Origin: Gammaproteobacteria bacterium
GTDB taxonomy: Bacteria > Pseudomonadota > Gammaproteobacteria > Chromatiales > Chromatiaceae
NCBI GenBank assembly: GCA_020445415.1
Contig: JAGRGP010000015.1
Location: 1-64,000 of the forward strand
DNA: 64,000 nucleotides
Direction of reading: 5' to 3'
Shown one piece after another: positions 1 to 64,000 of this stretch. The notes beneath the pieces were generated by a model that was given only the letters and a program-made list of their open reading frames with translations, had not been told where the DNA came from and made no database searches. How positions within the stretch are numbered: the first letter of the stretch is position 1; every line of letters begins with the position of its first letter. The position numbers and the translations under genes are program-made.

Positions 1-668
1 TCTTTGGCCATCGCAATAAAATCCATATCGTAAACCTGGAAAAGACGCTGCCCCTTTACAAGGAAGCCATGAACTTCCTGGGGACCTTGGCGGCAAATGG
101 GGGCAAGATCCTGTTTGTGGGTACCAAGCGGGCTGCCCGAGATACCGTGAAGGAAGAGGCTGCGCGATGCGGTATGCCTTACGTCAATTATCGCTGGTTG
201 GGCGGGATGTTGACTAACTTCAGAACTATTCGTCAGCGCATCAAGCACCTGGTCGAGTTGGAGGGCATGTTCGAAGATGGATCCATCGACCGTTTCAATA
301 AGAAAGAGGCGCTGGGCCTGCGCCGTGAAATGGAAAAGCTTCAACTCAGTCTGGGCGGCATCAAGAACATGGAAAAGCTGCCGGATGTATTATTCATCAT
401 AGACGTGGGGCATGAGGATATCGCGGTATCAGAAGCCTGCAAGCTGGGTATTCCCGTAGTCGGGGTGGTGGACACCAACAACAGCCCGGACGGAATCGAT
501 TATGTTATTCCGGGAAACGATGACGCAATCCGTGCGATTCAGCTTTATGTTCAGGGTGCTTCCGCAGCAGTACTCGAGGGCCGGGCAAGTGCCGCTCACC
601 TGGGTGGACCGGGTGCCTCCGATGAGTTTGTCGAGCTGGATGCCGGCAAGGAACAGGCCGCCGAGTAA
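1..668 (+). CDS. rpsB: 30S ribosomal protein S2 (5' end outside window)
   Basis: Small-subunit ribosomal protein uS2, which binds late in 30S assembly and is needed to recruit S1. The frame is open from base 3, so the gene starts upstream; roughly the first 35 residues are missing compared with the usual ~240-residue protein. Family landmarks visible are [16 protein letters not shown] at the window edge, [36 protein letters not shown] and [13 protein letters not shown] near the C-terminus. It is followed by a hairpin (716-746) and then tsf, the standard rpsB-tsf arrangement. The ATG at base 69 is an internal Met, not the start. Identification is secure. Confidence 0.97.
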
Positions 669-715
669 CGGTGAACCGACCGCGCTTTGTATTAGGCAAT
701 CCGTATCAATAGACA

Positions 716-752
716 ACCCCCACCTGGCTTGTTGCCTGGTGGGGGTGTCTTT
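716..752 (+). terminator. rpsB-tsf intergenic hairpin (partial terminator/attenuator)
   Basis: Arms 716-728 and 734-746 can form a 13-bp GC-rich stem with one mismatch and a 5-nt loop, followed by a short T-containing stretch (748-752). An attenuating hairpin between rpsB and tsf is known in E. coli, where it lowers tsf relative to rpsB. The T tract here is imperfect, so partial read-through into tsf is likely. Confidence 0.7.
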
Positions 753-782
753 ATCTGAATTTTTAGTGAGGGAATAGAGATC

Positions 783-1667
783 ATGACCATTACCGCCTCT
801 TTGGTAAAAGAACTGCGCGAGCGAACCGGTTCCGGCATGATGGAGTGTAAGAAGGCACTGGTCGCTACCGGTGGGGATATCGAGGCTGCCATCGAAATGA
901 TGCGCAAGTCTGGGCAGGCAAAGGCCGCGAAAAAAGCGAGTCGCACGGCAGCTGAGGGCGTAATCGTCATTCGGTTCAGTGAGGACGGGAAGCGTGGCAC
1001 GATGGTCGAAGTGAACTGCGAGACCGATTTTGTGGCTAAAGATGACAATTTCACCTCTTTCGCCAATGCGGTAGCGGAGTGCGCCCTCAATTCAGGCGTT
1101 GGCAGCGTGGAGGAATTACTCTCCCAACCATTGCACGAGGGGGAGGAGACCACGGTCAACACGGCTCGTGAGGCGTTGATCTCTAAGATCGGCGAGAATA
1201 TGAACGTTCGCCGCTTTGCACGTTTCAGTACCTCCGTGGGGCACCTTGCGAGCTATCGCCATGGTGTTCGTATTGGTGTGGTAGTGGAGCTGGAGGGAGG
1301 AGACGAGGAAACAGGCAAGGATATCGCCATGCACATCGCAGCCAGCAATCCGCTCTGCGTATCGGCGGAAGGGGTGCCCGCCGAAACCCTGGAAAAGGAG
1401 CGAGAAATCTTTCAGGCGCAGGCGCTAGAAACCGGTAAACCTCAAAACGTCGTGGAAAAAATCGTGGCAGGAAGGGTTAATAAATATCTCTCTGAGGTGA
1501 CGCTGCTCGGCCAGCCCTTTGTCAAGGACCCCGATGTATCCGTGGAAAAGCTGCTTGCCGGGAAGGGTGCGAAAGTAGTGGGTTTTACGCGCTTCGAAGT
1601 CGGAGAAGGTATCGAAAAGAAGCAGGAGAATTTCGCTGACGAAGTGATGGCCCAGGTACGTGGTTGA
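783..1667 (+). CDS. tsf: Elongation factor Ts
   Basis: Guanine nucleotide exchange factor that recycles EF-Tu-GDP to EF-Tu-GTP in the cytoplasm. The 294-residue product matches the usual length. It opens with [18 protein letters not shown] and has the N-terminal UBA-like signature MMECKKAL, the EF-Tu-contacting core with [10 protein letters not shown] (about residues 79-88), and the HIAASNPL motif (about 184-191). The start is supported by a GAGGGAATAGAGATC leader sequence just upstream. It is read after rpsB through a hairpin, and followed by a clear terminator-like stem at 1694-1716. Confidence 0.98.
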
Positions 1668-1693
1668 CCCTTAGTTAGTCAAGTGCATTCTGG

Positions 1694-1716
1694 ACAAGGT
1701 GCCGATAGCACCTTGT
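1694..1716 (+). terminator. Hairpin terminator after tsf
   Basis: A perfect 9-bp inverted repeat, ACAAGGTGC / GCACCTTGT with a CGATA loop, lies 26 bases after the tsf stop. The following sequence is AT-rich (TTCAATCTAATAAAATAG) rather than a pure T run. It probably ends the rpsB-tsf transcript. Confidence 0.65.
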
Positions 1717-1883
1717 TCAATCTAATAAAATAGATCAATTATATTATTTAACTAATTGAATTAATAAATATTATTAATATTTAACTCGTGCAGATTGCCC
1801 GCTCGGATACTGGGTGCGTTATACTTGAACGCCAACTAACCGGTGGTACCATCCTCTTCATTTGATTGGCCTTTGAGGGCAAC
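1717..1883 (+). promoter_or_regulatory. AT-rich leader, probable pyrH promoter region
   Basis: Between the tsf hairpin and pyrH lies a strongly AT-rich block (about 1725-1790, repeated ATTAATAAATATTATT-like runs) that contrasts with the GC-rich coding DNA on both sides. It follows a terminator and precedes an essential gene group, so it probably carries the promoter and UP-like element for pyrH-frr and genes downstream. I could not pick one -35/-10 pair with confidence. Confidence 0.4.
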
Positions 1884-2606
1884 ATGTCAGAATTGATCTG
1901 CCAGCGAATATTGTTGAAACTCAGCGGTGAGTCACTGATGGGGGAAGGTGATTTTGGTATTGATCCCCGGGTATTAACCCGAATGGCCGAGGAGATCAGG
2001 GATATTGTTGCCCTGGGGGTCCAGGTGGGGCTCGTTATCGGAGGTGGCAATATATTTCGGGGTGCCGGTTTGGCGCGCTCCGGGATCAACCGAGTCTCGG
2101 GAGACCATATGGGAATGCTGGCAACGGTTATGAACTCGCTTGCCATGCAGGACGCGTTAACTAAATTAGGGGTCGGGGCTCGGGTAATGTCGGCGTTGCC
2201 CATGGAGCAGGTTTGCGATACCTATACTCCCCGAGGCGCGGTACGCCACCTGGACGATGGAGAAGTCGTCATTATGGCAGCCGGTACCGGTAATCCCTTT
2301 TTTACCACCGATTCGGCGGCGAGTCTCAGGGCAATCGAGATCAGAGCCGGACTAATGATAAAGGCGACCAAGGTAAATGGTGTTTATTCTTCCGATCCGG
2401 TTGAGCATTCCGAAGCGGAATTCTACCCTCGCCTAAGCTTTGATCGAGCCCTGTCAGAAGGACTTCAAGTCATGGATGCAACCGCGATCGTATTGTGCCG
2501 GGAAAATCGGATGCCGCTGCGGGTTATGAATATCAATGAAACGGGTGCATTGATGCGCTTGATGCGGGGCGAGGATGTCGGGTCCTTGCTGGATAACGGA
2601 GACTGA
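1884..2606 (+). CDS. pyrH: UMP kinase
   Basis: Phosphorylates UMP to UDP in pyrimidine nucleotide synthesis; a cytoplasmic hexamer of the amino-acid kinase fold. The product from ATG 1884 is 240 residues, the family norm. Motifs include [11 protein letters not shown] at the N-terminus, [13 protein letters not shown] (glycine-rich phosphate loop), [30 protein letters not shown] and the [13 protein letters not shown] region. An upstream in-frame TTG at 1866 exists, but ATG 1884 has GAGGGC just before it and gives the normal length. It is followed by frr after one base. Identification is secure. Confidence 0.97.
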
Positions 2607-2607
2607 A

Positions 2608-3165
2608 ATGATCGAAGAAACCAGGAAAGATGCGCTGGAACGTATGAAAAAAAGTGTCACGGCGCTGGAGCACGATCTGGCTAAAGTGAGAACCGGACGA
2701 GCTCACCCCAGTCTTTTGGATCACATTACGGTCTCTTACTACGGTTCCGAGGTGCCGCTTAACCAGGTCGCGAACGTCAACGTAGAAGATGGCCGGACAC
2801 TGGCGGTGACACCTTGGGAAAAGAACATGGTTCAGCCGGTGGAGAAGGCGATTATGAAGTCTGATTTGGGGCTGAACCCCAGTTCTGCTGGCAGCGTAAT
2901 CCGGGTTCCCCTGCCCGCGTTGACCGAGGAGCGACGCCGGGATCTTATCCGGGTGGTTCGGCATGAGGCCGAGCAGGCACGGGTAGCGATCCGTAATATC
3001 CGGCGCGACGCCAACTCTGACCTCAAGGATATGGCCAAGGAAAAGCTGATTTCGGAAGACGATCAACACCGAGGAAGTGATGAGATTCAAAAACTCACCG
3101 ATGAGTACACCGGGAAGATAGACAAATTACTGGAGAAAAAAGAAGAAGATCTGATGTCTGTGTGA
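2608..3165 (+). CDS. frr: Ribosome recycling factor
   Basis: With EF-G it splits post-termination ribosomes into subunits. From ATG 2608 the product is 185 residues, exactly the E. coli length. It begins [17 protein letters not shown] and shows the [15 protein letters not shown] helix motif, the [17 protein letters not shown] segment and C-terminal [22 protein letters not shown]. Upstream in-frame starts inside pyrH are rejected, since the ATG directly after the pyrH stop gives the conserved N-terminus. It sits in the pyrH-frr-uppS-cdsA-dxr operon. Confidence 0.97.
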
Positions 3166-3171
3166 TCTCCG

Positions 3172-3966
3172 ATGCAGAAACCGATGGATGAGGCGGGATG
3201 GCAAGCGGGGGAGAAGGAGCGAAAGCTTCGTATTCCTCGTCATGTGGCGATCATTATGGACGGGAATGGCCGTTGGGCGCAGGCTCGCCGGTTACCGCGG
3301 TTTGCCGGACACAAGGCCGGTGTGGAAACCGTCAGGAGCGTCGTCGAACATTCTGTGAAATTGGGGGTCGAGGTCCTTACCTTGTTTGCCTTCAGCAGCG
3401 AAAATTGGCGACGTCCGCGCAAAGAAGTTGACCTGTTGATGGATCTTTTTCTACTGGCGCTTGAACGAGAGGTTCGGCGGTTGCGGCGTAATGATGTCAG
3501 GTTGCGCGTTATTGGAGATCGCTCGGCATTTTCACAGAAACTTCAGGCCCGGATCGCCGAGGCTGAGCAAACCACGGCGGACTGCCGAACCCTGACACTC
3601 CAGATTGCGGCGAACTACGGAGGCCGTTGGGATATCGTTCACGCGGCACGCGCTTTAGCGCAGCGAGTAAATGAGGGTACGCTGGATGCGAATGATATTG
3701 ATGAAACCCTTGTCGGAGAAGCCCTTACCACCTCGGGCCTCCCGGATCCCGATCTCTTTATCCGCACCGGGGGAGAGCAGCGACTGAGTAACTTTTTACT
3801 CTGGCAGTCCGCCTACGCCGAGCTCTATCTTACGTCGGTTCTCTGGCCGGACTTTAATGTGACGGCTTATGAACAGGCGCTACAGTCGTTTAGTCTGCGG
3901 CAGCGTCGTTTCGGCAGGACCACCGAACAGGTGTTGGCCGATTCAATCTCCTCAGGCAGCGACTGA
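3172..3966 (+). CDS. uppS: Isoprenyl (undecaprenyl) diphosphate synthase
   Basis: A cis-prenyltransferase that extends farnesyl diphosphate with eight isopentenyl units to undecaprenyl diphosphate, the lipid carrier for peptidoglycan and O-antigen. The 264-residue protein has HVAIIMDGNGRWAQ (about residues 24-37; the Asp binds Mg-diphosphate), GHKAGVETVRSVVEH, LTLFAFSSENWRRP and the RTGGEQRLSNFLLWQSAYAE family signature near the C-terminus. Spacing of 6 bases after frr fits one operon. In-frame ATG codons at 3172 and 3184 both lie before the conserved core. Confidence 0.96.
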   Translation: MQKPMDEAGWQAGEKERKLRIPRHVAIIMDGNGRWAQARRLPRFAGHKAGVETVRSVVEHSVKLGVEVLTLFAFSSENWRRPRKEVDLLMDLFLLALEREVRRLRRNDVRLRVIGDRSAFSQKLQARIAEAEQTTADCRTLTLQIAANYGGRWDIVHAARALAQRVNEGTLDANDIDETLVGEALTTSGLPDPDLFIRTGGEQRLSNFLLWQSAYAELYLTSVLWPDFNVTAYEQALQSFSLRQRRFGRTTEQVLADSISSGSD

Positions 3967-3976
3967 CACCCTTCCT

Positions 3977-4801
3977 GTGCTGCTGCAGCGTATCGCTACT
4001 GCTCTGGTACTGATCCCGCTCGTGGCAGCGGCCGTTCTGTATCTGCCAACAAATTGGCTAGCGGTATTGCTAGCCTTTTTGGTTGTGCTCGGGGGGTTGG
4101 AATGGGCAAGGTTGGCGGGGTTAGGTACCGGTGGGACTAAAGTTCTATATCTCGCTTCAATTGCCGCGGCCATGGTTGGGATGTTGCTATTGTATCGATT
4201 CTCGACCGGATGGGTATTCCCCGTTGTCGCAGTTGTCGCGGCGGGCTGGATAGCCGTGGGGGCCTTACTGATATGGCATCCGTCACCGATGCGTCTGGTA
4301 GCGGGCCAGAAGGTTCGATTACTGACAGGAATGCTGGTGTTGGTTCCCGCCTGGGGGTCGCTGCTGGCGGTTCATGAACTGTTCAGAGACGGCCCATTTT
4401 TGGTGTTGTTTGTGATGGTTCTTATCTGGATTGCCGATAGCTGCGCGTATTTCGCGGGGCGGCGCTGGGGCCATACCAAGCTGGCGCCGAGTATTAGCCC
4501 AGGAAAGACCCGCGAGGGAGTCTACGGAGCCCTGGCAGGCGCGGTGATATGTGGGATTTTGCTCTATCTTGTGCGGCCCGAGACCGGTCCACTCATCGGT
4601 GTGGTTGCCTTCGCGGTCGGCATTGCGCTCATATCGGTGGTGGGCGATCTATTTGAGAGCCTGATCAAACGCTTAGCGGGTATCAAGGACAGCGGTTCGC
4701 TACTGCCGGGACATGGTGGCGTGATGGATCGGATCGACAGCCTGACCGCCGCCTTGCCGGTTTTTCTGTTTGGCCTGTTGCTGCTGGAGAAGGTCAATTG
4801 A
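3977..4801 (+). CDS. cdsA: Phosphatidate cytidylyltransferase
   Basis: Makes CDP-diacylglycerol from phosphatidate and CTP at the inner membrane, the branch point of phospholipid synthesis. Multiple hydrophobic segments cover most of the protein, and the C-terminal signature [21 protein letters not shown] followed by [14 protein letters not shown] is diagnostic. I choose GTG 3977 (274 residues, [14 protein letters not shown]), because the longer open frame starting at 3869 would overlap the uppS C-terminus by about 100 bases with no family similarity. The last codons overlap dxr by four bases (TTGA). Confidence 0.93.
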
Positions 4802-5979
4802 TTGGTTTGACAATATTGGGCTCTACCGGCTCCGTCGGAATCTCCACGCTGGATGTGGTGAGACGCCATCGCGATCGTTTCCGAGTTGTAGCACTCACCG
4901 CCAACAGGGATGTAGAGGGATTGTTCAGGCAGTGCCTCGAGTTCCAGCCAAACCTTGCGGTACTTGCCGATGAGCGCAGCGCCCGGCTCCTCCAACGGAA
5001 GATTACCGACCAGAATTTACCGATACAGGTCTTAAGCGGCGTACCGGGTCTCCAGGAAGTAGTCTCCCTCGGTGAGGTGGATTATGTGATGGCGGCAATC
5101 GTTGGGGCGGCGGGACTCGTGCCGGTGATGGCGGCGGTTAGAGCGGGAAAGCGTATCCTGCTGGCCAACAAAGAGGCGCTGGTGGTTGCCGGCAGGCTGT
5201 TTATGGAAGCGGTTGCCCAGCACCGTGCGCAAGTTCTGCCGATCGACAGTGAGCACAATGCCGTTTTTCAGTGCCTTCCAAGGGGGATCGAAGGGGGGTT
5301 GGAAGACGTTGGAGTAAGGCGGATCCTGCTTACCGCATCCGGCGGCCCGTTTCGGACCCTGCCTCGGGAACAGCTTAAATTTGTGACTCCTGATCAAGCC
5401 TGTGCTCATCCGAACTGGGAAATGGGCCGCAAGATCTCGGTAGATTCTGCGACCATGATGAACAAGGGGCTTGAGGTTATCGAGGCTTGCTGGTTGTTCC
5501 ACACGGTTCCCAAAAACGTCAGTGTGGTTTTGCATCCGCAAAGCATTGTTCACTCACTGGTTGAATACAAAGACGGATCCGTACTGGGGCAAATGGGGCA
5601 TCCGGACATGCGCACCCCGATTGCCCATGCGTTGGCCTGGCCGGATAGAATCGAATCAGGTGTCGGCAGCTTGGATCTGATTGCCGTGGCACGGCTCGAA
5701 TTCGAAGCCCCCAGCATGGAGCGGTTTCCCTGCCTCAAGTTGGCCTACCAGGCGATGGAATCGGGCGGCGCGGCGCCGGTGGTTTTAAATGCCTCCAACG
5801 AGGTAGCCGTGTCGGCCTTTTTGGGTGGGAGACTGCGTTTTACCGACATACCCGTAGTTATCGAGGGGGCACTGGCTCGTCTCGACGGTGTTCAGGGAAG
5901 CAATCTGGATGATCTGCTGGCATTAGATGACGAAGCCAGGCGCGTGGCGGAACAAATAACCTCTGGATTGGTCTACTGA
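4798..5979 (+). CDS. dxr: 1-deoxy-D-xylulose 5-phosphate reductoisomerase
   Basis: Second step of the MEP isoprenoid pathway: converts DXP to MEP with NADPH and a divalent metal. The 393-residue product has the NADPH fold motif [16 protein letters not shown] at the N-terminus, [12 protein letters not shown], the metal ligand region [22 protein letters not shown], and [23 protein letters not shown]. The start is TTG 4798, overlapping the cdsA stop (TTGA). It supplies precursors for the uppS product two genes upstream. Identification is secure. Confidence 0.97.
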
Positions 5980-6109
5980 CCCTTGACGGAAAAAACTAGT
6001 GAGGGCGCCAACCAGGTTTTCGGGCTACAATTTTTCCTGTAGGCCACCGGGTAACGGCAGGTTTGACAGCCATACCCCCTCTGCCAGCCATGTAGATTGA
6101 TATGTTGCC

Positions 6110-7474
6110 ATGGATACATTCTTGTTTACCGTAGCTTCCTTTATCCTGGCCCTGGGAATACTGATCACAGTGCACGAATTCGGTCACTTCTGGGTGGCTC
6201 GGCGAGTCGGTGTCAAGGTACTGAGATTCTCCATCGGATTCGGCAAGCCGCTTTGGAAACGGATTGGTAGGTCGGACGGGACCGAATACGTGGTTGCCGC
6301 GATACCCCTGGGTGGCTACGTTAAGATGCTCGATGAGCGGGAAGGCGAGGTACCGGAGAGCGAAGTGGCTCGGGCATTCAATCGGCAGCCCCTTCGGGCT
6401 AGAGCTGCCATCGTCGTGGCAGGCCCGTTATTCAACTTCCTGTTTGCGATTCTTGCCTATTGGATGCTGTTCGTCACCGGGGATACCGGTAGCCGGGCTT
6501 GGGTAGGAAAGGTAGCGGAAGGCTCAATTGCCTACCAGTCCGGCTTCCTGGCGGGGGATGAACTGACCGCCATTTCGGGGCATGAAACTCCGAGCTGGGA
6601 GACCGCGATTTATACCTTGATGCGCGAATCCTTGGATGGTGATGATTTGTCGGTACGAGTGATCGATGCCGATGGTAACCCCCAAACCCGGATATTGCCT
6701 GGTGAACGATTGGCGCGGCTGGGTGACCGTAAGAATGTGCTCACATACTTAGGGATTACCCCAAAGCGCCCCAGAATTGCTCCGGTAATCGGGGAAGTCG
6801 TTTCGGGTGAGGCGGCTGATGTGGCGGGGCTGCGGAGCGGCGATCTGGTGTTGTCGGCGAATAATCATCGGGTGGAGTTATGGTCAGACCTGGTTACCTT
6901 CATCAAGGAGCACCCCGGGGAGCAAGTGGAATTTGAGGTGAGCCGGGATGGATCGACGCTATGGATCACGGTTCCCGTGGGAGTTCGGGAGGAAGACGGA
7001 CACAAGTTGGGCCGAATTGGGGCGGGCGTACAGATTCCCGAACGGCTATACGACGAATATCGAGTGGAGATCAGGCTTGGTCCACTGGATGCATTGTCGG
7101 CCGCTACGCAAAAAACCTGGGATATGTCTTTGTTTATGCTGCGTATGTTAGGACGTATGTTAACCGGCCAAGCATCTGTGGAAAATCTGAGCGGTCCGAT
7201 ATCCATCGCCCAGACCGCTGGGCAGTCAGCCAGCTACGGGGCGGTCTATTTTTTGAAATTCCTGGCCCTCGTAAGTATCAGTCTTGGGGTTCTCAATCTA
7301 TTGCCGGTTCCCATCCTTGATGGGGGACACCTGTTCTTTTTTCTGATCGAGGCCGTCAAGGGCAGCCCACCATCGGATGAATTCATGATTCAGGGGCAGC
7401 GCTTGGGGATGATGCTTCTCTTGGCGCTGATGGGGCTTGCATTCTACGTGGATATCTCTCGGTTGCTGGGCTAG
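6110..7474 (+). CDS. rseP: RseP-family site-2 zinc metalloprotease
   Basis: An inner-membrane intramembrane protease; in E. coli it cleaves RseA to release sigma-E during envelope stress and clears signal-peptide remnants. The 454-residue product has the HEFGH zinc motif in the first membrane helix (about residues 22-26), a long periplasmic part with two PDZ-like segments (roughly 125-210 and 220-300), and the C-terminal LLPVPILDGGHL motif supplying the third metal ligand. It sits directly upstream of bamA, as is usual. No sigma-E-regulated anti-sigma gene is visible in this window. A 130-base gap separates it from dxr. Confidence 0.95.
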   Translation: MDTFLFTVASFILALGILITVHEFGHFWVARRVGVKVLRFSIGFGKPLWKRIGRSDGTEYVVAAIPLGGYVKMLDEREGEVPESEVARAFNRQPLRARAAIVVAGPLFNFLFAILAYWMLFVTGDTGSRAWVGKVAEGSIAYQSGFLAGDELTAISGHETPSWETAIYTLMRESLDGDDLSVRVIDADGNPQTRILPGERLARLGDRKNVLTYLGITPKRPRIAPVIGEVVSGEAADVAGLRSGDLVLSANNHRVELWSDLVTFIKEHPGEQVEFEVSRDGSTLWITVPVGVREEDGHKLGRIGAGVQIPERLYDEYRVEIRLGPLDALSAATQKTWDMSLFMLRMLGRMLTGQASVENLSGPISIAQTAGQSASYGAVYFLKFLALVSISLGVLNLLPVPILDGGHLFFFLIEAVKGSPPSDEFMIQGQRLGMMLLLALMGLAFYVDISRLLG

Positions 7475-7635
7475 CAGCTCAAGATTATTTATAATCACAC
7501 GATTTGGTCATCCCGCGATGTCGGGAGTTGGCGGTGGACAGTAGCAGAGTAACCCTCGGTCGTTCCCAAACCTCAAGGGATTGTCGACGATAAAAGAAAT
7601 ATTTGCTAGAAAACAAGGTGATATCACGTTTTTCC

Positions 7636-9930
7636 ATGAAAAGACTGGGTAGAGTTCCGATCTATCTGCTGCTGGTGCTTATGTTTATCCATGCCCCGTT
7701 TGGTTGGGCGGATACATTCGTGGTCAGAGACATTAAAGTCGAGGGGCTGCAACGTATCTCCGCGGGTACCGTATTCACCTATTTGCCGGTTCGGATTGGT
7801 CAGACGATCGGACCCGAAGAGACTCCCGAAATAATCCGGGCGCTCTACAAAACCGGATTTTTCCAGGATATCCGGTTGGATCGAGAAGATGATGTCTTGG
7901 TAGTCTTCGTCAGTGAGCGCCCCGCGATCGCCAAGATTGATATTTCGGGAAATAAGTCGCTGGAAACCGAGCAGTTGCTCACCTCGCTGAAGGACATCGG
8001 ACTTGCCGAGGGCCGGGTGTTGAATCGCTTCGTGCTCGATAAGATCAAGCAGGAGCTCCAACGCATGTATTTCAATCAGGGTAAATACAGCGTGCAGGTG
8101 GAGACCACGGTGAGTCCCTTGGAGCGGAATCGCGTGGCATTGAGTATTGCCATAAAAGAGGGCGTAACCGCCAGGATCAAGGAGATAAATATTATCGGCA
8201 ATCAGTCTTTCGAAGACACCGAGCTATTGGATGTCTTTGAACTGAGCAGCTCAAATTTTTTGTCGTTTATCTCAAAAGACGACCAGTATTCACGCCAGCA
8301 GCTTTCGGGCGATCTCGAGAAGCTTCGCTCATACTACCTGGACCGGGGCTTTATCAATTTCAAGATCGTTTCCACGCAGGTTTCGATTACCCCCAATAAA
8401 CAAGATATCTACATAACGGTTAATATTTCCGAGGGTGATGTCTACACCATTAGGGATATCAAGTTGGCCGGCGATTTGGTCGCGGAACCGGAAGCGTTTT
8501 ATCCGCTCATTCAGTTGAAGCGGGGGGATGTATTCTCACGTAAAGATACGCTGGGGAGCTCGGAGAGGGTCAGCCGGATGCTGGGGGATCATGGGTATGC
8601 GTTCGCCAACGTCAACAGCATTCCGGACATAGACGACGAAACCAAACAGATCGATATCACGTTTTTCGTTGATCCCGGCAAGCGTGTCTATGCGCGGCGT
8701 ATCGATATCAGCGGAAATAATCATACCCGTGATGAAGTATTGCGTAGAGAGATGCGGCAAATGGAAGCGGGTTGGTTCTCGGCTGCGCAGGTGAGAAGGT
8801 CCAAAGAACGCTTGATGCGCTTGGGCTATTTTGAAGAGGTGAATGTCGAGACCCCCGCAGTGGCGGGCACTACCGACCAGGTTGATGTAAAGATCAGCGT
8901 AACCGAGAAGTCCATGGGCAATCTGGCGGCGGGACTTGGATTTTCCCAGTCCCAAGGATTGATACTGAACGCCAGCATCTCTCAAAATAATTTTCTGGGT
9001 ACCGGCAAACGGGTTAGCGTGGCGTTTAACACCAGTTCGGCCAACACCTTATACTCGCTTGCCTACACCAACCCTTACTACACTGTGGACGGTATCAGCC
9101 GGGGATTTAACCTCAGCTACCGACAAACGGACTTTGCCAAGGTCGATACCGGGCGTTTCCTGATCGATGCGTTTGTTGCAGGTGTCACCTTTGGTATTCC
9201 AACCAGCGATACGGAAAGACTGGTATTTGATTTCGACATGGATTCGACGGACTTGAAATTGGGTGGCGATGCATCGGATGAGCTTCGGGACTACGCCAGG
9301 GATAATGGCAGTGAATATCTTAACTTTCGTCCGGGGTTAAGTTGGTCCAAAGATTCACGGGATTCGGCACTCATGCCGACTCAGGGAGGCATCCAAAGTA
9401 TCTCCGGGAGTTTCGCGATTCCGGGTAGCGACCTACTGTATTACCGGTTGGAATACACTAATCGCTACTATATTCCGCTTACCAGGGCCTTCACATTTGG
9501 ACTGAAAGGTGACATAGGATTTGGTGATTCTTATGGTGATACCACCAGCTTACCGCCCTGGCGTAACTTTTTCGCCGGAGGAATCAAGACCGTGCGGGGC
9601 TTCAAGGATTATAGCCTCGGACCAAGAGACAGTAACGATGACCCGATCGGTGGAAATTTCCGATTAGTCGGTGGAGCCGAGGTCTTCTTCCCAGCGCCTT
9701 TCAAGCTGATGGAGAAAACGGTACGTCTTGGGCTTTTCGTCGATGGCGGCAACGTTTACGATACAACGGATGGAGGCATCGATCTTGGCGACCTGCGCTA
9801 TTCAACCGGTATATCGGGTTTTTGGTTATCACCTTTTGGCGCTTTTGGTGTAAGTCTAGGATTTCCGTTGAACGCCAAGTCGGACGACGACGTGGAGTAT
9901 TTCCAGTTCACGTTTGGATCGGCATTTTAA
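7636..9930 (+). CDS. bamA: Outer-membrane protein assembly factor BamA
   Basis: The core of the BAM complex, which folds and inserts beta-barrel proteins into the outer membrane. A signal peptide (MKRLGRVPIYLLLVLMFIH then a GWA|D cleavage site) is followed by five POTRA repeats and a C-terminal barrel (from about residue 420) ending in Phe. The motif KTVRGFKDYSLGPRD corresponds to the conserved loop-6 VRGF/Y that contacts the barrel interior. The start is uncertain: ATG 7636 gives a clean signal peptide and a moderately spaced AAGGTG, whereas in-frame GTG 7618 and TTG 7603 add 6 or 11 residues. Skp is next, its usual partner. Confidence 0.96.
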   Translation: MKRLGRVPIYLLLVLMFIHAPFGWADTFVVRDIKVEGLQRISAGTVFTYLPVRIGQTIGPEETPEIIRALYKTGFFQDIRLDREDDVLVVFVSERPAIAKIDISGNKSLETEQLLTSLKDIGLAEGRVLNRFVLDKIKQELQRMYFNQGKYSVQVETTVSPLERNRVALSIAIKEGVTARIKEINIIGNQSFEDTELLDVFELSSSNFLSFISKDDQYSRQQLSGDLEKLRSYYLDRGFINFKIVSTQVSITPNKQDIYITVNISEGDVYTIRDIKLAGDLVAEPEAFYPLIQLKRGDVFSRKDTLGSSERVSRMLGDHGYAFANVNSIPDIDDETKQIDITFFVDPGKRVYARRIDISGNNHTRDEVLRREMRQMEAGWFSAAQVRRSKERLMRLGYFEEVNVETPAVAGTTDQVDVKISVTEKSMGNLAAGLGFSQSQGLILNASISQNNFLGTGKRVSVAFNTSSANTLYSLAYTNPYYTVDGISRGFNLSYRQTDFAKVDTGRFLIDAFVAGVTFGIPTSDTERLVFDFDMDSTDLKLGGDASDELRDYARDNGSEYLNFRPGLSWSKDSRDSALMPTQGGIQSISGSFAIPGSDLLYYRLEYTNRYYIPLTRAFTFGLKGDIGFGDSYGDTTSLPPWRNFFAGGIKTVRGFKDYSLGPRDSNDDPIGGNFRLVGGAEVFFPAPFKLMEKTVRLGLFVDGGNVYDTTDGGIDLGDLRYSTGISGFWLSPFGAFGVSLGFPLNAKSDDDVEYFQFTFGSAF

Positions 9931-9950
9931 TCTGATTTTGGAGAATGATT

Positions 9951-10469
9951 TTGAAAAAGTGTGTAACGGTTTTGTTGATCACGATTTTTCTGTTTTTTGC
10001 ACAAACCACCGTGGCGGCAGACCTGAAGATAGGAGTGGTTGACGTCATCAAGCTGTTGGAAGAATCTCCCCAGGCCGAAGATCTTCGCAAGAAGTTGGAA
10101 GCGGAATTTCAGCGTCGGCAGAATGATTTGATAGCCAAACAGCAACAGCTGAAGAAGCTAAGTGATAAGCTTGCCCGAGATGGGTCGGTAATGAGTGACG
10201 CGGAAGTCAAACGCCTCGAACAGGATATCCGAACCCGGCGCCGTCAGCTCAATTCCACGAGTGACGAGTTCCGTGAAGATCTCAATCTACGGCGTAACGA
10301 AGAGTCTCAGAAACTCCGGCAGCAGCTTACCGAGGTCATCCATCAGCTGGGTAAGGATGAGGATATCGATTTGATCTTGGATTCTGCCGTATATGCTAGT
10401 GCCAGGGTCAATTTGACAGAGAAGGTATTGACAAGGCTTAGGGAACAATACAAGACCTCCCGTAAATAG
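9951..10469 (+). CDS. skp: Periplasmic chaperone Skp (OmpH)
   Basis: Holds unfolded outer-membrane proteins in the periplasm for delivery to BamA. A signal peptide (KKCVTVLLITIFLFFAQ, cleavage after AA) precedes KIGVVDVIKLLEESPQAEDL and a long charged coiled-coil (about residues 30-125) typical of the jellyfish-like tentacles. Length (~172 residues) fits the family. The start is probably TTG 9951: the GGAG motif at 9940-9943 is 7 bases from it, but only one base from the in-frame ATG 9945. It lies between bamA and lpxD as in most gammaproteobacteria. Confidence 0.92.
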   Translation: MKKCVTVLLITIFLFFAQTTVAADLKIGVVDVIKLLEESPQAEDLRKKLEAEFQRRQNDLIAKQQQLKKLSDKLARDGSVMSDAEVKRLEQDIRTRRRQLNSTSDEFREDLNLRRNEESQKLRQQLTEVIHQLGKDEDIDLILDSAVYASARVNLTEKVLTRLREQYKTSRK

Positions 10470-10494
10470 GCGGTCGGACAGGTAAGCGCCCACC

Positions 10495-11529
10495 GTGGTT
10501 TGCCTACTTTCCGAGCTGGCTCGCTTAAGTGGCGCTGAGCTGCAAGGAGATGGTGACTGCCAAATTACGGGGGTTGGTCAGCTACAGAGTGCCGGGCAGG
10601 GGGACATCAGTTTTCTAGCCAACTCCCACTACGGGAAATATCTCCGGGTAACTCGAGCCTCGGCCGTAATCCTTGCCCCCGAGATGGCAGACCAGTGCCC
10701 GGTCAATGCCCTGATCAGTACTAATCCCTACCTGTGCTATGCGCGAGTGGCTGGTATCTTGTTTCCCGCACCGTTAACTGCGGCCGGTGTACACGCTGCC
10801 GCGGTGGTCGACGGGTCTGCTTCCGTGCATCGCACTGCGTGTGTGGCGGCCTGCGCCGTCGTGGAGGCGAATGCGGTAATTGAACGGGACGTATACGTTG
10901 GCCCGGGCTGTGTGGTTGGGGCCGGCTGCCATCTAGGCGAAGGAACCCGATTAGTCGCTAACGTGACGCTTTGCTCAGGAACGCAGATTGGGCGGCGTGT
11001 ACTGGTTCACCCCGGAGTGGTGATCGGTGGCGATGGGTTCGGTTTCGCGAATGACCGGGGCAGTTGGGTGAAGATTCCCCAATTGGGCAGGGTCCGAATC
11101 GGAGACGATGTCGAGATCGGTGCCAATACTGCCATCGATCGCGGCACAATTGGTGATACGGTCATTGAAAACGGGGTGAAACTGGATAATCAGATTATGA
11201 TCGCCCATAACGTAACCATTGGTGAGAATACGGCAATTGCTGGTTGCGCGGGAATATCGGGCTCTACCCGGGTCGGCCGTAGATGTACTATAGGTGGAGG
11301 AGTCGGGTTGGCGGGACATCTGGAGATTGGAGACGACGTTCATTTTTCTGGTCAGTCACTAGTTACCAAGTCGTTTCCCAAGTCTGGCCACTATAGTGGT
11401 AATCTCCCCGCGGTGGAAACCCGGGAGTGGCGTAGATCAGTGGCAAATATCCGCAGGTTGGATGAGTTAGTGCGGCGTATCAAGGCCTTGGAACGCCTGG
11501 TCCATGAGAAGGGATCTGAAACGAAGTAG
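10495..11529 (+). CDS. lpxD: UDP-3-O-acyl-glucosamine N-acyltransferase
   Basis: Third step of lipid A synthesis: transfers a 3-hydroxyacyl chain from ACP to UDP-3-O-acyl-glucosamine. The 344-residue protein has the N-terminal uridine-binding domain (GDISFLANSHYGKYL, about residues 35-49) followed by a left-handed beta-helix of hexapeptide repeats; the catalytic histidine is in LDNQIMIAHNVTIG, and GGDGFGFAND is also family-typical. It starts at GTG 10495 after skp. It clusters with fabZ, lpxA and lpxB. Confidence 0.96.
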   Translation: MVCLLSELARLSGAELQGDGDCQITGVGQLQSAGQGDISFLANSHYGKYLRVTRASAVILAPEMADQCPVNALISTNPYLCYARVAGILFPAPLTAAGVHAAAVVDGSASVHRTACVAACAVVEANAVIERDVYVGPGCVVGAGCHLGEGTRLVANVTLCSGTQIGRRVLVHPGVVIGGDGFGFANDRGSWVKIPQLGRVRIGDDVEIGANTAIDRGTIGDTVIENGVKLDNQIMIAHNVTIGENTAIAGCAGISGSTRVGRRCTIGGGVGLAGHLEIGDDVHFSGQSLVTKSFPKSGHYSGNLPAVETREWRRSVANIRRLDELVRRIKALERLVHEKGSETK

Positions 11530-11603
11530 GCCGGACTGCCTCCACAGCAGTCATTTGACAGTGTACTTGATCGGAGAACCCGGTCGAGATCGGGAGTGTG
11601 ATT

Positions 11604-12053
11604 TTGAGTGCGATGGATATCAATCAGGTGTTGGCGCTTCTGCCCCACCGCTACCCCTTTCTCCTGATTGACAAGGTGCTTGAGGTCGAGCATCACAAGC
11701 GAATACTGGCGGTAAAAAACGTCACGTATAACGAACCCTTCTTCAACGGACACTTTCCGATACGACCGGTTATGCCTGGCGTCCTCATCGTTGAGGCAAT
11801 GGCGCAGGCCACCGGATTGCTAGCCATGGCTTCCAATCCCGAGACGGTAAGCAAAACCAATATCTATCTATTTGTCGGTATCGACAAGGCTCGTTTCAAG
11901 CGCCCGGTGGAACCCGGCGACCAGATGGTAATCGAGATGCACCAGAAAGCATTAAAACGGGGAATCGGGCTGTTTTCGGGGAGTGCGAAGGTGGATGGGA
12001 AGATTGCGGCTATTGCCGATATTATGTGCACTGCCAGGGATTTCAGCGCTTGA
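11604..12053 (+). CDS. fabZ: 3-hydroxyacyl-ACP dehydratase FabZ
   Basis: Dehydrates 3-hydroxyacyl-ACP in fatty-acid elongation and competes with LpxA/LpxD for 3-hydroxyacyl-ACP. It is ~149 residues with the hot-dog-fold active-site motif [14 protein letters not shown] (catalytic His) and [26 protein letters not shown] (catalytic Glu). The start is ambiguous: TTG 11604 has GGGAG seven bases upstream, GTG 11598 is in frame six bases earlier, and ATG 11613 is later. The stop overlaps lpxA by four bases (TTGA). Confidence 0.95.
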
Positions 12054-12820
12054 TCGATCCAAGGGCAGCTGTTGATCCATCGGCGGATCTCGAGGATGGG
12101 GTCGAAGTCGGACCTTTCTCGATCATTGGACCCGAGGTGAAGATTGGGCGCAGAACCCGGATTGGCCCTCACGTGGTCATTAAGGGACCAGCGGTTATTG
12201 GCCGCGATAATCGAATCTATCAGTTCACCTCCATCGGGGATGATCCACAGGACAAGAAATATGCTGGAGAGCCCACCCGATTGGAAATCGGTGACAGGAA
12301 TGTTATCCGGGAGTTTGCCACCATTAATCGGGGAACAGTCCAGGATTCGTTCACAACCCGGATAGGTAACGATAATCTGCTGATGGCCTATACTCATGTC
12401 GCCCACGATTGCCAAATCGGAAACCACGTAATAATGGCAAATGCCGCGTCTCTGGGAGGGCATGTCCATATCCATGATCACGCGATTCTTGGCGGGTTTA
12501 CCATCGTGCATCAGTTCTGTCGTATCGGCGGGCACGCGTTTTGCGCGATGGGTACGGGTGTGACTCGGGATGTTCCACCTTACATCATGGTGAGCGGCCA
12601 TCCGGCTAAACCCTATGGTATTAACTCCGAGGGGTTGCGCAGGCGGGGATTCGGCGACTTGGCGATTCAGCGGATCAAGCGTGCGTATAAGACCCTGTAT
12701 ATGCAGCAATTGAAACTGGAAACTGCCATTGAGGCACTAAAAGAACAGGCGTTGGAGACTCCCGAGGTCGCATTGTATGTCGAGTTTTTGCAAACCAGTA
12801 GCCGCAGTATCGTGCGCTAA
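12050..12820 (+). CDS. lpxA: UDP-N-acetylglucosamine O-acyltransferase
   Basis: First step of lipid A synthesis, adding a 3-hydroxyacyl chain to the 3-OH of UDP-GlcNAc. From TTG 12050 the product is 256 residues and begins [21 protein letters not shown], matching the E. coli LpxA N-terminus. Hexapeptide repeats form the beta-helix; the catalytic His lies in [16 protein letters not shown]. The open frame could extend to GTG 12026, but the TTG has AGGGA at 12036-12040 and forms a TTGA overlap with fabZ, so I prefer it. Confidence 0.95.
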
Positions 12821-12920
12821 CATCGAAATGGTGGACGCCGTTGTTTATCCCAAATAGATTGTTGGGTAATGCCTCCGATGGAGGGAGAGCAACCCCGCGT
12901 TTCGTCGGCTACGGGATGCC

Positions 12921-14072
12921 GTGCTAAGAGTTGGTATCGTCGCAAACGAACCCTCGGGCGACACGCTCGGCGCGGGATTGATGCGGGCACTCCGCTGCGG
13001 GGGGCGAGAAGAGGTCTCATTCCGGGGTGTGGGCGGTCCACAGATGGAGCAGGCGGGAATGGTCAGCCTCTATCCGATGGAGCGTCTGTCGGTAATGGGA
13101 CTGGTAGAGGTGGCTAAACACCTGCCGGAACTGCTGTCCATCCGCCGTGAATTGAAGCGGCACTTTTTAGCTGATCCGCCAGATGTATTCATCGGAGTCG
13201 ATGCACCCGATTTCAATTTGGGGCTGGAACGCGCCTTGCGCAACCAGGGAATTCCCACCGTGCACTATGTGAGCCCCACCGTCTGGGCATGGCGGCCGAA
13301 ACGGGTGAAAAAGATCAAGGCCTCGGTCGATCTGATGTTGAGTATCTTCCCCTTTGAATTCGATTTCTTGCGGCGTCATCAAGTTCCGGTGGTTTACGTC
13401 GGTCATCCGTTAGCCAACGATATCCCCATCGCGCCTGATCCTGGTGCCGCCCGTGATCGGCTAGGTATTGCTGCGGATGCCAGGATAATAGCCTTGCTGC
13501 CCGGCAGTCGCGTCAGCGAGGTCGAGGCATTGTCTGAGATTTTTCTGGGTGCGGCGCTACAATGCCGGGAAAAGAATCCCGGCCTGCAGTTTTTAGTGCC
13601 TCTGGTCAATCAGCGCACCCGGGATGTATTCGAGGGTATCCAGAAGACGGTGGCACCAGGGTTACCGCTGAGGGTGCTTCAGGGCCAATCACGGGATGCC
13701 ATGTTGGCGGCGGACGTGGTGCTGACCGCCTCCGGAACCGCTACCTTGGAGGGGCTACTCCTCAAGGTACCGATGGTTGTCGCCTATCGATTGAGTCCAC
13801 TCACTTACTGGATCGTCAAGACCCTCAATCTTGTCCAGGTGCCCTTTGTTGCCATGGCCAATTTGTTGGCCGGGGAGGAGATTGCGCCGGAGTTCATCCA
13901 GGAACGCGCCCGGCCGGAACTGATCTCAGCGGCCTTGCTTGAGATCCTGGATTCACCGGAGCGGGTTGCCAAGATTAGATCGGTGTGCCACCGCATCCAC
14001 GGCACGCTGCGTCAGGATACCGGTACCCTGGCCGCGGATGCGGTACGCGAGCTGGTAAAATCCCGGCAGTGA
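12921..14072 (+). CDS. lpxB: Lipid-A-disaccharide synthase
   Basis: A GT19 glycosyltransferase that joins UDP-2,3-diacylglucosamine and lipid X to the lipid A disaccharide at the inner membrane. The 383-residue product starts at GTG 12921 ([20 protein letters not shown]) and has [53 protein letters not shown] and [13 protein letters not shown] 100-base gap separates it from lpxA, while its stop overlaps rnhB (GTGA). Confidence 0.96.
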
Positions 14073-14689
14073 GTCATGGCTATCCACAGTTGACCGCCGG
14101 TGTGGACGAAGTGGGACGGGGCCCGCTGGCAGGTCCGGTAGTGGCGGCGGCGGTGGTACTCGACCCCAAACGGCCGATACCGGGACTGGCGGATTCTAAA
14201 AAATTGCGGGCTGGGTTTCGGGAAGAGCTGGCAATGGCCATCCGCGAGAGGGCACTTTATTGGGCACTGGGGCGGGCGGAGGTGGAAGAGATTGATCGGC
14301 TAAATATTCTACAGGCCAGCTTGCTAGCTATGCGCAGAGCGGTAGAGGGATTGCCCGCGCCCATAGAACTCGTGCTGGTGGATGGCAATCGCTGTCCTTA
14401 CCTGAAATATCCCGCTGAGGCCATTGTTGGTGGCGATGGGAAGGTAGCGGCGATCAGCGCAGCCTCGATCCTGGCCAAGGTGGCGAGAGACAGCGAGATG
14501 GTAGAATTGGACCGCCGCTTCCCAGGCTATGGATTGGCCCGGCATAAGGGTTATCCCACCCGGGCACATCGGGACGCCCTTGTGCGATTGGGTGTTACGG
14601 AGATCCATCGGCGCACCTTCGCGCCGGTACGCCAGGTGTTGAGTTTGTCTTCCCGGGTGGATTCGGGATTGGGGACGGACGAATTTTGA
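14069..14689 (+). CDS. rnhB: Ribonuclease HII
   Basis: Cleaves the RNA strand of RNA-DNA hybrids and single ribonucleotides in DNA. From GTG 14069 the protein is 206 residues; [15 protein letters not shown] carries the catalytic DEx2 pair, followed by ADSKKL, the third acidic residue in [10 protein letters not shown], and [13 protein letters not shown]. The open frame extends upstream into lpxB, but that segment (13985-14068) has no family similarity; GTG overlapping the lpxB stop (GTGA) is preferred. Confidence 0.94.
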
Positions 14690-14815
14690 TTCGTGCATTA
14701 CACAGTCCGGGTCGGTTTCCTGTCGGCCTTCGTGGCAGCAGCCGCCAAGCCGAGCCCGGAATCGTCCCGCTAGGATAGCTGTTGAAACCTGGCAGGCTAT
14801 GGTTAAATTCTCCCC

Positions 14816-17800
14816 ATGTCCGACCCCTCATTTGTACACCTCCTAGTCCATACCGAGTATTCCCTGGTCGATAGTCTGGTGCGCATTAAACCGCTCGTCA
14901 AAGCGGCGGTGGGTTTCGGTATGCCGGCATTGGCAATAACCGACCAGTGCAACCTATTCGCCTTGGTCAAGTTTTATCAAGCCGCGCAAGCGGCGGGGAT
15001 CAAGCCGATAATTGGTGTGGATGCGTGGCTGAGGGACCAAGCGGATATCAACAAGCCATTTCGCGTCCTGTTCCTGATCCAGAATAAAGAGGGATATCTC
15101 AATCTTACTCGACTGGTTTCGCGCAGTTATCGTGAGGGGCAGCACCTGGGTCGTCCAATGCTGGAAAGGTCGTGGTTGAACCGCGAGAATTGCGCAGGAC
15201 TGATTGTGTTGTCGGGCGCACATCAGGGCGATGTCGGGCGAGCGTTGCTGAGCGGACGCCGGAAGCAGGCCAAAAACTACCTGAACAGCTGGCTTGAGCT
15301 GCTGGATGACCGCTATTACCTTCAGCTGCAGCGCACCGGTCGGGAATCGGAAGAAGATGCCCTGCACGCCAGCGTTGCACTTGCCGCTGAGTCGGGCGTA
15401 CCGGTGGTTGCCACCAACGACGTCCGCTTTCTGGCGGCGGAAGATTTTGAAGGTCACGAAATTCGCGTATGCATCCATGAGGGACGAACCCTGGATGATT
15501 TTAGGCGCGCCAAACACTACAGCGATCAGCAATATCTCCGCTCCGAAGAGGAGATGGTTGCGCTTTTCTCGGACATACCCGAGGCGCTGGAAAACAGCGT
15601 TGAGATTGCCAAGCGGTGCAATCTAGAGCTTAGTTTCGGCAAAGCGTATCTCCCCGAGTTTTCGGTTCCCCAGGGGATGACAATCGAAGAATATTTCAGT
15701 CAGGCATCATACCGGGGGCTCGAGGAGAGGCTCGCGAGCCTGCCTCTGTATAAGAACCAGGATGCCGTCAAGCCGCTGCACGAAGCCTACCGGACACGGC
15801 TTCAACTAGAGTTGGATGTTATCAATCAGATGGGCTTTGCCGGCTATTTCCTGATCGTCGCGGACTTTATCCAGTGGGCCAAAGACAACGATATCCCGGT
15901 TGGGCCCGGACGGGGATCAGGCGCGGGTTCATTGGTTGCCTATGCGCTAAAGATCACTGATCTGGACCCGATCGAGCATGATTTGCTGTTTGAGCGATTT
16001 CTTAATCCCGAGCGGGTATCCATGCCTGACTTCGATGTGGATTTTTGCATGGAGAAACGAGACCGGGTCATCGATTATGTTGCTCGACGTTATGGGCGGG
16101 ATTCCGTGTCTCAGATTATCACCTTTGGCTCGATGGCGGCCAAGGCGGTGGTGCGTGATGTCGGCAGGGTGCTTGGTCATCCCTATGGTTTTACCGATCG
16201 GATCGCCAAAATGGTGCCCTTCGATATCGGGATGACGTTGACCAAGGCGCTCGCGGAAAGCGAAGAGCTGCGCCGGGCCTACGACCACGAAGAAGAGGTG
16301 AACCAGCTGATCGAAATGGCGAAAAAGCTGGAGGGATTGGCTCGTAACGCGGGGAAGCATGCGGGGGGTGTCGTCATCGCGCCAACGGTATTGACAGATT
16401 TTACCCCACTTTATTGCGAGCCGGGTGGCGCCAATTTAGTCACTCAGTTTGACAAGGACGACGTAGAGAAGGCGGGCTTGGTGAAGTTCGATTTTCTAGG
16501 ATTGCGTACCCTGACAATCGTCGACTGGGCATTAAAGACCATTAACAGCGAGAGAGCTCACCAGGGGCTTGACCCGCTGGACATCACGGCTATTCCGATG
16601 AACGATGGGGCCTCGTTCGAGCTGCTTAAAAGTGGTGAAACCACCGCGGTATTCCAGCTGGAATCCCGGGGTATGAAGGAATTGATTAAGAAGCTTCGCC
16701 CCGATTGCTTTGACGATATAACCGCTCTGGTGGCCCTCTATCGTCCGGGTCCACTGCAGTCCGGGATGGTCGATGATTTTATTGCGCGCAAGCATGGCGA
16801 TCAACGAGTGGTCTACCCGCACCCCGAGCTCGCCCCCATACTTAAGCCGACTTATGGGGTTATTTTGTATCAGGAGCAGGTGATGCAGATTGCCCAGGTG
16901 CTGGCTGGGTATTCCTTGGGCGGCGCCGACCTGTTACGCCGGGCCATGGGCAAGAAGAAACCCGAGGAGATGGCGAAACAACGCAGTATCTTCATGACAG
17001 GGGCGTTGGCAAGGGGTGTGGAGGAGCATATCGCCAGCCATATTTTCGATCTGATGGAAAAGTTCGCTGGATACGGATTCAATAAATCGCATTCGGCAGC
17101 CTATGCGCTGGTCTCTTATCAAACCATGTGGCTGAAGGCGCATTACCCAGCGGCTTTCATGGCCGCCGTGCTGTCGGCGGACATGGACAATACCGATAAG
17201 ATCGTCACCCTGATCGAGGATTGCCGCAACATGAAGCTGGAGGTCAGTCCTCCGCACATTAATCGCTCCCGGTTCATGTTTACCGTGGCCGGAGCGCGCA
17301 TTATCTACGGACTCGGTGCCATTAAAGGGGTAGGCGAGTCAGCAATCGAAAGTATTATTCAAGTGCGGGAAGCGCAGGGGCCTTACCACGATTTGTTCGA
17401 CTTTTGTCGACGTATCGAGATGCGCAAAGTGAATCGACGGGTTTTGGAGGCTATGATCCGCGCCGGCGCGCTGGATGAGCTTGGACCCAATCGGGCGTCG
17501 CTGATGGCGCAACTTCCCTTGGCGCTGAGGATGGCCGAACAGCACCAATCGACCCGGCAGGCGGGCCAGGGTGACATGTTTGGGCTAGGCGGTGAGGGTG
17601 TCAATCCTGTGGTGGATCCTCAGGTGATACCAATTGATACAGAGGAGTGGGAGGACGAGCTGCGTCTCCAGGGGGAACGGGATACACTTGGACTCTATCT
17701 CACGGGGCATCCAATCGACCGCTACCGGCGAGAGTTCCCGGGGCTGGGCATCACTCGCATCGCCGATCTTGCCGCCCAGGCGGAAAGGGAGGACACCAGG

Positions 17801-18361
17801 GGTAACAGGCGCTGGAGCGGATTACGGGTGATGATTGCCGGTCTGGCAGTTGCGGTTAGCCACCGTCAGACACAGCGGGGGCAGATGGGCAGCGTGGTGC
17901 TGGATGATCGAACCGCGCGTATCGACGTGGCGTTATTTTCCGAGGTATACACTACCTATCGTGACTTACTTACCGTGGATCGTGTCCTGGTAATTGTCGG
18001 CAACCTGACTCATGACTACCAGGGCAGCCCTACAGTCCGGGTTGAACAGGTGCTACCCTTCGAACAGGCCAGGGCGCTTGCCGCCGGCTGTTTGTATCTT
18101 TCCGTTGACCATGAGCTGTTGACTTGCGACAACAGTAAGGGAAGCCGCCTTCTGGAGCTGGAACAGTTACTTGCCCCCTATACCGGTGGAGGGTGTCCGT
18201 TACGATTCAACTATCGGAATCACTGCGGTCGGGTAGTCCTGGCCCTTGGCGATGCCTGGAAGGTTAATCCCACTGATGAACTGATCAGACGCCTGGAACG
18301 GATGCTAGGTGCCGGACGAGTAGAGGTGAAATATGCTACCAGGCAATCAAGTGGAGAGTGA
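14816..18361 (+). CDS. dnaE: DNA polymerase III subunit alpha
   Basis: Catalytic subunit of the replicative polymerase. The 1181-residue protein has an N-terminal PHP domain (FVHLLVHTEYSLVDSLVRIK, about residues 5-24), the C-family polymerase core with GPGRGSGAGSLVAYAL and the catalytic acidic motif PDFDVDF (about 400-410), the finger motif AVFQLESRGMKELI, and GYGFNKSHSAAYALVSYQTMW. Helix-hairpin-helix and OB-fold regions follow in the C-terminal third. Length matches E. coli DnaE (1160). It lies between rnhB and accA as in E. coli and Pseudomonas. Confidence 0.98.
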   Translation: MSDPSFVHLLVHTEYSLVDSLVRIKPLVKAAVGFGMPALAITDQCNLFALVKFYQAAQAAGIKPIIGVDAWLRDQADINKPFRVLFLIQNKEGYLNLTRLVSRSYREGQHLGRPMLERSWLNRENCAGLIVLSGAHQGDVGRALLSGRRKQAKNYLNSWLELLDDRYYLQLQRTGRESEEDALHASVALAAESGVPVVATNDVRFLAAEDFEGHEIRVCIHEGRTLDDFRRAKHYSDQQYLRSEEEMVALFSDIPEALENSVEIAKRCNLELSFGKAYLPEFSVPQGMTIEEYFSQASYRGLEERLASLPLYKNQDAVKPLHEAYRTRLQLELDVINQMGFAGYFLIVADFIQWAKDNDIPVGPGRGSGAGSLVAYALKITDLDPIEHDLLFERFLNPERVSMPDFDVDFCMEKRDRVIDYVARRYGRDSVSQIITFGSMAAKAVVRDVGRVLGHPYGFTDRIAKMVPFDIGMTLTKALAESEELRRAYDHEEEVNQLIEMAKKLEGLARNAGKHAGGVVIAPTVLTDFTPLYCEPGGANLVTQFDKDDVEKAGLVKFDFLGLRTLTIVDWALKTINSERAHQGLDPLDITAIPMNDGASFELLKSGETTAVFQLESRGMKELIKKLRPDCFDDITALVALYRPGPLQSGMVDDFIARKHGDQRVVYPHPELAPILKPTYGVILYQEQVMQIAQVLAGYSLGGADLLRRAMGKKKPEEMAKQRSIFMTGALARGVEEHIASHIFDLMEKFAGYGFNKSHSAAYALVSYQTMWLKAHYPAAFMAAVLSADMDNTDKIVTLIEDCRNMKLEVSPPHINRSRFMFTVAGARIIYGLGAIKGVGESAIESIIQVREAQGPYHDLFDFCRRIEMRKVNRRVLEAMIRAGALDELGPNRASLMAQLPLALRMAEQHQSTRQAGQGDMFGLGGEGVNPVVDPQVIPIDTEEWEDELRLQGERDTLGLYLTGHPIDRYRREFPGLGITRIADLAAQAEREDTRGNRRWSGLRVMIAGLAVAVSHRQTQRGQMGSVVLDDRTARIDVALFSEVYTTYRDLLTVDRVLVIVGNLTHDYQGSPTVRVEQVLPFEQARALAAGCLYLSVDHELLTCDNSKGSRLLELEQLLAPYTGGGCPLRFNYRNHCGRVVLALGDAWKVNPTDELIRRLERMLGAGRVEVKYATRQSSGE

Positions 18362-18427
18362 GAAGTTACCTGGGCACCAGCCGTCACCGTACTGTAACGC
18401 GGAGCCCGATTCCGGTATATTTCGCCG

Positions 18428-19384
18428 ATGGATATGAACTTCCTCGAATTCGAACAACCGATTGCCGAACTGGAGGCGAAGATAGAAGAACTTCGCTTGG
18501 TTGGCAACGATAATGAGATAAACATCCAGGACGAAATTACCCGATTGGAGGGTAAGAGTCGGGCATTGACCGAAAGCATATTCGGCAACCTGAAACCTTG
18601 GCAGGTCGCCCAGATCGCACGCCACCCTCAACGTCCCTACATGCTCGATTACGTGCAGCGAATATTCAAAGACTTTCAGCAATTGCACGGTGACCGTGCC
18701 TTCAGTGACGATCATGCGATCGTAGGCGGTGTGGCAAGGCTAGAAGGACGTTCGGTCATGCTGATTGGTCACCAGAAGGGGCGGGACACCAAGGAAAAGA
18801 TACACCGTAATTTTGGCATGCCGCGACCAGAAGGCTACCGCAAGGCGCTGCGTCTCATGAAACTGGCGGAACGCTTTAATATTCCAGTTTTGACATTCAT
18901 CGATACCCCTGGCGCCTATCCCGGAGTCGGTGCGGAAGAGCGTGGCCAGAGCGAAGCCATAGCTAGAAATCTGTTAGTCATGGCAGGCCTGAGAATCCCG
19001 GTTGTCTGTACCGTGATGGGTGAGGGGGGTTCAGGCGGTGCATTGGCGATTGGTGTCGGGGATCGGGTCTTGATGCTTCAATATAGCACCTATTCGGTGA
19101 TCTCTCCCGAAGGTTGTGCCTCGATCCTTTGGAAAAGCGCCGATAAGGCGCCATTGGCCGCAGAGGCGATGGGGATTACCTCCGACAGATTGAAGGAGTT
19201 CGGCCTGATCGACGTTATCGTCCACGAGCCTCTGGGAGGTGCCCACCGGGATATGGATAGGATGGCGCAGAATCTTAAGCGGGAATTACTGGATGCGCTC
19301 AACTACCTTCAGGGCCTGCCCACCGACAGGTTGCTCGAGGAACGTTACCAGCGGTTGCTCTCCTATGGTGACTTCAGCGGTTGA
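18428..19384 (+). CDS. accA: Acetyl-CoA carboxylase carboxyltransferase subunit alpha
   Basis: With AccD it transfers the carboxyl group from biotin to acetyl-CoA, the first committed step of fatty-acid synthesis. The 318 residues match the family. Landmarks are [88 protein letters not shown] and [11 protein letters not shown]. The stop overlaps the tilS start (TTGA). Confidence 0.98.
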
Positions 19385-20778
19385 CGTTCCCTTTTCCGGA
19401 TAGAATGATTCCGATCCGGCTGCTCGAAACCTTACAAACCTATCCGGCAACTGGAGCCTATTGGTTGGCTTACAGCGGCGGTAGGGATTCCCATGTATTG
19501 CTCCATCTGTTGGCGGGGTTGGGTGCTCGGTTACCCGCTCGTTTGACCGCAGTGCATATCAACCACGGATTACAGCCGGAAGCGGATGACTGGGATGCCC
19601 ACTGCCGCACCGTTTGTGGGGAGTTGCAGGTACCCTTTGAATCTATCGCCCTGCGGTTATCGCCAGTTCCCGGAAAGAGTCTTGAGGCACTGGCCAGGAA
19701 CGCCCGATATCAGGCGCTCACGGATTTGATGAATAGCGGTGATGTACTGCTAACCGCTCATCACCAGGGAGATCAGGCAGAGACCATTCTCTTACAATTG
19801 CTGAGGGGTGCGGGCCCGGCGGGACTTTCCGCTATGCCCGGCCTCACCGCGCTGGACCCAGGGTATCTGGGGCGTCCGCTATTGGGAGTATCTACCGAGG
19901 CGTTAGCGTCCTACGCTGCGCTCCATCGGCTGCAGTGGATCGAGGATGTCAGTAATTTGGATGAGCGGTTCGATCGAAATTTCTTGCGCAGCCGGGTAAT
20001 CCCGGTGTTAAGGCAGCGCTGGCCGGCACTCTCAAGGACGCTGTCGCGCAGTGCCAGCCATTGTGGAGAGGCTCAATCCCTGGTGGAAAGGGTCGCCGAT
20101 GACGGATTAGCTAGGCTTATGGACAAGACTACGGCTAGCCTCGCGATTCCCGGCTTGTCGGAATTGCCCATGCCCGAAATCCGCGTCATTCTCAGGCATT
20201 GGATCAAATCGTTGGGTTTTCTCGTTCCGGACGCGGGTCGAATCGATGAGATGATTCGGGAAACCACGCTGGCCGCTCCAGATCGCCATCCACTGATCCG
20301 CTGGCCGGGGGCGGAAGTCCGCCGCTACCGGCGGCGTTTGTTCATCAGGCCTCCCCTTCCAGCCTTTGATAACAGAACCGTGTTGCCTTGGAATGGGGAG
20401 CTGCCGTTGCAGCTCCCCGCATCCCTGGGGCAGTTGCATGCGGTAAGTGATACCAAGGGTATCATGCCCTCCTTCTGGCAAAGCGCGGCGATCGATGTGC
20501 GTTTCAGGCATAAGGGGGAGTCGCTTAGGGTTGCCGGCAGAAACAATTCACGCTCGTTCAAGAAACTCTTTCAGGAGCACGGGGTACCTCCCTGGCTGCG
20601 TGATCGTATTCCTTTAGTCTATCTGGACGGGAAACTGGCGGCGATAGCCGATCTGTGTACTCTGGAGCCATTCGCGGCGGTGCACGGGACACCGGGGGTG
20701 GTGATTCGCTGGCAGGGACATGGCCTGCGGGAGCTATCCTCAAAGCAGCGGATGAAGCCGCTCAACCCTGGGGTCTAG
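19381..20778 (+). CDS. tilS: tRNA(Ile)-lysidine synthase
   Basis: Attaches lysine to C34 of tRNA-Ile(CAU), changing its specificity from Met to Ile codons. The ATP-pyrophosphatase motif [15 protein letters not shown] lies near residue 25, followed by [16 protein letters not shown] and [22 protein letters not shown]. At 465 residues it includes the C-terminal substrate-binding domains ([28 protein letters not shown]). The start is TTG 19381 overlapping accA, or ATG 19405. Its 3' end overlaps that of the converging gene by 17 bases. Confidence 0.95.
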
Positions 20779-21826
20779 CAAAACCGGCGCTCCGGGAGAT
20801 ACCGCCCTTGAGTACATAAACGTCGAAACCCAGCTGCCTAAGCAAAAATGCTCCAACCGAGCTGCGTTGCCCAGAGTCACAATACAGCACATATTTTCGG
20901 AATCGATTCAACGTCGTTGCCTCCTCCCGCAAGCGGTGAAGTGGGATGTTGATCGTTCCTGGAAGTCCAAGCTTTTCAAACTCGCTTTCCAGTCTCACAT
21001 CAATCCGGATAGCACCTTCGCTTATCAAGTTGGAGGCAGCTTGTGCGTCTACCCAATCCAACAACGGTTCTTCCATGAGTTCGACGAAATCCTGCTTCGC
21101 TAGGCGCATCAGTTTACCGTCAGTTACCATAGTGACAGTGGCGTTTCTCGGAGCATCGGAGATCAGTGCTTCTTCACCAAAGCTATCGCAAGGGCCAAGT
21201 TCTGCCAACATGTGCTCGCCGCTGCCCACCGGGCGATAGACTTTGCACTTGCCCTGCTTGATGAAATAAAAATAATCTCCGGGTTCTCCAAAGGACAGGA
21301 TTGTATCCTTTGCCTTGACCGGCAACTCTTCCAGACGGGAAAAGAGGGATTGGATGTTCGCCGCCGGGAGTCTCAAAAATGCCGCGGTATTCAGCATCGA
21401 CATCATCCACTCTGTCTGTTCGGCATCTTTGCCGCCTGTTGAGCTGCGTTTTTCGCTGGGGGGCAGATCTGGGGAGAACTGTCCCCAGGCCAACAGTTTT
21501 TCCAGCAAGAGCGTATCTACCCAGGCGAGCGTTGCGCTCTCCGATACTACCTCCGCCTTGAACTGCCGGGGCTTGAAGTTGGCCAGGGCATAAAGAGATT
21601 CCTCGCTCCCAGCACTGATCTCGGCAGCTTGACGGTTGTGGGAGGTTTCCCGAATAGTACCGGACATCAAAAACACAGAATCCGTATCTTCGTCTCCTAT
21701 GTTAAAAACCACGTCACCGCATTGAAGCCGTGCGACCCGGGTACGAGAGGCGAGATGCAAGAGATTGTCATCGTAGAGGGCGCTAATTGGGATCAGCGTT
21801 CGGAATTTGTTCAGGTCCAGTTCCAT
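20762..21826 (-). CDS. Two cyclic-nucleotide-binding-like domains fused to a rhodanese domain
   Basis: The 354-residue cytoplasmic protein (no signal peptide) has a degenerate cNMP-type barrel at about 15-110, a better conserved one at about 155-255 (TILSFGEPGDYFYFIKQGKCKVYRP, LGPCDSFGEEALISDAPRNATVTM), and a C-terminal rhodanese domain (about 262-350). The latter has RIDVRLESEFEKLGLPGTINIPL and an active-site loop CDSGQRSS with the catalytic cysteine. The phosphate-binding cassette of the second barrel has GEEALI...RNATV, close to canonical FGE-(A/L)-R(A/N)A, so ligand binding is possible but unproven. Proteins with cNMP plus rhodanese domains are known in sulfur-metabolising gammaproteobacteria, but I know no assigned function. 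It is transcribed divergently from prfB and converges on tilS. Confidence 0.85.
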   Translation of the reverse strand: MELDLNKFRTLIPISALYDDNLLHLASRTRVARLQCGDVVFNIGDEDTDSVFLMSGTIRETSHNRQAAEISAGSEESLYALANFKPRQFKAEVVSESATLAWVDTLLLEKLLAWGQFSPDLPPSEKRSSTGGKDAEQTEWMMSMLNTAAFLRLPAANIQSLFSRLEELPVKAKDTILSFGEPGDYFYFIKQGKCKVYRPVGSGEHMLAELGPCDSFGEEALISDAPRNATVTMVTDGKLMRLAKQDFVELMEEPLLDWVDAQAASNLISEGAIRIDVRLESEFEKLGLPGTINIPLHRLREEATTLNRFRKYVLYCDSGQRSSVGAFLLRQLGFDVYVLKGGISRSAGFARPQG

Positions 21827-21986
21827 AAATTGACACCTAAAGAAAACGCAAGTATCGCTAGGTTGGATGTGCGGCCAAATTAATATATCGGCTAGTGGAA
21901 CATTCAGATAACCCTACAAAAATTAACACTTGCGGGCAATAGATGAGCGCTGTGCGGAAGGAAATAACAGATAACCGGTAGCGAAT

Positions 21987-22015
21987 TTCCGCGCTGGCCG
22001 CGAGTGTTGTAGAAT
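21987..22015 (+). promoter_or_regulatory. Candidate promoter of prfB
   Basis: TTCCGC (21987-21992) and TAGAAT (22010-22015) are 17 bases apart, which would start transcription near 22022, about 20 bases before the prfB ATG. The -10 is good and the -35 is weak. It lies in the intergenic space between the divergent cNMP/rhodanese gene and prfB. Confidence 0.35.
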
Positions 22016-22043
22016 CGGCCCTTCGTCTCAAGCGAGGTGCGGT

Positions 22044-23142
22044 ATGTTGGATTTAAATGCCACGGTAAATAAAATCAATGAGTTAAAAGGGAGATGTGAA
22101 TCCCTTAGGGGGTACCTTTGACTATCCTCTAAAGCACGAGCAACTCATCGAGGTATTGCGGGAGTTGGAGGACCCGGGAATCTGGAGCAATCCGGAATAT
22201 GCCCAGGAGCTAGGGAAGAAACGGGCCAGCCTCGAGGCAGTTGTCAACACACTCGATGATCTGGCCGGCTCATTGTCCGACGCGGAGGATCTGTTGAAGA
22301 TGGCGGCGGATGAGGGGGACGAGGAAACCGTTTCATCCGTTGATTCCGACCTTGTTGAATGTGAAAGAAAGGTTAGTGAACTGGAGTTCAGGAGGATGTT
22401 CTCCGGTGAGATGGATGGTTGCAATGCCTTTCTCGATATTCAAGCGGGATCGGGCGGCACCGAGGCTCAGGATTGGGCGGAGATGTTGCTGCGCATGTAC
22501 CTGCGCTGGGGCGAACAGCGCGGTTTTAAGACCGATCTGATAGAAGTCTCACCCGGTGAAGTGGCAGGGATTAAATCGGCGACGATAAAATTCGACGGTG
22601 ACTATGCGTTTGGTTGGCTGAGGACTGAAATCGGTGTGCACCGCCTGGTGCGGAAATCTCCTTTCGACTCAGGCAATCGTCGGCATACGTCGTTCGCCGC
22701 CGTATTTGTCTCTCCGGAAATTGATGACACAATCAAAATCGATATCAATCCAGCAGACCTTCGGATCGACGTATACCGTGCCAGTGGCGCGGGTGGACAG
22801 CACGTTAATCGCACAGAATCGGCGGTTCGTATTACCCACTATCCCAGCGGGGTCGTCGTGCAATGCCAAAATGACCGTTCTCAACACAAGAATAAAGACC
22901 AGGCCATGAAGCAGTTGAAGTCTAAGCTGTACGAGCTGGAAATCCAAAAACGTAGCGCTGATCAGCAAGCCCTCGAAGAGACCAAATCGGATATCGGCTG
23001 GGGCAGTCAGATTCGCTCCTACGTGCTGGACCAGTCGCGAATCAAAGACCTGCGCACCGGGGTCGAGACAGGCAATACACAGGCGGTGCTCGATGGTGGC
23101 CTGGATATGTTTATCGAGGCCAGTCTTAAGAGTGGCATGTAA
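22044..23142 (+). CDS. prfB: Peptide chain release factor 2 (programmed +1 frameshift)
   Basis: RF2 recognises UAA and UGA and triggers peptide release. The gene is split in two frames. Codons 1-25 run from ATG 22044 ([20 protein letters not shown] then LRGYL) to an in-frame TGA at 22119-22121; the rest continues in the +1 frame from GAC 22120. The joined product is 365 residues, the E. coli RF2 length. The conserved GGQ loop is in [20 protein letters not shown], and [18 protein letters not shown] follows. A SPF-type stop-codon-recognition motif is expected just before GGQ, and [15 protein letters not shown] is present. The open frame beginning at GTG 22096 lacks the first exon-like part and is not the true start. 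Confidence 0.97.
22107..22122 (+). promoter_or_regulatory. prfB autoregulatory frameshift site
   Basis: The sequence AGGGGGTACCTTTGAC contains all known elements: the internal Shine-Dalgarno AGGGGG (22107-22112), a 3-base spacer, slippery CTT (22116-22118), in-frame TGA and a following C. In E. coli this shifts ribosomes +1 when RF2 is scarce, so RF2 controls its own synthesis. Confidence 0.95.
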
Positions 23143-23233
23143 GACGACAGCGATTTTCACAGGTAGAAAGCGCGTAGACAGTTTCCGTTTCGCTCCCTGA
23201 CGGGAACGTCGCAGAACCGGATGATTTAATGAA

Positions 23234-24730
23234 ATGACTGAAGAGAACCCTGATGAGAACAAGTTGATCGCGCAGCGCCGTGAGAAACTAAATCAAATAC
23301 GGGAGCGGGGTACCGCCTTTCCCAATGATTTTCGCCGCAATGTGGTCGCGGGAGAGTTGCATGCCGAGTATGGTGCCAAAGATCCCGAGGAACTTGATGC
23401 CCTGGCGATCCGGGTAAAGGTTGCGGGTAGGCTGATGAGCCGACGTATCATGGGCAAGGCCAGCTTCGCTCATCTTCAGGATATGTCCGGGCAGATACAA
23501 CTTTTTGTACAGCGCGATTTGCTATCTCCCGGTGTCTACAACGAGTTATTCAAAAAGGATCTTGATGTCGGCGATATCCTGGGCGCCGAAGGCCAGTTGT
23601 TCAAAACTCGTACCGGTGAGCTGTCTGTACGCTGCGACGAACTGCATCTCCTCACCAAGTCGCTGCGTCCGCTGCCGGAAAAGTTCCACGGGTTGACCGA
23701 CCAGGAGCAGCGGTACCGTCAACGCTATCTCGATCTCATCATGAACGAAACATCCCGGGAAACGTTCCGGATACGGACCCGAATTGTGCAGTTCATGAGG
23801 GACTATTTAAACGCAAAGGGATTTCTCGAAGTAGAGACACCGATGATGCAGGCGATACCCGGTGGAGCCACGGCGCGGCCGTTTCTCACCCATCATAATG
23901 CCCTCGATATGCAGCTATTTCTGAGAATCGCTCCGGAGTTGTATCTCAAACGGTTGGTGGTGGGAGGGTTTGAGCGAGTCTATGAGATCAATAGAAACTT
24001 CCGTAACGAAGGACTTTCGACCCGCCACAATCCCGAATTTACCATGCTCGAGTTTTATCAGGCTTACGCAGATTACCATGACCTTATGGATCTCACAGAG
24101 GAGATGATCCGCGACATGGCTAACACCATTCTGGGAGGAACGGCGTTGCGTTACCAGGGTGATGAGTTCGATTTTGCCCAACCGTTTAGCCGCATGACGG
24201 TACAGGAGTCAATACTGCACTTTAATCCTCAGATCGCACCTGACCAGTTGCGGGACCCTGCCCAGGCCCGGCTCGTCGCGGAAAAGCTTGGTATTTCCTT
24301 GAAAGACAGTTATGGATTAGGCAAGGTGCAGATCGAGATATTCGAGAAGACCGTAGAGCATCGTTTGTCGTCGCCGACATTTATCACCGCCTATCCTACC
24401 GAAGTCTCCCCATTGGCCCGTCGTAATGACAACGACCCATCGGTAACCGATCGTTTCGAGTTTTTTGTTGGAGGACGGGAGATCGCCAATGGGTTCTCTG
24501 AGCTCAATGATGCCGAGGATCAGGCCGAGCGATTTCGCTGGCAGGTGGAGGAGAAGGAGGCAGGCGATGATGAGGCGATGCATTATGACGCGGATTATAT
24601 TCGTGCCCTGGAACATGGCATGCCGCCAACTGCCGGGGAGGGCATCGGCGTTGACCGCTTAGTAATGCTGTTTACCGACTCACCGTCAATCCGCGATGTA
24701 CTGCTATTTCCCCATCTGCGCCCCGAGTAG
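23234..24730 (+). CDS. lysS: Lysyl-tRNA synthetase (class II)
   Basis: Charges tRNA-Lys with lysine. The 498-residue protein has an N-terminal OB-fold anticodon-binding domain (about 55-150; [21 protein letters not shown]) and the class II catalytic core with motif 1 ([21 protein letters not shown]), motif 2 ([26 protein letters not shown]) and motif 3 ([14 protein letters not shown]). It lies downstream of prfB, as in E. coli (prfB-lysS). Confidence 0.98.
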
Positions 24731-24755
24731 CCGGACAGCCCTTCGCCCCCGAGGT

Positions 24756-25223
24756 CTAATCTTCACCGATGAAGCACTGGGAGAGAAAGGTATCCAAACC
24801 AACCTCATCGGCGTATGCCTTTAGCAGCTTGGGTCTGGCACCCTTTGCCTTAACCTGGAATATTCTTTCGGGGTCTGCCGGCAGGTGGGAGTAGCGCCCA
24901 GCAGGTATTTTGATTTTGACTACGGCTTTTTTACGCCGAACCTTTTTCTTGACAGCCGCTTTTTTCTTGGTGGTGACCCGGCGTACCCTGGGTGGAGCCT
25001 TTGCTTGTTCTCGGTCGACCTTAGTTAAGACCCTCCGGAAGTCTTTGACGAAGCAACGCACATAGGCCTCAAAGGTAATTCCCGCTTCTTCAAGACTGGA
25101 AAGCATCTGGGCATGAGCGCTCTCCATCGCTTCCTGCTCTATCAGTTCACGTTCTTGTTGTGCCTCCAAGCTGGCTAGTCGGCTGCGCAATGATTCAATT
25201 TCTTTTTGTCGTCGATTCGTCAT
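24756..25223 (-). CDS. Putative H-NS-like nucleoid protein with basic linker
   Basis: A 155-residue protein with three regions. Residues ~3-45 form a charged heptad-rich coiled coil. A very basic linker at ~80-105 (KKKAAVKKKVRRKKAVVKIK) resembles histone-H1-like tails. The C-terminal segment (RYSHLPADPERIF, then KAKGARPKLLKAYADEVGLD and TFL) resembles the H-NS C-terminal pattern (P-A-D/N-P ... G-x-x-P-K-W/L-(x)-L ... L-D-x-F/L-L). Coiled-coil oligomerisation plus a C-terminal DNA-binding module fits an H-NS/HvrA-type xenogeneic silencer, but the usual GRGRKP AT-hook reads KGARPK here, so this is a tentative call. ATG 25223 is chosen over TTG 25232. It is probably monocistronic. Confidence 0.5.
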   Translation of the reverse strand: MTNRRQKEIESLRSRLASLEAQQERELIEQEAMESAHAQMLSSLEEAGITFEAYVRCFVKDFRRVLTKVDREQAKAPPRVRRVTTKKKAAVKKKVRRKKAVVKIKIPAGRYSHLPADPERIFQVKAKGARPKLLKAYADEVGLDTFLSQCFIGED

Positions 25224-25566
25224 TCTTTCCAACCCTTTGATAAGTAATCAGCAGCCTAAACCGTATTGTCGACCGGATGCGAGGTCCCAACTTTGAGAGT
25301 TTTAAAATCAGGTCAATATCTAATAGCTTAACAAAAAGATCGTCGAATTTCCTGATTGGCAAAAGCGCTGGCGTTAACCCAATACGGCCTTAGCTACGCG
25401 GTATGAGGCGATCCCAGGCTCACTGCGGTAAGTCCGTTTCGCACGGGCTCGTCCACTGATGCACCACTCTTAAAATTAATGACTGGCAATAATGACGCGG
25501 TCTTGCCATGAGTCTGCTAACCCAATCCAAAACCCAACTGATGATCACTGAAGCCATTAGGCAGGA
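25224..25566. other. Intergenic region, no gene seen
   Basis: This 343-base gap between the H-NS-like gene and the HDOD gene (both minus strand) contains no open frame with family similarity. It must hold the promoter of the H-NS-like gene and the transcription end of the HDOD gene. I see no strong hairpin with a T tract and no clear -35/-10 pair. Confidence 0.5.
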
Positions 25567-26409
25567 TTAGAGAAAAAACTGTTTGACCTCTTCCACGTCT
25601 TCCGCCACGCCTTCGATATCGATAACCTCAACCTCGGGCTCCAGCCCCAGCTTTCTGAAGGCAGGAATATCGCCCCAACCATCGACCAGAAGATCGTCAA
25701 CATGACTTGTGGTTTGCAACTTTGCGACCAATACGATATCCACGTAATCTGCGGCGCTACCGCCATCGTAGGCAAGGTTGCTGCAGTGCTCGGGCACCCG
25801 TACCAAACTCTCCGGAAAGCCCCAGGTTTCGAGAATTTGCCGGCCGATCGCGGGATTTAGGTTGGTCACAAACTTATCAAGTACCTCAGGATTTGCCATC
25901 AGGAGCGGATGGGATTCCGCCATGGTTAAGATTGGGAGGCAACCAATATTGTGGACCAATCCAGCCAACATCGCCTGGTCTTTGTCGATATGCTTGACCG
26001 ACTGGGCCAATACTCGGCTAATCGCGGCCACTTGAACACTGTCTTCCCAGATTTTTCTGAGGCGTTTGTCCAAGGTATCGGATGTGGCCTGGAAGATTTG
26101 CTTCATCGCCAGGCTGACCACCAAACTCCGTACCAGCTTCATACCAAGGCGGGTAACCGCCATTTGGATCGTATCAATACTGACTCTGCCGCGGTAGAGG
26201 GGGCTATTGGCAACCTGTAGCAGCCGTGCCGAGAGGGCTGCATCGGTGGCAACCATGTCGGCGATCTTGTGAGCGCTGGCGTTGTCTTCCTCCACTGCGG
26301 CTCTAATCCTGAGCGCGACTTCCGGCAGTGTCGGCAGGGTGATACGGTTGCCCCGGATCGCGGCGTTCAGCTGGCTGGAGAACTCCTCCTGGGTAATCAT
26401 CGTTGCCAT
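25567..26409 (-). CDS. HDOD domain protein
   Basis: The 280-residue protein consists of one HDOD domain (a catalytically poor relative of HD phosphohydrolases used in signalling). Visible motifs are LPTLPEVALRIRAAVEEDNASAHKIADMVATDAALSARLLQVANSPLYRG (positions ~25-75, typical of HDOD) and AMLAGLVHNIGCLPIL, where the usual HD is HN, consistent with loss of the metal-binding pair. ATG 26409 follows AGGA by six bases and starts one base after the ygfZ stop, so the two form an operon. HDOD proteins often act in motility, c-di-GMP or stress signalling; its partner is unknown. Confidence 0.85.
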   Translation of the reverse strand: MATMITQEEFSSQLNAAIRGNRITLPTLPEVALRIRAAVEEDNASAHKIADMVATDAALSARLLQVANSPLYRGRVSIDTIQMAVTRLGMKLVRSLVVSLAMKQIFQATSDTLDKRLRKIWEDSVQVAAISRVLAQSVKHIDKDQAMLAGLVHNIGCLPILTMAESHPLLMANPEVLDKFVTNLNPAIGRQILETWGFPESLVRVPEHCSNLAYDGGSAADYVDIVLVAKLQTTSHVDDLLVDGWGDIPAFRKLGLEPEVEVIDIEGVAEDVEEVKQFFL

Positions 26410-26410
26410 G

Positions 26411-27460
26411 TCATTCCTGTTCAAAGCTGTAGGGTAGTTGTTGGAACATCAGTCGTGGTCCATTGCTATCGCATAAATGAACGTCATCCGACTCGAAGCT
26501 GGCAATCTCCAGGACGGATAATAATTCGTATCCACCTTCTGGTGAGGGCTGGGCGTCCACGATTTTCCCCGCCCCCTGTCCGGACTGACTTCCTTTCGCG
26601 TAAACCTCATCACCGGGCTTGGGCGTGGTGTTGGAATCTACTCGGGCAAGATACATACGGCGCTTCAATTTTCCCAGGTATTTCATACGGGCAACTACTT
26701 CCTGGCCGGTATAACAACCCTTGGTAAAACTGATGCCGTTAAGCAGATGCATGTTCGTCATCTGGGGCACAAAAGCCTCACTCGTTGCGCCAACGATAAC
26801 TCCAATTCCAGCACGTATATCGAGGAGCGACCAGTATCCTAGATCCCCCGGTATGGCCTTGGCCGAGAGCTTCCGCCACAAGTCTGTCATGGGCCCGTAT
26901 TCCCCAACCAGTTCAAAGCGTGGAACTGTACCTGGGTGGCGCAGCAATGAAATGCCACCTGTTTGTACCGACTCCCATGGGTCACCTGGAATACTATCCA
27001 GTTGTTCCCGGAGTCTTTCAGGGGCGGAGTCTCCCGCAAATCCAAATCTGCACAGCTCATCGCTTGCATCTTCGATCTTTACCTTGGACATGAGGATGTA
27101 CATAGGCAGACGTTTGAGAAGCATTTGATGGGTGTCCGCGGGCATTTGCAATAAATAGGACTGCTGTCTACGAAATACTACGAAATTAGCCAGCATTCTG
27201 CCCTTTGGTGTACAGTGCCCAGCAATCTGAAACCGGTTCTCGCTTACATTCCTGATGTCATTGGTAATCTGTCCTTGCAGAAACTTTTCCGCATCTTCTC
27301 CGCTGACGAGAATCAACTTCAGGGGTGAAAGATTCACCAGGACACTAGCCTTATTATCTGGCGCAACGCGATCCATGGCGGGCGAAACCCGATTCCCAGG
27401 CTCGCGCAGACCATCAAGAAATGCCTCCCATCGATTATTCATAGCGGCGGTATCCCTCAT
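26411..27460 (-). CDS. ygfZ: YgfZ-family folate-binding protein
   Basis: A tetrahydrofolate-dependent protein related to the glycine-cleavage T protein, needed for activity of some Fe-S enzymes such as MiaB. The 349-residue product has LILVSGEDAEKFLQGQITNDI in its N-terminal third and the family signature KGCYTGQEVVARM (Cys essential in E. coli YgfZ) at about residues 248-260. The start could be ATG 27460 or the in-frame ATG 27442; both precede the conserved part. It lies upstream of the HDOD gene. Confidence 0.93.
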   Translation of the reverse strand: MRDTAAMNNRWEAFLDGLREPGNRVSPAMDRVAPDNKASVLVNLSPLKLILVSGEDAEKFLQGQITNDIRNVSENRFQIAGHCTPKGRMLANFVVFRRQQSYLLQMPADTHQMLLKRLPMYILMSKVKIEDASDELCRFGFAGDSAPERLREQLDSIPGDPWESVQTGGISLLRHPGTVPRFELVGEYGPMTDLWRKLSAKAIPGDLGYWSLLDIRAGIGVIVGATSEAFVPQMTNMHLLNGISFTKGCYTGQEVVARMKYLGKLKRRMYLARVDSNTTPKPGDEVYAKGSQSGQGAGKIVDAQPSPEGGYELLSVLEIASFESDDVHLCDSNGPRLMFQQLPYSFEQE

Positions 27461-27600
27461 ATCTTCAGCAGCTTCGGGGATGATAAGAGAATTACGGCCA
27501 GGTGTCAGGCAAATTTAAAGACTGGTAACTGCACAATCTATGAGACTATTTGCGGTTCATACCACAGACAGCATTTTTACCCTTAGCCTTGGATGACATC

Positions 27601-29421
27601 ATGCCCGAATTCGAACCCACTCCCGGTTGTCTCGTGTTGTACAGGGCCGGGCCGGCACTGGTGACCGGGATTGGGGAAAAGATCGAAATTGCGCTCCCTG
27701 GGGATAAGGCGAAACGGGTTCGTATCAAGGATATCGTCGTTTTACATCCCGGCCCGCTGCAGGATTTTTCGGAACTTGAACAGGATTCCGGTGACGTCTG
27801 GGAAGCCTGGGAGCTCATTGCGGGTGAGGCGGTCAGCCTCCGCGAGTTAGCCGAGCTGCTCTACGGCGAATTTACCCCCGCTGCCGCATGGGGAGGGTGG
27901 TGTGAGCTAGCCAGGGGCCTCGTTTTCGAAGGCACCCCGGACCGTGTCATCGCCCGGGAGAAGAGGCTCATCGATCGCGATATCGCGGACCGGGACGCAA
28001 AGGCTACTGCCCAACGTGAATGGGAAGGGCTTCTGGATCGGTTGCAGCGGGGTGTCATCGAAGCCGGGGATGCCGACCGATTGAAAGAGGTGGAGAAGTT
28101 GGCTCTGGCCCAGTCACAGCACAGCAGAATCCTAGCGGCGCTGGGCCTACCGGAGTCTCCTGAAGCTGCTCATCGGCTACTGGTCCGGGTGGGAGTCTGG
28201 AAGCCATATACCAATCCATATCCACTGCGGTTGGGTGTCTCGATCAAAAATCCATCTTCAGCGTGCAGCTCGATACCGGATGAGCCGCGAGTAGATCTGA
28301 CCCATTTGCCCGCGTTTGCCATTGATGACCAAGGCAGCGATGATCCGGACGATGCGGTCAGTCTCGATGGCCAGCGCATTTGGGTTCATGTGGCAGATGT
28401 GTCGGCGCTGGTTACTCCCGGATCGGCGCTGGACAGTGAGGCTCGGGACCGGGGTGCCAATCTGTATCTACCCGAAAAAATGATCTACATGTTACCACCT
28501 CAGCTGACGCAGCTCCTGGGCCTGGGGTTGGCAGATGTTTCCCCGGCGCTATCGTTTGGGTTCCGGCTGTCCGAACAGATGGAGCCGATTGATCTGCAAA
28601 TTGTTCCGTCCCGGGTGAGGGTTCAACGAAAAAGCTACTCGGATGTGGAGCGGATGCTGACCGAATCACCATTCTCGGAGCTCATCATGTTGGCTGAATG
28701 TTTTCGACAGCGTCGATTACGGGCGGGGGCAATGTCACTGCAGCTGCCGGAAACCAGAGTGCGAGTCACTCGGGAGAGTGACGTTGAGATTAAACCGGTG
28801 GCAAAACTGGCCAGCCGCGAGATGGTTACCGAACTGATGCTGATGGCCGGTGAGGCGGTGGCCCGTCATGCAATGCAGAATCATATTCCTATCCCCTTTA
28901 CCCTTCAAAGTGCTCCAGATATCAGTGAGATCCCTACCGATTTGGCCGGAATGTATGCCTGTAGGCGTCAGTTGAGACCCTCTCGTCAAGGCACGCAGGA
29001 AGGTCCCCATAGCGGTCTCGGACTCGAAGTCTATGCTCGTGCGACTAGCCCGTTGCGGCGCTACCTGGATCTGGTCGTCCATCAGCAATTGCGCGCCCAC
29101 TTGAGGGGCGCGAATCTCTTAACCTTGCCGGAGATTTCGGAGCGGGTTAATGCTTCCGAGCCCGGTGTGATCGCGGTGAGAAAGACGGAGCGTCTGTCCA
29201 ATTTGCATTGGAAACTGGTCTACCTGAGGAACCATCCCGGGTGGCGTGGACGAGCCATCGTGGTCGGGAAGCAAGAGCGGCGCAAAATTCTGATACTTCC
29301 GGAGTTGGCGTTAGAAACCAGAATTAGCGGAGGCCCAGACCTATCGCTGAACCAAGAGCTGGAGGTGGTTCTCAGGAAGGTGGATATTCCGGATCAGATG
29401 GCATGGTTTAAATTGGCGTGA
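27601..29421 (+). CDS. RNase II-family 3'-5' exoribonuclease (RNB domain)
   Basis: Degrades RNA processively from the 3' end. The RNB core carries the catalytic aspartates in FAIDDQGSDDPDDAVSLDG, followed by IWVHVADVSALVTPGSALD, ARDRGANLYLPEKMIYMLPP and the late signature YARATSPLRRYLDLVVHQQL. From ATG 27601 the protein has 606 residues. The N-terminal part does not look like a normal pair of cold-shock domains, and the C-terminus (last ~60 residues) is a short S1-like segment. This resembles the compact RNase II-type enzymes of Pseudomonas-like and cyanobacterial lineages rather than RNase R (~800). TTG 27550 would add 17 residues. It is divergent from ygfZ. Confidence 0.9.
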   Translation: MPEFEPTPGCLVLYRAGPALVTGIGEKIEIALPGDKAKRVRIKDIVVLHPGPLQDFSELEQDSGDVWEAWELIAGEAVSLRELAELLYGEFTPAAAWGGWCELARGLVFEGTPDRVIAREKRLIDRDIADRDAKATAQREWEGLLDRLQRGVIEAGDADRLKEVEKLALAQSQHSRILAALGLPESPEAAHRLLVRVGVWKPYTNPYPLRLGVSIKNPSSACSSIPDEPRVDLTHLPAFAIDDQGSDDPDDAVSLDGQRIWVHVADVSALVTPGSALDSEARDRGANLYLPEKMIYMLPPQLTQLLGLGLADVSPALSFGFRLSEQMEPIDLQIVPSRVRVQRKSYSDVERMLTESPFSELIMLAECFRQRRLRAGAMSLQLPETRVRVTRESDVEIKPVAKLASREMVTELMLMAGEAVARHAMQNHIPIPFTLQSAPDISEIPTDLAGMYACRRQLRPSRQGTQEGPHSGLGLEVYARATSPLRRYLDLVVHQQLRAHLRGANLLTLPEISERVNASEPGVIAVRKTERLSNLHWKLVYLRNHPGWRGRAIVVGKQERRKILILPELALETRISGGPDLSLNQELEVVLRKVDIPDQMAWFKLA

Positions 29422-29543
29422 GCGGTTTTTGTTTGCTGGCAAGACCGGATAGAATTTAGTCCCAGTAACCGAGTCCGGAGAAGCTTGTCTTTGTTCGGGG
29501 GTACTCGCCGACAATAATTACATCATTACGAGGAGACCGAGAC

Positions 29544-29741
29544 ATGAGTGGATCAGAGGAGAGCAAGCCACTTAGCAGTCCACACTTGAAAGGGTCAGCC
29601 ACGGAGTTTGCCGCATATTGCGAACAGGAATTCGAACGCCGGAGAAACTCCAGCGAACCATTTGATGAAAAACTATTTACCGATACGGTCGCGATGGTGC
29701 TTAAGCGTCTTCGTACTATCGAGCACGAGGGCGGGCTATGA
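29544..29741 (+). CDS. Small protein preceding SMC-like ATPase
   Basis: A 65-residue acidic, soluble protein (SGSEESKPLSSPHLKGSATE, then EFAAYCEQEFERRRN) with no signal peptide or membrane segment. I recognise no family. Its start has GAGGAGACCGAGAC upstream, and its stop overlaps the ATPase start in an ATGA, so translational coupling is likely. A helical DEKLFTDTVAMVLKRLRTIE tail may be a partner-binding helix (inference). Confidence 0.7.
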   Translation: MSGSEESKPLSSPHLKGSATEFAAYCEQEFERRRNSSEPFDEKLFTDTVAMVLKRLRTIEHEGGL

Positions 29742-31588
29742 TTATCATCGGCCTATCCGCCAAGAATGTACTTAAGTACGCGCATCTGGAACTAGACAAT
29801 CTTCCGGAGAACGGGCTCATTGCGGTGGAAGGAGCCAATGAATCCGGGAAGAGTTCGATTGGGGAGATGATCTGTTTTGTGCTCTATGGAAGGACTTACT
29901 CGTTGGCTGAGGACGAACTTGGCAGATTGATCAAGTGGGGGGAGTTGAGCTGTTCGGTTACCCTTCGCTTCAGGACCGGTGACCGCGTCATCCATGAGGT
30001 TACCCGATTTTTGGATCATGAGGGTAATCAGAGTGCTCGGCTCAATAGACAGGGTGCCGAGCACGATCCGATCGCCCGCGGTGCGCAACAAGTACAGAGT
30101 GCCCTGGATACATTGATTGGCTACAACTACGAGGAGTATATCGAATCTTTCTATTTGGCCCAGCGTGAGATTACAACCCCTCATCCGCACAGCCACGCGG
30201 TCAAGGCTATGGCCGGTCTTGGAATACTCGAAAAGCTTTCGAAGCGCTATGGAGATGAGATCGTTGTCGAAAATCAGCTGGCAGATGAGGTGGGTCAACA
30301 GGCAGAAGTATTGGCGGAAGAGCTTAGCACCTTGGCAATCGAGCCCGGAAGACTGGATTCCCTACTGGCCGAGCAGCATAAAACACTGGCAAACCGCATA
30401 GCCCTACAACAGCAAGCCCAACAGCTGGAAGAGATTGATGAGAATTACCAAGGGTTGTTGCCGAAGTTTCGCGAAGCGTCGGCAAGATGCCGGAAGACGG
30501 GTGTTCTCCGGTTGCTTGCGCTATTACTCCTAATCGTTTGCTCAGCTACCTGGGGCGTACTTACGGCCTACCCAGAACATGCGCTTAGTCAGATGATGGT
30601 TCAACTAAAGATTGATCCGTCTTGGCCACTCGTTGGCGCGGCGGTGTGTATGGGGCTTTTTTTATTTCTGTGGTGGCGTCGAGTGACCGTAAACGCAGTC
30701 ACCAATACGCTATTGGCGCAAGTCAAGGAGATTGCCGAGCCCCTTAGGGTATTGGGATTAGCGTCGGTTCCGGTATCCGACACGGAAGTGCAGATAGCGC
30801 CGGGAGAAGGTATCCGGGACCCTGGCCAAGCTGAAGATTCATTGGCAACGGTTGACCGGTCACCCCTCTATGAACGGGTCTGCGAATTCAAGATAGAGGC
30901 CGATGAACTAACCGAGATACTGAACACTAGAATCTCTCGACTGAAAGTGGACCAGGAGGGATACCAGCAGCAGATCGATCAATTGGAAAAAGAGATTCGG
31001 CATGAACGCCAACGGGTAGACCGGGCAAACGGGTTGACTCAGGCGGGAGAAGATCTTGATAGGCGCGTGGCGGATCACCAGCGACGGATCGCGATGCGAT
31101 TGCTGGCCCAGGAGTTGTTGGAAGGAGCTGCCCGCCATTTTAGCCAGGTTTTCAACCGCAACCTCCGTGAACTCGTGGGTAGAACACTACCCTTGCTGAC
31201 TCAGCAACGATATGAGTATCTGCACATCGACAATTCTTTGGCAGTAACGGTTTTTTCGAAGGAGAAGCGGGACTTCGTCAAACTGGAAGAACTTTCCAGT
31301 GGTACTCAGCGGCAGATTATGCTGGCCCTGCGGCTTGCACTTTCCCAGGAACTGGTTAACAAGGCGGTCAAAGGTAAGCAGTTTCTGTTTCTCGACGAAC
31401 CATTTGCCTTCTTTGACCAAGAGCGAACCAACAACGCGATCAGTGTGCTACCAAAATTGAGCGACGAGATTACCCAGATATGGGTGGTCGCTCAGGAGTT
31501 TCCATCCGACTTTCATTCGGCTTGCGTTATTCATTGTGATAGGGATCGGGCAACTCTGAATGTTTCCGAACAAGGCTTCGTAGCGTAA
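29738..31588 (+). CDS. Membrane-anchored SMC/Rad50-like ATPase (YhaN-like)
   Basis: A 616-residue ATPase of the Rad50/SMC ABC class: Walker A GANESGKSS (32-40), Q-loop region around FYLAQREIT (138-146), ABC signature LSSGTQRQIMLAL (519-531), and Walker B FLFLDEPFAFFD (549-560). In the middle, where Rad50 has its coiled-coil/hook, there are two hydrophobic segments (about 257-277 and 297-313) that would place the hook end in the membrane; coiled coils flank them (180-250, 380-460). YhaN-type proteins have this shape but usually pair with an SbcD-like phosphoesterase, and none is present here. It is coupled to small genes on both sides. Function unknown; DNA-end or membrane stress roles are guesses. 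Confidence 0.8.
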   Translation: MIIIGLSAKNVLKYAHLELDNLPENGLIAVEGANESGKSSIGEMICFVLYGRTYSLAEDELGRLIKWGELSCSVTLRFRTGDRVIHEVTRFLDHEGNQSARLNRQGAEHDPIARGAQQVQSALDTLIGYNYEEYIESFYLAQREITTPHPHSHAVKAMAGLGILEKLSKRYGDEIVVENQLADEVGQQAEVLAEELSTLAIEPGRLDSLLAEQHKTLANRIALQQQAQQLEEIDENYQGLLPKFREASARCRKTGVLRLLALLLLIVCSATWGVLTAYPEHALSQMMVQLKIDPSWPLVGAAVCMGLFLFLWWRRVTVNAVTNTLLAQVKEIAEPLRVLGLASVPVSDTEVQIAPGEGIRDPGQAEDSLATVDRSPLYERVCEFKIEADELTEILNTRISRLKVDQEGYQQQIDQLEKEIRHERQRVDRANGLTQAGEDLDRRVADHQRRIAMRLLAQELLEGAARHFSQVFNRNLRELVGRTLPLLTQQRYEYLHIDNSLAVTVFSKEKRDFVKLEELSSGTQRQIMLALRLALSQELVNKAVKGKQFLFLDEPFAFFDQERTNNAISVLPKLSDEITQIWVVAQEFPSDFHSACVIHCDRDRATLNVSEQGFVA

Positions 31589-31593
31589 CGATA

Positions 31594-31800
31594 ATGGAAA
31601 ACCCCCGCCAATCCTGCAGTGTTTGCCGTTTGTTAAGAAGCCTTAGTTTTAGTGTCTTGGGGGGAGGTGTGGCGGGATTTGGGGCGCTGCAGCTAGGGTG
31701 GGGTAACGATACTGCAATCATCGCTGCAGTATTCGGCTCGGTGGCCGCGGTTGTGTGGAGCAATCGCGGTCGGGGTGGGTTTGGTAAAATCTCCCACTAA
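31594..31800 (+). CDS. Small glycine-rich membrane protein
   Basis: A 68-residue protein starting six bases after the ATPase stop. It has a CxxC pair near the N-terminus (SCSVCRL) and one or two hydrophobic stretches (LSFSVLGGGVAGFGALQL; AIIAAVFGSVAAVVW). I know no family. Position and strand suggest it belongs to the same transcription unit as the membrane-anchored ATPase. Confidence 0.6.
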   Translation: MENPRQSCSVCRLLRSLSFSVLGGGVAGFGALQLGWGNDTAIIAAVFGSVAAVVWSNRGRGGFGKISH

Positions 31801-31817
31801 GACAAGGCGAGCGATAG

Positions 31818-32306
31818 TTACCGGGCGACTCTAACCGGAATCGGCTTGAGAAGTTTCGCCAGATCCCTTGGGTCCATGCCAATGATATAACCCCGGGCTC
31901 CGCCGTTGATAAAGATTTGCGGCAGCTTCAATATCTCCTCCTCACAAAAAACGGGAATCTTCTTGCGGGTGCCAAACGGCGAAGTACCCCCGATCTTGTA
32001 ACCCGAATGCCGTTCTGCGGTAATTGGATCACAGGCCATAACCGACTTGCGTCCAATCTGCCGCGCCAATTCTTTGGTCGACACCTTCTGATCACCATGC
32101 ATGAGTATGATCAACGGTTGAGCTGCTTCATCCTCCATAATCAGAGTCTTAATCACCAGGTGTTCGTTAATATTGGTCACTCTGGCGAAGAGAGCCGTTC
32201 CCCCACCAGGTTCGTAATGGTAGGGATGGTCGGTGTAAGTAACCTGGGAGTCACGTAGCATCCTGATGGCCGGGGTAACCGGTGGTTTATTCTTACCCTT
32301 CTTCAT
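31818..32306 (-). CDS. ybaK: Cys-tRNA(Pro)/Cys-tRNA(Cys) deacylase
   Basis: A YbaK/EbsC-type editing enzyme that hydrolyses mischarged Cys-tRNA-Pro. From ATG 32306 the protein is 162 residues. It shows PAIRMLRDSQVTYTDHPYHYEP near the N-terminus, the conserved lysine region HLVIKTLIME, VSTKELARQIGRKS, and the glycine-rich YKIGGTSPFGTRKKIPVF motif of the family. The frame extends upstream to 32477 without similarity, so ATG 32306 is chosen. Confidence 0.92.
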   Translation of the reverse strand: MKKGKNKPPVTPAIRMLRDSQVTYTDHPYHYEPGGGTALFARVTNINEHLVIKTLIMEDEAAQPLIILMHGDQKVSTKELARQIGRKSVMACDPITAERHSGYKIGGTSPFGTRKKIPVFCEEEILKLPQIFINGGARGYIIGMDPRDLAKLLKPIPVRVAR

Positions 32307-33350
32307 GAGTATCTGAATCTCAATCCCTACCCAACATGTAAGTATATGATCTTCACCAAGCGAATTCACAGTGGTGCGCATTATCCCCCAAACTCTCTGT
32401 GGGCTAGGGTTGCTCAATAGATAGCAACAGGTTGAGCAGCTACTTCCTGGGAGGCATGACTTAAGGCAATTAAACACACTTTTAAAGGAGGAAATTTGTT
32501 TCTTTTTAGCATAGAATAGGATTCAGGTTCCCTGGCTAAAGATTAAGAGAAAAGGAAAAAGTAGCGGACTAGACGTAATAAAGGGATCCATTTCTCGCCT
32601 TTCAACCGTATCGGTATTCAGCAAGAACTGATAGCCGGTGGGCGAACGGTTAAGTTGAGTTTGAAAACCTTGGAGTTGCAGATCAAGGGACTGGCAGGTG
32701 AATGTGTGGCCGATTCACCTGCGTAAGCCAGCTATTGGCTGACCCGTTGGTCCTGTTCCAAGGTGCGCAGAGACCTTGGAGATCGGTTTTATTCTATAAT
32801 CGGTTGGGGACCTTGTTTCAGCATTTATTACAGCCGATTCAGGGGAAGATCTTGATAGGTCGGTTTGACTGGTTACAGCAGTGGTTTGTTGGTTCTACAG
32901 TAACGGACCGAACCGGTATATGCACCGGTTCGCTTAGGTGCCGTGTGTGTCTTGAGCGAAGGTGTTGATATTTATGGCTTTGCTCCGGAACACAGTCAGT
33001 AACATCAGCATGCCGGAAAAGTTCCTCCTTCCGCAGTACCCCGCTCGATTATCCCACCCCCTCGTTTACCGAACTCCCTTTTGGATAATTGGGCGTTTCG
33101 GTGGTACTGGGTCCGCCGGTCGGAGGCTTTTTCGTCAGCGGGCCGATGGGATTCTTGTAAACGTGGCAGCCCCTATCCGAAGCGGAAGCGGACATTTGGA
33201 ACGGAGTTTGGGAATTTGGACGGCTACAAGAAGTGAAAGCGTGGGGTATTTAACACGATGAGCGTGACTAAAATCTACCCCGTTGGAACTACTACATCAG
33301 AAAAATGGGTTTTATCGAAGAAATCGGGAGGGAATCGTTTCATTCTCGGG

Positions 33351-33396
33351 CAATATTGTCGAAATATTGGCATACAAGGAAGAAAAGAATGCCAAT
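33351..33396 (+). promoter_or_regulatory. Nested inverted repeats upstream of rpfF
   Basis: CAATATT (33351-33357) / AATATTG (33363-33369) and ATTGGCAT (33366-33373) / ATGCCAAT (33389-33396) are perfect short inverted repeats that overlap, so only one hairpin can form at a time. They lie 126-171 bases before the rpfF start codon, a position suited to operator or leader function. Function not shown. Confidence 0.35.
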
Positions 33397-33444
33397 GGAA
33401 CTAGTAGGCCGTTTCTCGCGGAGGAACAGCGGATTCGGGAATAG

Positions 33445-33507
33445 GGGTGTCAACTGACACCCAAGTGGCTTGGTTAAGCAGATGGCGCTGATCGTTTGGT
33501 CAGCGCC
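33445..33507 (+). promoter_or_regulatory. Tandem hairpins in rpfF leader
   Basis: Two perfect 8-bp stems stand in tandem: GGGTGTCA / TGACACCC (33445-33452 and 33455-33462, two-base gap so the tip would melt or act as an operator) and GGCGCTGA / TCAGCGCC (33484-33491 and 33500-33507). The second ends just before the ribosome-binding site GGGAG (33509-33513). They may control translation of rpfF or bind a regulator; no T tract follows, so they are unlikely to be terminators. Confidence 0.45.
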
Positions 33508-33521
33508 TGGGAGAGACAACA

Positions 33522-34415
33522 ATGTTAGGTCAAAGAAAAGAGATCACGGTTACCCAGTTTACTCACCTGGACCTTGAGTTCGAGCCTGAACACAATATGG
33601 TTTGGTCAAGATTCAAGTATCCTGGCCGCCCCTGCATGAGCACTGACCTGGTGAAGGATGTAAGCAGGGCACAAAAGATAATTGCCGATCAGGCGAGGAG
33701 CCAATACGAGCATAAGCTGCCGTTCAGATTAAAATATCAGGTGTTCTGCTCGGAGTTACCGGGTGTTTTCAATCTGGGAGGAGATCTCGCCTATTTTATC
33801 CGCCTGATACGAGATAAAAATCGGATGGCCCTCTTTGACTACGCTAAGGAGTGCATCGATATTTTGTATCGAAACGCGACTAACTATGAAATTCCGTTCA
33901 CCACCATCGCGCTTGTTCAGGGCGAAACCTTGGGTGGGGGATTCGAGGCGGCCCTGTCGGCTAATCTTATTATTGCGGAAAAGGGTGCGAGATTTGGGTT
34001 TCCGGAAACGGTGTTCGGTATGTTCCCGGGTATGGGTGCGTTTAATTTTCTTGCCCGGAAGGTAGCGCCCGGACTAGCCAAGCGAATGATAGCTAGCGGC
34101 AAGGTCTACACTGCAGAGGAACTCTACGATATGGGTGTAGTTGATATCCTGGTGCCGGACGGAAACGGAAAGGAGGCCGTGTACGACTACATTCAACATC
34201 AACGTAATCGAAGCACCGGCTTTTATGGACTGGATCGGGTTATCGAGCAGTTCAACCCGTTATCGTACAAGGAGCTTCTGGATGTAATAACGCTCTGGGT
34301 CGATACGGCTATGCAGTTGTCGGATAAGAACATCCGGCTTATGGAGTATCTGGTACGCGCCCAGCAGAAACGTTGGTGCCGTGAAGAGGTTAAACTGGTC
34401 TCGATGGCCAGCTGA
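33522..34415 (+). CDS. rpfF: DSF synthase RpfF-like (crotonase family)
   Basis: RpfF enzymes use one active site first to dehydrate 3-hydroxyacyl-ACP to the cis-2-enoyl chain and then to release the free acid, the diffusible signal factor. The 297-residue product matches the family (289 in Xanthomonas). Conserved stretches include GVFNLGGDLAYFIRLIRDKN, VQGETLGGGFEAAL with the first catalytic Glu at 142, FGFPETVFGMFPGMGAF with the second Glu at 162, and the C-terminal LWVDTAMQL...RLMEYLVRAQ. The two glutamates correspond to Xcc E141 and E161. GGGAG sits eight bases before ATG 33522. It converges on rpfC. Ordinary enoyl-CoA hydratase is unlikely, because GGDLAYF and the C-terminal match are RpfF-specific. 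Confidence 0.92.
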   Translation: MLGQRKEITVTQFTHLDLEFEPEHNMVWSRFKYPGRPCMSTDLVKDVSRAQKIIADQARSQYEHKLPFRLKYQVFCSELPGVFNLGGDLAYFIRLIRDKNRMALFDYAKECIDILYRNATNYEIPFTTIALVQGETLGGGFEAALSANLIIAEKGARFGFPETVFGMFPGMGAFNFLARKVAPGLAKRMIASGKVYTAEELYDMGVVDILVPDGNGKEAVYDYIQHQRNRSTGFYGLDRVIEQFNPLSYKELLDVITLWVDTAMQLSDKNIRLMEYLVRAQQKRWCREEVKLVSMAS

Positions 34416-34468
34416 CAAGGAGGTCAGTTATAGAACCACGACTTGATCTGGCAGGTGTACCTGATGCT

Positions 34469-34511
34469 GAGGGATGTGTGCCGTGGGAGGTAGTGGCGGC
34501 TCACATCCCTC
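34469..34511. terminator. Hairpin between convergent rpfF and rpfC
   Basis: A perfect 10-bp stem GAGGGATGTG (34469-34478) / CACATCCCTC (34502-34511), extended by an inner GCCG/CGGC pairing, lies between the two convergent genes. There is no T tract on either side, so its role as a terminator is uncertain; it could also stabilise the 3' end. A perfect Shine-Dalgarno-like AAGGAGGT (34419-34426) lies before it without a nearby start codon. Confidence 0.4.
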
Positions 34512-34564
34512 GATGCATTGTGTGAGTCGATCGTGGTCGAGTTCTCAACCTGTGGTTCCGGTAA

Positions 34565-37117
34565 TTAGTGGATCGCGGGCCGGGAGTAGTGAAGTGACTC
34601 TGCCAAGGCCAATTTGGCCCTGTCCAATGCGGTAGTCAATGCTTTTACATGTCCAGGCCCTTCGGCCCCTAGCCTGGGCTCAGTTACCTGTTCCGCCAAG
34701 ATGGCAAGCTCTGAAAGCTCTTGTAATCCCAGATTGAGGCATGATCCCTTCAATGCGTGGGCGCTTGAAGTGAACCTGTCGAGGTCGCGGTTCGTTACCG
34801 CATCCGCCATGCTTTTTATCAGGCCTTCCCCTTCGTCCACCATGTTCTCGTACATTCGGGACAGGAAGCCCTGATCGGGCGCCAATTGGATGACGTCTGC
34901 AAGCACATGCTGGTCAAGGACCGTGGGATCACCGGAAACCACCTCGTTCGTTAGCGCCACATTGCTTTTTATTTCTTCATCCGGACTGTCTAGTAACCGG
35001 CTAGATGTAGCCCTTGAGATGGTCTGAAGTAGTTTCAAGGATGGCACGGGCTTGGTGAGAAAGTACTCGATACCGGCATTTTTACACGCATTTCGCGCGT
35101 TGGTGGTGGCGTTCGCGGTGAGCATGATAAAGGGTACCGGGTGGTCATCACTGGCATGCGCAAACCGGTACATCCGAAAGGCGTCGAGTCCGCCCAGAAC
35201 TGGCATATGCATATCGACGATAACAACATCATACCGTTCCCGCTCGAGTGCATCGAGTACCTGTTGACCGTTTTCGACGAGATGGTGCTGATAGCCTGCC
35301 TGCTCGAGGATGCGTCCGGTAACCAGCCGATTTACACTGTTGTCTTCAGCCACCAGTACCTTGATCGGGTGAATGGTATTGTGGTTGCGGACGAAGCGCT
35401 CCGACAGATTGATAACCCGGTCATCGTCGCCACCTACCCTGGAAGCATGTAAGGCATTAAATAACAGTGCCTTATCAAATGGCTGTCTTATCTTGTGAAT
35501 GACATTAGAGATATCCTTCAAGTCGTCTGGATTGATTGGGGTCTGCTCAGTTTCAACGACCAGTATTTTGATGTCAGGTAGAGAAAGGTCGGTACTTAGC
35601 GCAGACAGGAAATTCATGATTTCATCGTCAAACGCGATATCGTCGAGGATAATTACCTCGTACGGCGTGGTGCTGTTAGGGTTCTTAATGAGCAGACGTA
35701 ACGCCTCACGGGCGCTGGTTACATCACTATAAGGAACCCCCCATCCCAGAAGTGTATGTGAAATATCGGTATGCACGCCGGAACTTCTACAGAGTCTCAT
35801 GACCCTGCATTCTTGAACTTGGCGTATCTCATCATCCGCGATTAGTTCTGGCTGTAGTTGAAATTCAATGTCAAACCAGAAAGTTGAACCAATGCCCTGT
35901 GTACTTTGGATGCCGATGCGTCCTCCCATCAGCTCGACCAATTGACGTGCGATGGAGGTTCCCAAGCCTGTCCCCCCAAAGCGCCGGGTGGTGCTCTCGT
36001 CGGCTTGTGCAAAGTTTTCAAATATTCTTTTTTGCGCTTCGGGACTGATACCGATGCCGGTATCGGTAATCTCGAAACGTATCAAGGAGTGGTACTCCTG
36101 GTTCCTGATGCTATGGCAGCGAAGCTCTACCGAGCCTTTTTCTGTAAATTTAAGCGCATTGCTAACTAAGTTTATCAATACTTGCCGGAGATGATGGGGG
36201 TCGCCAACCAAGCGATAGGGCGTATCCAGACCGATATGGGAAACCAGTCTGAGGCGTTTGTTCTCCGCTTCCGGGGAAAACATTCGCAAAGTAGAATTAA
36301 TCAATGCATGAAGGTCGAAGTTGGTGTTTTCCATCACCACCTTTCCCGCTTCGATCTTGGAGATATCAAGAATATCTTCGATTAATTTGAGAAGATTCTT
36401 TCCTGATGCATTAATGATATCGACGTACTCCCTTTCCTCTAACCCTAGCCGACAGGACGTCAACAGTTCTCCTGTGCCAATGATTCCGTTTAGCGGAGTC
36501 CGGATCTCATGGCTCATACGAGCCAGAAACTCGCTCTTCGCACGGCTGGCCTCTTCTGCCCGCGAGCGTTCGAGATGAAGCCTCCGGATCAATACTGCGG
36601 CATAGCCTGGAAGGGCAATGAGCGCGATCAATAGACTGATTCCAAGCCCGAGGTGCTCTTGCCAGAAACTGTTTTTGGTCAGTACGTAAGTAAAACCGAC
36701 TACCGACAATACCCCGGACAGGTACAGGTACTTTTCGCCGTAGCGAAACCCGTTTCCAAATGTCACCCACAGGTAGACGGTAAACCAAGGAGCTCCGAGT
36801 TCTCCCAGTTGAGCTATAACATAGCTAAGGCCCCCGACATCCATTACGATGCCGATTAAGCGCCTGATCAAAGATGCTTTTGGGCGGAAGGCTGTAGAAA
36901 GTAAAATGAGAACCGAGAAGCCAAGAAAGGCGCTGAGCAGTTCGACACCCGAGACCCAAGATGCGTGGTCGGCGTGGTCCGAGGGCTCACTATGGATCAG
37001 GTAACCGAGTAGGCAGAGCGAAATAACAACCCGCACCGAGGCCTGTTCAAGTTCGGTGGTCCCGTACTTATTGAACCTGCCCAGGAACAAAAAAGGTTTG
37101 TTAAATGTGGCTCTCAT
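34565..37117 (-). CDS. rpfC: RpfC-like hybrid sensor histidine kinase
   Basis: Membrane kinase that senses DSF and feeds phosphate to RpfG. The 850-residue protein (ATG 37117; TTG 37120 also possible) has a short N-terminal cytoplasmic/periplasmic segment, five hydrophobic helices (~28-45, 56-78, 86-105, 110-148, 157-178), a HisKA H-box SHEIRTPLNG (His 203), N-box LINLVSNALKF, G-boxes DTGIGIS and GGTGLGTSIA, a degenerate receiver (~435-560), a complete receiver (~583-695; Asp in VVIVDMHMP, 635; Lys 689) and a C-terminal Hpt domain (SSAHALKGS, His 787). Xanthomonas RpfC (~726 residues) lacks the extra pseudo-receiver. It diverges from the acp gene. Confidence 0.9.
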   Translation of the reverse strand: MRATFNKPFLFLGRFNKYGTTELEQASVRVVISLCLLGYLIHSEPSDHADHASWVSGVELLSAFLGFSVLILLSTAFRPKASLIRRLIGIVMDVGGLSYVIAQLGELGAPWFTVYLWVTFGNGFRYGEKYLYLSGVLSVVGFTYVLTKNSFWQEHLGLGISLLIALIALPGYAAVLIRRLHLERSRAEEASRAKSEFLARMSHEIRTPLNGIIGTGELLTSCRLGLEEREYVDIINASGKNLLKLIEDILDISKIEAGKVVMENTNFDLHALINSTLRMFSPEAENKRLRLVSHIGLDTPYRLVGDPHHLRQVLINLVSNALKFTEKGSVELRCHSIRNQEYHSLIRFEITDTGIGISPEAQKRIFENFAQADESTTRRFGGTGLGTSIARQLVELMGGRIGIQSTQGIGSTFWFDIEFQLQPELIADDEIRQVQECRVMRLCRSSGVHTDISHTLLGWGVPYSDVTSAREALRLLIKNPNSTTPYEVIILDDIAFDDEIMNFLSALSTDLSLPDIKILVVETEQTPINPDDLKDISNVIHKIRQPFDKALLFNALHASRVGGDDDRVINLSERFVRNHNTIHPIKVLVAEDNSVNRLVTGRILEQAGYQHHLVENGQQVLDALERERYDVVIVDMHMPVLGGLDAFRMYRFAHASDDHPVPFIMLTANATTNARNACKNAGIEYFLTKPVPSLKLLQTISRATSSRLLDSPDEEIKSNVALTNEVVSGDPTVLDQHVLADVIQLAPDQGFLSRMYENMVDEGEGLIKSMADAVTNRDLDRFTSSAHALKGSCLNLGLQELSELAILAEQVTEPRLGAEGPGHVKALTTALDRAKLALAESLHYSRPAIH

Positions 37118-37141
37118 CAAGTGAACTTAGATATGCCTAGT

Positions 37142-37177
37142 AGTATAATTGACGATTATTCATAGAAAAACTTTATT
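37142..37177. promoter_or_regulatory. Divergent promoter region rpfC / acp
   Basis: On the plus strand TTGACG (37149-37154) and TTTATT (37172-37177) are 17 bases apart and would start transcription just before the acp ATG (37193). On the minus strand TATACT (complement of 37142-37147) can be the -10 of rpfC. Both lie in the 75-base gap, so one regulator could control signal sensing and acyl-chain genes together. The -35 for rpfC is weak. Confidence 0.45.
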
Positions 37178-37192
37178 TTACAAGAAATTGCC

Positions 37193-37438
37193 ATGACAAA
37201 TAGTGTCGAGTACGAAGTTATTCGCGCCATCGCCAGACAAAAGCGTTTGGATCCGGACCAGATTCATTGCACTTCGATACTTGAAAAGCTGGGCATCACA
37301 TCATTAGACGCCATTACGATAGTCTATGATGTAGAAGAAATTTTTGATGTGGAGATCGACAACGATAAGCTGGGAGAGCTTGTTTCCGTTCAAGATATCA
37401 TCGACGGGGTAACCCAGCTTATCGAAGCAAAAGGCTAG
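37193..37438 (+). CDS. Dedicated acyl carrier protein
   Basis: An 81-residue acidic ACP. The phosphopantetheine-attachment serine is in LGITSLDAITIVYDVEE (Ser 37), where the common DSL is TSL; the helix-II acidic VEEIFDVEI motif that docks enzymes follows. This is not the housekeeping AcpP (usually DSL DTVE), so it is a specialised carrier, likely paired with the following beta-ketoacyl synthase. Its stop overlaps the KAS start by one base. Its role in making or loading the RpfF substrate is an inference. Confidence 0.9.
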   Translation: MTNSVEYEVIRAIARQKRLDPDQIHCTSILEKLGITSLDAITIVYDVEEIFDVEIDNDKLGELVSVQDIIDGVTQLIEAKG

Positions 37439-38652
37439 TGTCCAGAACAGTTGTGGTCACTGGGTTGGGGGCGGTCTCGGGCCTGGGCCTGACTGTTCCG
37501 CAGTTTTGGAAGAGTCTGGTAGAAGGACGATCAGGATTTACCGAACTCAAGGATACCGCTGGCTGGGATAGCCGTTTGAAGGTTCGTTTTGGGGCCCGGG
37601 TTCCGGGATACGATCCGCTTCGTTTTTTTTCGGCGGACGAGATTCCGCTACTCGACCGGCATACGCAGTTTGCGTTGATTGCCGCCAAAGAAGCGGTAGC
37701 GGACGCAGATCTTGATGATCAGCACCTGTTTTCGGCAGGGGTGGTACTGGGTACTGGTTGCGGAGGCAAGGAGACCGACGAAGAAACCTACTGCGCACTC
37801 TACCAGCGAGGCAAGTCCCGGGTTCATCCGCTTACCATCCCCCGAGGTATGCCTAGCGCGGCGGCCAGTCAACTCAGTATGAAGCTGGCTATCACAGGTC
37901 CGGTGTTTTCCATTTCGAGTGCTTGTTCGTCTGCGAACCACGCCGTGATTCAGAGTCAGATGATGATTCGAGCGGGCTTGGTTGACATTGTCCTAGCTGG
38001 GGGCACCGATGCCCCTTTTACCTTCGGGTTGCTAAAATCGTGGGAGGCGATGCGGGTTCTGGCATCCGATACCTGCCGGCCGTTTTCTGCGAATAGAAAC
38101 GGCCTGATATTGGGGGAGGGCGCGGGTATTCTAGTTTTGGAATCCTTTGAACACGCGCTTTCCCGGGGAGCCAGGATCTACGGTGAAATAGCCGGATGTG
38201 GCATGTCGGCGGATGCGGCGCATATTACAGTCCCATCCGTCGATGGCGCCGCTAAGGCAATCAACTATGCCCTGCAGGATGGGGGTATCGAACCGGCGCA
38301 AGTGGATTACGTTAATGCCCATGGTACCGGTACAAAAATTAACGATCCGTTTGAGACTAGGATACTGCACCAGGTATTTGGCGACCATGCAAATCGGCTG
38401 ATGGTTTCCTCCACGAAATCCATGCATGGACATACATTAGGCGCTGCTGGCGCGCACGAACTGATTGCGACCCTGCTGGCCATTCGGGACTCGCATATTC
38501 CACCTACCGCCAATTTTACCGAGCCGGGAGAAGGGTGCGATCTGGACTATGTGCCCAACCAGTCCCGGGACTCGAGTATTAATGTGGCCATTTCCAACTC
38601 CTTTGCTTTCGGTGGATTAAATGCCGTTATCGCCGTTCGTCGTTTGGACTGA
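37438..38652 (+). CDS. Beta-ketoacyl-ACP synthase (FabF/KAS II type)
   Basis: Condenses malonyl-ACP with an acyl chain to lengthen fatty acids or polyketides. The 404-residue product has a complete Cys-His-His triad: Cys 163 in SISSACSSANHA, His 295 in VNAHGTGTKIND, and His 332 in KSMHGHTLGAAGAHE. It starts with RTVVVTGLGAVSGLG, typical of FabF. The GTG start (37438) overlaps the acp stop. Being translated with the ACP, it probably elongates a dedicated chain, plausibly for the RpfF-made signal. It converges with the methyltransferase gene. Confidence 0.92.
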   Translation: MSRTVVVTGLGAVSGLGLTVPQFWKSLVEGRSGFTELKDTAGWDSRLKVRFGARVPGYDPLRFFSADEIPLLDRHTQFALIAAKEAVADADLDDQHLFSAGVVLGTGCGGKETDEETYCALYQRGKSRVHPLTIPRGMPSAAASQLSMKLAITGPVFSISSACSSANHAVIQSQMMIRAGLVDIVLAGGTDAPFTFGLLKSWEAMRVLASDTCRPFSANRNGLILGEGAGILVLESFEHALSRGARIYGEIAGCGMSADAAHITVPSVDGAAKAINYALQDGGIEPAQVDYVNAHGTGTKINDPFETRILHQVFGDHANRLMVSSTKSMHGHTLGAAGAHELIATLLAIRDSHIPPTANFTEPGEGCDLDYVPNQSRDSSINVAISNSFAFGGLNAVIAVRRLD

Positions 38653-38713
38653 CGCGGGAGGGGAATGCCTTCAGCCGGGGGTGTCCTTGGTGCGAAGTTG
38701 GTGTGTAACCCGA

Positions 38714-39775
38714 TTAGGTCTTCTTACGGAAGACAAAATGCCCGTTTCCAAATAGCTCACCCTTGGACGGCAGAAAGCAGGCCTTGCAAAGGACAAAATA
38801 ATCATTCCAGTACTTGGCTTCTGTTTCGTCCTTGATTGCACTGCCGTAGAGCGTGTCCATATTGTGCCAGAGCCGCTTGTGCCATTCGTCGATCGTTTTC
38901 CAGTAGTTCATCCCATTGATAAACCAGCTTTTTGACAAGCGCATGAAGCGGTCTTGACGGCGGATGATTTCAAATGGCCATATCTTCCCACCCGGAAAGT
39001 AGGTGCCGATCATGGTCTTGTCGTCATGCAGGAACTGCGGGACGATTAGGCGGGACGCCACCATGTGAAGAAAAAACAACCCGCCCGGCTTCAGTAATTT
39101 GTCGATGAGTTCAAAGACCGCGTCGAGGTTATTGATATGTTCAAAACACCCGATAGAAAAAACTCTGTCGTATTCTCTGTCACCTAATTCACTCAGCGGA
39201 ACTTCACTAAAATCGCCTTGGATAAGACGCAGCTTACCCCGGCTTATCGGGTGATTTGTATTGGCGCGGCATGACTCGATAAAGTCGATTTGATCGGGGC
39301 TTGGTGTGATGCTGGTGATATCAACCTTGGGAAAGGCTGTGAACAGATAGGTTTCCAGAGGGCCGTATCCACACCCGATATTGAATATCTTTTCGTCGCC
39401 ATGGATTTCGGCACGCCGACAAACCAACTCGAACTTGTTCCGCTCCGCTTCTTCGAGACTCAGTTTGGAAGAAGCAACATCGTGCGCGGTTTCACCATAG
39501 TAAGCCATGGTGTAGGCCATGAATTCGTGATCGAGGAAACCGCTGAAGGGTGTTACATGGGCGTTGTAGTGATTTTCAATCAGTGCCCGGGTATCTTTCC
39601 ACATCGGCCCCCGGTTTGTGGTGACGGTGTCTAGAGCTTGACTTTCTGGGTTATGGAGTAACCTCTGATACTCCCGGCTAAAATAACGGCCAAGGTGTCC
39701 TTCATAGCGAATAAGTTCGGGTGTGCCATGGGCGAAAATACCTGCCTCACGAAGGCTGGCTGATACGCCAATCAT
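38714..39775 (-). CDS. CFA-synthase-like S-adenosylmethionine methyltransferase
   Basis: Member of the cyclopropane/mycolic-acid methyltransferase family, which add a methylene or methyl group across an acyl-chain double bond. The 353-residue product has the SAM-binding motif FNIGCGYGPLE (131-141), the active-site E-H pair in CFEHINN (E212), the His of FFLHMV (H237) and a tyrosine in NGMNYWKT (Y291), which match E. coli Cfa E239, H266 and Y317. The Cfa C139 position (SCAYW) is Met here (TMAYY, M90), so the product may differ from a cyclopropane. GGAG precedes ATG 39775. It is downstream of the kinase-less RpfC paralogue, and substrate choice (lipid or signal) is unknown. Confidence 0.85.
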   Translation of the reverse strand: MIGVSASLREAGIFAHGTPELIRYEGHLGRYFSREYQRLLHNPESQALDTVTTNRGPMWKDTRALIENHYNAHVTPFSGFLDHEFMAYTMAYYGETAHDVASSKLSLEEAERNKFELVCRRAEIHGDEKIFNIGCGYGPLETYLFTAFPKVDITSITPSPDQIDFIESCRANTNHPISRGKLRLIQGDFSEVPLSELGDREYDRVFSIGCFEHINNLDAVFELIDKLLKPGGLFFLHMVASRLIVPQFLHDDKTMIGTYFPGGKIWPFEIIRRQDRFMRLSKSWFINGMNYWKTIDEWHKRLWHNMDTLYGSAIKDETEAKYWNDYFVLCKACFLPSKGELFGNGHFVFRKKT

Positions 39776-39792
39776 TGTTTCATACTCCAGAT

Positions 39793-41385
39793 CTAGTCTT
39801 TTCTGTAGTCCAGTTCTCGAAGGTCTTTCTCCCTGATGTAATTTTGCAACGCATCATTCGATAGCCGGCAGCATTCTGTCAATTGTTGTAGCAGATCAAG
39901 TGCATTTTGGCGGAATGCCTCGGAGGGGATGTGACTGGCCGCAGTTCCCAGTTCGAATAATCGAATCGTTCCCAGACTACCGGCACTGTCTTTGATTGCA
40001 TGGCCGAGATCACGGAAACGGGAGAGATCGCCCTTTTTGATAGCAAGTTCCATCTGGGTAAGGAAATGCCGGTTGTCACGGTTAAAGCTGTCTATCAGAT
40101 CTGATAGGAAAGCGGTATTCCCCCCGAGATTCTCCAACTCGGCAAGCCGATTCCGATCCAAGGCGGTATCGGCGGTATGCCCACCGACAAAACCGGTGGT
40201 CTGATGAAGGTGTTGACGGTGATAATTTTGCCGGGCTTGGCCTTGGTCACCACTCTCCAAAACGACCTTTTTCAGAACATTCATGATTGTCTTAGGATCA
40301 GCACCTGCTTCCAAGATGGCATTGACCCCAGATTCCTCACACCGTTGGCGGTCGCTATCGCCAGGATTGTGCAACAGCAATATGAACGGAGTGCGTTGCT
40401 TGTCTATTCGGGTGAAGCGGTACAGATTGAAAGCCTCGATACCACTTATTTCCCGAAGTTCCCGGGACACAATCGCCAGGTCAAACTGGTGACTGTCCAG
40501 AGCGTCCAGAACCCGTGCTCCAGAATCGACCAGAAAGACCTGGTGCCCTTGCTGTTGAAGAACAGCGCGTATCCGTTGCTGTTCTCCCCGGCGGTTTTCT
40601 GCAAGCAGAATACTGAGCGGCGGTGATGTCGTGGAAGCAGTATAGCGATCAATGATCTTGGCAACCCCGGGTCGCGGTTCAAGGGGAGCGGAGCGCAGGT
40701 TGTGAAGGGCGTCGAACAAAAGGGTTTTGTTCAGGGGCACCGGGACGAGTCTTGTGTAGCCCAGCCGGTTTAATCCCCCCTCCTCGATTTCCGCAGGCCG
40801 GGCACCAATCAGAATAAGGTAGATGTCCTGTAGGTGCTGTTCGGATCGAAGTGCAGCGCTGAACTGGCTTGCGTCCATGTCGAATAGCCCTCGGTCCACA
40901 ATAACCACATGGTAAGGGGAATGCGCTTCAGACGCCCGCAGCAACTCATAGAACGAGCGGGCCGCAGTGCTGCATACCGTGGGTGTTATGCCCCATGAAT
41001 CCAAATGCCTCAAGATTCCGTGACGATCGGATTTATCATTGGTCAAGACGAGAATTCGTTGATCGGAAATCTTGAGTAGAGACTGCGGGCCTTCTGGAGA
41101 AGGGGGCAACGGGGAGGGTGGGCTGTACCGGTTCGAATACTTAGGCGTACTTTCCTTGGCTGGCTTATTCCCGGGTTCGTTGTGCTCCTCTGATTTGTAT
41201 CCCGAATCGCTGACTAGCCAGAGTATGACGGCTATAAGTGAAGTTGCCGATATCAAGAGTGTGTCAAGACCCGATGAGGGCAACCAATTATCACCGAAAA
41301 CAAACAGCAAGACTATTCCCAGTGCGCACACAGCCCCGGCGAAACGCCTACATAACATCCATATCCCGGGACTCATGGGTGTCAT
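39793..41385 (-). CDS. Kinase-less RpfC paralogue: TM, two pseudo-receivers, Hpt
   Basis: From ATG 41385 (GAGGA seven bases upstream) the protein has 530 residues; an alternative ATG 41427 adds 14. Two hydrophobic segments (~9-30 and ~40-57) are followed by a Pro-rich linker and two receiver-like domains (~108-235, ~257-375) that align with the receiver part of the neighbouring RpfC (LLFDALHNLR / LLFNALHASR; EAFNLYRFTR / DAFRMYRFAH). HisKA and ATPase domains are absent. In the second receiver the Asp pair reads AENR instead of AEDN, the phosphoacceptor Asp is Ser (AIVSRELRE), and the Lys is replaced (ILEAGADP), so it cannot be phosphorylated in the normal way. The C-terminal Hpt keeps its His (LGHAIKDSAGSLG, His 462). 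It probably modulates or shuttles in RpfC signalling (inference). Confidence 0.85.
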   Translation of the reverse strand: MTPMSPGIWMLCRRFAGAVCALGIVLLFVFGDNWLPSSGLDTLLISATSLIAVILWLVSDSGYKSEEHNEPGNKPAKESTPKYSNRYSPPSPLPPSPEGPQSLLKISDQRILVLTNDKSDRHGILRHLDSWGITPTVCSTAARSFYELLRASEAHSPYHVVIVDRGLFDMDASQFSAALRSEQHLQDIYLILIGARPAEIEEGGLNRLGYTRLVPVPLNKTLLFDALHNLRSAPLEPRPGVAKIIDRYTASTTSPPLSILLAENRRGEQQRIRAVLQQQGHQVFLVDSGARVLDALDSHQFDLAIVSRELREISGIEAFNLYRFTRIDKQRTPFILLLHNPGDSDRQRCEESGVNAILEAGADPKTIMNVLKKVVLESGDQGQARQNYHRQHLHQTTGFVGGHTADTALDRNRLAELENLGGNTAFLSDLIDSFNRDNRHFLTQMELAIKKGDLSRFRDLGHAIKDSAGSLGTIRLFELGTAASHIPSEAFRQNALDLLQQLTECCRLSNDALQNYIREKDLRELDYRKD

Positions 41386-41439
41386 TTGTTTATCCTCGTG
41401 TTGGAAAGAAAATTCCACCATCACCATTAAGCGGGGGAG

Positions 41440-42498
41440 CTAACGGCTGATCACCTTGTTGTTGTCGCCGAACTGATGTCGTATCACCATGACTTGATCA
41501 AGGCGACTGAAGAAGGCGTCTATACAGTTTGGGTCAAAATGAAATCCCCGTTGTTGCCGCATGTACTCCAAGGTACGATCCATTGACCAAGCTTTTTTGT
41601 AAGGTCTTTCCGATAACAGAGCGTCGAACACATCTGCAACAGCCGCCGTTCTTGCCTCGATCGGAATTGCCTCTCCCGCCGCACCGTTGGGGTATCCCCT
41701 ACCGTCGAATCTTTCGTGGTGACTGAGAGCAATTATAGCCCCTGATTTTAGAAAACAGGATGGGCTATCCCGCAATATCTCATAGCCGATACGGGTATGA
41801 ACTTGCATAACACTCCATTCGGTGCTGGAAAGTTTCCCGGGTTTCAGAAGTACCTGGTCCGGGACACCGATCTTGCCAATATCGTGCATCGGCGCGGCAT
41901 GCCGTATTATGTTACAGGTATCTCGATCGAGACCCATTTCATCCGCTACAAGAAAGGCATACTCGGCCATCCTAATTACGTGATTGCCGGTTTCTTCATC
42001 ACGGTATTCACCCGCCTTCGCGAGCCTAAGCAGGGTCTCCTTTTCTCTCAGTTCAAGTTGGTTGGTCTTGGTGTAAACTTCTTGTTCGAGCCAACGGGCA
42101 CGGTCCTTGATGATCTGCTGCTGCTGCCGCAACTGCAACAAATTTCGGCAACGGGCGCGACATTCGTAATGATCGATGGGTTTGGAGAGAAAATCTGTAG
42201 CGCCTGCTTCCAATGCTTTGTAGCGTACCGACTTGTCATCCACACAGGTGATGATAACGATTGGCACATCCATACAAGATGGAATCTGCCGAAGCCACTG
42301 GGTGAATGCCACACCGTCCATGACCGGCATCTTGTAGTCGGTTATCACCAGATCGTGACTGTTTCGCTTGGCCCACTCAAGCGCTTTTACGGGATCAGCG
42401 AAACTCTCCACATGAATGTTCTTATCAATGGAGCGAATCAGCTCTTCCAGAATCATCCGGCTGATCGATTGATCATCGATGATTAATACAGTTGACAT
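41440..42498 (-). CDS. rpfG: RpfG-like HD-GYP response regulator (c-di-GMP phosphodiesterase)
   Basis: Output of DSF signalling: a receiver domain controls c-di-GMP hydrolysis to GMP. The 352-residue product has a complete receiver (IIDDQ, Asp 54 in VITDYKMPVMDG, Lys in FLSKP) and an HD-GYP domain with MHDIGKIGVPD (His-Asp 205-206) and HHERFDGRGYPNG (GYP 268-270), i.e. the metal and catalytic residues are all present. A helical linker joins the domains. It is followed in the same direction by the RpfC paralogue and methyltransferase, likely one transcript. Confidence 0.93.
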   Translation of the reverse strand: MSTVLIIDDQSISRMILEELIRSIDKNIHVESFADPVKALEWAKRNSHDLVITDYKMPVMDGVAFTQWLRQIPSCMDVPIVIITCVDDKSVRYKALEAGATDFLSKPIDHYECRARCRNLLQLRQQQQIIKDRARWLEQEVYTKTNQLELREKETLLRLAKAGEYRDEETGNHVIRMAEYAFLVADEMGLDRDTCNIIRHAAPMHDIGKIGVPDQVLLKPGKLSSTEWSVMQVHTRIGYEILRDSPSCFLKSGAIIALSHHERFDGRGYPNGAAGEAIPIEARTAAVADVFDALLSERPYKKAWSMDRTLEYMRQQRGFHFDPNCIDAFFSRLDQVMVIRHQFGDNNKVISR

Positions 42499-42908
42499 GA
42501 ATCAGACCTCGGCACGTTAACTCGGTTGTCTTGCTGCCAACCTTAGCGGCTTTGACCCTCTTGGCGTTCATGGGCTCAAAATGTCTCAATCTTTGAGTAT
42601 AAATTAATTAAAAACAGAATGATAGCAGTCGGTTACAACATGGCCGAAAGTAACCGGGTAAATTTACGCCGGTAACACCAAACCGTAATTTGTTGACATG
42701 ATCACCGGCTCGTTGCTCCATAACGAGAAGGATTCTAGGTACCTCCCGGTGGTACTAACCTACGACTGCATCGGCGCCAATGGCGGTTTCTTTACCCATA
42801 TGGTAGCGTCCGGGGGCCGAGGCCGCGCGGCAACAAGCGGATTCAACGTTGTGATGGGCGCCTTGCGTATCCCTTACCGGCTGCCGCGCGAATTAGCGAG
42901 ATTGTTAT
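42499..42908. other. Intergenic region upstream of rpfG and a secreted sulfurtransferase
   Basis: This 410-base gap between divergent genes has an AT-rich part (42580-42625) that probably carries the rpfG promoter; the complement reads TATACT about 100 bases before rpfG. The plus-strand open frame 42698-42934 has no family similarity and I do not call it a gene. A TTGACA occurs on the plus strand near 42694, without a well-placed -10. Confidence 0.4.
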
Positions 42909-43811
42909 ATGTGCATATTGAATCTGTCGAATAACCATCGGGGTTTGTTACTACTTTCGTTACTCATCCTGACGAGTTTCGATGTCTGGGCGGTTCCGCC
43001 ACTAGTGGACGGAAACTGGTTGGAAGCCCGTCTTGGAACTCCGGGGTTGGTGATTGTCGATATGAGTTCTGAAAAAGCCCAATATCAGCGTTTTCATTTG
43101 CCAGGTGCGGTGCGTTTACCCTATGAAGCGCTCGTCACTCGCCGCTCCGACGGGGTCTCCCAACGTGTCGGTGATCGTAGACTCGTGCAGATCCTGGGAC
43201 TGCTGGGCATCGAGGTGGACGATCATGTGGTCATTTACGATGATATGGGCGGCCTCCATGGCGGACGGCTTTACTGGGAACTGGAACGTATCGGACATCC
43301 GTCCGTCTCATTATTGGACGGTGGTCTGGTTAGGTGGATCTTAGACGGAAGAAAAGTAGATAATCTTCCGGTTCGGCCAGAAAGAGCGAACTATCTGCCC
43401 GCGGACAAACTTCGCCAAAATCTGGCGGATGTACCCATGGTCGTGGAGGCGATCACCAATCACGAGATCGTGTTGCTCGACGTTCGCAGCGAGAAAGAAT
43501 ATAAGGGCAGTCGAAATGTCAAGCGCAGCGGCCACATCCCAGGAGCTAGGTGGTGGTCTTGGGACCAAGCGGTGGACTTCAACGGAGGATTCGTGGCGGC
43601 TGATCCGAAGCAGCTGCTAGAAAGCCTGGGCGCGGTAGGTGCGAAACCGGAGACCACGGTAATCGCGTATTGTCGCTCCGGACACAGGGCGTCTCAAACC
43701 TATTTCACGTTGCGCTGGCTAGGATTTGAGGATGTTCGGGTCTACGATGGCTCCACCGCCGAGTGGTCGGCGCGCAACGATCTGCCAATTAGAACCGGCA
43801 GACAACCCTGA
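42909..43811 (+). CDS. Periplasmic two-domain sulfurtransferase (rhodanese)
   Basis: A 300-residue tandem rhodanese. A hydrophobic N-terminal segment (RGLLLLSLLILTSF, cleavage near VWA) suggests export. The first domain (about 30-150; RFHLPGAVRLPYE, VVIYDDMGGLHGGRLYWEL) lacks a catalytic Cys, as in normal SseA-type enzymes, and the second has the active Cys in AYCRSGHRASQTYF. It would move sulfane sulfur from a donor such as thiosulfate or 3-mercaptopyruvate to an acceptor. A role in sulfur oxidation is a guess from the lineage. Confidence 0.88.
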   Translation: MCILNLSNNHRGLLLLSLLILTSFDVWAVPPLVDGNWLEARLGTPGLVIVDMSSEKAQYQRFHLPGAVRLPYEALVTRRSDGVSQRVGDRRLVQILGLLGIEVDDHVVIYDDMGGLHGGRLYWELERIGHPSVSLLDGGLVRWILDGRKVDNLPVRPERANYLPADKLRQNLADVPMVVEAITNHEIVLLDVRSEKEYKGSRNVKRSGHIPGARWWSWDQAVDFNGGFVAADPKQLLESLGAVGAKPETTVIAYCRSGHRASQTYFTLRWLGFEDVRVYDGSTAEWSARNDLPIRTGRQP

Positions 43812-43829
43812 ATTTTGGCGACCTTCGGG

Positions 43830-44447
43830 TTAGGCTGTGATTTGCCGTAGGCTAGCGTCGCAAAAAGCGTTTCGAAACGCATGATAGTCGGTAACCACGG
43901 GATATTCAGGGAATTCATCCACCACATTCTGCGGGGGGTTGAACAAGATGCCCCGATCAGCCTCGGCGAGCATGCCTGTATCGTTATAGGAGTCACCGGC
44001 GGCAATTACCCGGAAGTTTAGAGAATGGAACGCTTGCACCGACGCCCTTTTAGGGTCCTTTTGCCGAAGATGGTAGTCTGTTACCAGGCCGTTTTGGTCG
44101 ATGCTTAAGCGATGACAAAGCAGCGTAGGGTGACCGAGTTGACGCATGAGTGGCGCGGCAAACTCGTAAAAGGTATCGGATAAGATTATGACTTGGAAGC
44201 GCTCGCGCAGCCAGTCGAGGAACTCACCAGCTCCCTCCAATGGAGCCATTCCTGCAATGACATCCTGTATGTCATGCAAGCCGAGCCGATGTTCGGCGAG
44301 CAGGCGCAGGCGCTGCCGCATCAGTACATCGTAGTCTGGAATATCCCGAGTCGTGGCCCTGAGGTCGTCTATTCCCGTGCGTTCTGCGAAGCTGATCCAG
44401 ATTTCCGGTACCAGCACCCCTTCCAAGTCGAGACAGGCTATTTCCAA
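43830..44447 (-). CDS. thrH: ThrH-type phosphoserine/homoserine phosphotransferase
   Basis: A HAD-superfamily enzyme that in Pseudomonas aeruginosa moves phosphate from phosphoserine to homoserine or acts as a phosphoserine phosphatase. From TTG 44447, with GGAGGA nine bases upstream, the product is 205 residues, the same as P. aeruginosa ThrH, and begins MEIACLDLEGVLVPEIW. The catalytic motif is DLEG rather than the usual DxDGT, as is normal for ThrH. WLRERFQVIILSDTFYEFA, KDPKRASV and IAAGDSYNDTGML follow. TTG 44462 would add five residues. Confidence 0.93.
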   Translation of the reverse strand: MEIACLDLEGVLVPEIWISFAERTGIDDLRATTRDIPDYDVLMRQRLRLLAEHRLGLHDIQDVIAGMAPLEGAGEFLDWLRERFQVIILSDTFYEFAAPLMRQLGHPTLLCHRLSIDQNGLVTDYHLRQKDPKRASVQAFHSLNFRVIAAGDSYNDTGMLAEADRGILFNPPQNVVDEFPEYPVVTDYHAFRNAFCDASLRQITA

Positions 44448-44573
44448 GTGACAGTCCTCCAATCCGCCGTTGTCGTTAACGACTGTCCTCTAGCCGAGTT
44501 CAGCTTCAACCGCAATACCGCCAACCGGCAGATTGCAACGGGCGGTATTCAGGCCGCCGGTATGAGAAGTAAG

Positions 44574-44649
44574 TGGTACTCCCTAGGGGAATCGAACCCC
44601 TGTTACCGCCGTGAGAGGGCGGCGTCCTGGACCGCTAGACGAAGGGAGC
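44574..44649 (-). tRNA. tRNA-Glu (anticodon CTC)
   Basis: Read on the complement, the RNA starts GCTCCCTTCGTCTAGCGG, with anticodon stem CCGCC / GGCGG around loop CTCTCAC (anticodon CTC), T-arm AGGGGTTCGAATCCCCT and acceptor end AGGGAGT A CCA. All four stems pair (first pair G-U), and CCA is encoded. The overall sequence closely matches E. coli tRNA-Glu, except the anticodon is CTC (reads GAG) instead of TTC. A TTC isoacceptor must be elsewhere. It lies between thrH and pcnB. Confidence 0.95.
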
Positions 44650-44785
44650 GTCAATCCATGAGGCAGTGTATTATACCCATGCCCGCGCGGGCCTCAAGTG
44701 TGCGCTTTACCTTTTTTCGCTTACATGCTCGAGTTTATTTCGCCCGGAGCCAAATCACAGCATAGCCAAAGATTAGGATAAGAAG

Positions 44786-46084
44786 ATCAACAAGCCAATC
44801 GTCATACCCCGCCAGGAGCACAACATCTCAAGGGCAGATATCAGCGAGAATGCGGTCAAGGTGTTGTACCGTCTCAAGAATGCAGGATTCCAAGCCTACC
44901 TGGTTGGCGGCGGGGTACGTGATCTGCTGTTAGGCCGCGAACCCAAGGATTTTGATGTTGTTACCAATGCCAGTCCTGAACAAGTGCGGGGCGTATTTCG
45001 AAATTGCCGCTTAATCGGGCGTCGATTTCGTTTGGCGCATGTGCACTTTGGCAGCGAAATCATCGAAGTGGCGACGTTTCGGAGTATGCAAGATGTAGGG
45101 TCTACCGCGGAACGGAGCTCCGAACACAACGGTATGCTGCTGCGGGACAACGTGTACGGCACGATTGAGGAAGATGTCCTGCGGCGGGATTTCACAGTCA
45201 ATGCTCTGTACTACAATATCGACGATTTTTCGGTCATCGATTACGTTGGCGGATTACAGGATCTTGAGCAGGGGACCCTGCGACTTTTAGGCGAGCCCCA
45301 TACCCGTTATCGGGAGGATCCGGTCAGGATGTTGCGAGCGGTGCGCTTTGCGGCAAAACTCGGCTTCAAGATCGATCAGGCCTGCGAGCACCCAATGCGG
45401 GAATCGGGCGCCCTACTGGCCGGTGTTCCTGCGGCCCGGCTTTTCGATGAAAGCCTCAAACTGTTTATGGGTGGCACGGCGGTACAGTCTTTCGAAAAAC
45501 TCAGACACTACGATCTTTTCTCCCGGATTTTTCCCGAAACTGATCGGTGCCTGTCCTACCAGGAGCATGAGTTTCCCATTACCTTTGTCATGAAGGGTAT
45601 GGAAAACACCGATATCCGGATCTCCGAGGGCAAGCCGGTAACGCCCGCGTTCTTATTTGCGGTACTGCTTTGGGAACCGGTAAGGCGACGTACCGCGTTG
45701 TTGGTTGCGGGCGGGATGCCGATGTCCTTGGCCATTCATCAGGCGGGTGGCGAGGTGGTTGCCGGACAGATTCAACACGTCTCCATTCCACGCCGGTATA
45801 CCATGCCCATGCGCGAGATCTGGAATCTCCAGCACCGGCTGGAAAACCCGGGTGCAAAGCGGTCACGGCGTTTGCTGGCTGCCCCGCGCTTCCGCGCAGG
45901 TTATGATTTTTTACTGCTGCGTGCGCTGGCGGGAGAGGTTGATCAGGAACTCGCTGATTGGTGGACCAGAGCGCAGGAAAACAATGAACCGGCGAGATCG
46001 CCGGAACTACCGGGGGTGGGGGATAAGCCAAGGAGAGGGCGCCGCCGCCGACGCAAACGCCCTGAAAGTAGCGGAGACCGATGA
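44786..46084 (+). CDS. pcnB: Poly(A) polymerase I, probable non-canonical start
   Basis: Adds poly(A) tails that mark RNA for decay. The nucleotidyltransferase signature GGGVRDLLLGREPKDFDVVTNA is near residue 42, followed by RFRLAHVHFG, RRDFTVNALYY and YREDPVRMLRAVRFAAKLGF, with a basic RRGRRRRRKRP tail. The first ATG/GTG/TTG in frame is GTG 44861, yet VIPRQEHNISRADISENAVK upstream of it matches E. coli PcnB residues before its conserved core, so translation must begin earlier. The frame is open back to 44777; ATC 44786 has AGGA (44775-44778) seven bases upstream and is my best guess. E. coli pcnB starts at AUU, so weak non-AUG starts are known here. 432 residues if correct. Confidence 0.9.
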   Translation: MNKPIVIPRQEHNISRADISENAVKVLYRLKNAGFQAYLVGGGVRDLLLGREPKDFDVVTNASPEQVRGVFRNCRLIGRRFRLAHVHFGSEIIEVATFRSMQDVGSTAERSSEHNGMLLRDNVYGTIEEDVLRRDFTVNALYYNIDDFSVIDYVGGLQDLEQGTLRLLGEPHTRYREDPVRMLRAVRFAAKLGFKIDQACEHPMRESGALLAGVPAARLFDESLKLFMGGTAVQSFEKLRHYDLFSRIFPETDRCLSYQEHEFPITFVMKGMENTDIRISEGKPVTPAFLFAVLLWEPVRRRTALLVAGGMPMSLAIHQAGGEVVAGQIQHVSIPRRYTMPMREIWNLQHRLENPGAKRSRRLLAAPRFRAGYDFLLLRALAGEVDQELADWWTRAQENNEPARSPELPGVGDKPRRGRRRRRKRPESSGDR

Positions 46085-46105
46085 CCGGAAGAGGGGAAAG
46101 CTGGC

Positions 46106-46597
46106 TTGTCCGATGACGGGGTACAAGTATTTGTCGGCATCGGCAGCAATCAGGAGCAGCCGCTGAATCAGGTTGCCCGTGCTTGTGCTACCTTGGCGGG
46201 ATTACCCCAGTGCCGGAATTTTCAGTGTTCTCCATTCTACCGGAGTCCTCCCATGGGTCCCCAGGATCAGCCCGACTACATCAATGCCGTCGCTGGGTTT
46301 TACTCCCACCAGGATCCCCACGCTTTATTGAAAGCGTTCCAGACGATAGAGCGGCGGCAAGGTCGTACCCGGACCCTACGCTGGGGGCCACGGACACTCG
46401 ATTTGGACCTGCTGCTGTACGGCGATCAAGTGATAGTTACCGATGATCTCACCGTGCCGCATCCAGGTCTGCCAGAGCGGGCCTTCGTACTCTATCCGTT
46501 GTACGATATTTCGCCGCAATTGGTGGTACCCGGGTTGGGGCCTTTGGTTGAGCTGCTAGAGCGCTGTTCCGCCGAAGGGATACGGCGAATCGAATAA
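46106..46597 (+). CDS. folK: 6-hydroxymethyl-dihydropterin pyrophosphokinase
   Basis: HPPK transfers pyrophosphate from ATP to 6-hydroxymethyl-dihydropterin in folate synthesis. The 163-residue product shows VFVGIGSNQEQPLNQV at the N-terminus, SPFYRSPPMGPQDQPDYINAVAGF, and the RWGPRTLDLDLLLYGD signature with catalytic aspartates. It starts at TTG 46106, 22 bases after pcnB, as in many proteobacteria (pcnB-folK-panB-panC). Confidence 0.95.
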   Translation: MSDDGVQVFVGIGSNQEQPLNQVARACATLAGLPQCRNFQCSPFYRSPPMGPQDQPDYINAVAGFYSHQDPHALLKAFQTIERRQGRTRTLRWGPRTLDLDLLLYGDQVIVTDDLTVPHPGLPERAFVLYPLYDISPQLVVPGLGPLVELLERCSAEGIRRIE

Positions 46598-46725
46598 GGT
46601 ATTATCGATTTCTAGTGGCAAACGAATGGTGTATATTGCGTTGCACAATAATGGAAATTTCTGGACCATCTGGTAACTGGGCTGAAATTTGAGCCTGGTA
46701 ACCCTCACTTCGGACCACGAAGATT

Positions 46726-47523
46726 ATGAGCAATATTACTATCGCCACCCTGATGCAGATGAAGGAGCAGGGTGAAAAAATCGCCATGCTGACCAGCTAT
46801 GATGCCAGTTTTACCCGTCAACTTGAGGAAGCGGGGATAGAAGCCATTTTGGTTGGTGACTCATTGGGCATGGTGATCCAGGGCCAGGAGAGCACGCTGC
46901 CGGTGGGCGTGGATGATATGGTCTACCATACCCGCTGCGTGGCTCGGGGTAGGCAGCGGGCATTGTTGATCGCCGATATGCCGTTCATGAGCTACAGTTC
47001 TGCCAATCAGGCCTTGGGCACGGCCGGTCGCCTCATGAAGGAGGGGGGGGCTCACATGGTCAAGCTCGAAGGTGGCGCCACGCAGTTGGAGACGGTTCAT
47101 CAGTTAACGGCCAGTGGCATTCCGGTCTGCGCTCATCTCGGACTGTTACCCCAGTCGGTCTACAAACTCGGCGGTTATCGGGTTCAAGGACGGGATGAGG
47201 AGGCGGCTAGGGTTATCAAAGAGGATGCCATGGCGCTGGAGTCGGCGGGAGCCAAGCTGCTGGTCCTGGAATGTGTTCCCAGTTCGCTGGCAAGCGCCAT
47301 AAGCGAGCTGTTGGAAATTCCAGTGATTGGCATCGGAGCGGGATCGGGGTGTGACGGGCAGGTGTTGGTGTTGTATGACATGCTCGGTGTCTCTAGGGGA
47401 CGGCGTCCACGATTTGTCAAAGACTTTCTGGAGGGGGCTGGTTCGGTATCCGGGGCAATTAGTGCCTATGTTCAGGCCGTAAAGAATGGGAGTTTCCCGG
47501 GACCCGAGCACAGCTTCCAATGA
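46726..47523 (+). CDS. panB: Ketopantoate hydroxymethyltransferase
   Basis: Makes ketopantoate from ketoisovalerate and methylene-THF, for pantothenate and CoA. The 265-residue product has MLTSYDASFTRQLEEAGIEAI, LVGDSLGMVIQGQESTLPV (metal ligands), DMPFMSYSS, and AHLGLLPQSVYKLGGYRVQGRD. It overlaps panC by four bases (ATGA). A 128-base gap upstream may hold its own promoter. Confidence 0.97.
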   Translation: MSNITIATLMQMKEQGEKIAMLTSYDASFTRQLEEAGIEAILVGDSLGMVIQGQESTLPVGVDDMVYHTRCVARGRQRALLIADMPFMSYSSANQALGTAGRLMKEGGAHMVKLEGGATQLETVHQLTASGIPVCAHLGLLPQSVYKLGGYRVQGRDEEAARVIKEDAMALESAGAKLLVLECVPSSLASAISELLEIPVIGIGAGSGCDGQVLVLYDMLGVSRGRRPRFVKDFLEGAGSVSGAISAYVQAVKNGSFPGPEHSFQ

Positions 47524-48377
47524 TATCCGAGCAGAAAGCCAAGAATCTCAGGCAGCATATTTCCCGCTGGCGTTCCGCGGGGCAGCGGATTGCCTTGGTC
47601 CCGACGATGGGCAACCTCCATGAGGGACACCTGAAGTTGGTGGATCGGGCCCACGGCTTGGCAGATAAAGTAGTTGTCTCCCTATTCGTCAATCCACTGC
47701 AGTTTGGAGAAGGAGAGGATTTGGACAGTTATCCTCGGACACTGGCGGAGGATTGTAACTATTTAGTGGAGCGGCACACCGATCTACTATTCAATCCACC
47801 GATATCCGAGGTCTATTCCCGTCCGCGTTCCGAGGAAACCCGCGTGGAGGTTCCCGGGATATCCTCCATACTTTGCGGCAAGTCCCGCCCGGGCCATTTT
47901 ATCGGCGTCACCACCGTGGTTTGCAAGCTGTTCAACATGGTGCAGCCCGATGTGGCGTTATTTGGCGAAAAGGATTATCAACAGTTAGTCGTCATACGCC
48001 GAATGGTGGAGGATTTACGGATCCCCGTCGACATCGAGGGCGTGGCAACCGTTAGGGAAACCGATGGCTTGGCGATGAGTTCTCGAAACGGGTATCTGAC
48101 TCCTGATGAACGGAGTATTGCTCCGGCGCTTTTCCGGGTGCTTCGGCAAACGGCAGAACAGCTAACCAGCGTGACTGAAACAGGCCCGTTTCCGGATCTG
48201 GAACAGGCGGCCCTAGTTGCCATACGGGATGCGGGGCTGAAGCCCGATTATTTCCAAATCCGACGGGCCAGCGATCTTGGCGTACCGGGTGACGATGACC
48301 GGGATCTTGTGATCCTCGGGGCTGCGTTCCTCGGCAAAGCCCGCTTGATCGACAATATTCAGGTCCGCCTCACATAA
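47520..48377 (+). CDS. panC: Pantothenate synthetase
   Basis: Joins pantoate and beta-alanine with ATP. The 285-residue product has the ATP-site motifs VPTMGNLHEGHLKLVDRA and VSLFVNPLQFGEGEDLDSYPR, the FGEKDYQQLVVIRRMVEDL segment, and ETDGLAMSSRNGYL (KMSxS-like). It directly follows panB with an ATGA overlap. panD is not in the window. Confidence 0.97.
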   Translation: MISEQKAKNLRQHISRWRSAGQRIALVPTMGNLHEGHLKLVDRAHGLADKVVVSLFVNPLQFGEGEDLDSYPRTLAEDCNYLVERHTDLLFNPPISEVYSRPRSEETRVEVPGISSILCGKSRPGHFIGVTTVVCKLFNMVQPDVALFGEKDYQQLVVIRRMVEDLRIPVDIEGVATVRETDGLAMSSRNGYLTPDERSIAPALFRVLRQTAEQLTSVTETGPFPDLEQAALVAIRDAGLKPDYFQIRRASDLGVPGDDDRDLVILGAAFLGKARLIDNIQVRLT

Positions 48378-48404
48378 AACTCAGCCAGCCCGGGCCTCGG
48401 GCGT

Positions 48405-49892
48405 TTAGGGTATGCCCAAGCCGGTTAACGGGTTCTGGGCAGGGTCGTCTATTGCCTTTTGGTAAATCACGAGATAATTCTGGGCACTGCTATCCCAACT
48501 GAAGTCTTGAGACATGCCGCTGATAGCAAGTTTTGACCACCATGACTTGGGGCGGCTCCAAAAATCGATAGCGCGCTCTACCGCACGCCACAGTGCGCTT
48601 TCGTGTGGATAGTCAAATACAAAGCCGGTAGCGCTGGCATTTAGCAGGCTCTTGGGAGTTGCATCTACCACAGTGTCGGCCAGTCCGCCCGTGCGATGTA
48701 CGATGGGGACTGTACCGTAGCGCAGGCTGTAGAGCTGGTTGAGCCCACAGGGCTCAAATCGGGACGGCATCAGGAAACAGTCACAAGCAGCCTCGATCCT
48801 GTGGGCAAGCTGTTCGTCATATCCAATCACCGCGGCGACCCGGCTGGGATGGGCCCCGGCAGTCTGGAGCAGGGATCTTTCCAATCCCGAGTCACCTGAT
48901 CCCAGCAGTACCAGCTGCAGGTCTGGCCGTTGTAACATACCGGGCAAAACATTGAGAATGAGGTCTACTCCCTTTTGTTCGACCAGCCTGCCAATGTGGC
49001 CAAACATCTGGGCATCTTCGTTTTGCGGTAGCCCAAGCTCCTGCTGCAGCGCCAGTTTGTTGGAAACCTTCCGCTCGAAGGTGGTTTGGTCGAAATGTTG
49101 AACGATCGACGGATCCGTTGCCGGATCCCATAGCAAATAGTCGATTCCGTTTAACACCCCCTGAAGGCGGGTAACCCGGTGTTGAAGAAGCCCCTCCAGT
49201 CCATAGCCCAGCGCTGGGGTACAGATTTCCCTGGCATAGGTGGGACTTACCGTGGTGATCCAGTCAGAGAATGCCAAACCTCCCTTGATAAACGAGAAAT
49301 TTCGATGGAACTCCAGTCCCTGAGGCGACCAGAGCGCGGGATCCAGGTTCAATGAATCAAATGTTGCCCGGTCGAATACCCCCTGGTAGGCAAGATTGTG
49401 AATCGTGAAAAGGGTAGCGGGGCGATTTTCCTCGGTGGCCAGAAATGCCGGTACCAGACCGGTCTGCCAGTCGTTGCAGTGAACTAGGTCAGGATTCCAC
49501 CCCAGTCCCGCGCGATTCATGGACAGAGCGGCGATGGCCCGGCAAAACAGCGAAAACCGTTGTGCGTTGTCGGGCCAATCGGTGCCCGCGGACGTGGTAT
49601 ACGGATTACCCCGGCGATCAAACAGGTGGGGGGCGTCGATCAAGTACAGAGGCAGTTGTGGCCCCAGGTGACCCTCCAATATGCGCACCGGATCGGCGCT
49701 TCCGGGAAGCGCCAATTTTGCTACCTCAACCAAAGGCGAGGATTTTTCCACGGCGGCGGGGTAAGCAGGTAGCACCAGGCGTACATCGTGACCCAATCCT
49801 GCAATGGCCTGGGGCAAGCTGCCCGCCACGTCTGCTAACCCGCCGGTCTTTATTAGCGGTTGAGCCTCGCTGGCGGCAAACAGGATTTTCAT
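48405..49892 (-). CDS. glgA: Glycogen synthase (ADP-glucose type)
   Basis: A GT5 enzyme that transfers glucose from ADP-glucose to the non-reducing end of glycogen. The 495-residue product opens with ILFAASEAQPLIKTGGLADVAGSLP, whose KTGGL motif binds the sugar nucleotide. GHIGRLVEQKGVDLIL (about 306-321) and RFEPCGLNQLYSLRYGTVPIVHRTGGLADTV are in the C-terminal Rossmann domain. It is divergent from pgi and faces panC; a short GCCCG/CGGGC hairpin lies between. Confidence 0.97.
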   Translation of the reverse strand: MKILFAASEAQPLIKTGGLADVAGSLPQAIAGLGHDVRLVLPAYPAAVEKSSPLVEVAKLALPGSADPVRILEGHLGPQLPLYLIDAPHLFDRRGNPYTTSAGTDWPDNAQRFSLFCRAIAALSMNRAGLGWNPDLVHCNDWQTGLVPAFLATEENRPATLFTIHNLAYQGVFDRATFDSLNLDPALWSPQGLEFHRNFSFIKGGLAFSDWITTVSPTYAREICTPALGYGLEGLLQHRVTRLQGVLNGIDYLLWDPATDPSIVQHFDQTTFERKVSNKLALQQELGLPQNEDAQMFGHIGRLVEQKGVDLILNVLPGMLQRPDLQLVLLGSGDSGLERSLLQTAGAHPSRVAAVIGYDEQLAHRIEAACDCFLMPSRFEPCGLNQLYSLRYGTVPIVHRTGGLADTVVDATPKSLLNASATGFVFDYPHESALWRAVERAIDFWSRPKSWWSKLAISGMSQDFSWDSSAQNYLVIYQKAIDDPAQNPLTGLGIP

Positions 49893-50053
49893 AACTCAAA
49901 CACTCCGAGGATTCATTATTATTGAGATTAGCGATGCCCCAGCCCGGACAGATTCGGTAAAGTTTTGCCACAGTCAGTAAACAAAGTTGAGCTATTATAA
50001 CGGTTTTACCCAGTATTTCCTCGAGTCACGCAGACGCGGTTTGGTGGAGCCTT

Positions 50054-51700
50054 ATGAATTCAATTGATGAAAGCAGTGAGTGGCAGGCCCTGGAACGGCA
50101 TTGGTCCGAGTGTGAAACGGTTCAGATGCGCGACCTGTTCGCCAAGGAGCTGGACAGATTTGAACGGATGTCTCTTGAGGCGTGCGGCATACTACTTGAT
50201 TATTCAAAGAATCGTATCACTGGGGACACCCTCAAACTGCTCTTTGCGCTGGCAGAGTATGTGGACCTCAAGGGATGGATCGGGCGCATGTTCGGCGGGG
50301 AGCCGATTAACAATACCGAGCACCGGTCTGTACTGCACGTGGCGCTGCGCAATCGAGCGGGTGTGCCGATCCGAGTAGGTGGTGCGGATGTCATGCCCGC
50401 GGTTGAGGCGGTTCTGAAACAGATGGAAGGTTTCTCTAACGCTGTGCGGGGTGGTGAATGGAAAGGATTTACCGGTCGACGGATCACCGATGTGGTGAAT
50501 ATCGGAATTGGTGGTTCTAATCTCGGTCCACTGATGGTGACGGAGGCGCTCGGCCATTATCAGACTCCCGAACTGCGAGTACACTTTGTCTCCAATGTGG
50601 ATCCCACCCATCTGTCCGAGACACTCAAACCGCTAAATCCCGAATCCACGCTCTTTATTATTGCCTCCAAGACCTTCACCACTCAGGAGACGTTGGCCAA
50701 TGCCCATGCCGCTAGGGATTGGTGTCTGGCGACCTTGGGAGACCGGTCGGCAGTTGCCAGCCATTTTGTCGCGATTTCCACCAACGGGCCCGCGGTGAAG
50801 GACTTTGGAATCGACACCGGCAACATGTTTGAATTCTGGGACTGGGTGGGTGGCCGTTACTCGCTGTGGTCATCCATCGGCCTGCCGATTGCTTTGGCGG
50901 TGGGTATGGAAAATTTCTATGAGTTGCTGGCCGGCGCCGAGGAAATGGACCGTCATTTTCAATCTGCTCCGTTCCCGGAGAACATGCCAGTAGTGCTCGC
51001 GCTATTAGGGGTTTGGTACCATAATTTTGTCGGCGTGGGGAGCCACGCGATTCTCCCCTACGATCAGTATTTAAGACACCTGCCGGCCTACCTTCAACAG
51101 GCCGACATGGAGAGCAATGGCAAGCGGGTCAATCGACAGGGGAAGCCCGTGCAAATCAGCACCGGCCCGGTTATCTGGGGAGCTGCGGGAACCGATGGCC
51201 AACATGCCTTTTACCAATTGATTCACCAAGGGACTCAGTTGATCACCAGCGACTTTATCGCCTCGGCGCAGAGCCACAACGAGCTGGGCGATCAACACCT
51301 CAAGCTATTATCCAACTTCTTTGCCCAGACCGAGGCATTGATGAAGGGACGTACCAGGGAGGAGGCACGGCAGGAGTTAACCGGGAAGGGGTTGTCCGTG
51401 GAGCAGCTGGAAATGTTACTGCCCCATAAGATATTTCCTGGCAACCGCCCCACTAACAGCCTTCTCATCGATAAACTTACTCCGAGGCGGCTAGGTTCAT
51501 TGATCGCGCTATACGAGCATAAGATATTTGTTCAAGGTGTCATTTGGCAGATCAACTCGTTCGACCAATGGGGTGTGGAGCTTGGCAAGCAACTGGCGGG
51601 CGTAATCCTGAATGAGTTGGGGGAGGGTGCGTCCACAGGCAACCACGATGCCTCGACCTGTGGATTGATCGACCGATTCAAGCGGCTAAGATACCGCTAG
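50054..51700 (+). CDS. pgi: Glucose-6-phosphate isomerase
   Basis: Interconverts glucose-6-P and fructose-6-P, feeding the glycogen genes around it with hexose phosphate. The 548-residue product matches the E. coli size (549). It has [73 protein letters not shown] and [13 protein letters not shown]. It lies between glgA and glgB, so both ends of the storage pathway are covered. Confidence 0.98.
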
Positions 51701-51777
51701 TTGAGCGACTGGCGCCTCGTAAACATCGGCCTGTTCTCCCCCCGCGTCTGTGGCGGGGTGAATGGTGGTCAAGCACC

Positions 51778-53967
51778 CTAGGCTAGCGCAGGTGCGGCCT
51801 GGGGCTGCAAGATCAACATGCCCAGTGGCGGCAGGGTTAATACTAGCGATTGGGTTTGCCCCATCCAGCCCTGATCCGTAGTGAAGACATTGCCCTGGTT
51901 ACCCATGTTGGTTCCGCCGTAAAAGCTCGAATCTGAGTTGAAGATTTCCCCGTAAACACCAGGCTGGGGAACCCCGATGCGGTAGTTCTCCCGGGGTACC
52001 GGGGTGAAATTCAGAATCACTACCACGAAGCTGCCATCCTGAGCCCAACGGAGGAAGCTGAGCACCGATTGGCTTGCATCGTGGCAGTCCACCCACTCGA
52101 ATCCCCCGTTGTCAAAATCCAGTTCATGCAACGGGGTAAGCTCGCGGTAGAGATGGTTCAGTTCGCTTACCAGGGCACGAATCCCTTGATGCTGGGGGCG
52201 CTCCAAGAGATACCAGTCGAGCTCGCGTGTTTCGCTCCACTCCCGGCCTTGGGCAAATTCATTACCCATGAACAACAACTTTTTACCCGGGTATGTAAAC
52301 AAGTAGCCAAATAACAGCCGGAGCGAGGCGAACCGCTGCCAGGAATCACCCGACATCTTGTCCAGAAGGGACCCTTTGCCGTGCACCACCTCGTCGTGGG
52401 AAAAGGGCAGCACAAAGTTCTCCGTGAAGCTGTAGAGCAGGCCAAAGGTGAGCAGATCGTGATGAAAGTGGCGAAACACGGGATCCTTGGAGAAATAGGA
52501 TAAGGTATCGTGCATCCAGCCCATGTTCCATTTCATGCTAAACCCCAGACCGCCCAGCCAGGTCGGCCTTGATACCTGTGGCCAGGCGGTCGATTCCTCC
52601 GCCACCACCAGGGTTCCAGGAAACTGCTCATGGGTAACGCGGTTCAGGTGGCGTAAAAACTCCACCGCTTCCAGGTTTTCCCGGCCACCGTATTTGTTTG
52701 GGACCCAGTCACCGGGTTCCCGGGAGTAGTCGAGGTAGAGCATCGAAGCGACCGCATCCACCCGCAGACCGTCCAAGTGAAACTCTTCCAACCAGTAGAC
52801 TGCGCTGGTGAGCAGGAAATTTGATACTTCTCCCCGTCCATAGTTGAAGATCAGGGTGCCCCAGTCTCGGTGCTCGCCCTTTCTCGGATCCTCATGCTCG
52901 TAGAGTGCGCTGCCATCGAACCGGGCCAATGCATGGGCATCGCGCGGGAAGTGAGCGGGGACCCAGTCAAGGATCAGGCCAATGCCTTGGCGGTGCAGGT
53001 AGTCGACGAAATAACGGAAGTCGTCCGGTTCCCCGAAGCGGCTGGTGGGAGCAAAATACCCAGTCGTCTGGTACCCCCAGGAGGCATCGAGCGGGTGTTC
53101 GGTGACCGGCAACAGCTCAATGTGGGTAAAGCCGAGTTCTTGGACATAACTGGCAAGTCGATGGGCCAACTCCCGGTAATTGAGGAAGTTGCCGTTTTCG
53201 TCCCGTTGCCAGGAGCCGAGGTGAACCTCGTAAACGGAAAAGGGGGAGCGCTGCCAATTACGCTTTGCCCGAACTTCCATCCATGCCTGGTCCTGCCAAA
53301 CATGGGTGCTCGGTGGTGCGATGATGCAGGCATTTTCCGGCCGCACTTGGTAGAGTCCGGCATAGGGATCGTTTTTTACCAGTATTTCGCCGCGCTTCGA
53401 CCGCAGTTCGAAACGATAGTTGTTGCCAGCCCGGATGCCGGGTAGGAACAATTCCCAAACCCCCGATGTGCCGCGGTTACGTAAGGGATGGACCCTTCCA
53501 TCCCAGTGGTTGAAATTGCCGATGACACTGACTCGATCCGCATTGGGTGCCCAGACGGAGAACAGTACTCCCGACACCCCTTCGGCAACGTATTCTTTCG
53601 CTCCGAGCATTCGATAGGCGTGCCAATGCCTGCCCTCGTTGAACAGGTGCAGGTCGAACTCATCGATCTGTGGGGGGAAGCAATAGGGGTCGTAGTCGAT
53701 AAACTCGTTGCCTTGGGCGTCGCTCCAGCCCAGCTGGTATCGTTCGGGTACCAGATCAGAGGAGCCGCTCCACTCAAAAAAATCGGTCCCCTCAATGCGT
53801 TCCATCGGCAGATCCGGCGTGGCGATGCGAACCCGCACCGCCCGGGGAAGAAAGGCCCGTACCAGGGCTTGCTTACCCTGAATATGGCGACCGAGTACCT
53901 GAAAGGGGTCATGGTGGCGTGATTCGATGATGCGTAACAGGGGGTCGGAAATCTGCTTTTTGTCCAT
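51778..53967 (-). CDS. glgB: 1,4-alpha-glucan branching enzyme
   Basis: A GH13 enzyme that makes alpha-1,6 branches in glycogen. The 729-residue product has an N-terminal CBM48 (about 110-205; [23 protein letters not shown]), the barrel region [28 protein letters not shown], the nucleophile Asp in [14 protein letters not shown], the acid/base Glu in [11 protein letters not shown], and [21 protein letters not shown]. Length fits E. coli GlgB (728). It converges with pgi (weak GC hairpin at 51740-51758) and is divergent from glgC. Confidence 0.98.
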
Positions 53968-54110
53968 GGGGTGGTTAGCTGTCCTTGACTGCGTTACAAA
54001 AGGGCATTGTATGGCATCGAACTTTGCGACTGCCAGCTATGTTAGCATATACCCGAGATCTGCGATCGGACGCATCTCATTCTCGGGGTTGCCGTTTCAT
54101 GGAGAGTATA

Positions 54111-55382
54111 ATGAGCAATACCAATCAGGACCCGCGGTTTGTCAGTAAACTGACCAAGAAAACACTGGCTTTGATCCTCGCGGGGGGGCGAGGATCGCGA
54201 TTGCAGCATCTCACTATGTGGCGTACCAAACCGTCGGTGCCGTTCGGTGGGAAGTTTCGCATTATCGATTTTCCGCTTTCGAACTGCATCAATTCCGGTA
54301 TCCGGCAGATCGGAGTTCTCACTCAGTACAAAGCTCATTCCCTCATTCTCCATATGCAACGCGGCTGGAGTTTTCTCCGCGGAGAATTCGGGGAGTTCGT
54401 TGAATTGTTGCCCGCGCAGCAACGAGTCGAGGATAACTGGTATACGGGCACGGCGGACGCGATTTATCAGAATTTGGATATTTTGCGTAATCATGATCCC
54501 GATTATGTCCTGGTACTGGCCGGCGATCATATCTACCGCATGGATTATGGAACCATGATTGCCGAGCATGTGGAAACCAATGCGGACATGACCGTGGGCT
54601 GCATAGAAATCGATCTTGAAACTGCCAAGGAATACGGAGTGATGGCGGTTGACGAGGAACATCGGGTGCTCGAGTTCAAGGAAAAGCCGGCGCAACCGAA
54701 ATCGATTCCGGGCCGTGAAGGGACCGCGCTGGCATCGATGGGTATTTATGTGTTTAATACCCAGTTCCTCTACGATCAATTGATTAAAGACGCCGATAAC
54801 ATCGACTCGTCCCATGATTTCGGCAAGGACATTATTCCCTCGGTAATCGGGGACTATCGTGTCATGGCGTACGCCTTTCGGGATCCCAAGAGTGGGAAAC
54901 AGGCATACTGGCGGGACGTGGGGACCATTGACGCCTTTTGGAAAGCCAATCAAGAGCTGATCGGAGTAACTCCGGAACTCAACCTGTACGACAAATCATG
55001 GCCTATCTGGACCTACCAGGAACAGTTGCCACCGGCAAAATTCATATTTGACGATGACACCCGAAGGGGCATGGCGGTTGACTCGATGGTCTCTGGTGGC
55101 TGTATTATCTCAGGTTCAGTGGTTCGGCATTCATTGCTGTTTTCCAATGTCCGACTGAACTCATTCAGCCTCGTGGAGGATTCGGTGGTCCTTCCCGATG
55201 TGGATATTGGCAGGCATTGTAAGATCAAGAAGGCGATCATTGACCATGGCTGTAAGATTCCCGCGCAAACGGTTATCGGAGAAGATCCGGAACTGGATGC
55301 GAAGCGCTTTCATGTTTCGCCAGGCGGGGTGGTGTTGGTAACAGCAGATATGATGGGACAGGTTCTCAACTATGTCAGATAA
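54111..55382 (+). CDS. glgC: Glucose-1-phosphate adenylyltransferase
   Basis: Makes ADP-glucose from ATP and glucose-1-P, the regulated step of glycogen synthesis. From ATG 54111 (GGAGAG just upstream) the product is 423 residues, near the E. coli 431. It shows [53 protein letters not shown] and [16 protein letters not shown] 53985 opens the frame earlier but that part has no similarity. The stop overlaps the GH57 gene by 11 bases. Confidence 0.96.
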
Positions 55383-57072
55383 AGACAAGCTGAAGGTGGT
55401 GTTATGTTGGCACATGCATCAACCGGATTACCGTGGACCCGACGAGGGAGATTTTCAGCTGCCCTGGGTATATTTGCATGCCATGAAAGATTATTCCGAC
55501 ATGGCGGCGCACCTGGAGGACAACCCCAAGGCCAGGGCGGTGGTCAATTTTGCCCCTATCCTGCTGGAGCAATTGGATGACTACGCTACCCAGATAAGAT
55601 CCTGGCTGGCATTGGGTCGGATAATCCGAGATCCGTTACTGTCGGCCCTGGCCGGCCCCGGTCTACCGGTGGACCAAAAGTCGAGGCGGGAGATTATCCA
55701 CAGTTGCCTGCGGGCCAATGAGGCGCACCTCGTCAACCGTTTTCCCAATTTTCGTCGCTTGGTCGATATCGCCGCGGTTCTGGAGCGCGACAGCGAGTCA
55801 TCCATATACCTCAATGATCAATTTTTGGCGGACTTGCTGGTCTGGTATCACCTGGCTTGGATCGGGGAATTCGCCCGTAACAACGATATTCGAATTAAAT
55901 CCCTGGAGAAGAAAGGGCGAGGATTTTCCACCGATGATAGGCGCCGTCTGATCGAGGTTGTCGGTGAACTTGTCTCCGGTATCATCGGCCGTTACCGCCG
56001 GTTGGCAGAGCAGGGCAGGGTGGAACTTTCGGTTACTCCTTACGCCCATCCCATCGTGCCGTTACTGTTGGAGATGCACTCGGCCAGGGAAGCGCTTCCC
56101 GATATCCGCTTGCCAGATATCGGGGGTTATCCTGGGGGCGAACCCCGGGCGCGCTGGCATATTCGTAAAGGGATCGAGGTGTTCGAGAAGCATTTCGGCA
56201 TGACGCCCAAGGGATGCTGGCCTTCGGAAGGGGCGATCAGCAGCGAAACCTTGCGCTTATTGGAGGAAGAAGGCTTTTCGTGGGCCGCCAGTGGGCAGCA
56301 GGTTCTCCACAACAGCCTATCCGCCTTTAGCGGAGGGCAGGCATTGGCCGAGCAATGGCTTTATCGCCCCTACCGCCTGGGAGAGGGAAAGCTGTGCAGC
56401 TTTTTTCGGGACGATGGACTTTCCGATCTGATCGGATTTACCTATGCAAGCTGGCATGCCGACGACGCGGTGGCAAATTTTATCCAACATCTAGAATCCA
56501 TCGCCAATGCAAACGAAGGGCCGGAAGGGAGAGTGGTTTCCATCATTATGGATGGAGAGAACGCGTGGGAATACTACCCTTGTAACGGCTGGTTCTTTCT
56601 CAGCGCGTTGTACAAGCGGTTGTCCGACCACCCGCGGTTGAAGTTGACCACGTTTTCCGAAGGCCTGAACTCGGTTAACCGGCCGGCGGAGTTATCCGAG
56701 GTAGTGGCGGGGAGCTGGGTGTACGGAACTTTTACCACTTGGGTAGGAGATCCCGACAAGAATCGTGCCTGGGAGATGTTGGTGGAGGCCAAACGAAAAT
56801 TCGATCAGGTCATTGAAAGTGGGCGGCTCGATGAGGCACGGCAAGAACAAGCTATTCTGCAACTTGCCCACTGTGAGGGCTCCGACTGGTTTTGGTGGTT
56901 TGGCGATTACAATCCCGGTGACACGGTTAGTGATTTTGAACGGCTGTTCCGCTTGCAGCTGACACATCTATATCAGCTGCTCGGTGAAACGCCTCCCGAG
57001 TATCTTTCACAAATATTTGCCTTAGGCAGCGGTGATCCTACCCATGGTGGTGTGATGAGACAAAATGCCTGA
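55372..57072 (+). CDS. GH57-family alpha-glucan enzyme
   Basis: A glycoside hydrolase family 57 protein (alpha-amylase or 4-alpha-glucanotransferase/branching-like). The 566-residue product has motif 1 HMHQPDYRG (14-22), the nucleophile region [11 protein letters not shown] with its Glu, and [13 protein letters not shown] with the acid/base Asp, which are the standard GH57 catalytic signatures. No signal peptide is seen, so it acts in the cytoplasm. Translational overlap with glgC and position before malQ suggest turnover of short alpha-glucans or glycogen. Its exact specificity cannot be told from sequence. Confidence 0.9.
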
Positions 57073-57119
57073 TCCGCAAGGCGAAATGGCGTGGTAGTGG
57101 CTGGGAGTGCGGTATTAAA

Positions 57120-58607
57120 ATGAACAAAAAGCCTAACGAGGAGAGTCTGGATCGGCGCCGGGCGGGGTTATTGCTACACATCAGTTCCCTTCCGGGAAAT
57201 GGCTCTACCGGGGATCTTGGCCCGGCAGCCTATCAGCTGGTGGGTTTCCTGGAACGGACGGGGTTCAGCGTTTGGCAGATTTTACCGGTCGGTCCTACCC
57301 ATGGTGATGGCTCGCCCTACCAATCGCTATCGATGCACGCGGGCAATCCCCGTTTTGTCAGCCTCGACAGGTTGGTCGATGAGGGCTTATTGCCCCCCGA
57401 ACTAAGTGCCCGCCAGCAGATCTCCGACCGGGAGAAGGAGCGCCTGCTGCGCGCTGCATGGCGGACCTTCGTTAATCGCCGGGACGAGGGATTGGCCCGG
57501 GATTTAGAGCGCTTTGCCAGGGATGAACAGTATTGGCTAGACGAGTACGCATTGTTCCGGGCACTGCGGGAAGCCCACGACAGCCGTTCCTGGTGGGAAT
57601 GGCCCGGGGACTTGCGTGACCGTAAACCCAAGGCGATTCAGGAGGCCATCGTACGCTTGGCGCCGGAGTTGGATTACATTCGATTCGAGCAGTTCCAGTT
57701 CTTTCGCCAGTGGAGCGCGTTGAAGCGGCATGCCAATGAACGGGGCATTCGGCTGTTTGGGGATATGCCAATTTTTGTCTCTCACGATAGTGCTGAAGTG
57801 TGGGCGAACAGAGAAATGTTCACGCTGGACGCCGCCGGGCAGCCCGAAGTGGTTGCCGGTGTGCCTCCGGACTATTTCTCCGCGACTGGACAGCGCTGGG
57901 GCAATCCCTTGTACCGCTGGGAACGCATGCAGGAAGATGGCTTCTCATTCTGGGTGAAGCGCATGAAGACCCAGCTACGGCTTTTCGACTTGATTCGGAT
58001 AGACCATTTTCGTGGCTTCGAGGCCTATTGGGAGATTCCTGCCGAGCACGAGCATGCCATTCACGGACGCTGGGTAAAGACCCCGGGCAATCTGTTGTTC
58101 GACCGCTTACATCAAGCCTACCAAAGGCTGCCGCTGGTGGCGGAGGATCTCGGAATCATCACACCGGAGGTTGATGCCATGCGGTTGGCTCATGGACTTC
58201 CCGGGATGAAGATTCTGCAGTTCGCCTTCTCCGGAGGACCGGATAACCCTTACCTTCCGTTTCGCCATGAAGCCAACTCGGTGGTCTATACCGGCACTCA
58301 TGATAACGATACCACTTTAGGTTGGTATCTGAGTCTTGACGATGATTCACGGCAATACGTCGACGAGTATCTGGGGCGTTCGCGGGAGGCCATGCCCTGG
58401 CCGTTGATTCGAATGGCGTTGGCGTCGCGCTCAAAACTGGCGGTGATTCCGATGCAGGATATCCTCGGCCTGGATGGTTCCCACCGCATGAACTTGCCCG
58501 GATCAACGGAGGGCAACTGGAGCTGGAGGTTTGACTGGAGCCAGGTCGATGAAGAGCTGCCGCACCGGCTGCGCCGGCGTGTCGAGATGTACGGCCGCTT
58601 GGGTTGA
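57120..58607 (+). CDS. malQ: 4-alpha-glucanotransferase
   Basis: A GH77 amylomaltase that rearranges maltodextrins. The 495-residue product has [22 protein letters not shown] at the N-terminus, [39 protein letters not shown] (catalytic Asp), [12 protein letters not shown] (catalytic Glu) and [14 protein letters not shown]. It is shorter than E. coli MalQ and resembles the shorter Thermus-type form. It follows the GH57 gene and precedes galU. Confidence 0.96.
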
Positions 58608-58639
58608 ACGGTGCTGGCAGGAAACAATTCGGAGGAAGT

Positions 58640-59512
58640 ATGAGCAAACGAGTAAACAAAGCGGTATTTCCCGTTGCGGGTCTCGGAACCCGGTTCTTGC
58701 CAGCTACCAAGGCCAGTCCTAAGGAGATGCTGCCGGTGGTCGACAAGCCGCTCATTCAGTATGGGGTCGAAGAGGCGGTCGCCGCCGGTATCGAGGTGAT
58801 GGTATTCATAACGGGTCGCAACAAGACCTCGATCAGTAACCACTTTGATACCGCTTATGAACTGGAGATTGAGCTGGAATCACGGCACAAGACCAAGCTG
58901 CTCGAGATCGTCCAGAATATCACGCCGCCCAATGTGTCCTGCGTGTTTATCCGGCAGAGCATGCCCCTCGGTCTCGGCCATGCGGTACTCTGTGCCGCGC
59001 CAGTCGTGGGCGATGAGCCATTTGCGGTGGTGCTCGCCGATGATCTCATCCACGATGGTGATCGGGGTTGTCTCAAGCAGATGGTGGACCTTTACGAGCA
59101 AACCCAATGCTCGATCCTGGCTACCGAGACCGTTCCCCCGGAGGCCACTGGAAGTTACGGTATTGTAGACACCGGTGAGGACGGCGAGCTGGTGGGAGTG
59201 CGAGGCATTGTCGAAAAGCCGAAACCCGAGGTTGCACCCTCCAACCGGGGGGTGGTGGGGCGCTACATTCTCACCCCCGGAATATTTTCCATGTTGACCC
59301 AAACCCAGCGGGGCGCCGGTGGCGAAATTCAGCTGACTGACGGCATCGCGAGCCTGTTGGAACACGAGTCGGTGATGGCGTACAACTTTAAAGGCAGGCG
59401 ATATGACTGTGGCAGCAAGTTGGGTTATTTAAAGGCTACCGTCGACTATGCGCTTGACCATCAGGAGTTAGGTGCCGATTTCAAGGCATGGATTCAAAAG
59501 CGGTTCGATTAG
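58640..59512 (+). CDS. galU: UTP-glucose-1-phosphate uridylyltransferase
   Basis: Makes UDP-glucose for envelope polysaccharides and trehalose. The start is ATG 58640 with GGAGGA at 58631-58636; the open frame from 58604 is longer but lacks family similarity. The 290-residue product has [40 protein letters not shown] and, later, LADDLIHD and KYFDCGSK-like [14 protein letters not shown]. It links the storage locus to nucleotide-sugar supply. Confidence 0.97.
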
Positions 59513-59625
59513 CCCGATTAAAACCGCCATGTGATTCCCACCGAATACACGAGGTTCCTGTTCCCAATCCTGGCCCGCAGTTATCCAGGAAGCCCCGGAC
59601 AATCCGCTACCCGAGGAGGAAACCA

Positions 59626-60156
59626 ATGAGTAAGCTGATGCCTAGAAAACCTGTCCCGTCACTGAATGTAGCGACACTTTCCGGAGCTGGCTGGGATCTG
59701 AGTCAGTCGCGGCCGGAGCATTTTTCGATGGTGGTGTTTTACCGCGGACTTCATTGTCCGGTGTGCCGCACCTATATCGGGGAACTCGACAAACTGGTGG
59801 ACGAATTCGGGCAGCGAGGTGTGTCCCTTGCCGCTATCAGCAGTGACACCGAGGCACGTGCCAGGGAGACTCAGCACAACTGGAAGCTGGAACGCCTGGA
59901 TCTGGGATACGGTCTTGATCTTGCGGTAGCGCGGGAGTGGGGGCTTTATATCTCGACCAGCCGGGGAAAGACCTCTCTGGGAATCGTCGAGCCGGAGCGG
60001 TTCAGCGAGCCCGGTGTCTTTTTGGTGCGCCCGGATCAGACCCTTTATTGGGCCGCGGTACAAACCATGCCCTTTGCTAGGCCCCACTTCAAAGAGATGT
60101 TGGCAGGTCTCGATTTCATTCTGAAAAACGATTATCCAGCCCGGGGCGAAGCTTGA
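59626..60156 (+). CDS. Peroxiredoxin-like redoxin (AhpC/TSA fold)
   Basis: A 176-residue thioredoxin-fold protein. ATG 59626 follows GAGGAGGAAACC; the longer frame from 59488 lies within galU and is rejected. The core motif VVFYRGLHCPVCRTYIGELD has a CPVC pair where peroxiredoxins have Cys peroxidatic followed by P-x-C, and the tail PGVFLVRPDQTLYWAAVQTMPFARP is typical of AhpC/TSA redoxins of the unclassified type. It would reduce a peroxide or disulfide in the cytoplasm. Physiological partner unknown. Confidence 0.8.
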   Translation: MSKLMPRKPVPSLNVATLSGAGWDLSQSRPEHFSMVVFYRGLHCPVCRTYIGELDKLVDEFGQRGVSLAAISSDTEARARETQHNWKLERLDLGYGLDLAVAREWGLYISTSRGKTSLGIVEPERFSEPGVFLVRPDQTLYWAAVQTMPFARPHFKEMLAGLDFILKNDYPARGEA

Positions 60157-60187
60157 TCGGTAGCGCCACCAGAGGGTTTGGAGGTAC

Positions 60188-61018
60188 ATGATTGATCCAA
60201 CCCTCGAGTATCAGTACAACGTCCGTGCGGCGGTTCCTGAGCACAGTGATTATTTTTCCCGTTGGCAGACGCTTAGCGAAGCATTTCGTGAGCAGCGGAT
60301 AGGTTACTTGGATCAGCAGTACGGCACTGGACCCCGACAAAGTCTCGATCTCTTCCCAGCGGGAGGAACACGGCTTCACCTGTTTCTTCACGGGGGTTAC
60401 TGGCAAGCGATGGACAAGTCCTTCTTTAGCTTTTTGGCCGGAGGGCTGATTGAACACGGGATTGACGTGGCCATTTGTAATTACCCGCTCTGCCCGCACG
60501 CGGATCTGTCAGTGATAGTTGACTCGGTGCGCCTTGCCTGCCGTTTTCTTTGGCGTAACGCCGCTCGCTTCCAAGGACGGTGGAATTCGATCCAACTGTC
60601 CGGTCATTCCGCCGGTGGGCACTTGGTATCGATGTTGATGGCGACCCGTTGGCCGGAATTGGACTCCGCGCTGCCCGGAGGGTTGATCGGGAGTGGGGTA
60701 TCGATCAGTGGCCTGTACGATTTGGAGCCCCTGCGCTATACCAGTATCAATGACAAGCTGGGATTAGACGCGGCCGCGGCCCGGGCGATCAGCCCGCTAC
60801 AAGTGCCGGCCGCCACCCGGGCACCTATGCTGCTGGTGACGGGTAATGACGAGAGACCCGCGTTTCGAGAGCAGATGTTCCGTTTTGCGGAGCGCCGCCG
60901 CCGTGAGCGTGTTCCCGTGGAGACACTGTGCCTAGATGAGAAGAATCACTTTTCGGTGCTCGAGGAACTCACGGACAGCCGGGGGATATTGCTTGAGAAG
61001 GTTTTGGCCATGGCGTGA
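60188..61018 (+). CDS. Alpha/beta hydrolase, arylformamidase-like
   Basis: A 276-residue alpha/beta hydrolase with GGAGGT seven bases before the ATG. LFLHGGYWQAMDKS (about 64-77) has the HGGxW oxyanion motif of carboxylesterase/kynurenine formamidase enzymes; SGHSAGGHLVSML gives the nucleophile Ser, and an Asp (LVTGNDE) and His (KNHFSVLEEL) complete the triad. The closest known reactions are N-formylkynurenine or short-chain ester hydrolysis. No other tryptophan-degradation gene is nearby, so the substrate is open. Confidence 0.85.
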   Translation: MIDPTLEYQYNVRAAVPEHSDYFSRWQTLSEAFREQRIGYLDQQYGTGPRQSLDLFPAGGTRLHLFLHGGYWQAMDKSFFSFLAGGLIEHGIDVAICNYPLCPHADLSVIVDSVRLACRFLWRNAARFQGRWNSIQLSGHSAGGHLVSMLMATRWPELDSALPGGLIGSGVSISGLYDLEPLRYTSINDKLGLDAAAARAISPLQVPAATRAPMLLVTGNDERPAFREQMFRFAERRRRERVPVETLCLDEKNHFSVLEELTDSRGILLEKVLAMA

Positions 61019-61077
61019 GCGTTCCATGGTTCAGCGACTTGAACGCTGGTGCGGCGAGGTAAGTCTGAACAGGTGAA

Positions 61078-61098
61078 ACAACCGCTACCGGTTTTTTG
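61078..61098 (+). terminator. Short intrinsic-terminator-like hairpin
   Basis: AACCG (61080-61084) / CGGTT (61089-61093) with loop CTAC and a T run (61092-61097) lies about 60 bases after the hydrolase stop. The stem is only five pairs, so efficiency is uncertain. Confidence 0.4.
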
Positions 61099-61195
61099 TA
61101 TTGCCGGTGACGGGATCTGACCAACTAATATTATTAGCGCTCTTAAGCCGGGGACGAGAGACGATCCGAAAGAACTTAATAAAGGATGGACTAAG

Positions 61196-62787
<1,592 letters not shown>

Positions 62788-62990
62788 CTTCCCGCACCGG
62801 AACTCCACCAGCGACTCGGGTCGGCGTCGATTCCAATAACCAGATCGTTGTCATATAGTAGACACACCAGTGAACAAACAAACCGGCGGTCGATTCAGTC
62901 CGCCTTCAGAATGAATGAGCCTACGCCCTTACCGGATGGCAAAAGGGGTATGCATTCCGGAGCCTGGTTCCATCCAAGAGGTCATGAAAA

Positions 62991-63398
62991 ATGCCGTTCG
63001 TTACCTGGAGTGAGGAGTATAGTGTCAACGTAAAAGTGATCGATCAGCAGCATCAAAAGCTGCTGGAGTTGGTTAATGGACTCCATGCCGCAGTGGAATC
63101 TTGTATCGAGAAAGAGCAGTTAAGACAGATGTTGGTGGAGCTGGTCAAGTTTACCGCTATTCACTTTTCCACGGAGGAAGAATACATGAAAAAGTATGAC
63201 TATCCTCAGTTGGCGTCGCACCACCGAGAGCACAGGATATTGCTCCGGCATCTCAATGATTTGGTGAACGCGGTTTCTGGCGGGTTTCGCCCGACTTTCT
63301 ACTCCGATTATGACGTATCGACCGATTGGGCATTACTCCACATCGAGGAACATGACCGGGGTCTGGGTGCCTTTCTCAATAGCAAGAATGTCTACTGA
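62991..63398 (+). CDS. Bacteriohemerythrin
   Basis: A 135-residue di-iron O2-binding protein. The ligand motifs are in place: VNVKVIDQQHQKLLELVNGL (His), HFSTEEEYMKKYDYP (His and Glu), ASHHREHRILL (His pair) and HIEEHDRGLGAFL (His, Asp). It may sense or carry oxygen in a microaerobic organism. It overlaps the next small gene by 11 bases. A 203-base gap to hemF contains no gene. Confidence 0.95.
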   Translation: MPFVTWSEEYSVNVKVIDQQHQKLLELVNGLHAAVESCIEKEQLRQMLVELVKFTAIHFSTEEEYMKKYDYPQLASHHREHRILLRHLNDLVNAVSGGFRPTFYSDYDVSTDWALLHIEEHDRGLGAFLNSKNVY

Positions 63399-63648
63399 TT
63401 CTGACAATCAGGTTGGTGTCGAGGAACAAGACGACAGACACCGCATCTGGAGCAAGGAACGCGACAGGATCAAGACATTGTGGGTCATTGCGGTCGTTAT
63501 GTTTTGGTTCACGCTGTTTTTTCAGGGGACCCTCTTGTACCTGGATGGGCAGGTCAATCTTGTTTTGCTTTCCATTGTCACCGGCATGCTGATTCTCGGA
63601 GTCATATTGAAGATCCGATTGAAACTCCACTTGCGGAAGGAACCCTAG
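63388..63648 (+). CDS. Small two-helix membrane protein
   Basis: An 86-residue protein from ATG 63388, overlapping the hemerythrin end by 11 bases, which points to coupled translation. It has a charged N-terminus and two membrane helices (LWVIAVVMFWFTLFFQGTLL, VNLVLLSIVTGMLILGVIL) then a basic tail (RLKLHLRKEP). I know no family. It may anchor or work with the hemerythrin (inference). Confidence 0.65.
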   Translation: MSTDSDNQVGVEEQDDRHRIWSKERDRIKTLWVIAVVMFWFTLFFQGTLLYLDGQVNLVLLSIVTGMLILGVILKIRLKLHLRKEP

Positions 63649-63708
63649 CGGATTCACCGGCCGCTGCGCCCAGGGTGAGCCCCGCCTAATAAGCTTCAGA
63701 TTCCAAAA

Positions 63709-64000
63709 CTAGTCTTCCAGAAACGCTAACATCCGCTTACGCATGTCGAGGTCCGGCAATCGGCCGGCCATCGCCCCCATGTTGTCCTGCATGTGTTTGG
63801 GGTTGGAGGTAGCGGGAATAGCGCAAGTTATCCCAGGGTGGGAGATCACGAACTTTAGAAAGAATTGTCCCCAGCTATGGCAGTCGAACTCGCCCGCCCA
63901 CGAAGGCAGCGGCCGGTTTTTTACCAAATGGAACAGCGACCCGCGCTGAAATGGACGATTCGCGATGACCGCGATACCACGTTCCTTGGCCAAGGGCAGG
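63709..64000 (-). CDS. Aldo/keto reductase, C-terminal part (cut by window end)
   Basis: The frame remains open to the window edge (the first codons read in frame from base 64000), so this is only the C-terminal ~96 residues. AKERGIAVIANRPFQRGSLF matches the aldo/keto reductase strand after the catalytic region, and PGITCAIPATSNPKHMQDNM is the NADP-adenosine phosphate-binding motif (typical IPGTSNPEHL). Substrate cannot be told. Coding on the minus strand, it faces the small membrane gene. Confidence 0.85.
   Translation of the reverse strand, partial: LPLAKERGIAVIANRPFQRGSLFHLVKNRPLPSWAGEFDCHSWGQFFLKFVISHPGITCAIPATSNPKHMQDNMGAMAGRLPDLDMRKRMLAFLED

Follow-up and report, generated by a model that had tools for sequence, protein, structure and literature searches.

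We identified a DSF-family locus in a bacterial genome in which homologues of RpfF, RpfC, and RpfG are interleaved with an acyl carrier protein (ACP), a FabF-like ketosynthase (KAS), a CMAS/CFA-family methyltransferase (MT), and a REC-Hpt protein that lacks kinase domains (Table 1). Reading its gene content, we predict with a probability of about 60% that the locus assembles a cis-2-enoic acid on its own ACP and KAS and that the MT C-methylates or cyclopropanates this acid. All positions refer to the window, which is the whole stretch of 64,000 nucleotides that was analyzed. The original prediction had placed a self-contained DSF quorum-sensing island at positions 33345 to 42498, and the predicted RpfF, RpfC, RpfG, ACP, KAS, and MT open reading frames are all located there. 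These six gene types were borne out, but a seventh gene, encoding the REC-Hpt protein, had been omitted. The term "self-contained" was too strong because a ketoreductase, a malonyl transferase, and a phosphopantetheinyl transferase are all missing from the seven genes, and the rest of the genome has seven further Ketoacyl-synt_C and five further PP-binding matches.

Table 1. Predicted genes of the DSF-family locus (positions in the window)
Protein	Position	Strand	Length (aa)	Pfam matches and features
RpfF-like crotonase-fold DSF synthase	33522..34415	+	297	ECH_1
RpfC-like hybrid kinase	34565..37120	-	851	HisKA/HATPase/REC/Hpt; hydrophobic N-terminal sensor
ACP	37193..37438	+	81	PP-binding; Ser37
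FabF-like ketosynthase (KAS)	37438..38652	+	404	ketoacyl-synt N+C
CMAS/CFA-family SAM methyltransferase (MT)	38714..39775	-	353	CMAS
REC-Hpt protein without kinase domains	39793..41427	-	544	REC+Hpt
RpfG-like REC + HD-GYP response regulator	41440..42498	-	352	REC+HD_5

The KAS gene starts with GTG and overlaps the ACP stop codon by 1 base. The gaps from rpfG to the next two genes are 12 and 17 bases, which suggests a single rpfG-recHpt-MT operon, and the MT of the window sits in this apparent operon, apart from acp-kas.

In the proposed pathway, the KAS would elongate an acyl chain carried by the ACP of the cluster, and a housekeeping ketoreductase would convert the product to 3-hydroxyacyl-ACP. 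RpfF would dehydrate this intermediate to cis-2-enoyl-ACP and then release the free acid. The target of the MT would be a cis double bond at a more distant point of the chain, where it would either add a methyl group or form a cyclopropane, most likely before the chain leaves the ACP. The RpfC-type kinase would sense the secreted acid and pass phosphate via Hpt steps to RpfG, and c-di-GMP would be lowered. We infer the order of these steps, the ACP as the MT substrate, the identity of the product, and its action as the signal. The same genome also encodes a PF00676 protein (340-amino-acid frame), so a branched-chain route of the Xanthomonas kind may exist as well.

Catalytic residues and the likely chemistry of the methyltransferase

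The two glutamates predicted to be catalytic in RpfF, Glu142 and Glu162, fall opposite those of GGFE and LPE when RpfF is aligned with its Xanthomonas counterpart of known structure, 3m6m (191 bits), and this crotonase-site pair is invariant in 26 of 26 aligned RpfFs. RpfF scored 340.3 bits against the broader model PRK08788, over the cutoff of 177, and 230.4 bits against the NCBIfam RpfF equivalog NF053515, under the cutoff of 550. Ser37 of the ACP, which is apparently dedicated to the cluster, is kept in all 33 aligned ACPs. The Cys-His-His set of the KAS is intact, as had been claimed, with Cys163 present in 34 of 35 rows (the other has a gap) and His295 and His332 in 35 of 35. The KAS fell under the cutoff of the FabF equivalog TIGR03150 (443.5 bits versus 493.75) and over that of subfamily NF005589 (435.4 bits versus 387).

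The MT has CFA-like features, as proposed. Like CFAS and CmaA1, it belongs to the CMAS Pfam family, has the Glu/His/Tyr bicarbonate ligands, and matches their fold (Z 28 to 29). In the alignment to 6bqc, Glu212, His237, and Tyr291 of the MT correspond to the Escherichia coli CFAS bicarbonate ligands Glu239, His266, and Tyr317, which are named in the account of PMC11387697. The three residues are present in 34, 36, and 37 of 37 rows, respectively; the exceptions are Cys at Glu212 in one subclade (L049, L050, and L052) and Asn at His237 in L064. The MT also has Met in 34 of 37 rows at a position that is Cys in E. coli CFAS, which we take to be Cys139. The bicarbonate site bears on a very unlikely alternative, that the product of the MT is a methyl ester or another O-methylated form of the acid and the system is a hybrid of DSF with the methyl 3-hydroxy-acid signals of Ralstonia. 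In the account of that system that we consulted, the methyltransferase PhcB does make a methyl-ester quorum signal, which a histidine kinase senses, but the conserved Glu-His-Tyr of the MT is that of CFAS.

Unlike CFAS and CmaA1, the MT fell under CFA equivalog cutoffs (103.6 bits against PRK11705, far below the cutoff of 400), and its fold is nearer to plant N-methyltransferases (Z 30 to 38) than to CFA synthases (Z 26 to 29). The benzylisoquinoline N-methyltransferase 9dg6 gave a Z of 38.1 (rmsd 2.4, 322 residues aligned), and therefore the fold alone cannot tell the reaction. With respect to the N-terminal lipid-binding domain, the sequence match of the MT begins at CFAS residue 112 to 118 and the fold alignment at chain residue 63. 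Another benzylisoquinoline N-methyltransferase, 6gkv, has Glu where CFAS has His266, a position that is His in 36 of 37 rows of the MT family; in our reading of one alignment, this Glu may define the benzylisoquinoline N-methyltransferases. It is probable that the MT methylates the signal.

We also weighed whether the MT acts on membrane lipid or bulk acyl chains, which would make it part of a lipid-remodeling unit that lies beside the DSF system and is co-regulated by the signal but stands outside signal synthesis. Phospholipid is the substrate of CFA synthases in the account of PMC11387697, and the position of the window's MT within the apparent rpfG-recHpt operon also fits such a unit. The low CFA equivalog score speaks against it, as does a distinct CFA-like protein that the same genome encodes on contig C41. 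We judge this alternative unlikely, taking these points with the linkage data below.

Linkage of the ACP and KAS to RpfF under two kinds of receiver

A genome neighborhood search found the predicted set of rpfF, ACP, KAS, and CMAS-family genes conserved in other genomes. Of 36 loci with an MT orthologue, 25 have RpfF nearby; in 10 of the remaining 11, the contig stops within the cluster or no more than 0.7 kb away from it. At the last locus, L040, the MT is followed by 3.4 kb of other sequence; in G108, where the MT has the same contig coordinates as L040, the KAS and RpfF lie together on one contig, whose end is 0.3 kb from the KAS. Among the 33 loci in which both can be seen, the MT and KAS are neighbors in 30, which argues against a separate lipid-remodeling unit; gene order and orientation vary.

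We surveyed 210 genomes of the family, scoring KAS as present at 615 bits or more and tallying counts by hand. RpfF was found in 32/35 KAS-bearing genomes versus 59/175 others (Fisher p 1e-10) and in 27/30 MT-bearing genomes versus 64/180 others (Fisher p 2e-8), by a statistic that ignores kinship. Occurrence of the set without rpfF had been named as the result that would count against the prediction. That result was not seen for the ACP and KAS, given that the ACP/KAS contigs of the three exceptions end beside the cluster, but the MT was less clean. RpfF was not found in the G072 assembly (84% complete) or in G058 (rated 99% complete), where the cluster is on a 3.8-kb contig. In genus g55, the MT lies apart from the ACP and KAS, a split that favors the lipid-remodeling alternative: G071 has RpfF-RpfC-ACP-KAS with no MT beside them, and G072 has the MT with RecHpt and RpfG and about 9 kb of other genes where the KAS is expected.

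An ordinary DSF system in which the ACP and KAS only set chain length and flux, with the MT as a passenger drifting in and out, would account for three genomes (G217, G218, and G220) that keep RpfF, RpfC, ACP, and KAS but have no MT. It would also fit G059 and G060, which have RpfF, RpfC, RecHpt, and RpfG and no ACP, KAS, or MT in the stretch examined. The three genomes show that the pathway does not need the MT everywhere. However, 30 of the 35 family genomes with the KAS also have the MT, and its catalytic residues are conserved in most rows, so we consider the passenger explanation improbable. All six gene types also occur together in G289 and G566, which belong to two other families. Within the core, RpfF, ACP, and KAS are the more constant members, and the MT is the variable one. 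Separately, seven genomes of genus g8 carry a CFA-synthase-like gene within 1.5 kb of RpfF.

The receiver genes of the window were as predicted. The RpfC-like hybrid kinase keeps HisKA His204, REC Asp636, and Hpt His788 in 17 of 17 rows and has three hydrophobic N-terminal segments, its membrane part being judged by hydropathy alone. The HD, HHE, and GxGYP motifs of the RpfG-like regulator are intact (14/14 rows). The locus has the RpfC/RpfG architecture of a membrane sensor with HisKA, HATPase, REC, and Hpt beside REC-HD-GYP and rpfF. The REC-Hpt protein has two hydrophobic N-terminal segments and keeps the Hpt His in 11 of 11 rows; at the REC Asp position, the window has Ser, and 7 of 11 rows have Asp.

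We call the core with RpfC/RpfG type A and the core with neither detected nearby, typically with a GGDEF-EAL protein, type B. At 14 of the 36 MT-orthologue loci, neither an RpfC nor an RpfG orthologue was detected in the surrounding stretch examined. A GGDEF-EAL protein adjoins the MT or KAS in 11 of these, L069 has a 7TM histidine kinase and a LuxR-type regulator, and the contigs end in 2. The GGDEF-EAL protein of L068 has a hydrophobic N terminus with no Pfam match and no PAS match. A branch with support 100/99 separates the two types in the RpfF tree, and identity to the window in types B and A, respectively, is 34 to 39% and 46 to 66% for RpfF, 55 to 60% and 59 to 65% for KAS, and 36 to 44% and 39 to 48% for MT.

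Because the core also sits with a GGDEF-EAL protein in place of RpfC/RpfG, it tracks RpfF and not one receptor, and its occurrence with two different receivers ties the ACP, KAS, and MT to signal synthesis. A PlsC-like acyltransferase near 6 of 14 type B clusters could point to lipid use, but the type B MT is co-directional with ACP-KAS, and under both receivers the ACP and KAS stay with RpfF. Of the two outcomes first proposed, we therefore favor a DSF modified in chain length or by a methyl group over modification of membrane lipid; the product would be a modified DSF.

Exchange of the methyltransferase and possible co-variation with the receptor

The MT has been exchanged between types A and B. 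One genus lacks it, and a radical-SAM protein occupies its slot in one genome. The MT tree rejects a single clade for the GGDEF-EAL type (p-AU 5e-61). L060, the sole RpfC-type genome with a GGDEF-EAL-type MT, has this type B-clade MT at another spot in a type A cluster, a further point against a passenger. Its RpfC sensor is an outlier (mean residual -12.2 points; the next is -3.7), and its kinase part is 77 to 79% identical to those of L070 and the window.

A partial Mantel test of sensor and MT gave r 0.43 (p 0.004, 17 loci) for the RpfC type, which dropped to 0.08 without L060 and was not significant at cuts of 65% and 60%. The GGDEF-EAL type gave r 0.385 (p 0.0098, 10 loci), with p 0.13 to 0.16 when 7 loci were used. 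Sensors are common to L054/L059 and L062/L063 (49 to 54%) but the MT is not (39 to 41%), and L058 has the MT in common with L053, L055, and L061 but not the sensor. The co-variation of MT and receptor is a lead for which the evidence comes largely from a single genome. It is possible, although we hold it as doubtful, that the MT is a dialect gene that sets a methyl or cyclopropane mark, with the receptor sensor changing along with it while the kinase, GGDEF-EAL, RpfF, and KAS parts stay.

Comparison with known systems

The locus resembles Xanthomonas rpf in its RpfF Glu pair, convergent rpfF/rpfC, RpfC-type hybrid kinase, and HD-GYP RpfG (layout as given in PMC4504480). A longer REC-Hpt relative (L021) has a stretch that resembles the RpfC membrane input region and recalls Xanthomonas RpfH, described in PMC4504480 as similar to the RpfC input domain. 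Unlike Xanthomonas rpf, the locus itself has an ACP, a KAS, and a SAM methyltransferase; the methyl branch of Xcc DSF comes from leucine or valine via FabH and the general FAS cycle in the accounts of PMC4542539 and PMC5011732. Type B loci pair RpfF with a GGDEF-EAL protein, as do Burkholderia RpfF and the PAS-GGDEF-EAL receptor RpfR (described in PMC4504480), but the L068 protein differs from RpfR in its N terminus, and the locus has the ACP, KAS, and MT. RpfF among lipid genes has a precedent in Pseudomonas aeruginosa dspI, which encodes an RpfF homologue and lies among clustered genes with a suggested role in fatty acid metabolism; the PMC4504480 account, our basis for this comparison, does not name an ACP, KAS, or methyltransferase there. 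Anammox FASII clusters place a SAM methyltransferase, reported to bind the cluster's ACP, beside ACP and FAS genes; they also include radical SAM enzymes, AmxMT1 does not have the bicarbonate site found in the window's MT, and the PMC9821293 account of them does not mention RpfF or signaling genes. The rpf genes were noted earlier in sulfur oxidizers (PMC4136832), with Thiobacillus appearing in the PMC4504480 account. In the literature searched, we found no description of an rpf locus with its own ACP, KAS, and SAM methyltransferase.

If the proposed pathway is correct, a DSF locus equipped with a dedicated ACP, ketosynthase, and SAM methylase would mark its signal by a different means and would offer a handle on the joint change of signal and receptor specificity. 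The locus is also a source of CMAS-family enzymes with possible activity on acyl-ACP, and cultured Sedimenticola strains make the proposal testable. That the MT is kept, swapped, or missing beside two kinds of receptor suggests a route by which signal dialects could arise.

Gene content of the cluster and its spread among relatives

The window carries seven clustered genes at 33345-42498, the span originally predicted, with a YbaK-like gene on one side and a rhodanese/ThrH pair on the other. All genes named in the original prediction were found, but its list left out the seventh, a REC-Hpt protein (RecHpt); the catalytic residues it named are present in the window and conserved among the aligned relatives. 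We call RpfF, ACP, the FabF-like ketosynthase (KAS) and the CMAS/CFA-family SAM methyltransferase (MT) the core. Searches of the open-licence PMC literature turned up no description of an rpf locus that carries an ACP, a KAS and a methyltransferase of its own, of a diffusible signal factor (DSF) in Sedimenticola or of DSF together with cyclopropane fatty acid and rpfF, which is weak evidence of absence in each case. There is a precedent for RpfF amid fatty acid genes in the dspI locus of P. aeruginosa, whose RpfF homologue lies among fatty acid metabolism genes (PMC4504480).

The window's genome is a 3.8-Mb assembly in 185 contigs. Its contigs C41 and C47 (L164 and L165) hold further ACP/KAS neighborhoods distantly similar to the DSF cluster, C41 with a CFA synthase and C47 with three KAS-like genes. 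We rejected the C41 ACP-KAS-CFA group as a second copy of the cluster, the similarity being distant only (KAS, 206 bits; CFA, 71 bits).

A scan of genome contigs based on aligned MT sequences found 38 loci: 36 orthologues (36 to 49% identity) and two CFA paralogues (L073 and L074; 23 to 25%), which we removed ahead of the counts. The hosts were Sedimenticola species, one Thiotrichaceae, one Ectothiorhodospiraceae and one Hyphomicrobiales assembly and many Gammaproteobacteria. Within the window's family, 30 of 210 genomes had MT orthologues at ≥230 bits, clear of the paralogues, with the next score at 138. Loci L021 and L022 were dropped as duplicate entries of L060 and L070, and L150 and L152 as equal in length and score to L064 and L046. 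L064, on a 3.8-kb contig, is untyped in the counts given here and labeled type A in the MT tree. Trees and alignments omit rows beyond length limits, such as L048 and L024. The single RecHpt-MT open frame of L048 may be a true gene fusion or the product of a sequencing error, and an 812-aa frame in genome G056 may be the same locus; the MT of L024 (genome G021) is split across that assembly's contigs C41 and C254, probably by an assembly break.

Genes of the window cluster and coordinates of features in related loci
Feature	Locus	Coordinates	Strand	Remark
rpfF	Window		+	
RpfC-like hybrid kinase	Window		-	
acp-kas	Window		+	acp stop and kas start overlap by one base
rpfG, REC-Hpt protein (no kinase domains), CMAS-family MT	Window		-	Gaps of 12 and 17 bases
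Radical-SAM protein	L143 (G052)	4078-5589	+	503 aa
RecHpt-MT frame	L048	1207-3615	+	802 aa
CFA synthase	L034	11272-12477		In RpfF locus
PlsC-like acyltransferase	L068	6232-7014		
PlsC-like acyltransferase	L054	7510-8262		
PlsC-like acyltransferase	L059	4601-5353		
PlsC-like acyltransferase	L056	3690-4451		
PlsC-like acyltransferase	L055	6226-6990		
PlsC-like acyltransferase	L058	10927-11844		

Linkage of RpfF with ACP, KAS and MT

RpfF lay near MT in 25 of the 36 orthologue loci. Ten of the other 11 are on contigs that end inside the cluster or ≤0.7 kb from it. In the remaining locus, L040, MT is followed by 3.4 kb of other sequence. Genome G108 has MT at the same contig place as L040; its KAS and RpfF share a different contig, which stops 0.3 kb away from KAS. 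The original prediction tied the whole set to rpfF. For ACP and KAS this stood: cluster KAS (≥615 bits) occurred in 35 of 210 family genomes and RpfF in 32 of these, and in the three exceptions (G058, G072 and G190) the ACP/KAS contig stops beside the cluster. For MT, one genome points in the opposite direction: G072, an assembly 84% complete in which we found no RpfF. There MT, RecHpt and RpfG lie together, and where KAS would be expected other genes fill about 9 kb; KAS itself is on a separate contig. The congener G071 has RpfF-RpfC-ACP-KAS with MT not adjoining. RpfF is strongly linked to ACP and KAS.

RpfF does not need the set, since 59 family genomes have RpfF without cluster KAS. Among 12 RpfF loci from relatives that are not in the set (L025 to L036), RpfC and RpfG adjoin RpfF in seven and L027 has RpfC and a cut RpfG as well; none of the 12 stretches contains cluster KAS or an MT orthologue. 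An ACP-like match adjoins RpfF in L030 (genome G037), with KAS and MT matches absent from that stretch. Another of these loci, L034, includes a CFA synthase. Seven genomes of genus g8 (G009, G141, G142, G143, G150, G156 and G158) have a CFA-synthase-like gene ≤1.5 kb from RpfF; neither cluster KAS nor an MT orthologue was found in them, and RpfF may here have been joined independently by an enzyme of the CMAS family.

We set apart from cluster KAS the weaker matches in G015, G209 and G040 (530 to 582 bits). By-eye readings place two beside LpxB/LpxD-like genes and one beside a desaturase; RpfF is absent from the surrounding stretches and lies on a different contig in G015 and G040. An MT-like protein in G558 (177 bits) was also rejected, with no other cluster gene within the surrounding 19.9 kb.

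Two receiver types and the mobile methyltransferase

RpfCG and RpfR are described as the two core DSF perception pathways (PMC4504480). In type A loci, including the window, the core is accompanied by RpfC and often RpfG. In type B, 14 of the 36 loci, RpfC and RpfG orthologues were undetected in the available stretch, which stops at a contig edge in two; L061 and L069 gave the sole receiver-domain matches. Eleven of the 14 have a GGDEF-EAL protein oriented back toward MT, or toward KAS in L054 and L059. The GGDEF motif is present in 11/11 and an EAL/ESL motif in 10. The L056 copy is cut, and the hydropathy of one member (L068) suggests a membrane protein. L069 differs in carrying a 7TM kinase together with a regulator of the LuxR type. 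Profile comparison of the hydrophobic type B N terminus with the RpfC sensor gave no match (probability, 0.2%). In 6 of the 14, a gene for a PlsC-like acyltransferase is found close to the cluster, at two different places.

The RpfF tree separates A from B by a 100/99 branch, and 12 of 15 RpfFs labeled outside the set fall on the B side. Rows L139, L141, L146, L147 and L156 bear the A label in this tree although they come from contigs that stop close to RpfC. Among their genomes, cluster KAS turned up on a separate contig in G217 and G055 and was not found in G222, G057 and G182. Identity to the window was 34 to 39% (type B) and 46 to 66% (type A) for RpfF, 55 to 60% and 59 to 65% for KAS, and 36 to 44% and 39 to 48% for MT. 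Mainly because one core occurs with different receivers, we assign ACP, KAS and MT to signal synthesis, not to the response, as their likely role.

MT is the mobile part of the core. It adjoins KAS in 30 of 33 loci with both visible, and its placement varies: the order is ACP-MT-KAS in L054 and L059, and MT lies between RpfC and ACP in L060 and between RpfC and RpfF in L045. In L038, 4.5 kb separates MT from KAS; this stretch, read by eye as AAA ATPase and subtilase genes, was judged unrelated to the cluster. The MT tree rejects type B as a single clade (p-AU, 5e-61; for a trimmed type B set picked after the tree was seen, 0.001), with type A L060 among type B MTs and type B L054, L059 and L066 on the A side. 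Genomes G217, G218 and G220 retain ACP and KAS, and no MT was found in them. In G052, the cluster is complete (RpfG-RecHpt-KAS-ACP-RpfC-RpfF) except that a radical-SAM protein resembling B12-binding radical-SAM families sits where MT would be, a single case of apparent replacement.

Probable methyltransferase chemistry and possible receptor covariation

An AlphaFold2 model of MT was confident (mean pLDDT, 92). Its closest folds were plant N-methyltransferases (Z, 30 to 38), followed by CFA/mycolic cyclopropane synthases (Z, 26 to 29); the VIA-align rows of this search record resemblance only, and a family missing from the list is not thereby excluded. The three bicarbonate ligands of CFAS (PMC11387697) correspond to MT Glu212, His237 and Tyr291, kept in 34/37, 36/37 and 37/37 rows; subclade L049/L050/L052 has lost the Glu. 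Because the ligands are kept and coclaurine N-methyltransferase aligns a Glu with His237, sequence comparison favors alkene chemistry, giving a methyl branch or a cyclopropane. The proposed substrate, an acyl chain on the cluster ACP, has a precedent in an anammox SAM methyltransferase reported to bind its own cluster's ACP; unlike the window MT, that enzyme has no bicarbonate site (PMC9821293). The Xanthomonas DSF methyl branch comes from branched-chain amino acids via the general FAS cycle (PMC4542539, PMC5011732); an E1-alpha match in the window's genome, in a frame of 340 aa, would be compatible with a capacity for branched primers there as well. Methylation of the signal chain by MT is probable.

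In an exploratory comparison of 17 loci, RpfC sensor identity tracked MT (Spearman, 0.72) above its own kinase (0.57). We fixed the sensor-MT prediction afterward, so the type A retests, which reuse most loci, are not independent, unlike the type B test on new data. Controls in the retests were kinase, REC-Hpt, KAS and RpfF; only the C-terminal 355 residues of the L048 MT were compared, and the G055 contigs L156 and L157 formed one table row with sequence unjoined. Across 17 dereplicated type A loci, the sensor-MT partial r was 0.43 (p = 0.004), and kinase-MT, sensor-KAS and sensor-RpfF were all nonsignificant. The REC-Hpt part of RpfC was associated with MT over all 22 loci (r = 0.16, p = 0.028); the separate, fast-evolving RecHpt protein had no such link in nine loci. 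Removing L060, whose genome combines a foreign MT with an outlying RpfC sensor, brought the sensor-MT r down to 0.08. Sensor-MT was nonsignificant at the 65% and 60% cuts, where sensor-RpfF (p = 0.019 at 65%) and sensor-KAS (p = 0.029 at 60%) gave associations. The type A signal is therefore essentially one natural case, L060. Ten type B loci gave r = 0.385 (p = 0.0098) with contrary pairs present, and the seven also having KAS and RpfF gave p = 0.13 to 0.16.

We treat the change of the sensor with MT as a lead. The wider reading, that MT sets a methyl or cyclopropane mark on the DSF signal and the receptor sensor changes along with it, is tentative, at roughly three chances in ten; its odds are lowered because the retests were not independent, stray control associations appeared and the clade set was chosen post hoc. 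The cluster is a real, conserved variant of DSF signaling.

Follow-up and report, generated by a model that had tools for sequence, protein, structure and literature searches.

A conserved kinase-less RpfC paralogue encoded beside rpfG that probably acts through protein contact

A gammaproteobacterium of the Chromatiaceae encodes, directly after the quorum-sensing response regulator gene rpfG, a second RpfC-related protein that has no kinase domains and whose second receiver domain has lost its active site. The gene lies in the window analysed here, which comprises positions 1 to 64,000 of contig JAGRGP010000015.1 (assembly GCA_020445415.1; 64,000 nucleotides). Comparison with relatives shows that the paralogue is under purifying selection and that relay chemistry is dispensable across the paralogue group as a whole. 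On these sequence grounds, the protein probably acts via protein contact and not via phosphate transfer, and our leading interpretation, which we hold tentatively and at a little below an even chance, is that it serves as an RpfG-dedicated pseudo-phosphorelay adaptor or decoy.

The paralogue gene spans 39793..41385 on the minus strand and encodes 530 amino acids from an ATG at 41385, within a reading frame that remains open to 41427 (544 amino acids). The 530-residue start is probably the right one, because the motif GAGG lies about 8 nt upstream of the ATG at 41385, whereas no such motif precedes the ATG at 41427 that was chosen by the ORF tool. Residue numbers given here nevertheless follow the 544-residue frame, so that His462 of the 530-residue numbering is His476. 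Adjoining the gene upstream, as the initial annotation had placed it, is rpfG (41440..42498, minus strand), which encodes a receiver and HD-GYP response regulator with intact motif residues in both domains. On its other side, the paralogue is bordered by a gene for a cyclopropane-fatty-acid-synthase-type (CFA-type) SAM methyltransferase (38714..39775, minus strand). Beyond this lie a FabF-like beta-ketoacyl synthase (KAS; 37438..38652, plus strand), an intact hybrid kinase gene rpfC (34565..37120, minus strand; HisKA, HATPase, a receiver with its Asp and an Hpt domain with its His) and, convergent with rpfC, the DSF-synthase homologue rpfF of the crotonase family (33522..34415, plus strand). 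The order along the forward strand is thus rpfF, rpfC, KAS, methyltransferase, paralogue and rpfG, with only rpfF and the KAS gene reading forward. Two MAGs of the same genus, Sedimenticola and others have a cluster order that is identical or closely similar. The KAS and methyltransferase genes are conserved in many relatives and sit inside the rpf cluster in several genera, and their products could synthesise or alter a signal of the DSF family.

Common descent of the paralogue with RpfC is shown by its sequence. BLASTP aligns it to the RpfC of the window with 26% identity over 401 residues (E 6e-37), and the match is colinear through a pseudo-receiver, a receiver and an Hpt domain. Pfam recovers Response_reg (2.2e-10) and Hpt (2.8e-5) in the paralogue, and no match to HisKA or HATPase was obtained with Pfam or to histidine kinases with the kinase profile, which bears out the proposal that the kinase domains are missing. 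An AlphaFold2 model has two hydrophobic helices towards the N terminus, followed by two (beta-alpha)5 domains and, at the C terminus, a helical bundle, in agreement with the predicted layout of two transmembrane segments, two receivers and an Hpt domain; with a mean pLDDT of 74.5 and a pTM of 0.32, the model is usable for the domain folds and not for their arrangement. The AlphaFold2 secondary structure and hydropathy both indicate the two transmembrane helices, which are predicted at residues 20-45 and 54-75 (41203..41368, minus strand). We did not find an RpfC-type input region with five transmembrane segments and an N-terminal DSF sensor in the window protein, which has the two helices in its place.

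The first receiver, REC1 (residues 122-245; 40693..41064, minus strand), matches the degenerate receiver-like segment that lies between HATPase and REC in RpfC. Since this first receiver is degenerate in RpfC itself, the two receivers plus Hpt simply correspond to the C-terminal half of RpfC. The second receiver, REC2 (residues 270-390; 40258..40620, minus strand), superimposes on the solved receiver of Xanthomonas RpfC (3m6m, chain 3m6m_D) with a TM score of 0.90. Its active site is lost: pairwise and 129-sequence alignments agree that AED has become AEN, that VDM has become VSR, with Ser in place of the phosphoacceptor Asp, and that the Lys of the KP motif is gone. Neither alignment reveals an intact Asp that had been misplaced in the original reading. 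The Hpt domain (residues 421-533; 39829..40167, minus strand) contains His476 and Lys479, and the usual Gly480 is replaced by Asp.

We surveyed 194 genomes of the family by profile search and then read the loci, a tally that yielded a kinase-less copy in 40 genomes from 12 genera, including Sedimenticola. A contig scan with the single sequence returned no match, and an alignment-based scan returned 53 loci. The same paralogue recurs in other rpf loci, and it does co-occur with rpf genes in relatives. At every paralogue locus whose upstream side is on the contig, rpfG is immediately upstream on the same strand, with a 4-nt overlap between the two genes in most of one genus. All tested active-site residues of the RpfG receiver and HD-GYP domains are kept at 48 of 48 paralogue loci. 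We identified an intact RpfC, distinct from the paralogue, in 38 of these 40 carriers, the other two (G041 and G063) being incomplete MAGs (84% and 81%). In most genera, intact RpfC, RpfF, KAS and methyltransferase genes also adjoin the paralogue. The input region varies: several genera have an RpfC-like one with multiple transmembrane segments, many have one cut down to two helices, and a few short members show no transmembrane segment.

Reading the loci also turned up several features that we record separately. Thioalkalivibrio sulfidiphilus ALJ17 appeared to carry a kinase-less copy (L095) that proved to be part of an RpfC split into two ORFs, one of 541 amino acids with the kinase and one of 393 amino acids with receiver and Hpt; the split may be genuine or may reflect a frameshift or an assembly error, and the locus was excluded from our counts. 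An apparent fusion of paralogue and methyltransferase (L152 in G127, 802 amino acids) arises from reading through a run of N and is not a fusion. The paralogue L128 of G113 is broken by an in-frame TGA, and its relatives in the same genus are intact. Upstream of rpfG, loci L127, L129, L130, L047 and L048, from several genera, encode a protein of about 265-275 amino acids that is weakly RpfG-like (45-54 bits).

To place the paralogue relative to RpfC, we used a 412-column C-terminal region from which the catalytic columns had been taken out. The kinase-less proteins form one group with support of 89/87 in a 64-row tree and 84/88 in a 40-row tree, and with weaker support (50) in an 89-row tree. 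The clustered RpfCs form a separate clade (100/100 in the 64-row tree), and a topology that joins the paralogue to this clade has an AU p value of 0.061. An origin of the paralogue in a local duplication of the RpfC found in the window is therefore disfavoured but not rejected, and descent from an rpfG-linked RpfC is likely. MAGs labelled as Chromatiaceae, as well as Nitrosomonadales/Gallionellaceae, have a single full-length RpfC behind rpfG, facing rpfF. A full-length rpfG-linked RpfC in G012 was considered as a kinase-bearing intermediate, but the tree puts it with another RpfC clade.

Loss of relay residues extends well beyond the window protein. Of the 31 paralogues in the tree, 21 have lost the receiver Asp, 29 the second acidic receiver residue, 11 the receiver Lys and 12 the Hpt His, the last through at least four changes within the group; none of the 58 RpfCs has lost any of these residues. 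The Gly of the Hpt HxxKG motif is replaced in all 31 paralogues, almost always by Asp, compared with 5 of 58 RpfCs. The intact Hpt His highlighted by the initial annotation is thus a property of the window protein and its genus, all three members of which keep both His and Lys, and not of the group. The REC2 Asp is kept in most Sedimenticola members. Compared with RpfC, mean entropy is lower in the paralogue for REC1 (2.12 versus 2.69) and Hpt (2.12 versus 2.42) and higher for REC2 (1.90 versus 1.60).

These losses could be read as the decay of a pseudogene that is drifting out of the genome, a view to which the in-frame TGA in G113 and the fact that dN exceeds the RpfC value in most comparisons might be added. 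We regard it as very improbable. Between close relatives, paralogue dN/dS is 0.08-0.31 (Nei-Gojobori; a plain pairwise estimate, as the entropies are plain estimates), including in genera that lack both Asp and His; although usually somewhat above the RpfC value, this range shows that the paralogues are not decaying pseudogenes. Open reading frames across the 12 genera and the placement of the proteins in one old group likewise speak against decay. The same low ratios bear on the suggestion that the protein is a phosphate shuttle or sink, its Hpt His taking phosphate from the RpfC receiver and passing it to RpfG, or draining it back from RpfG. Retention of His and Lys by the window protein and both of its same-genus relatives, and of the REC2 Asp by most Sedimenticola members, speaks for such an activity, and a shuttle could apply in the window's genus. 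Replacement of the KG Gly need not by itself abolish transfer, because the five RpfC Hpt domains mentioned above also lack it. With the His lost in 12 of 31 paralogues under continued constraint and the Gly in all 31, however, a shuttle cannot be the conserved role, and RpfC moreover has an intact Hpt of its own. We consider this explanation unlikely.

A further proposal was that the degenerate REC2 titrates RpfF, binding the DSF synthase as the Xanthomonas RpfC receiver does and so tuning DSF output. REC2 has kept the fold of the RpfC receiver, most carriers have rpfF in the cluster, and phosphorelay is not needed for RpfC to repress RpfF (PMC4504480). On the other hand, rpfF is missing from the surroundings of rpfG, the paralogue and rpfC at ten loci of one genus, and a genome-wide search for RpfF in three of its genomes that are 98-99% complete (G187, G198 and G202) found none, only short crotonase-like stretches giving matches. 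Because these three genomes still keep rpfG, the paralogue and rpfC, RpfF is not an obligate partner; REC2 is, in addition, the domain that is more variable in the paralogue than in RpfC. Titration could apply in the window's genus but fails as a conserved role, and it seems to us a rather unlikely account overall. In a separate observation, L043 (G009) belongs to a genus without rpfF at the rpfG locus, in some genomes of which RpfC-like ORFs and a divergent RpfF occur at a second locus. The paralogue might alternatively join RpfC at the membrane and alter the balance between its kinase and phosphatase activities, in the way that RetS acts on GacS. Intact RpfC co-occurs with the paralogue except in the two incomplete MAGs, and several genera keep the RpfC-like input region with multiple transmembrane segments. 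The paralogue nevertheless lacks the dimerisation (DHp) domain, which is where RetS contacts GacS, and its input region consists of only two helices in many genera and of none in a few. This partnership with RpfC strikes us as unlikely.

We therefore return to an adaptor or decoy dedicated to RpfG. We infer that contact with RpfC or RpfG is to be preferred, and RpfG is the constant neighbour; contact with RpfG is proposed from this gene order and from fold logic. The linkage could instead be an inherited position, since rpfC itself sits behind rpfG in relatives that lack the paralogue. In the proposed mechanism, the protein would act as a pseudo-RpfC consisting of the RpfC C-terminal half, which in the form found in the window is anchored in the membrane through two helices. 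Docking would pair its Hpt fold with the receiver of RpfG, or else its receiver with the Hpt of RpfC, and the docked paralogue would compete with or tether the real partner. Such competition or tethering may determine at what threshold, or over what dynamic range, DSF controls the c-di-GMP phosphodiesterase RpfG. In lineages where the Hpt His persists, among them the window's genus, some residual phosphate exchange would be possible. There are precedents: RpfC represses DSF synthesis through receiver-RpfF contact without phosphorelay (PMC4504480), RpfG works through protein contacts with GGDEF proteins (PMC3749722), and AHP6, a pseudo-Hpt, is an inhibitor of cytokinin signalling (PMC3572949). 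A broader and more doubtful, though possible, reading is that the paralogue belongs to the Rpf/DSF system throughout the family, as a part not described before, and regulates RpfG by contact independent of phosphorylation, even where a DSF synthase is absent.

In textbooks, it is RpfCG that couples a fatty-acid signal to c-di-GMP. If the proposal is true, a catalytically dead yet conserved relative of RpfC would add a phosphorylation-independent layer of control to this pair and provide a bacterial parallel to the pseudo-Hpt inhibitors of plants. We found no description of the paralogue in a search of openly licensed papers, and no paper among them that pairs Sedimenticola with rpfF or with diffusible signal factor. 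The presence of the gene in cultured environmental Sedimenticola strains makes the idea directly testable, and the separate loss of the receiver Asp, the Hpt His and the membrane input in different genera offers a natural series.

The paralogue can be compared with several known systems. Like RpfC of Xanthomonas and relatives, it has a colinear pseudo-receiver, receiver and Hpt, is membrane-anchored in most members and is encoded in an rpf cluster beside rpfG; it differs in lacking HisKA and HATPase, in the loss of the receiver active site and, in the window, in an input region of two helices. RetS of Pseudomonas, a hybrid kinase that modulates GacS, is similarly a hybrid-kinase relative acting on another system by contact. 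RetS has kept its kinase region and contacts GacS through it, whereas the paralogue has none. AHP6 of Arabidopsis shares with several of the relatives identified here an Hpt fold without the phospho-His and offers the logic of a non-transferring competitor, but it is a plant protein consisting of Hpt only, whereas the window protein adds receivers and transmembrane helices and still has its His. A positional counterpart is RpfH of the Xanthomonas rpfGHC operon, likewise an additional, partial relative of RpfC whose gene immediately follows rpfG (PMC3744752, PMC4504480), deletion of which changed only four transcripts (PMC3744752). By its description, which is the basis of our comparison, RpfH resembles the RpfC input domain, whereas the paralogue represents the opposite, C-terminal half.
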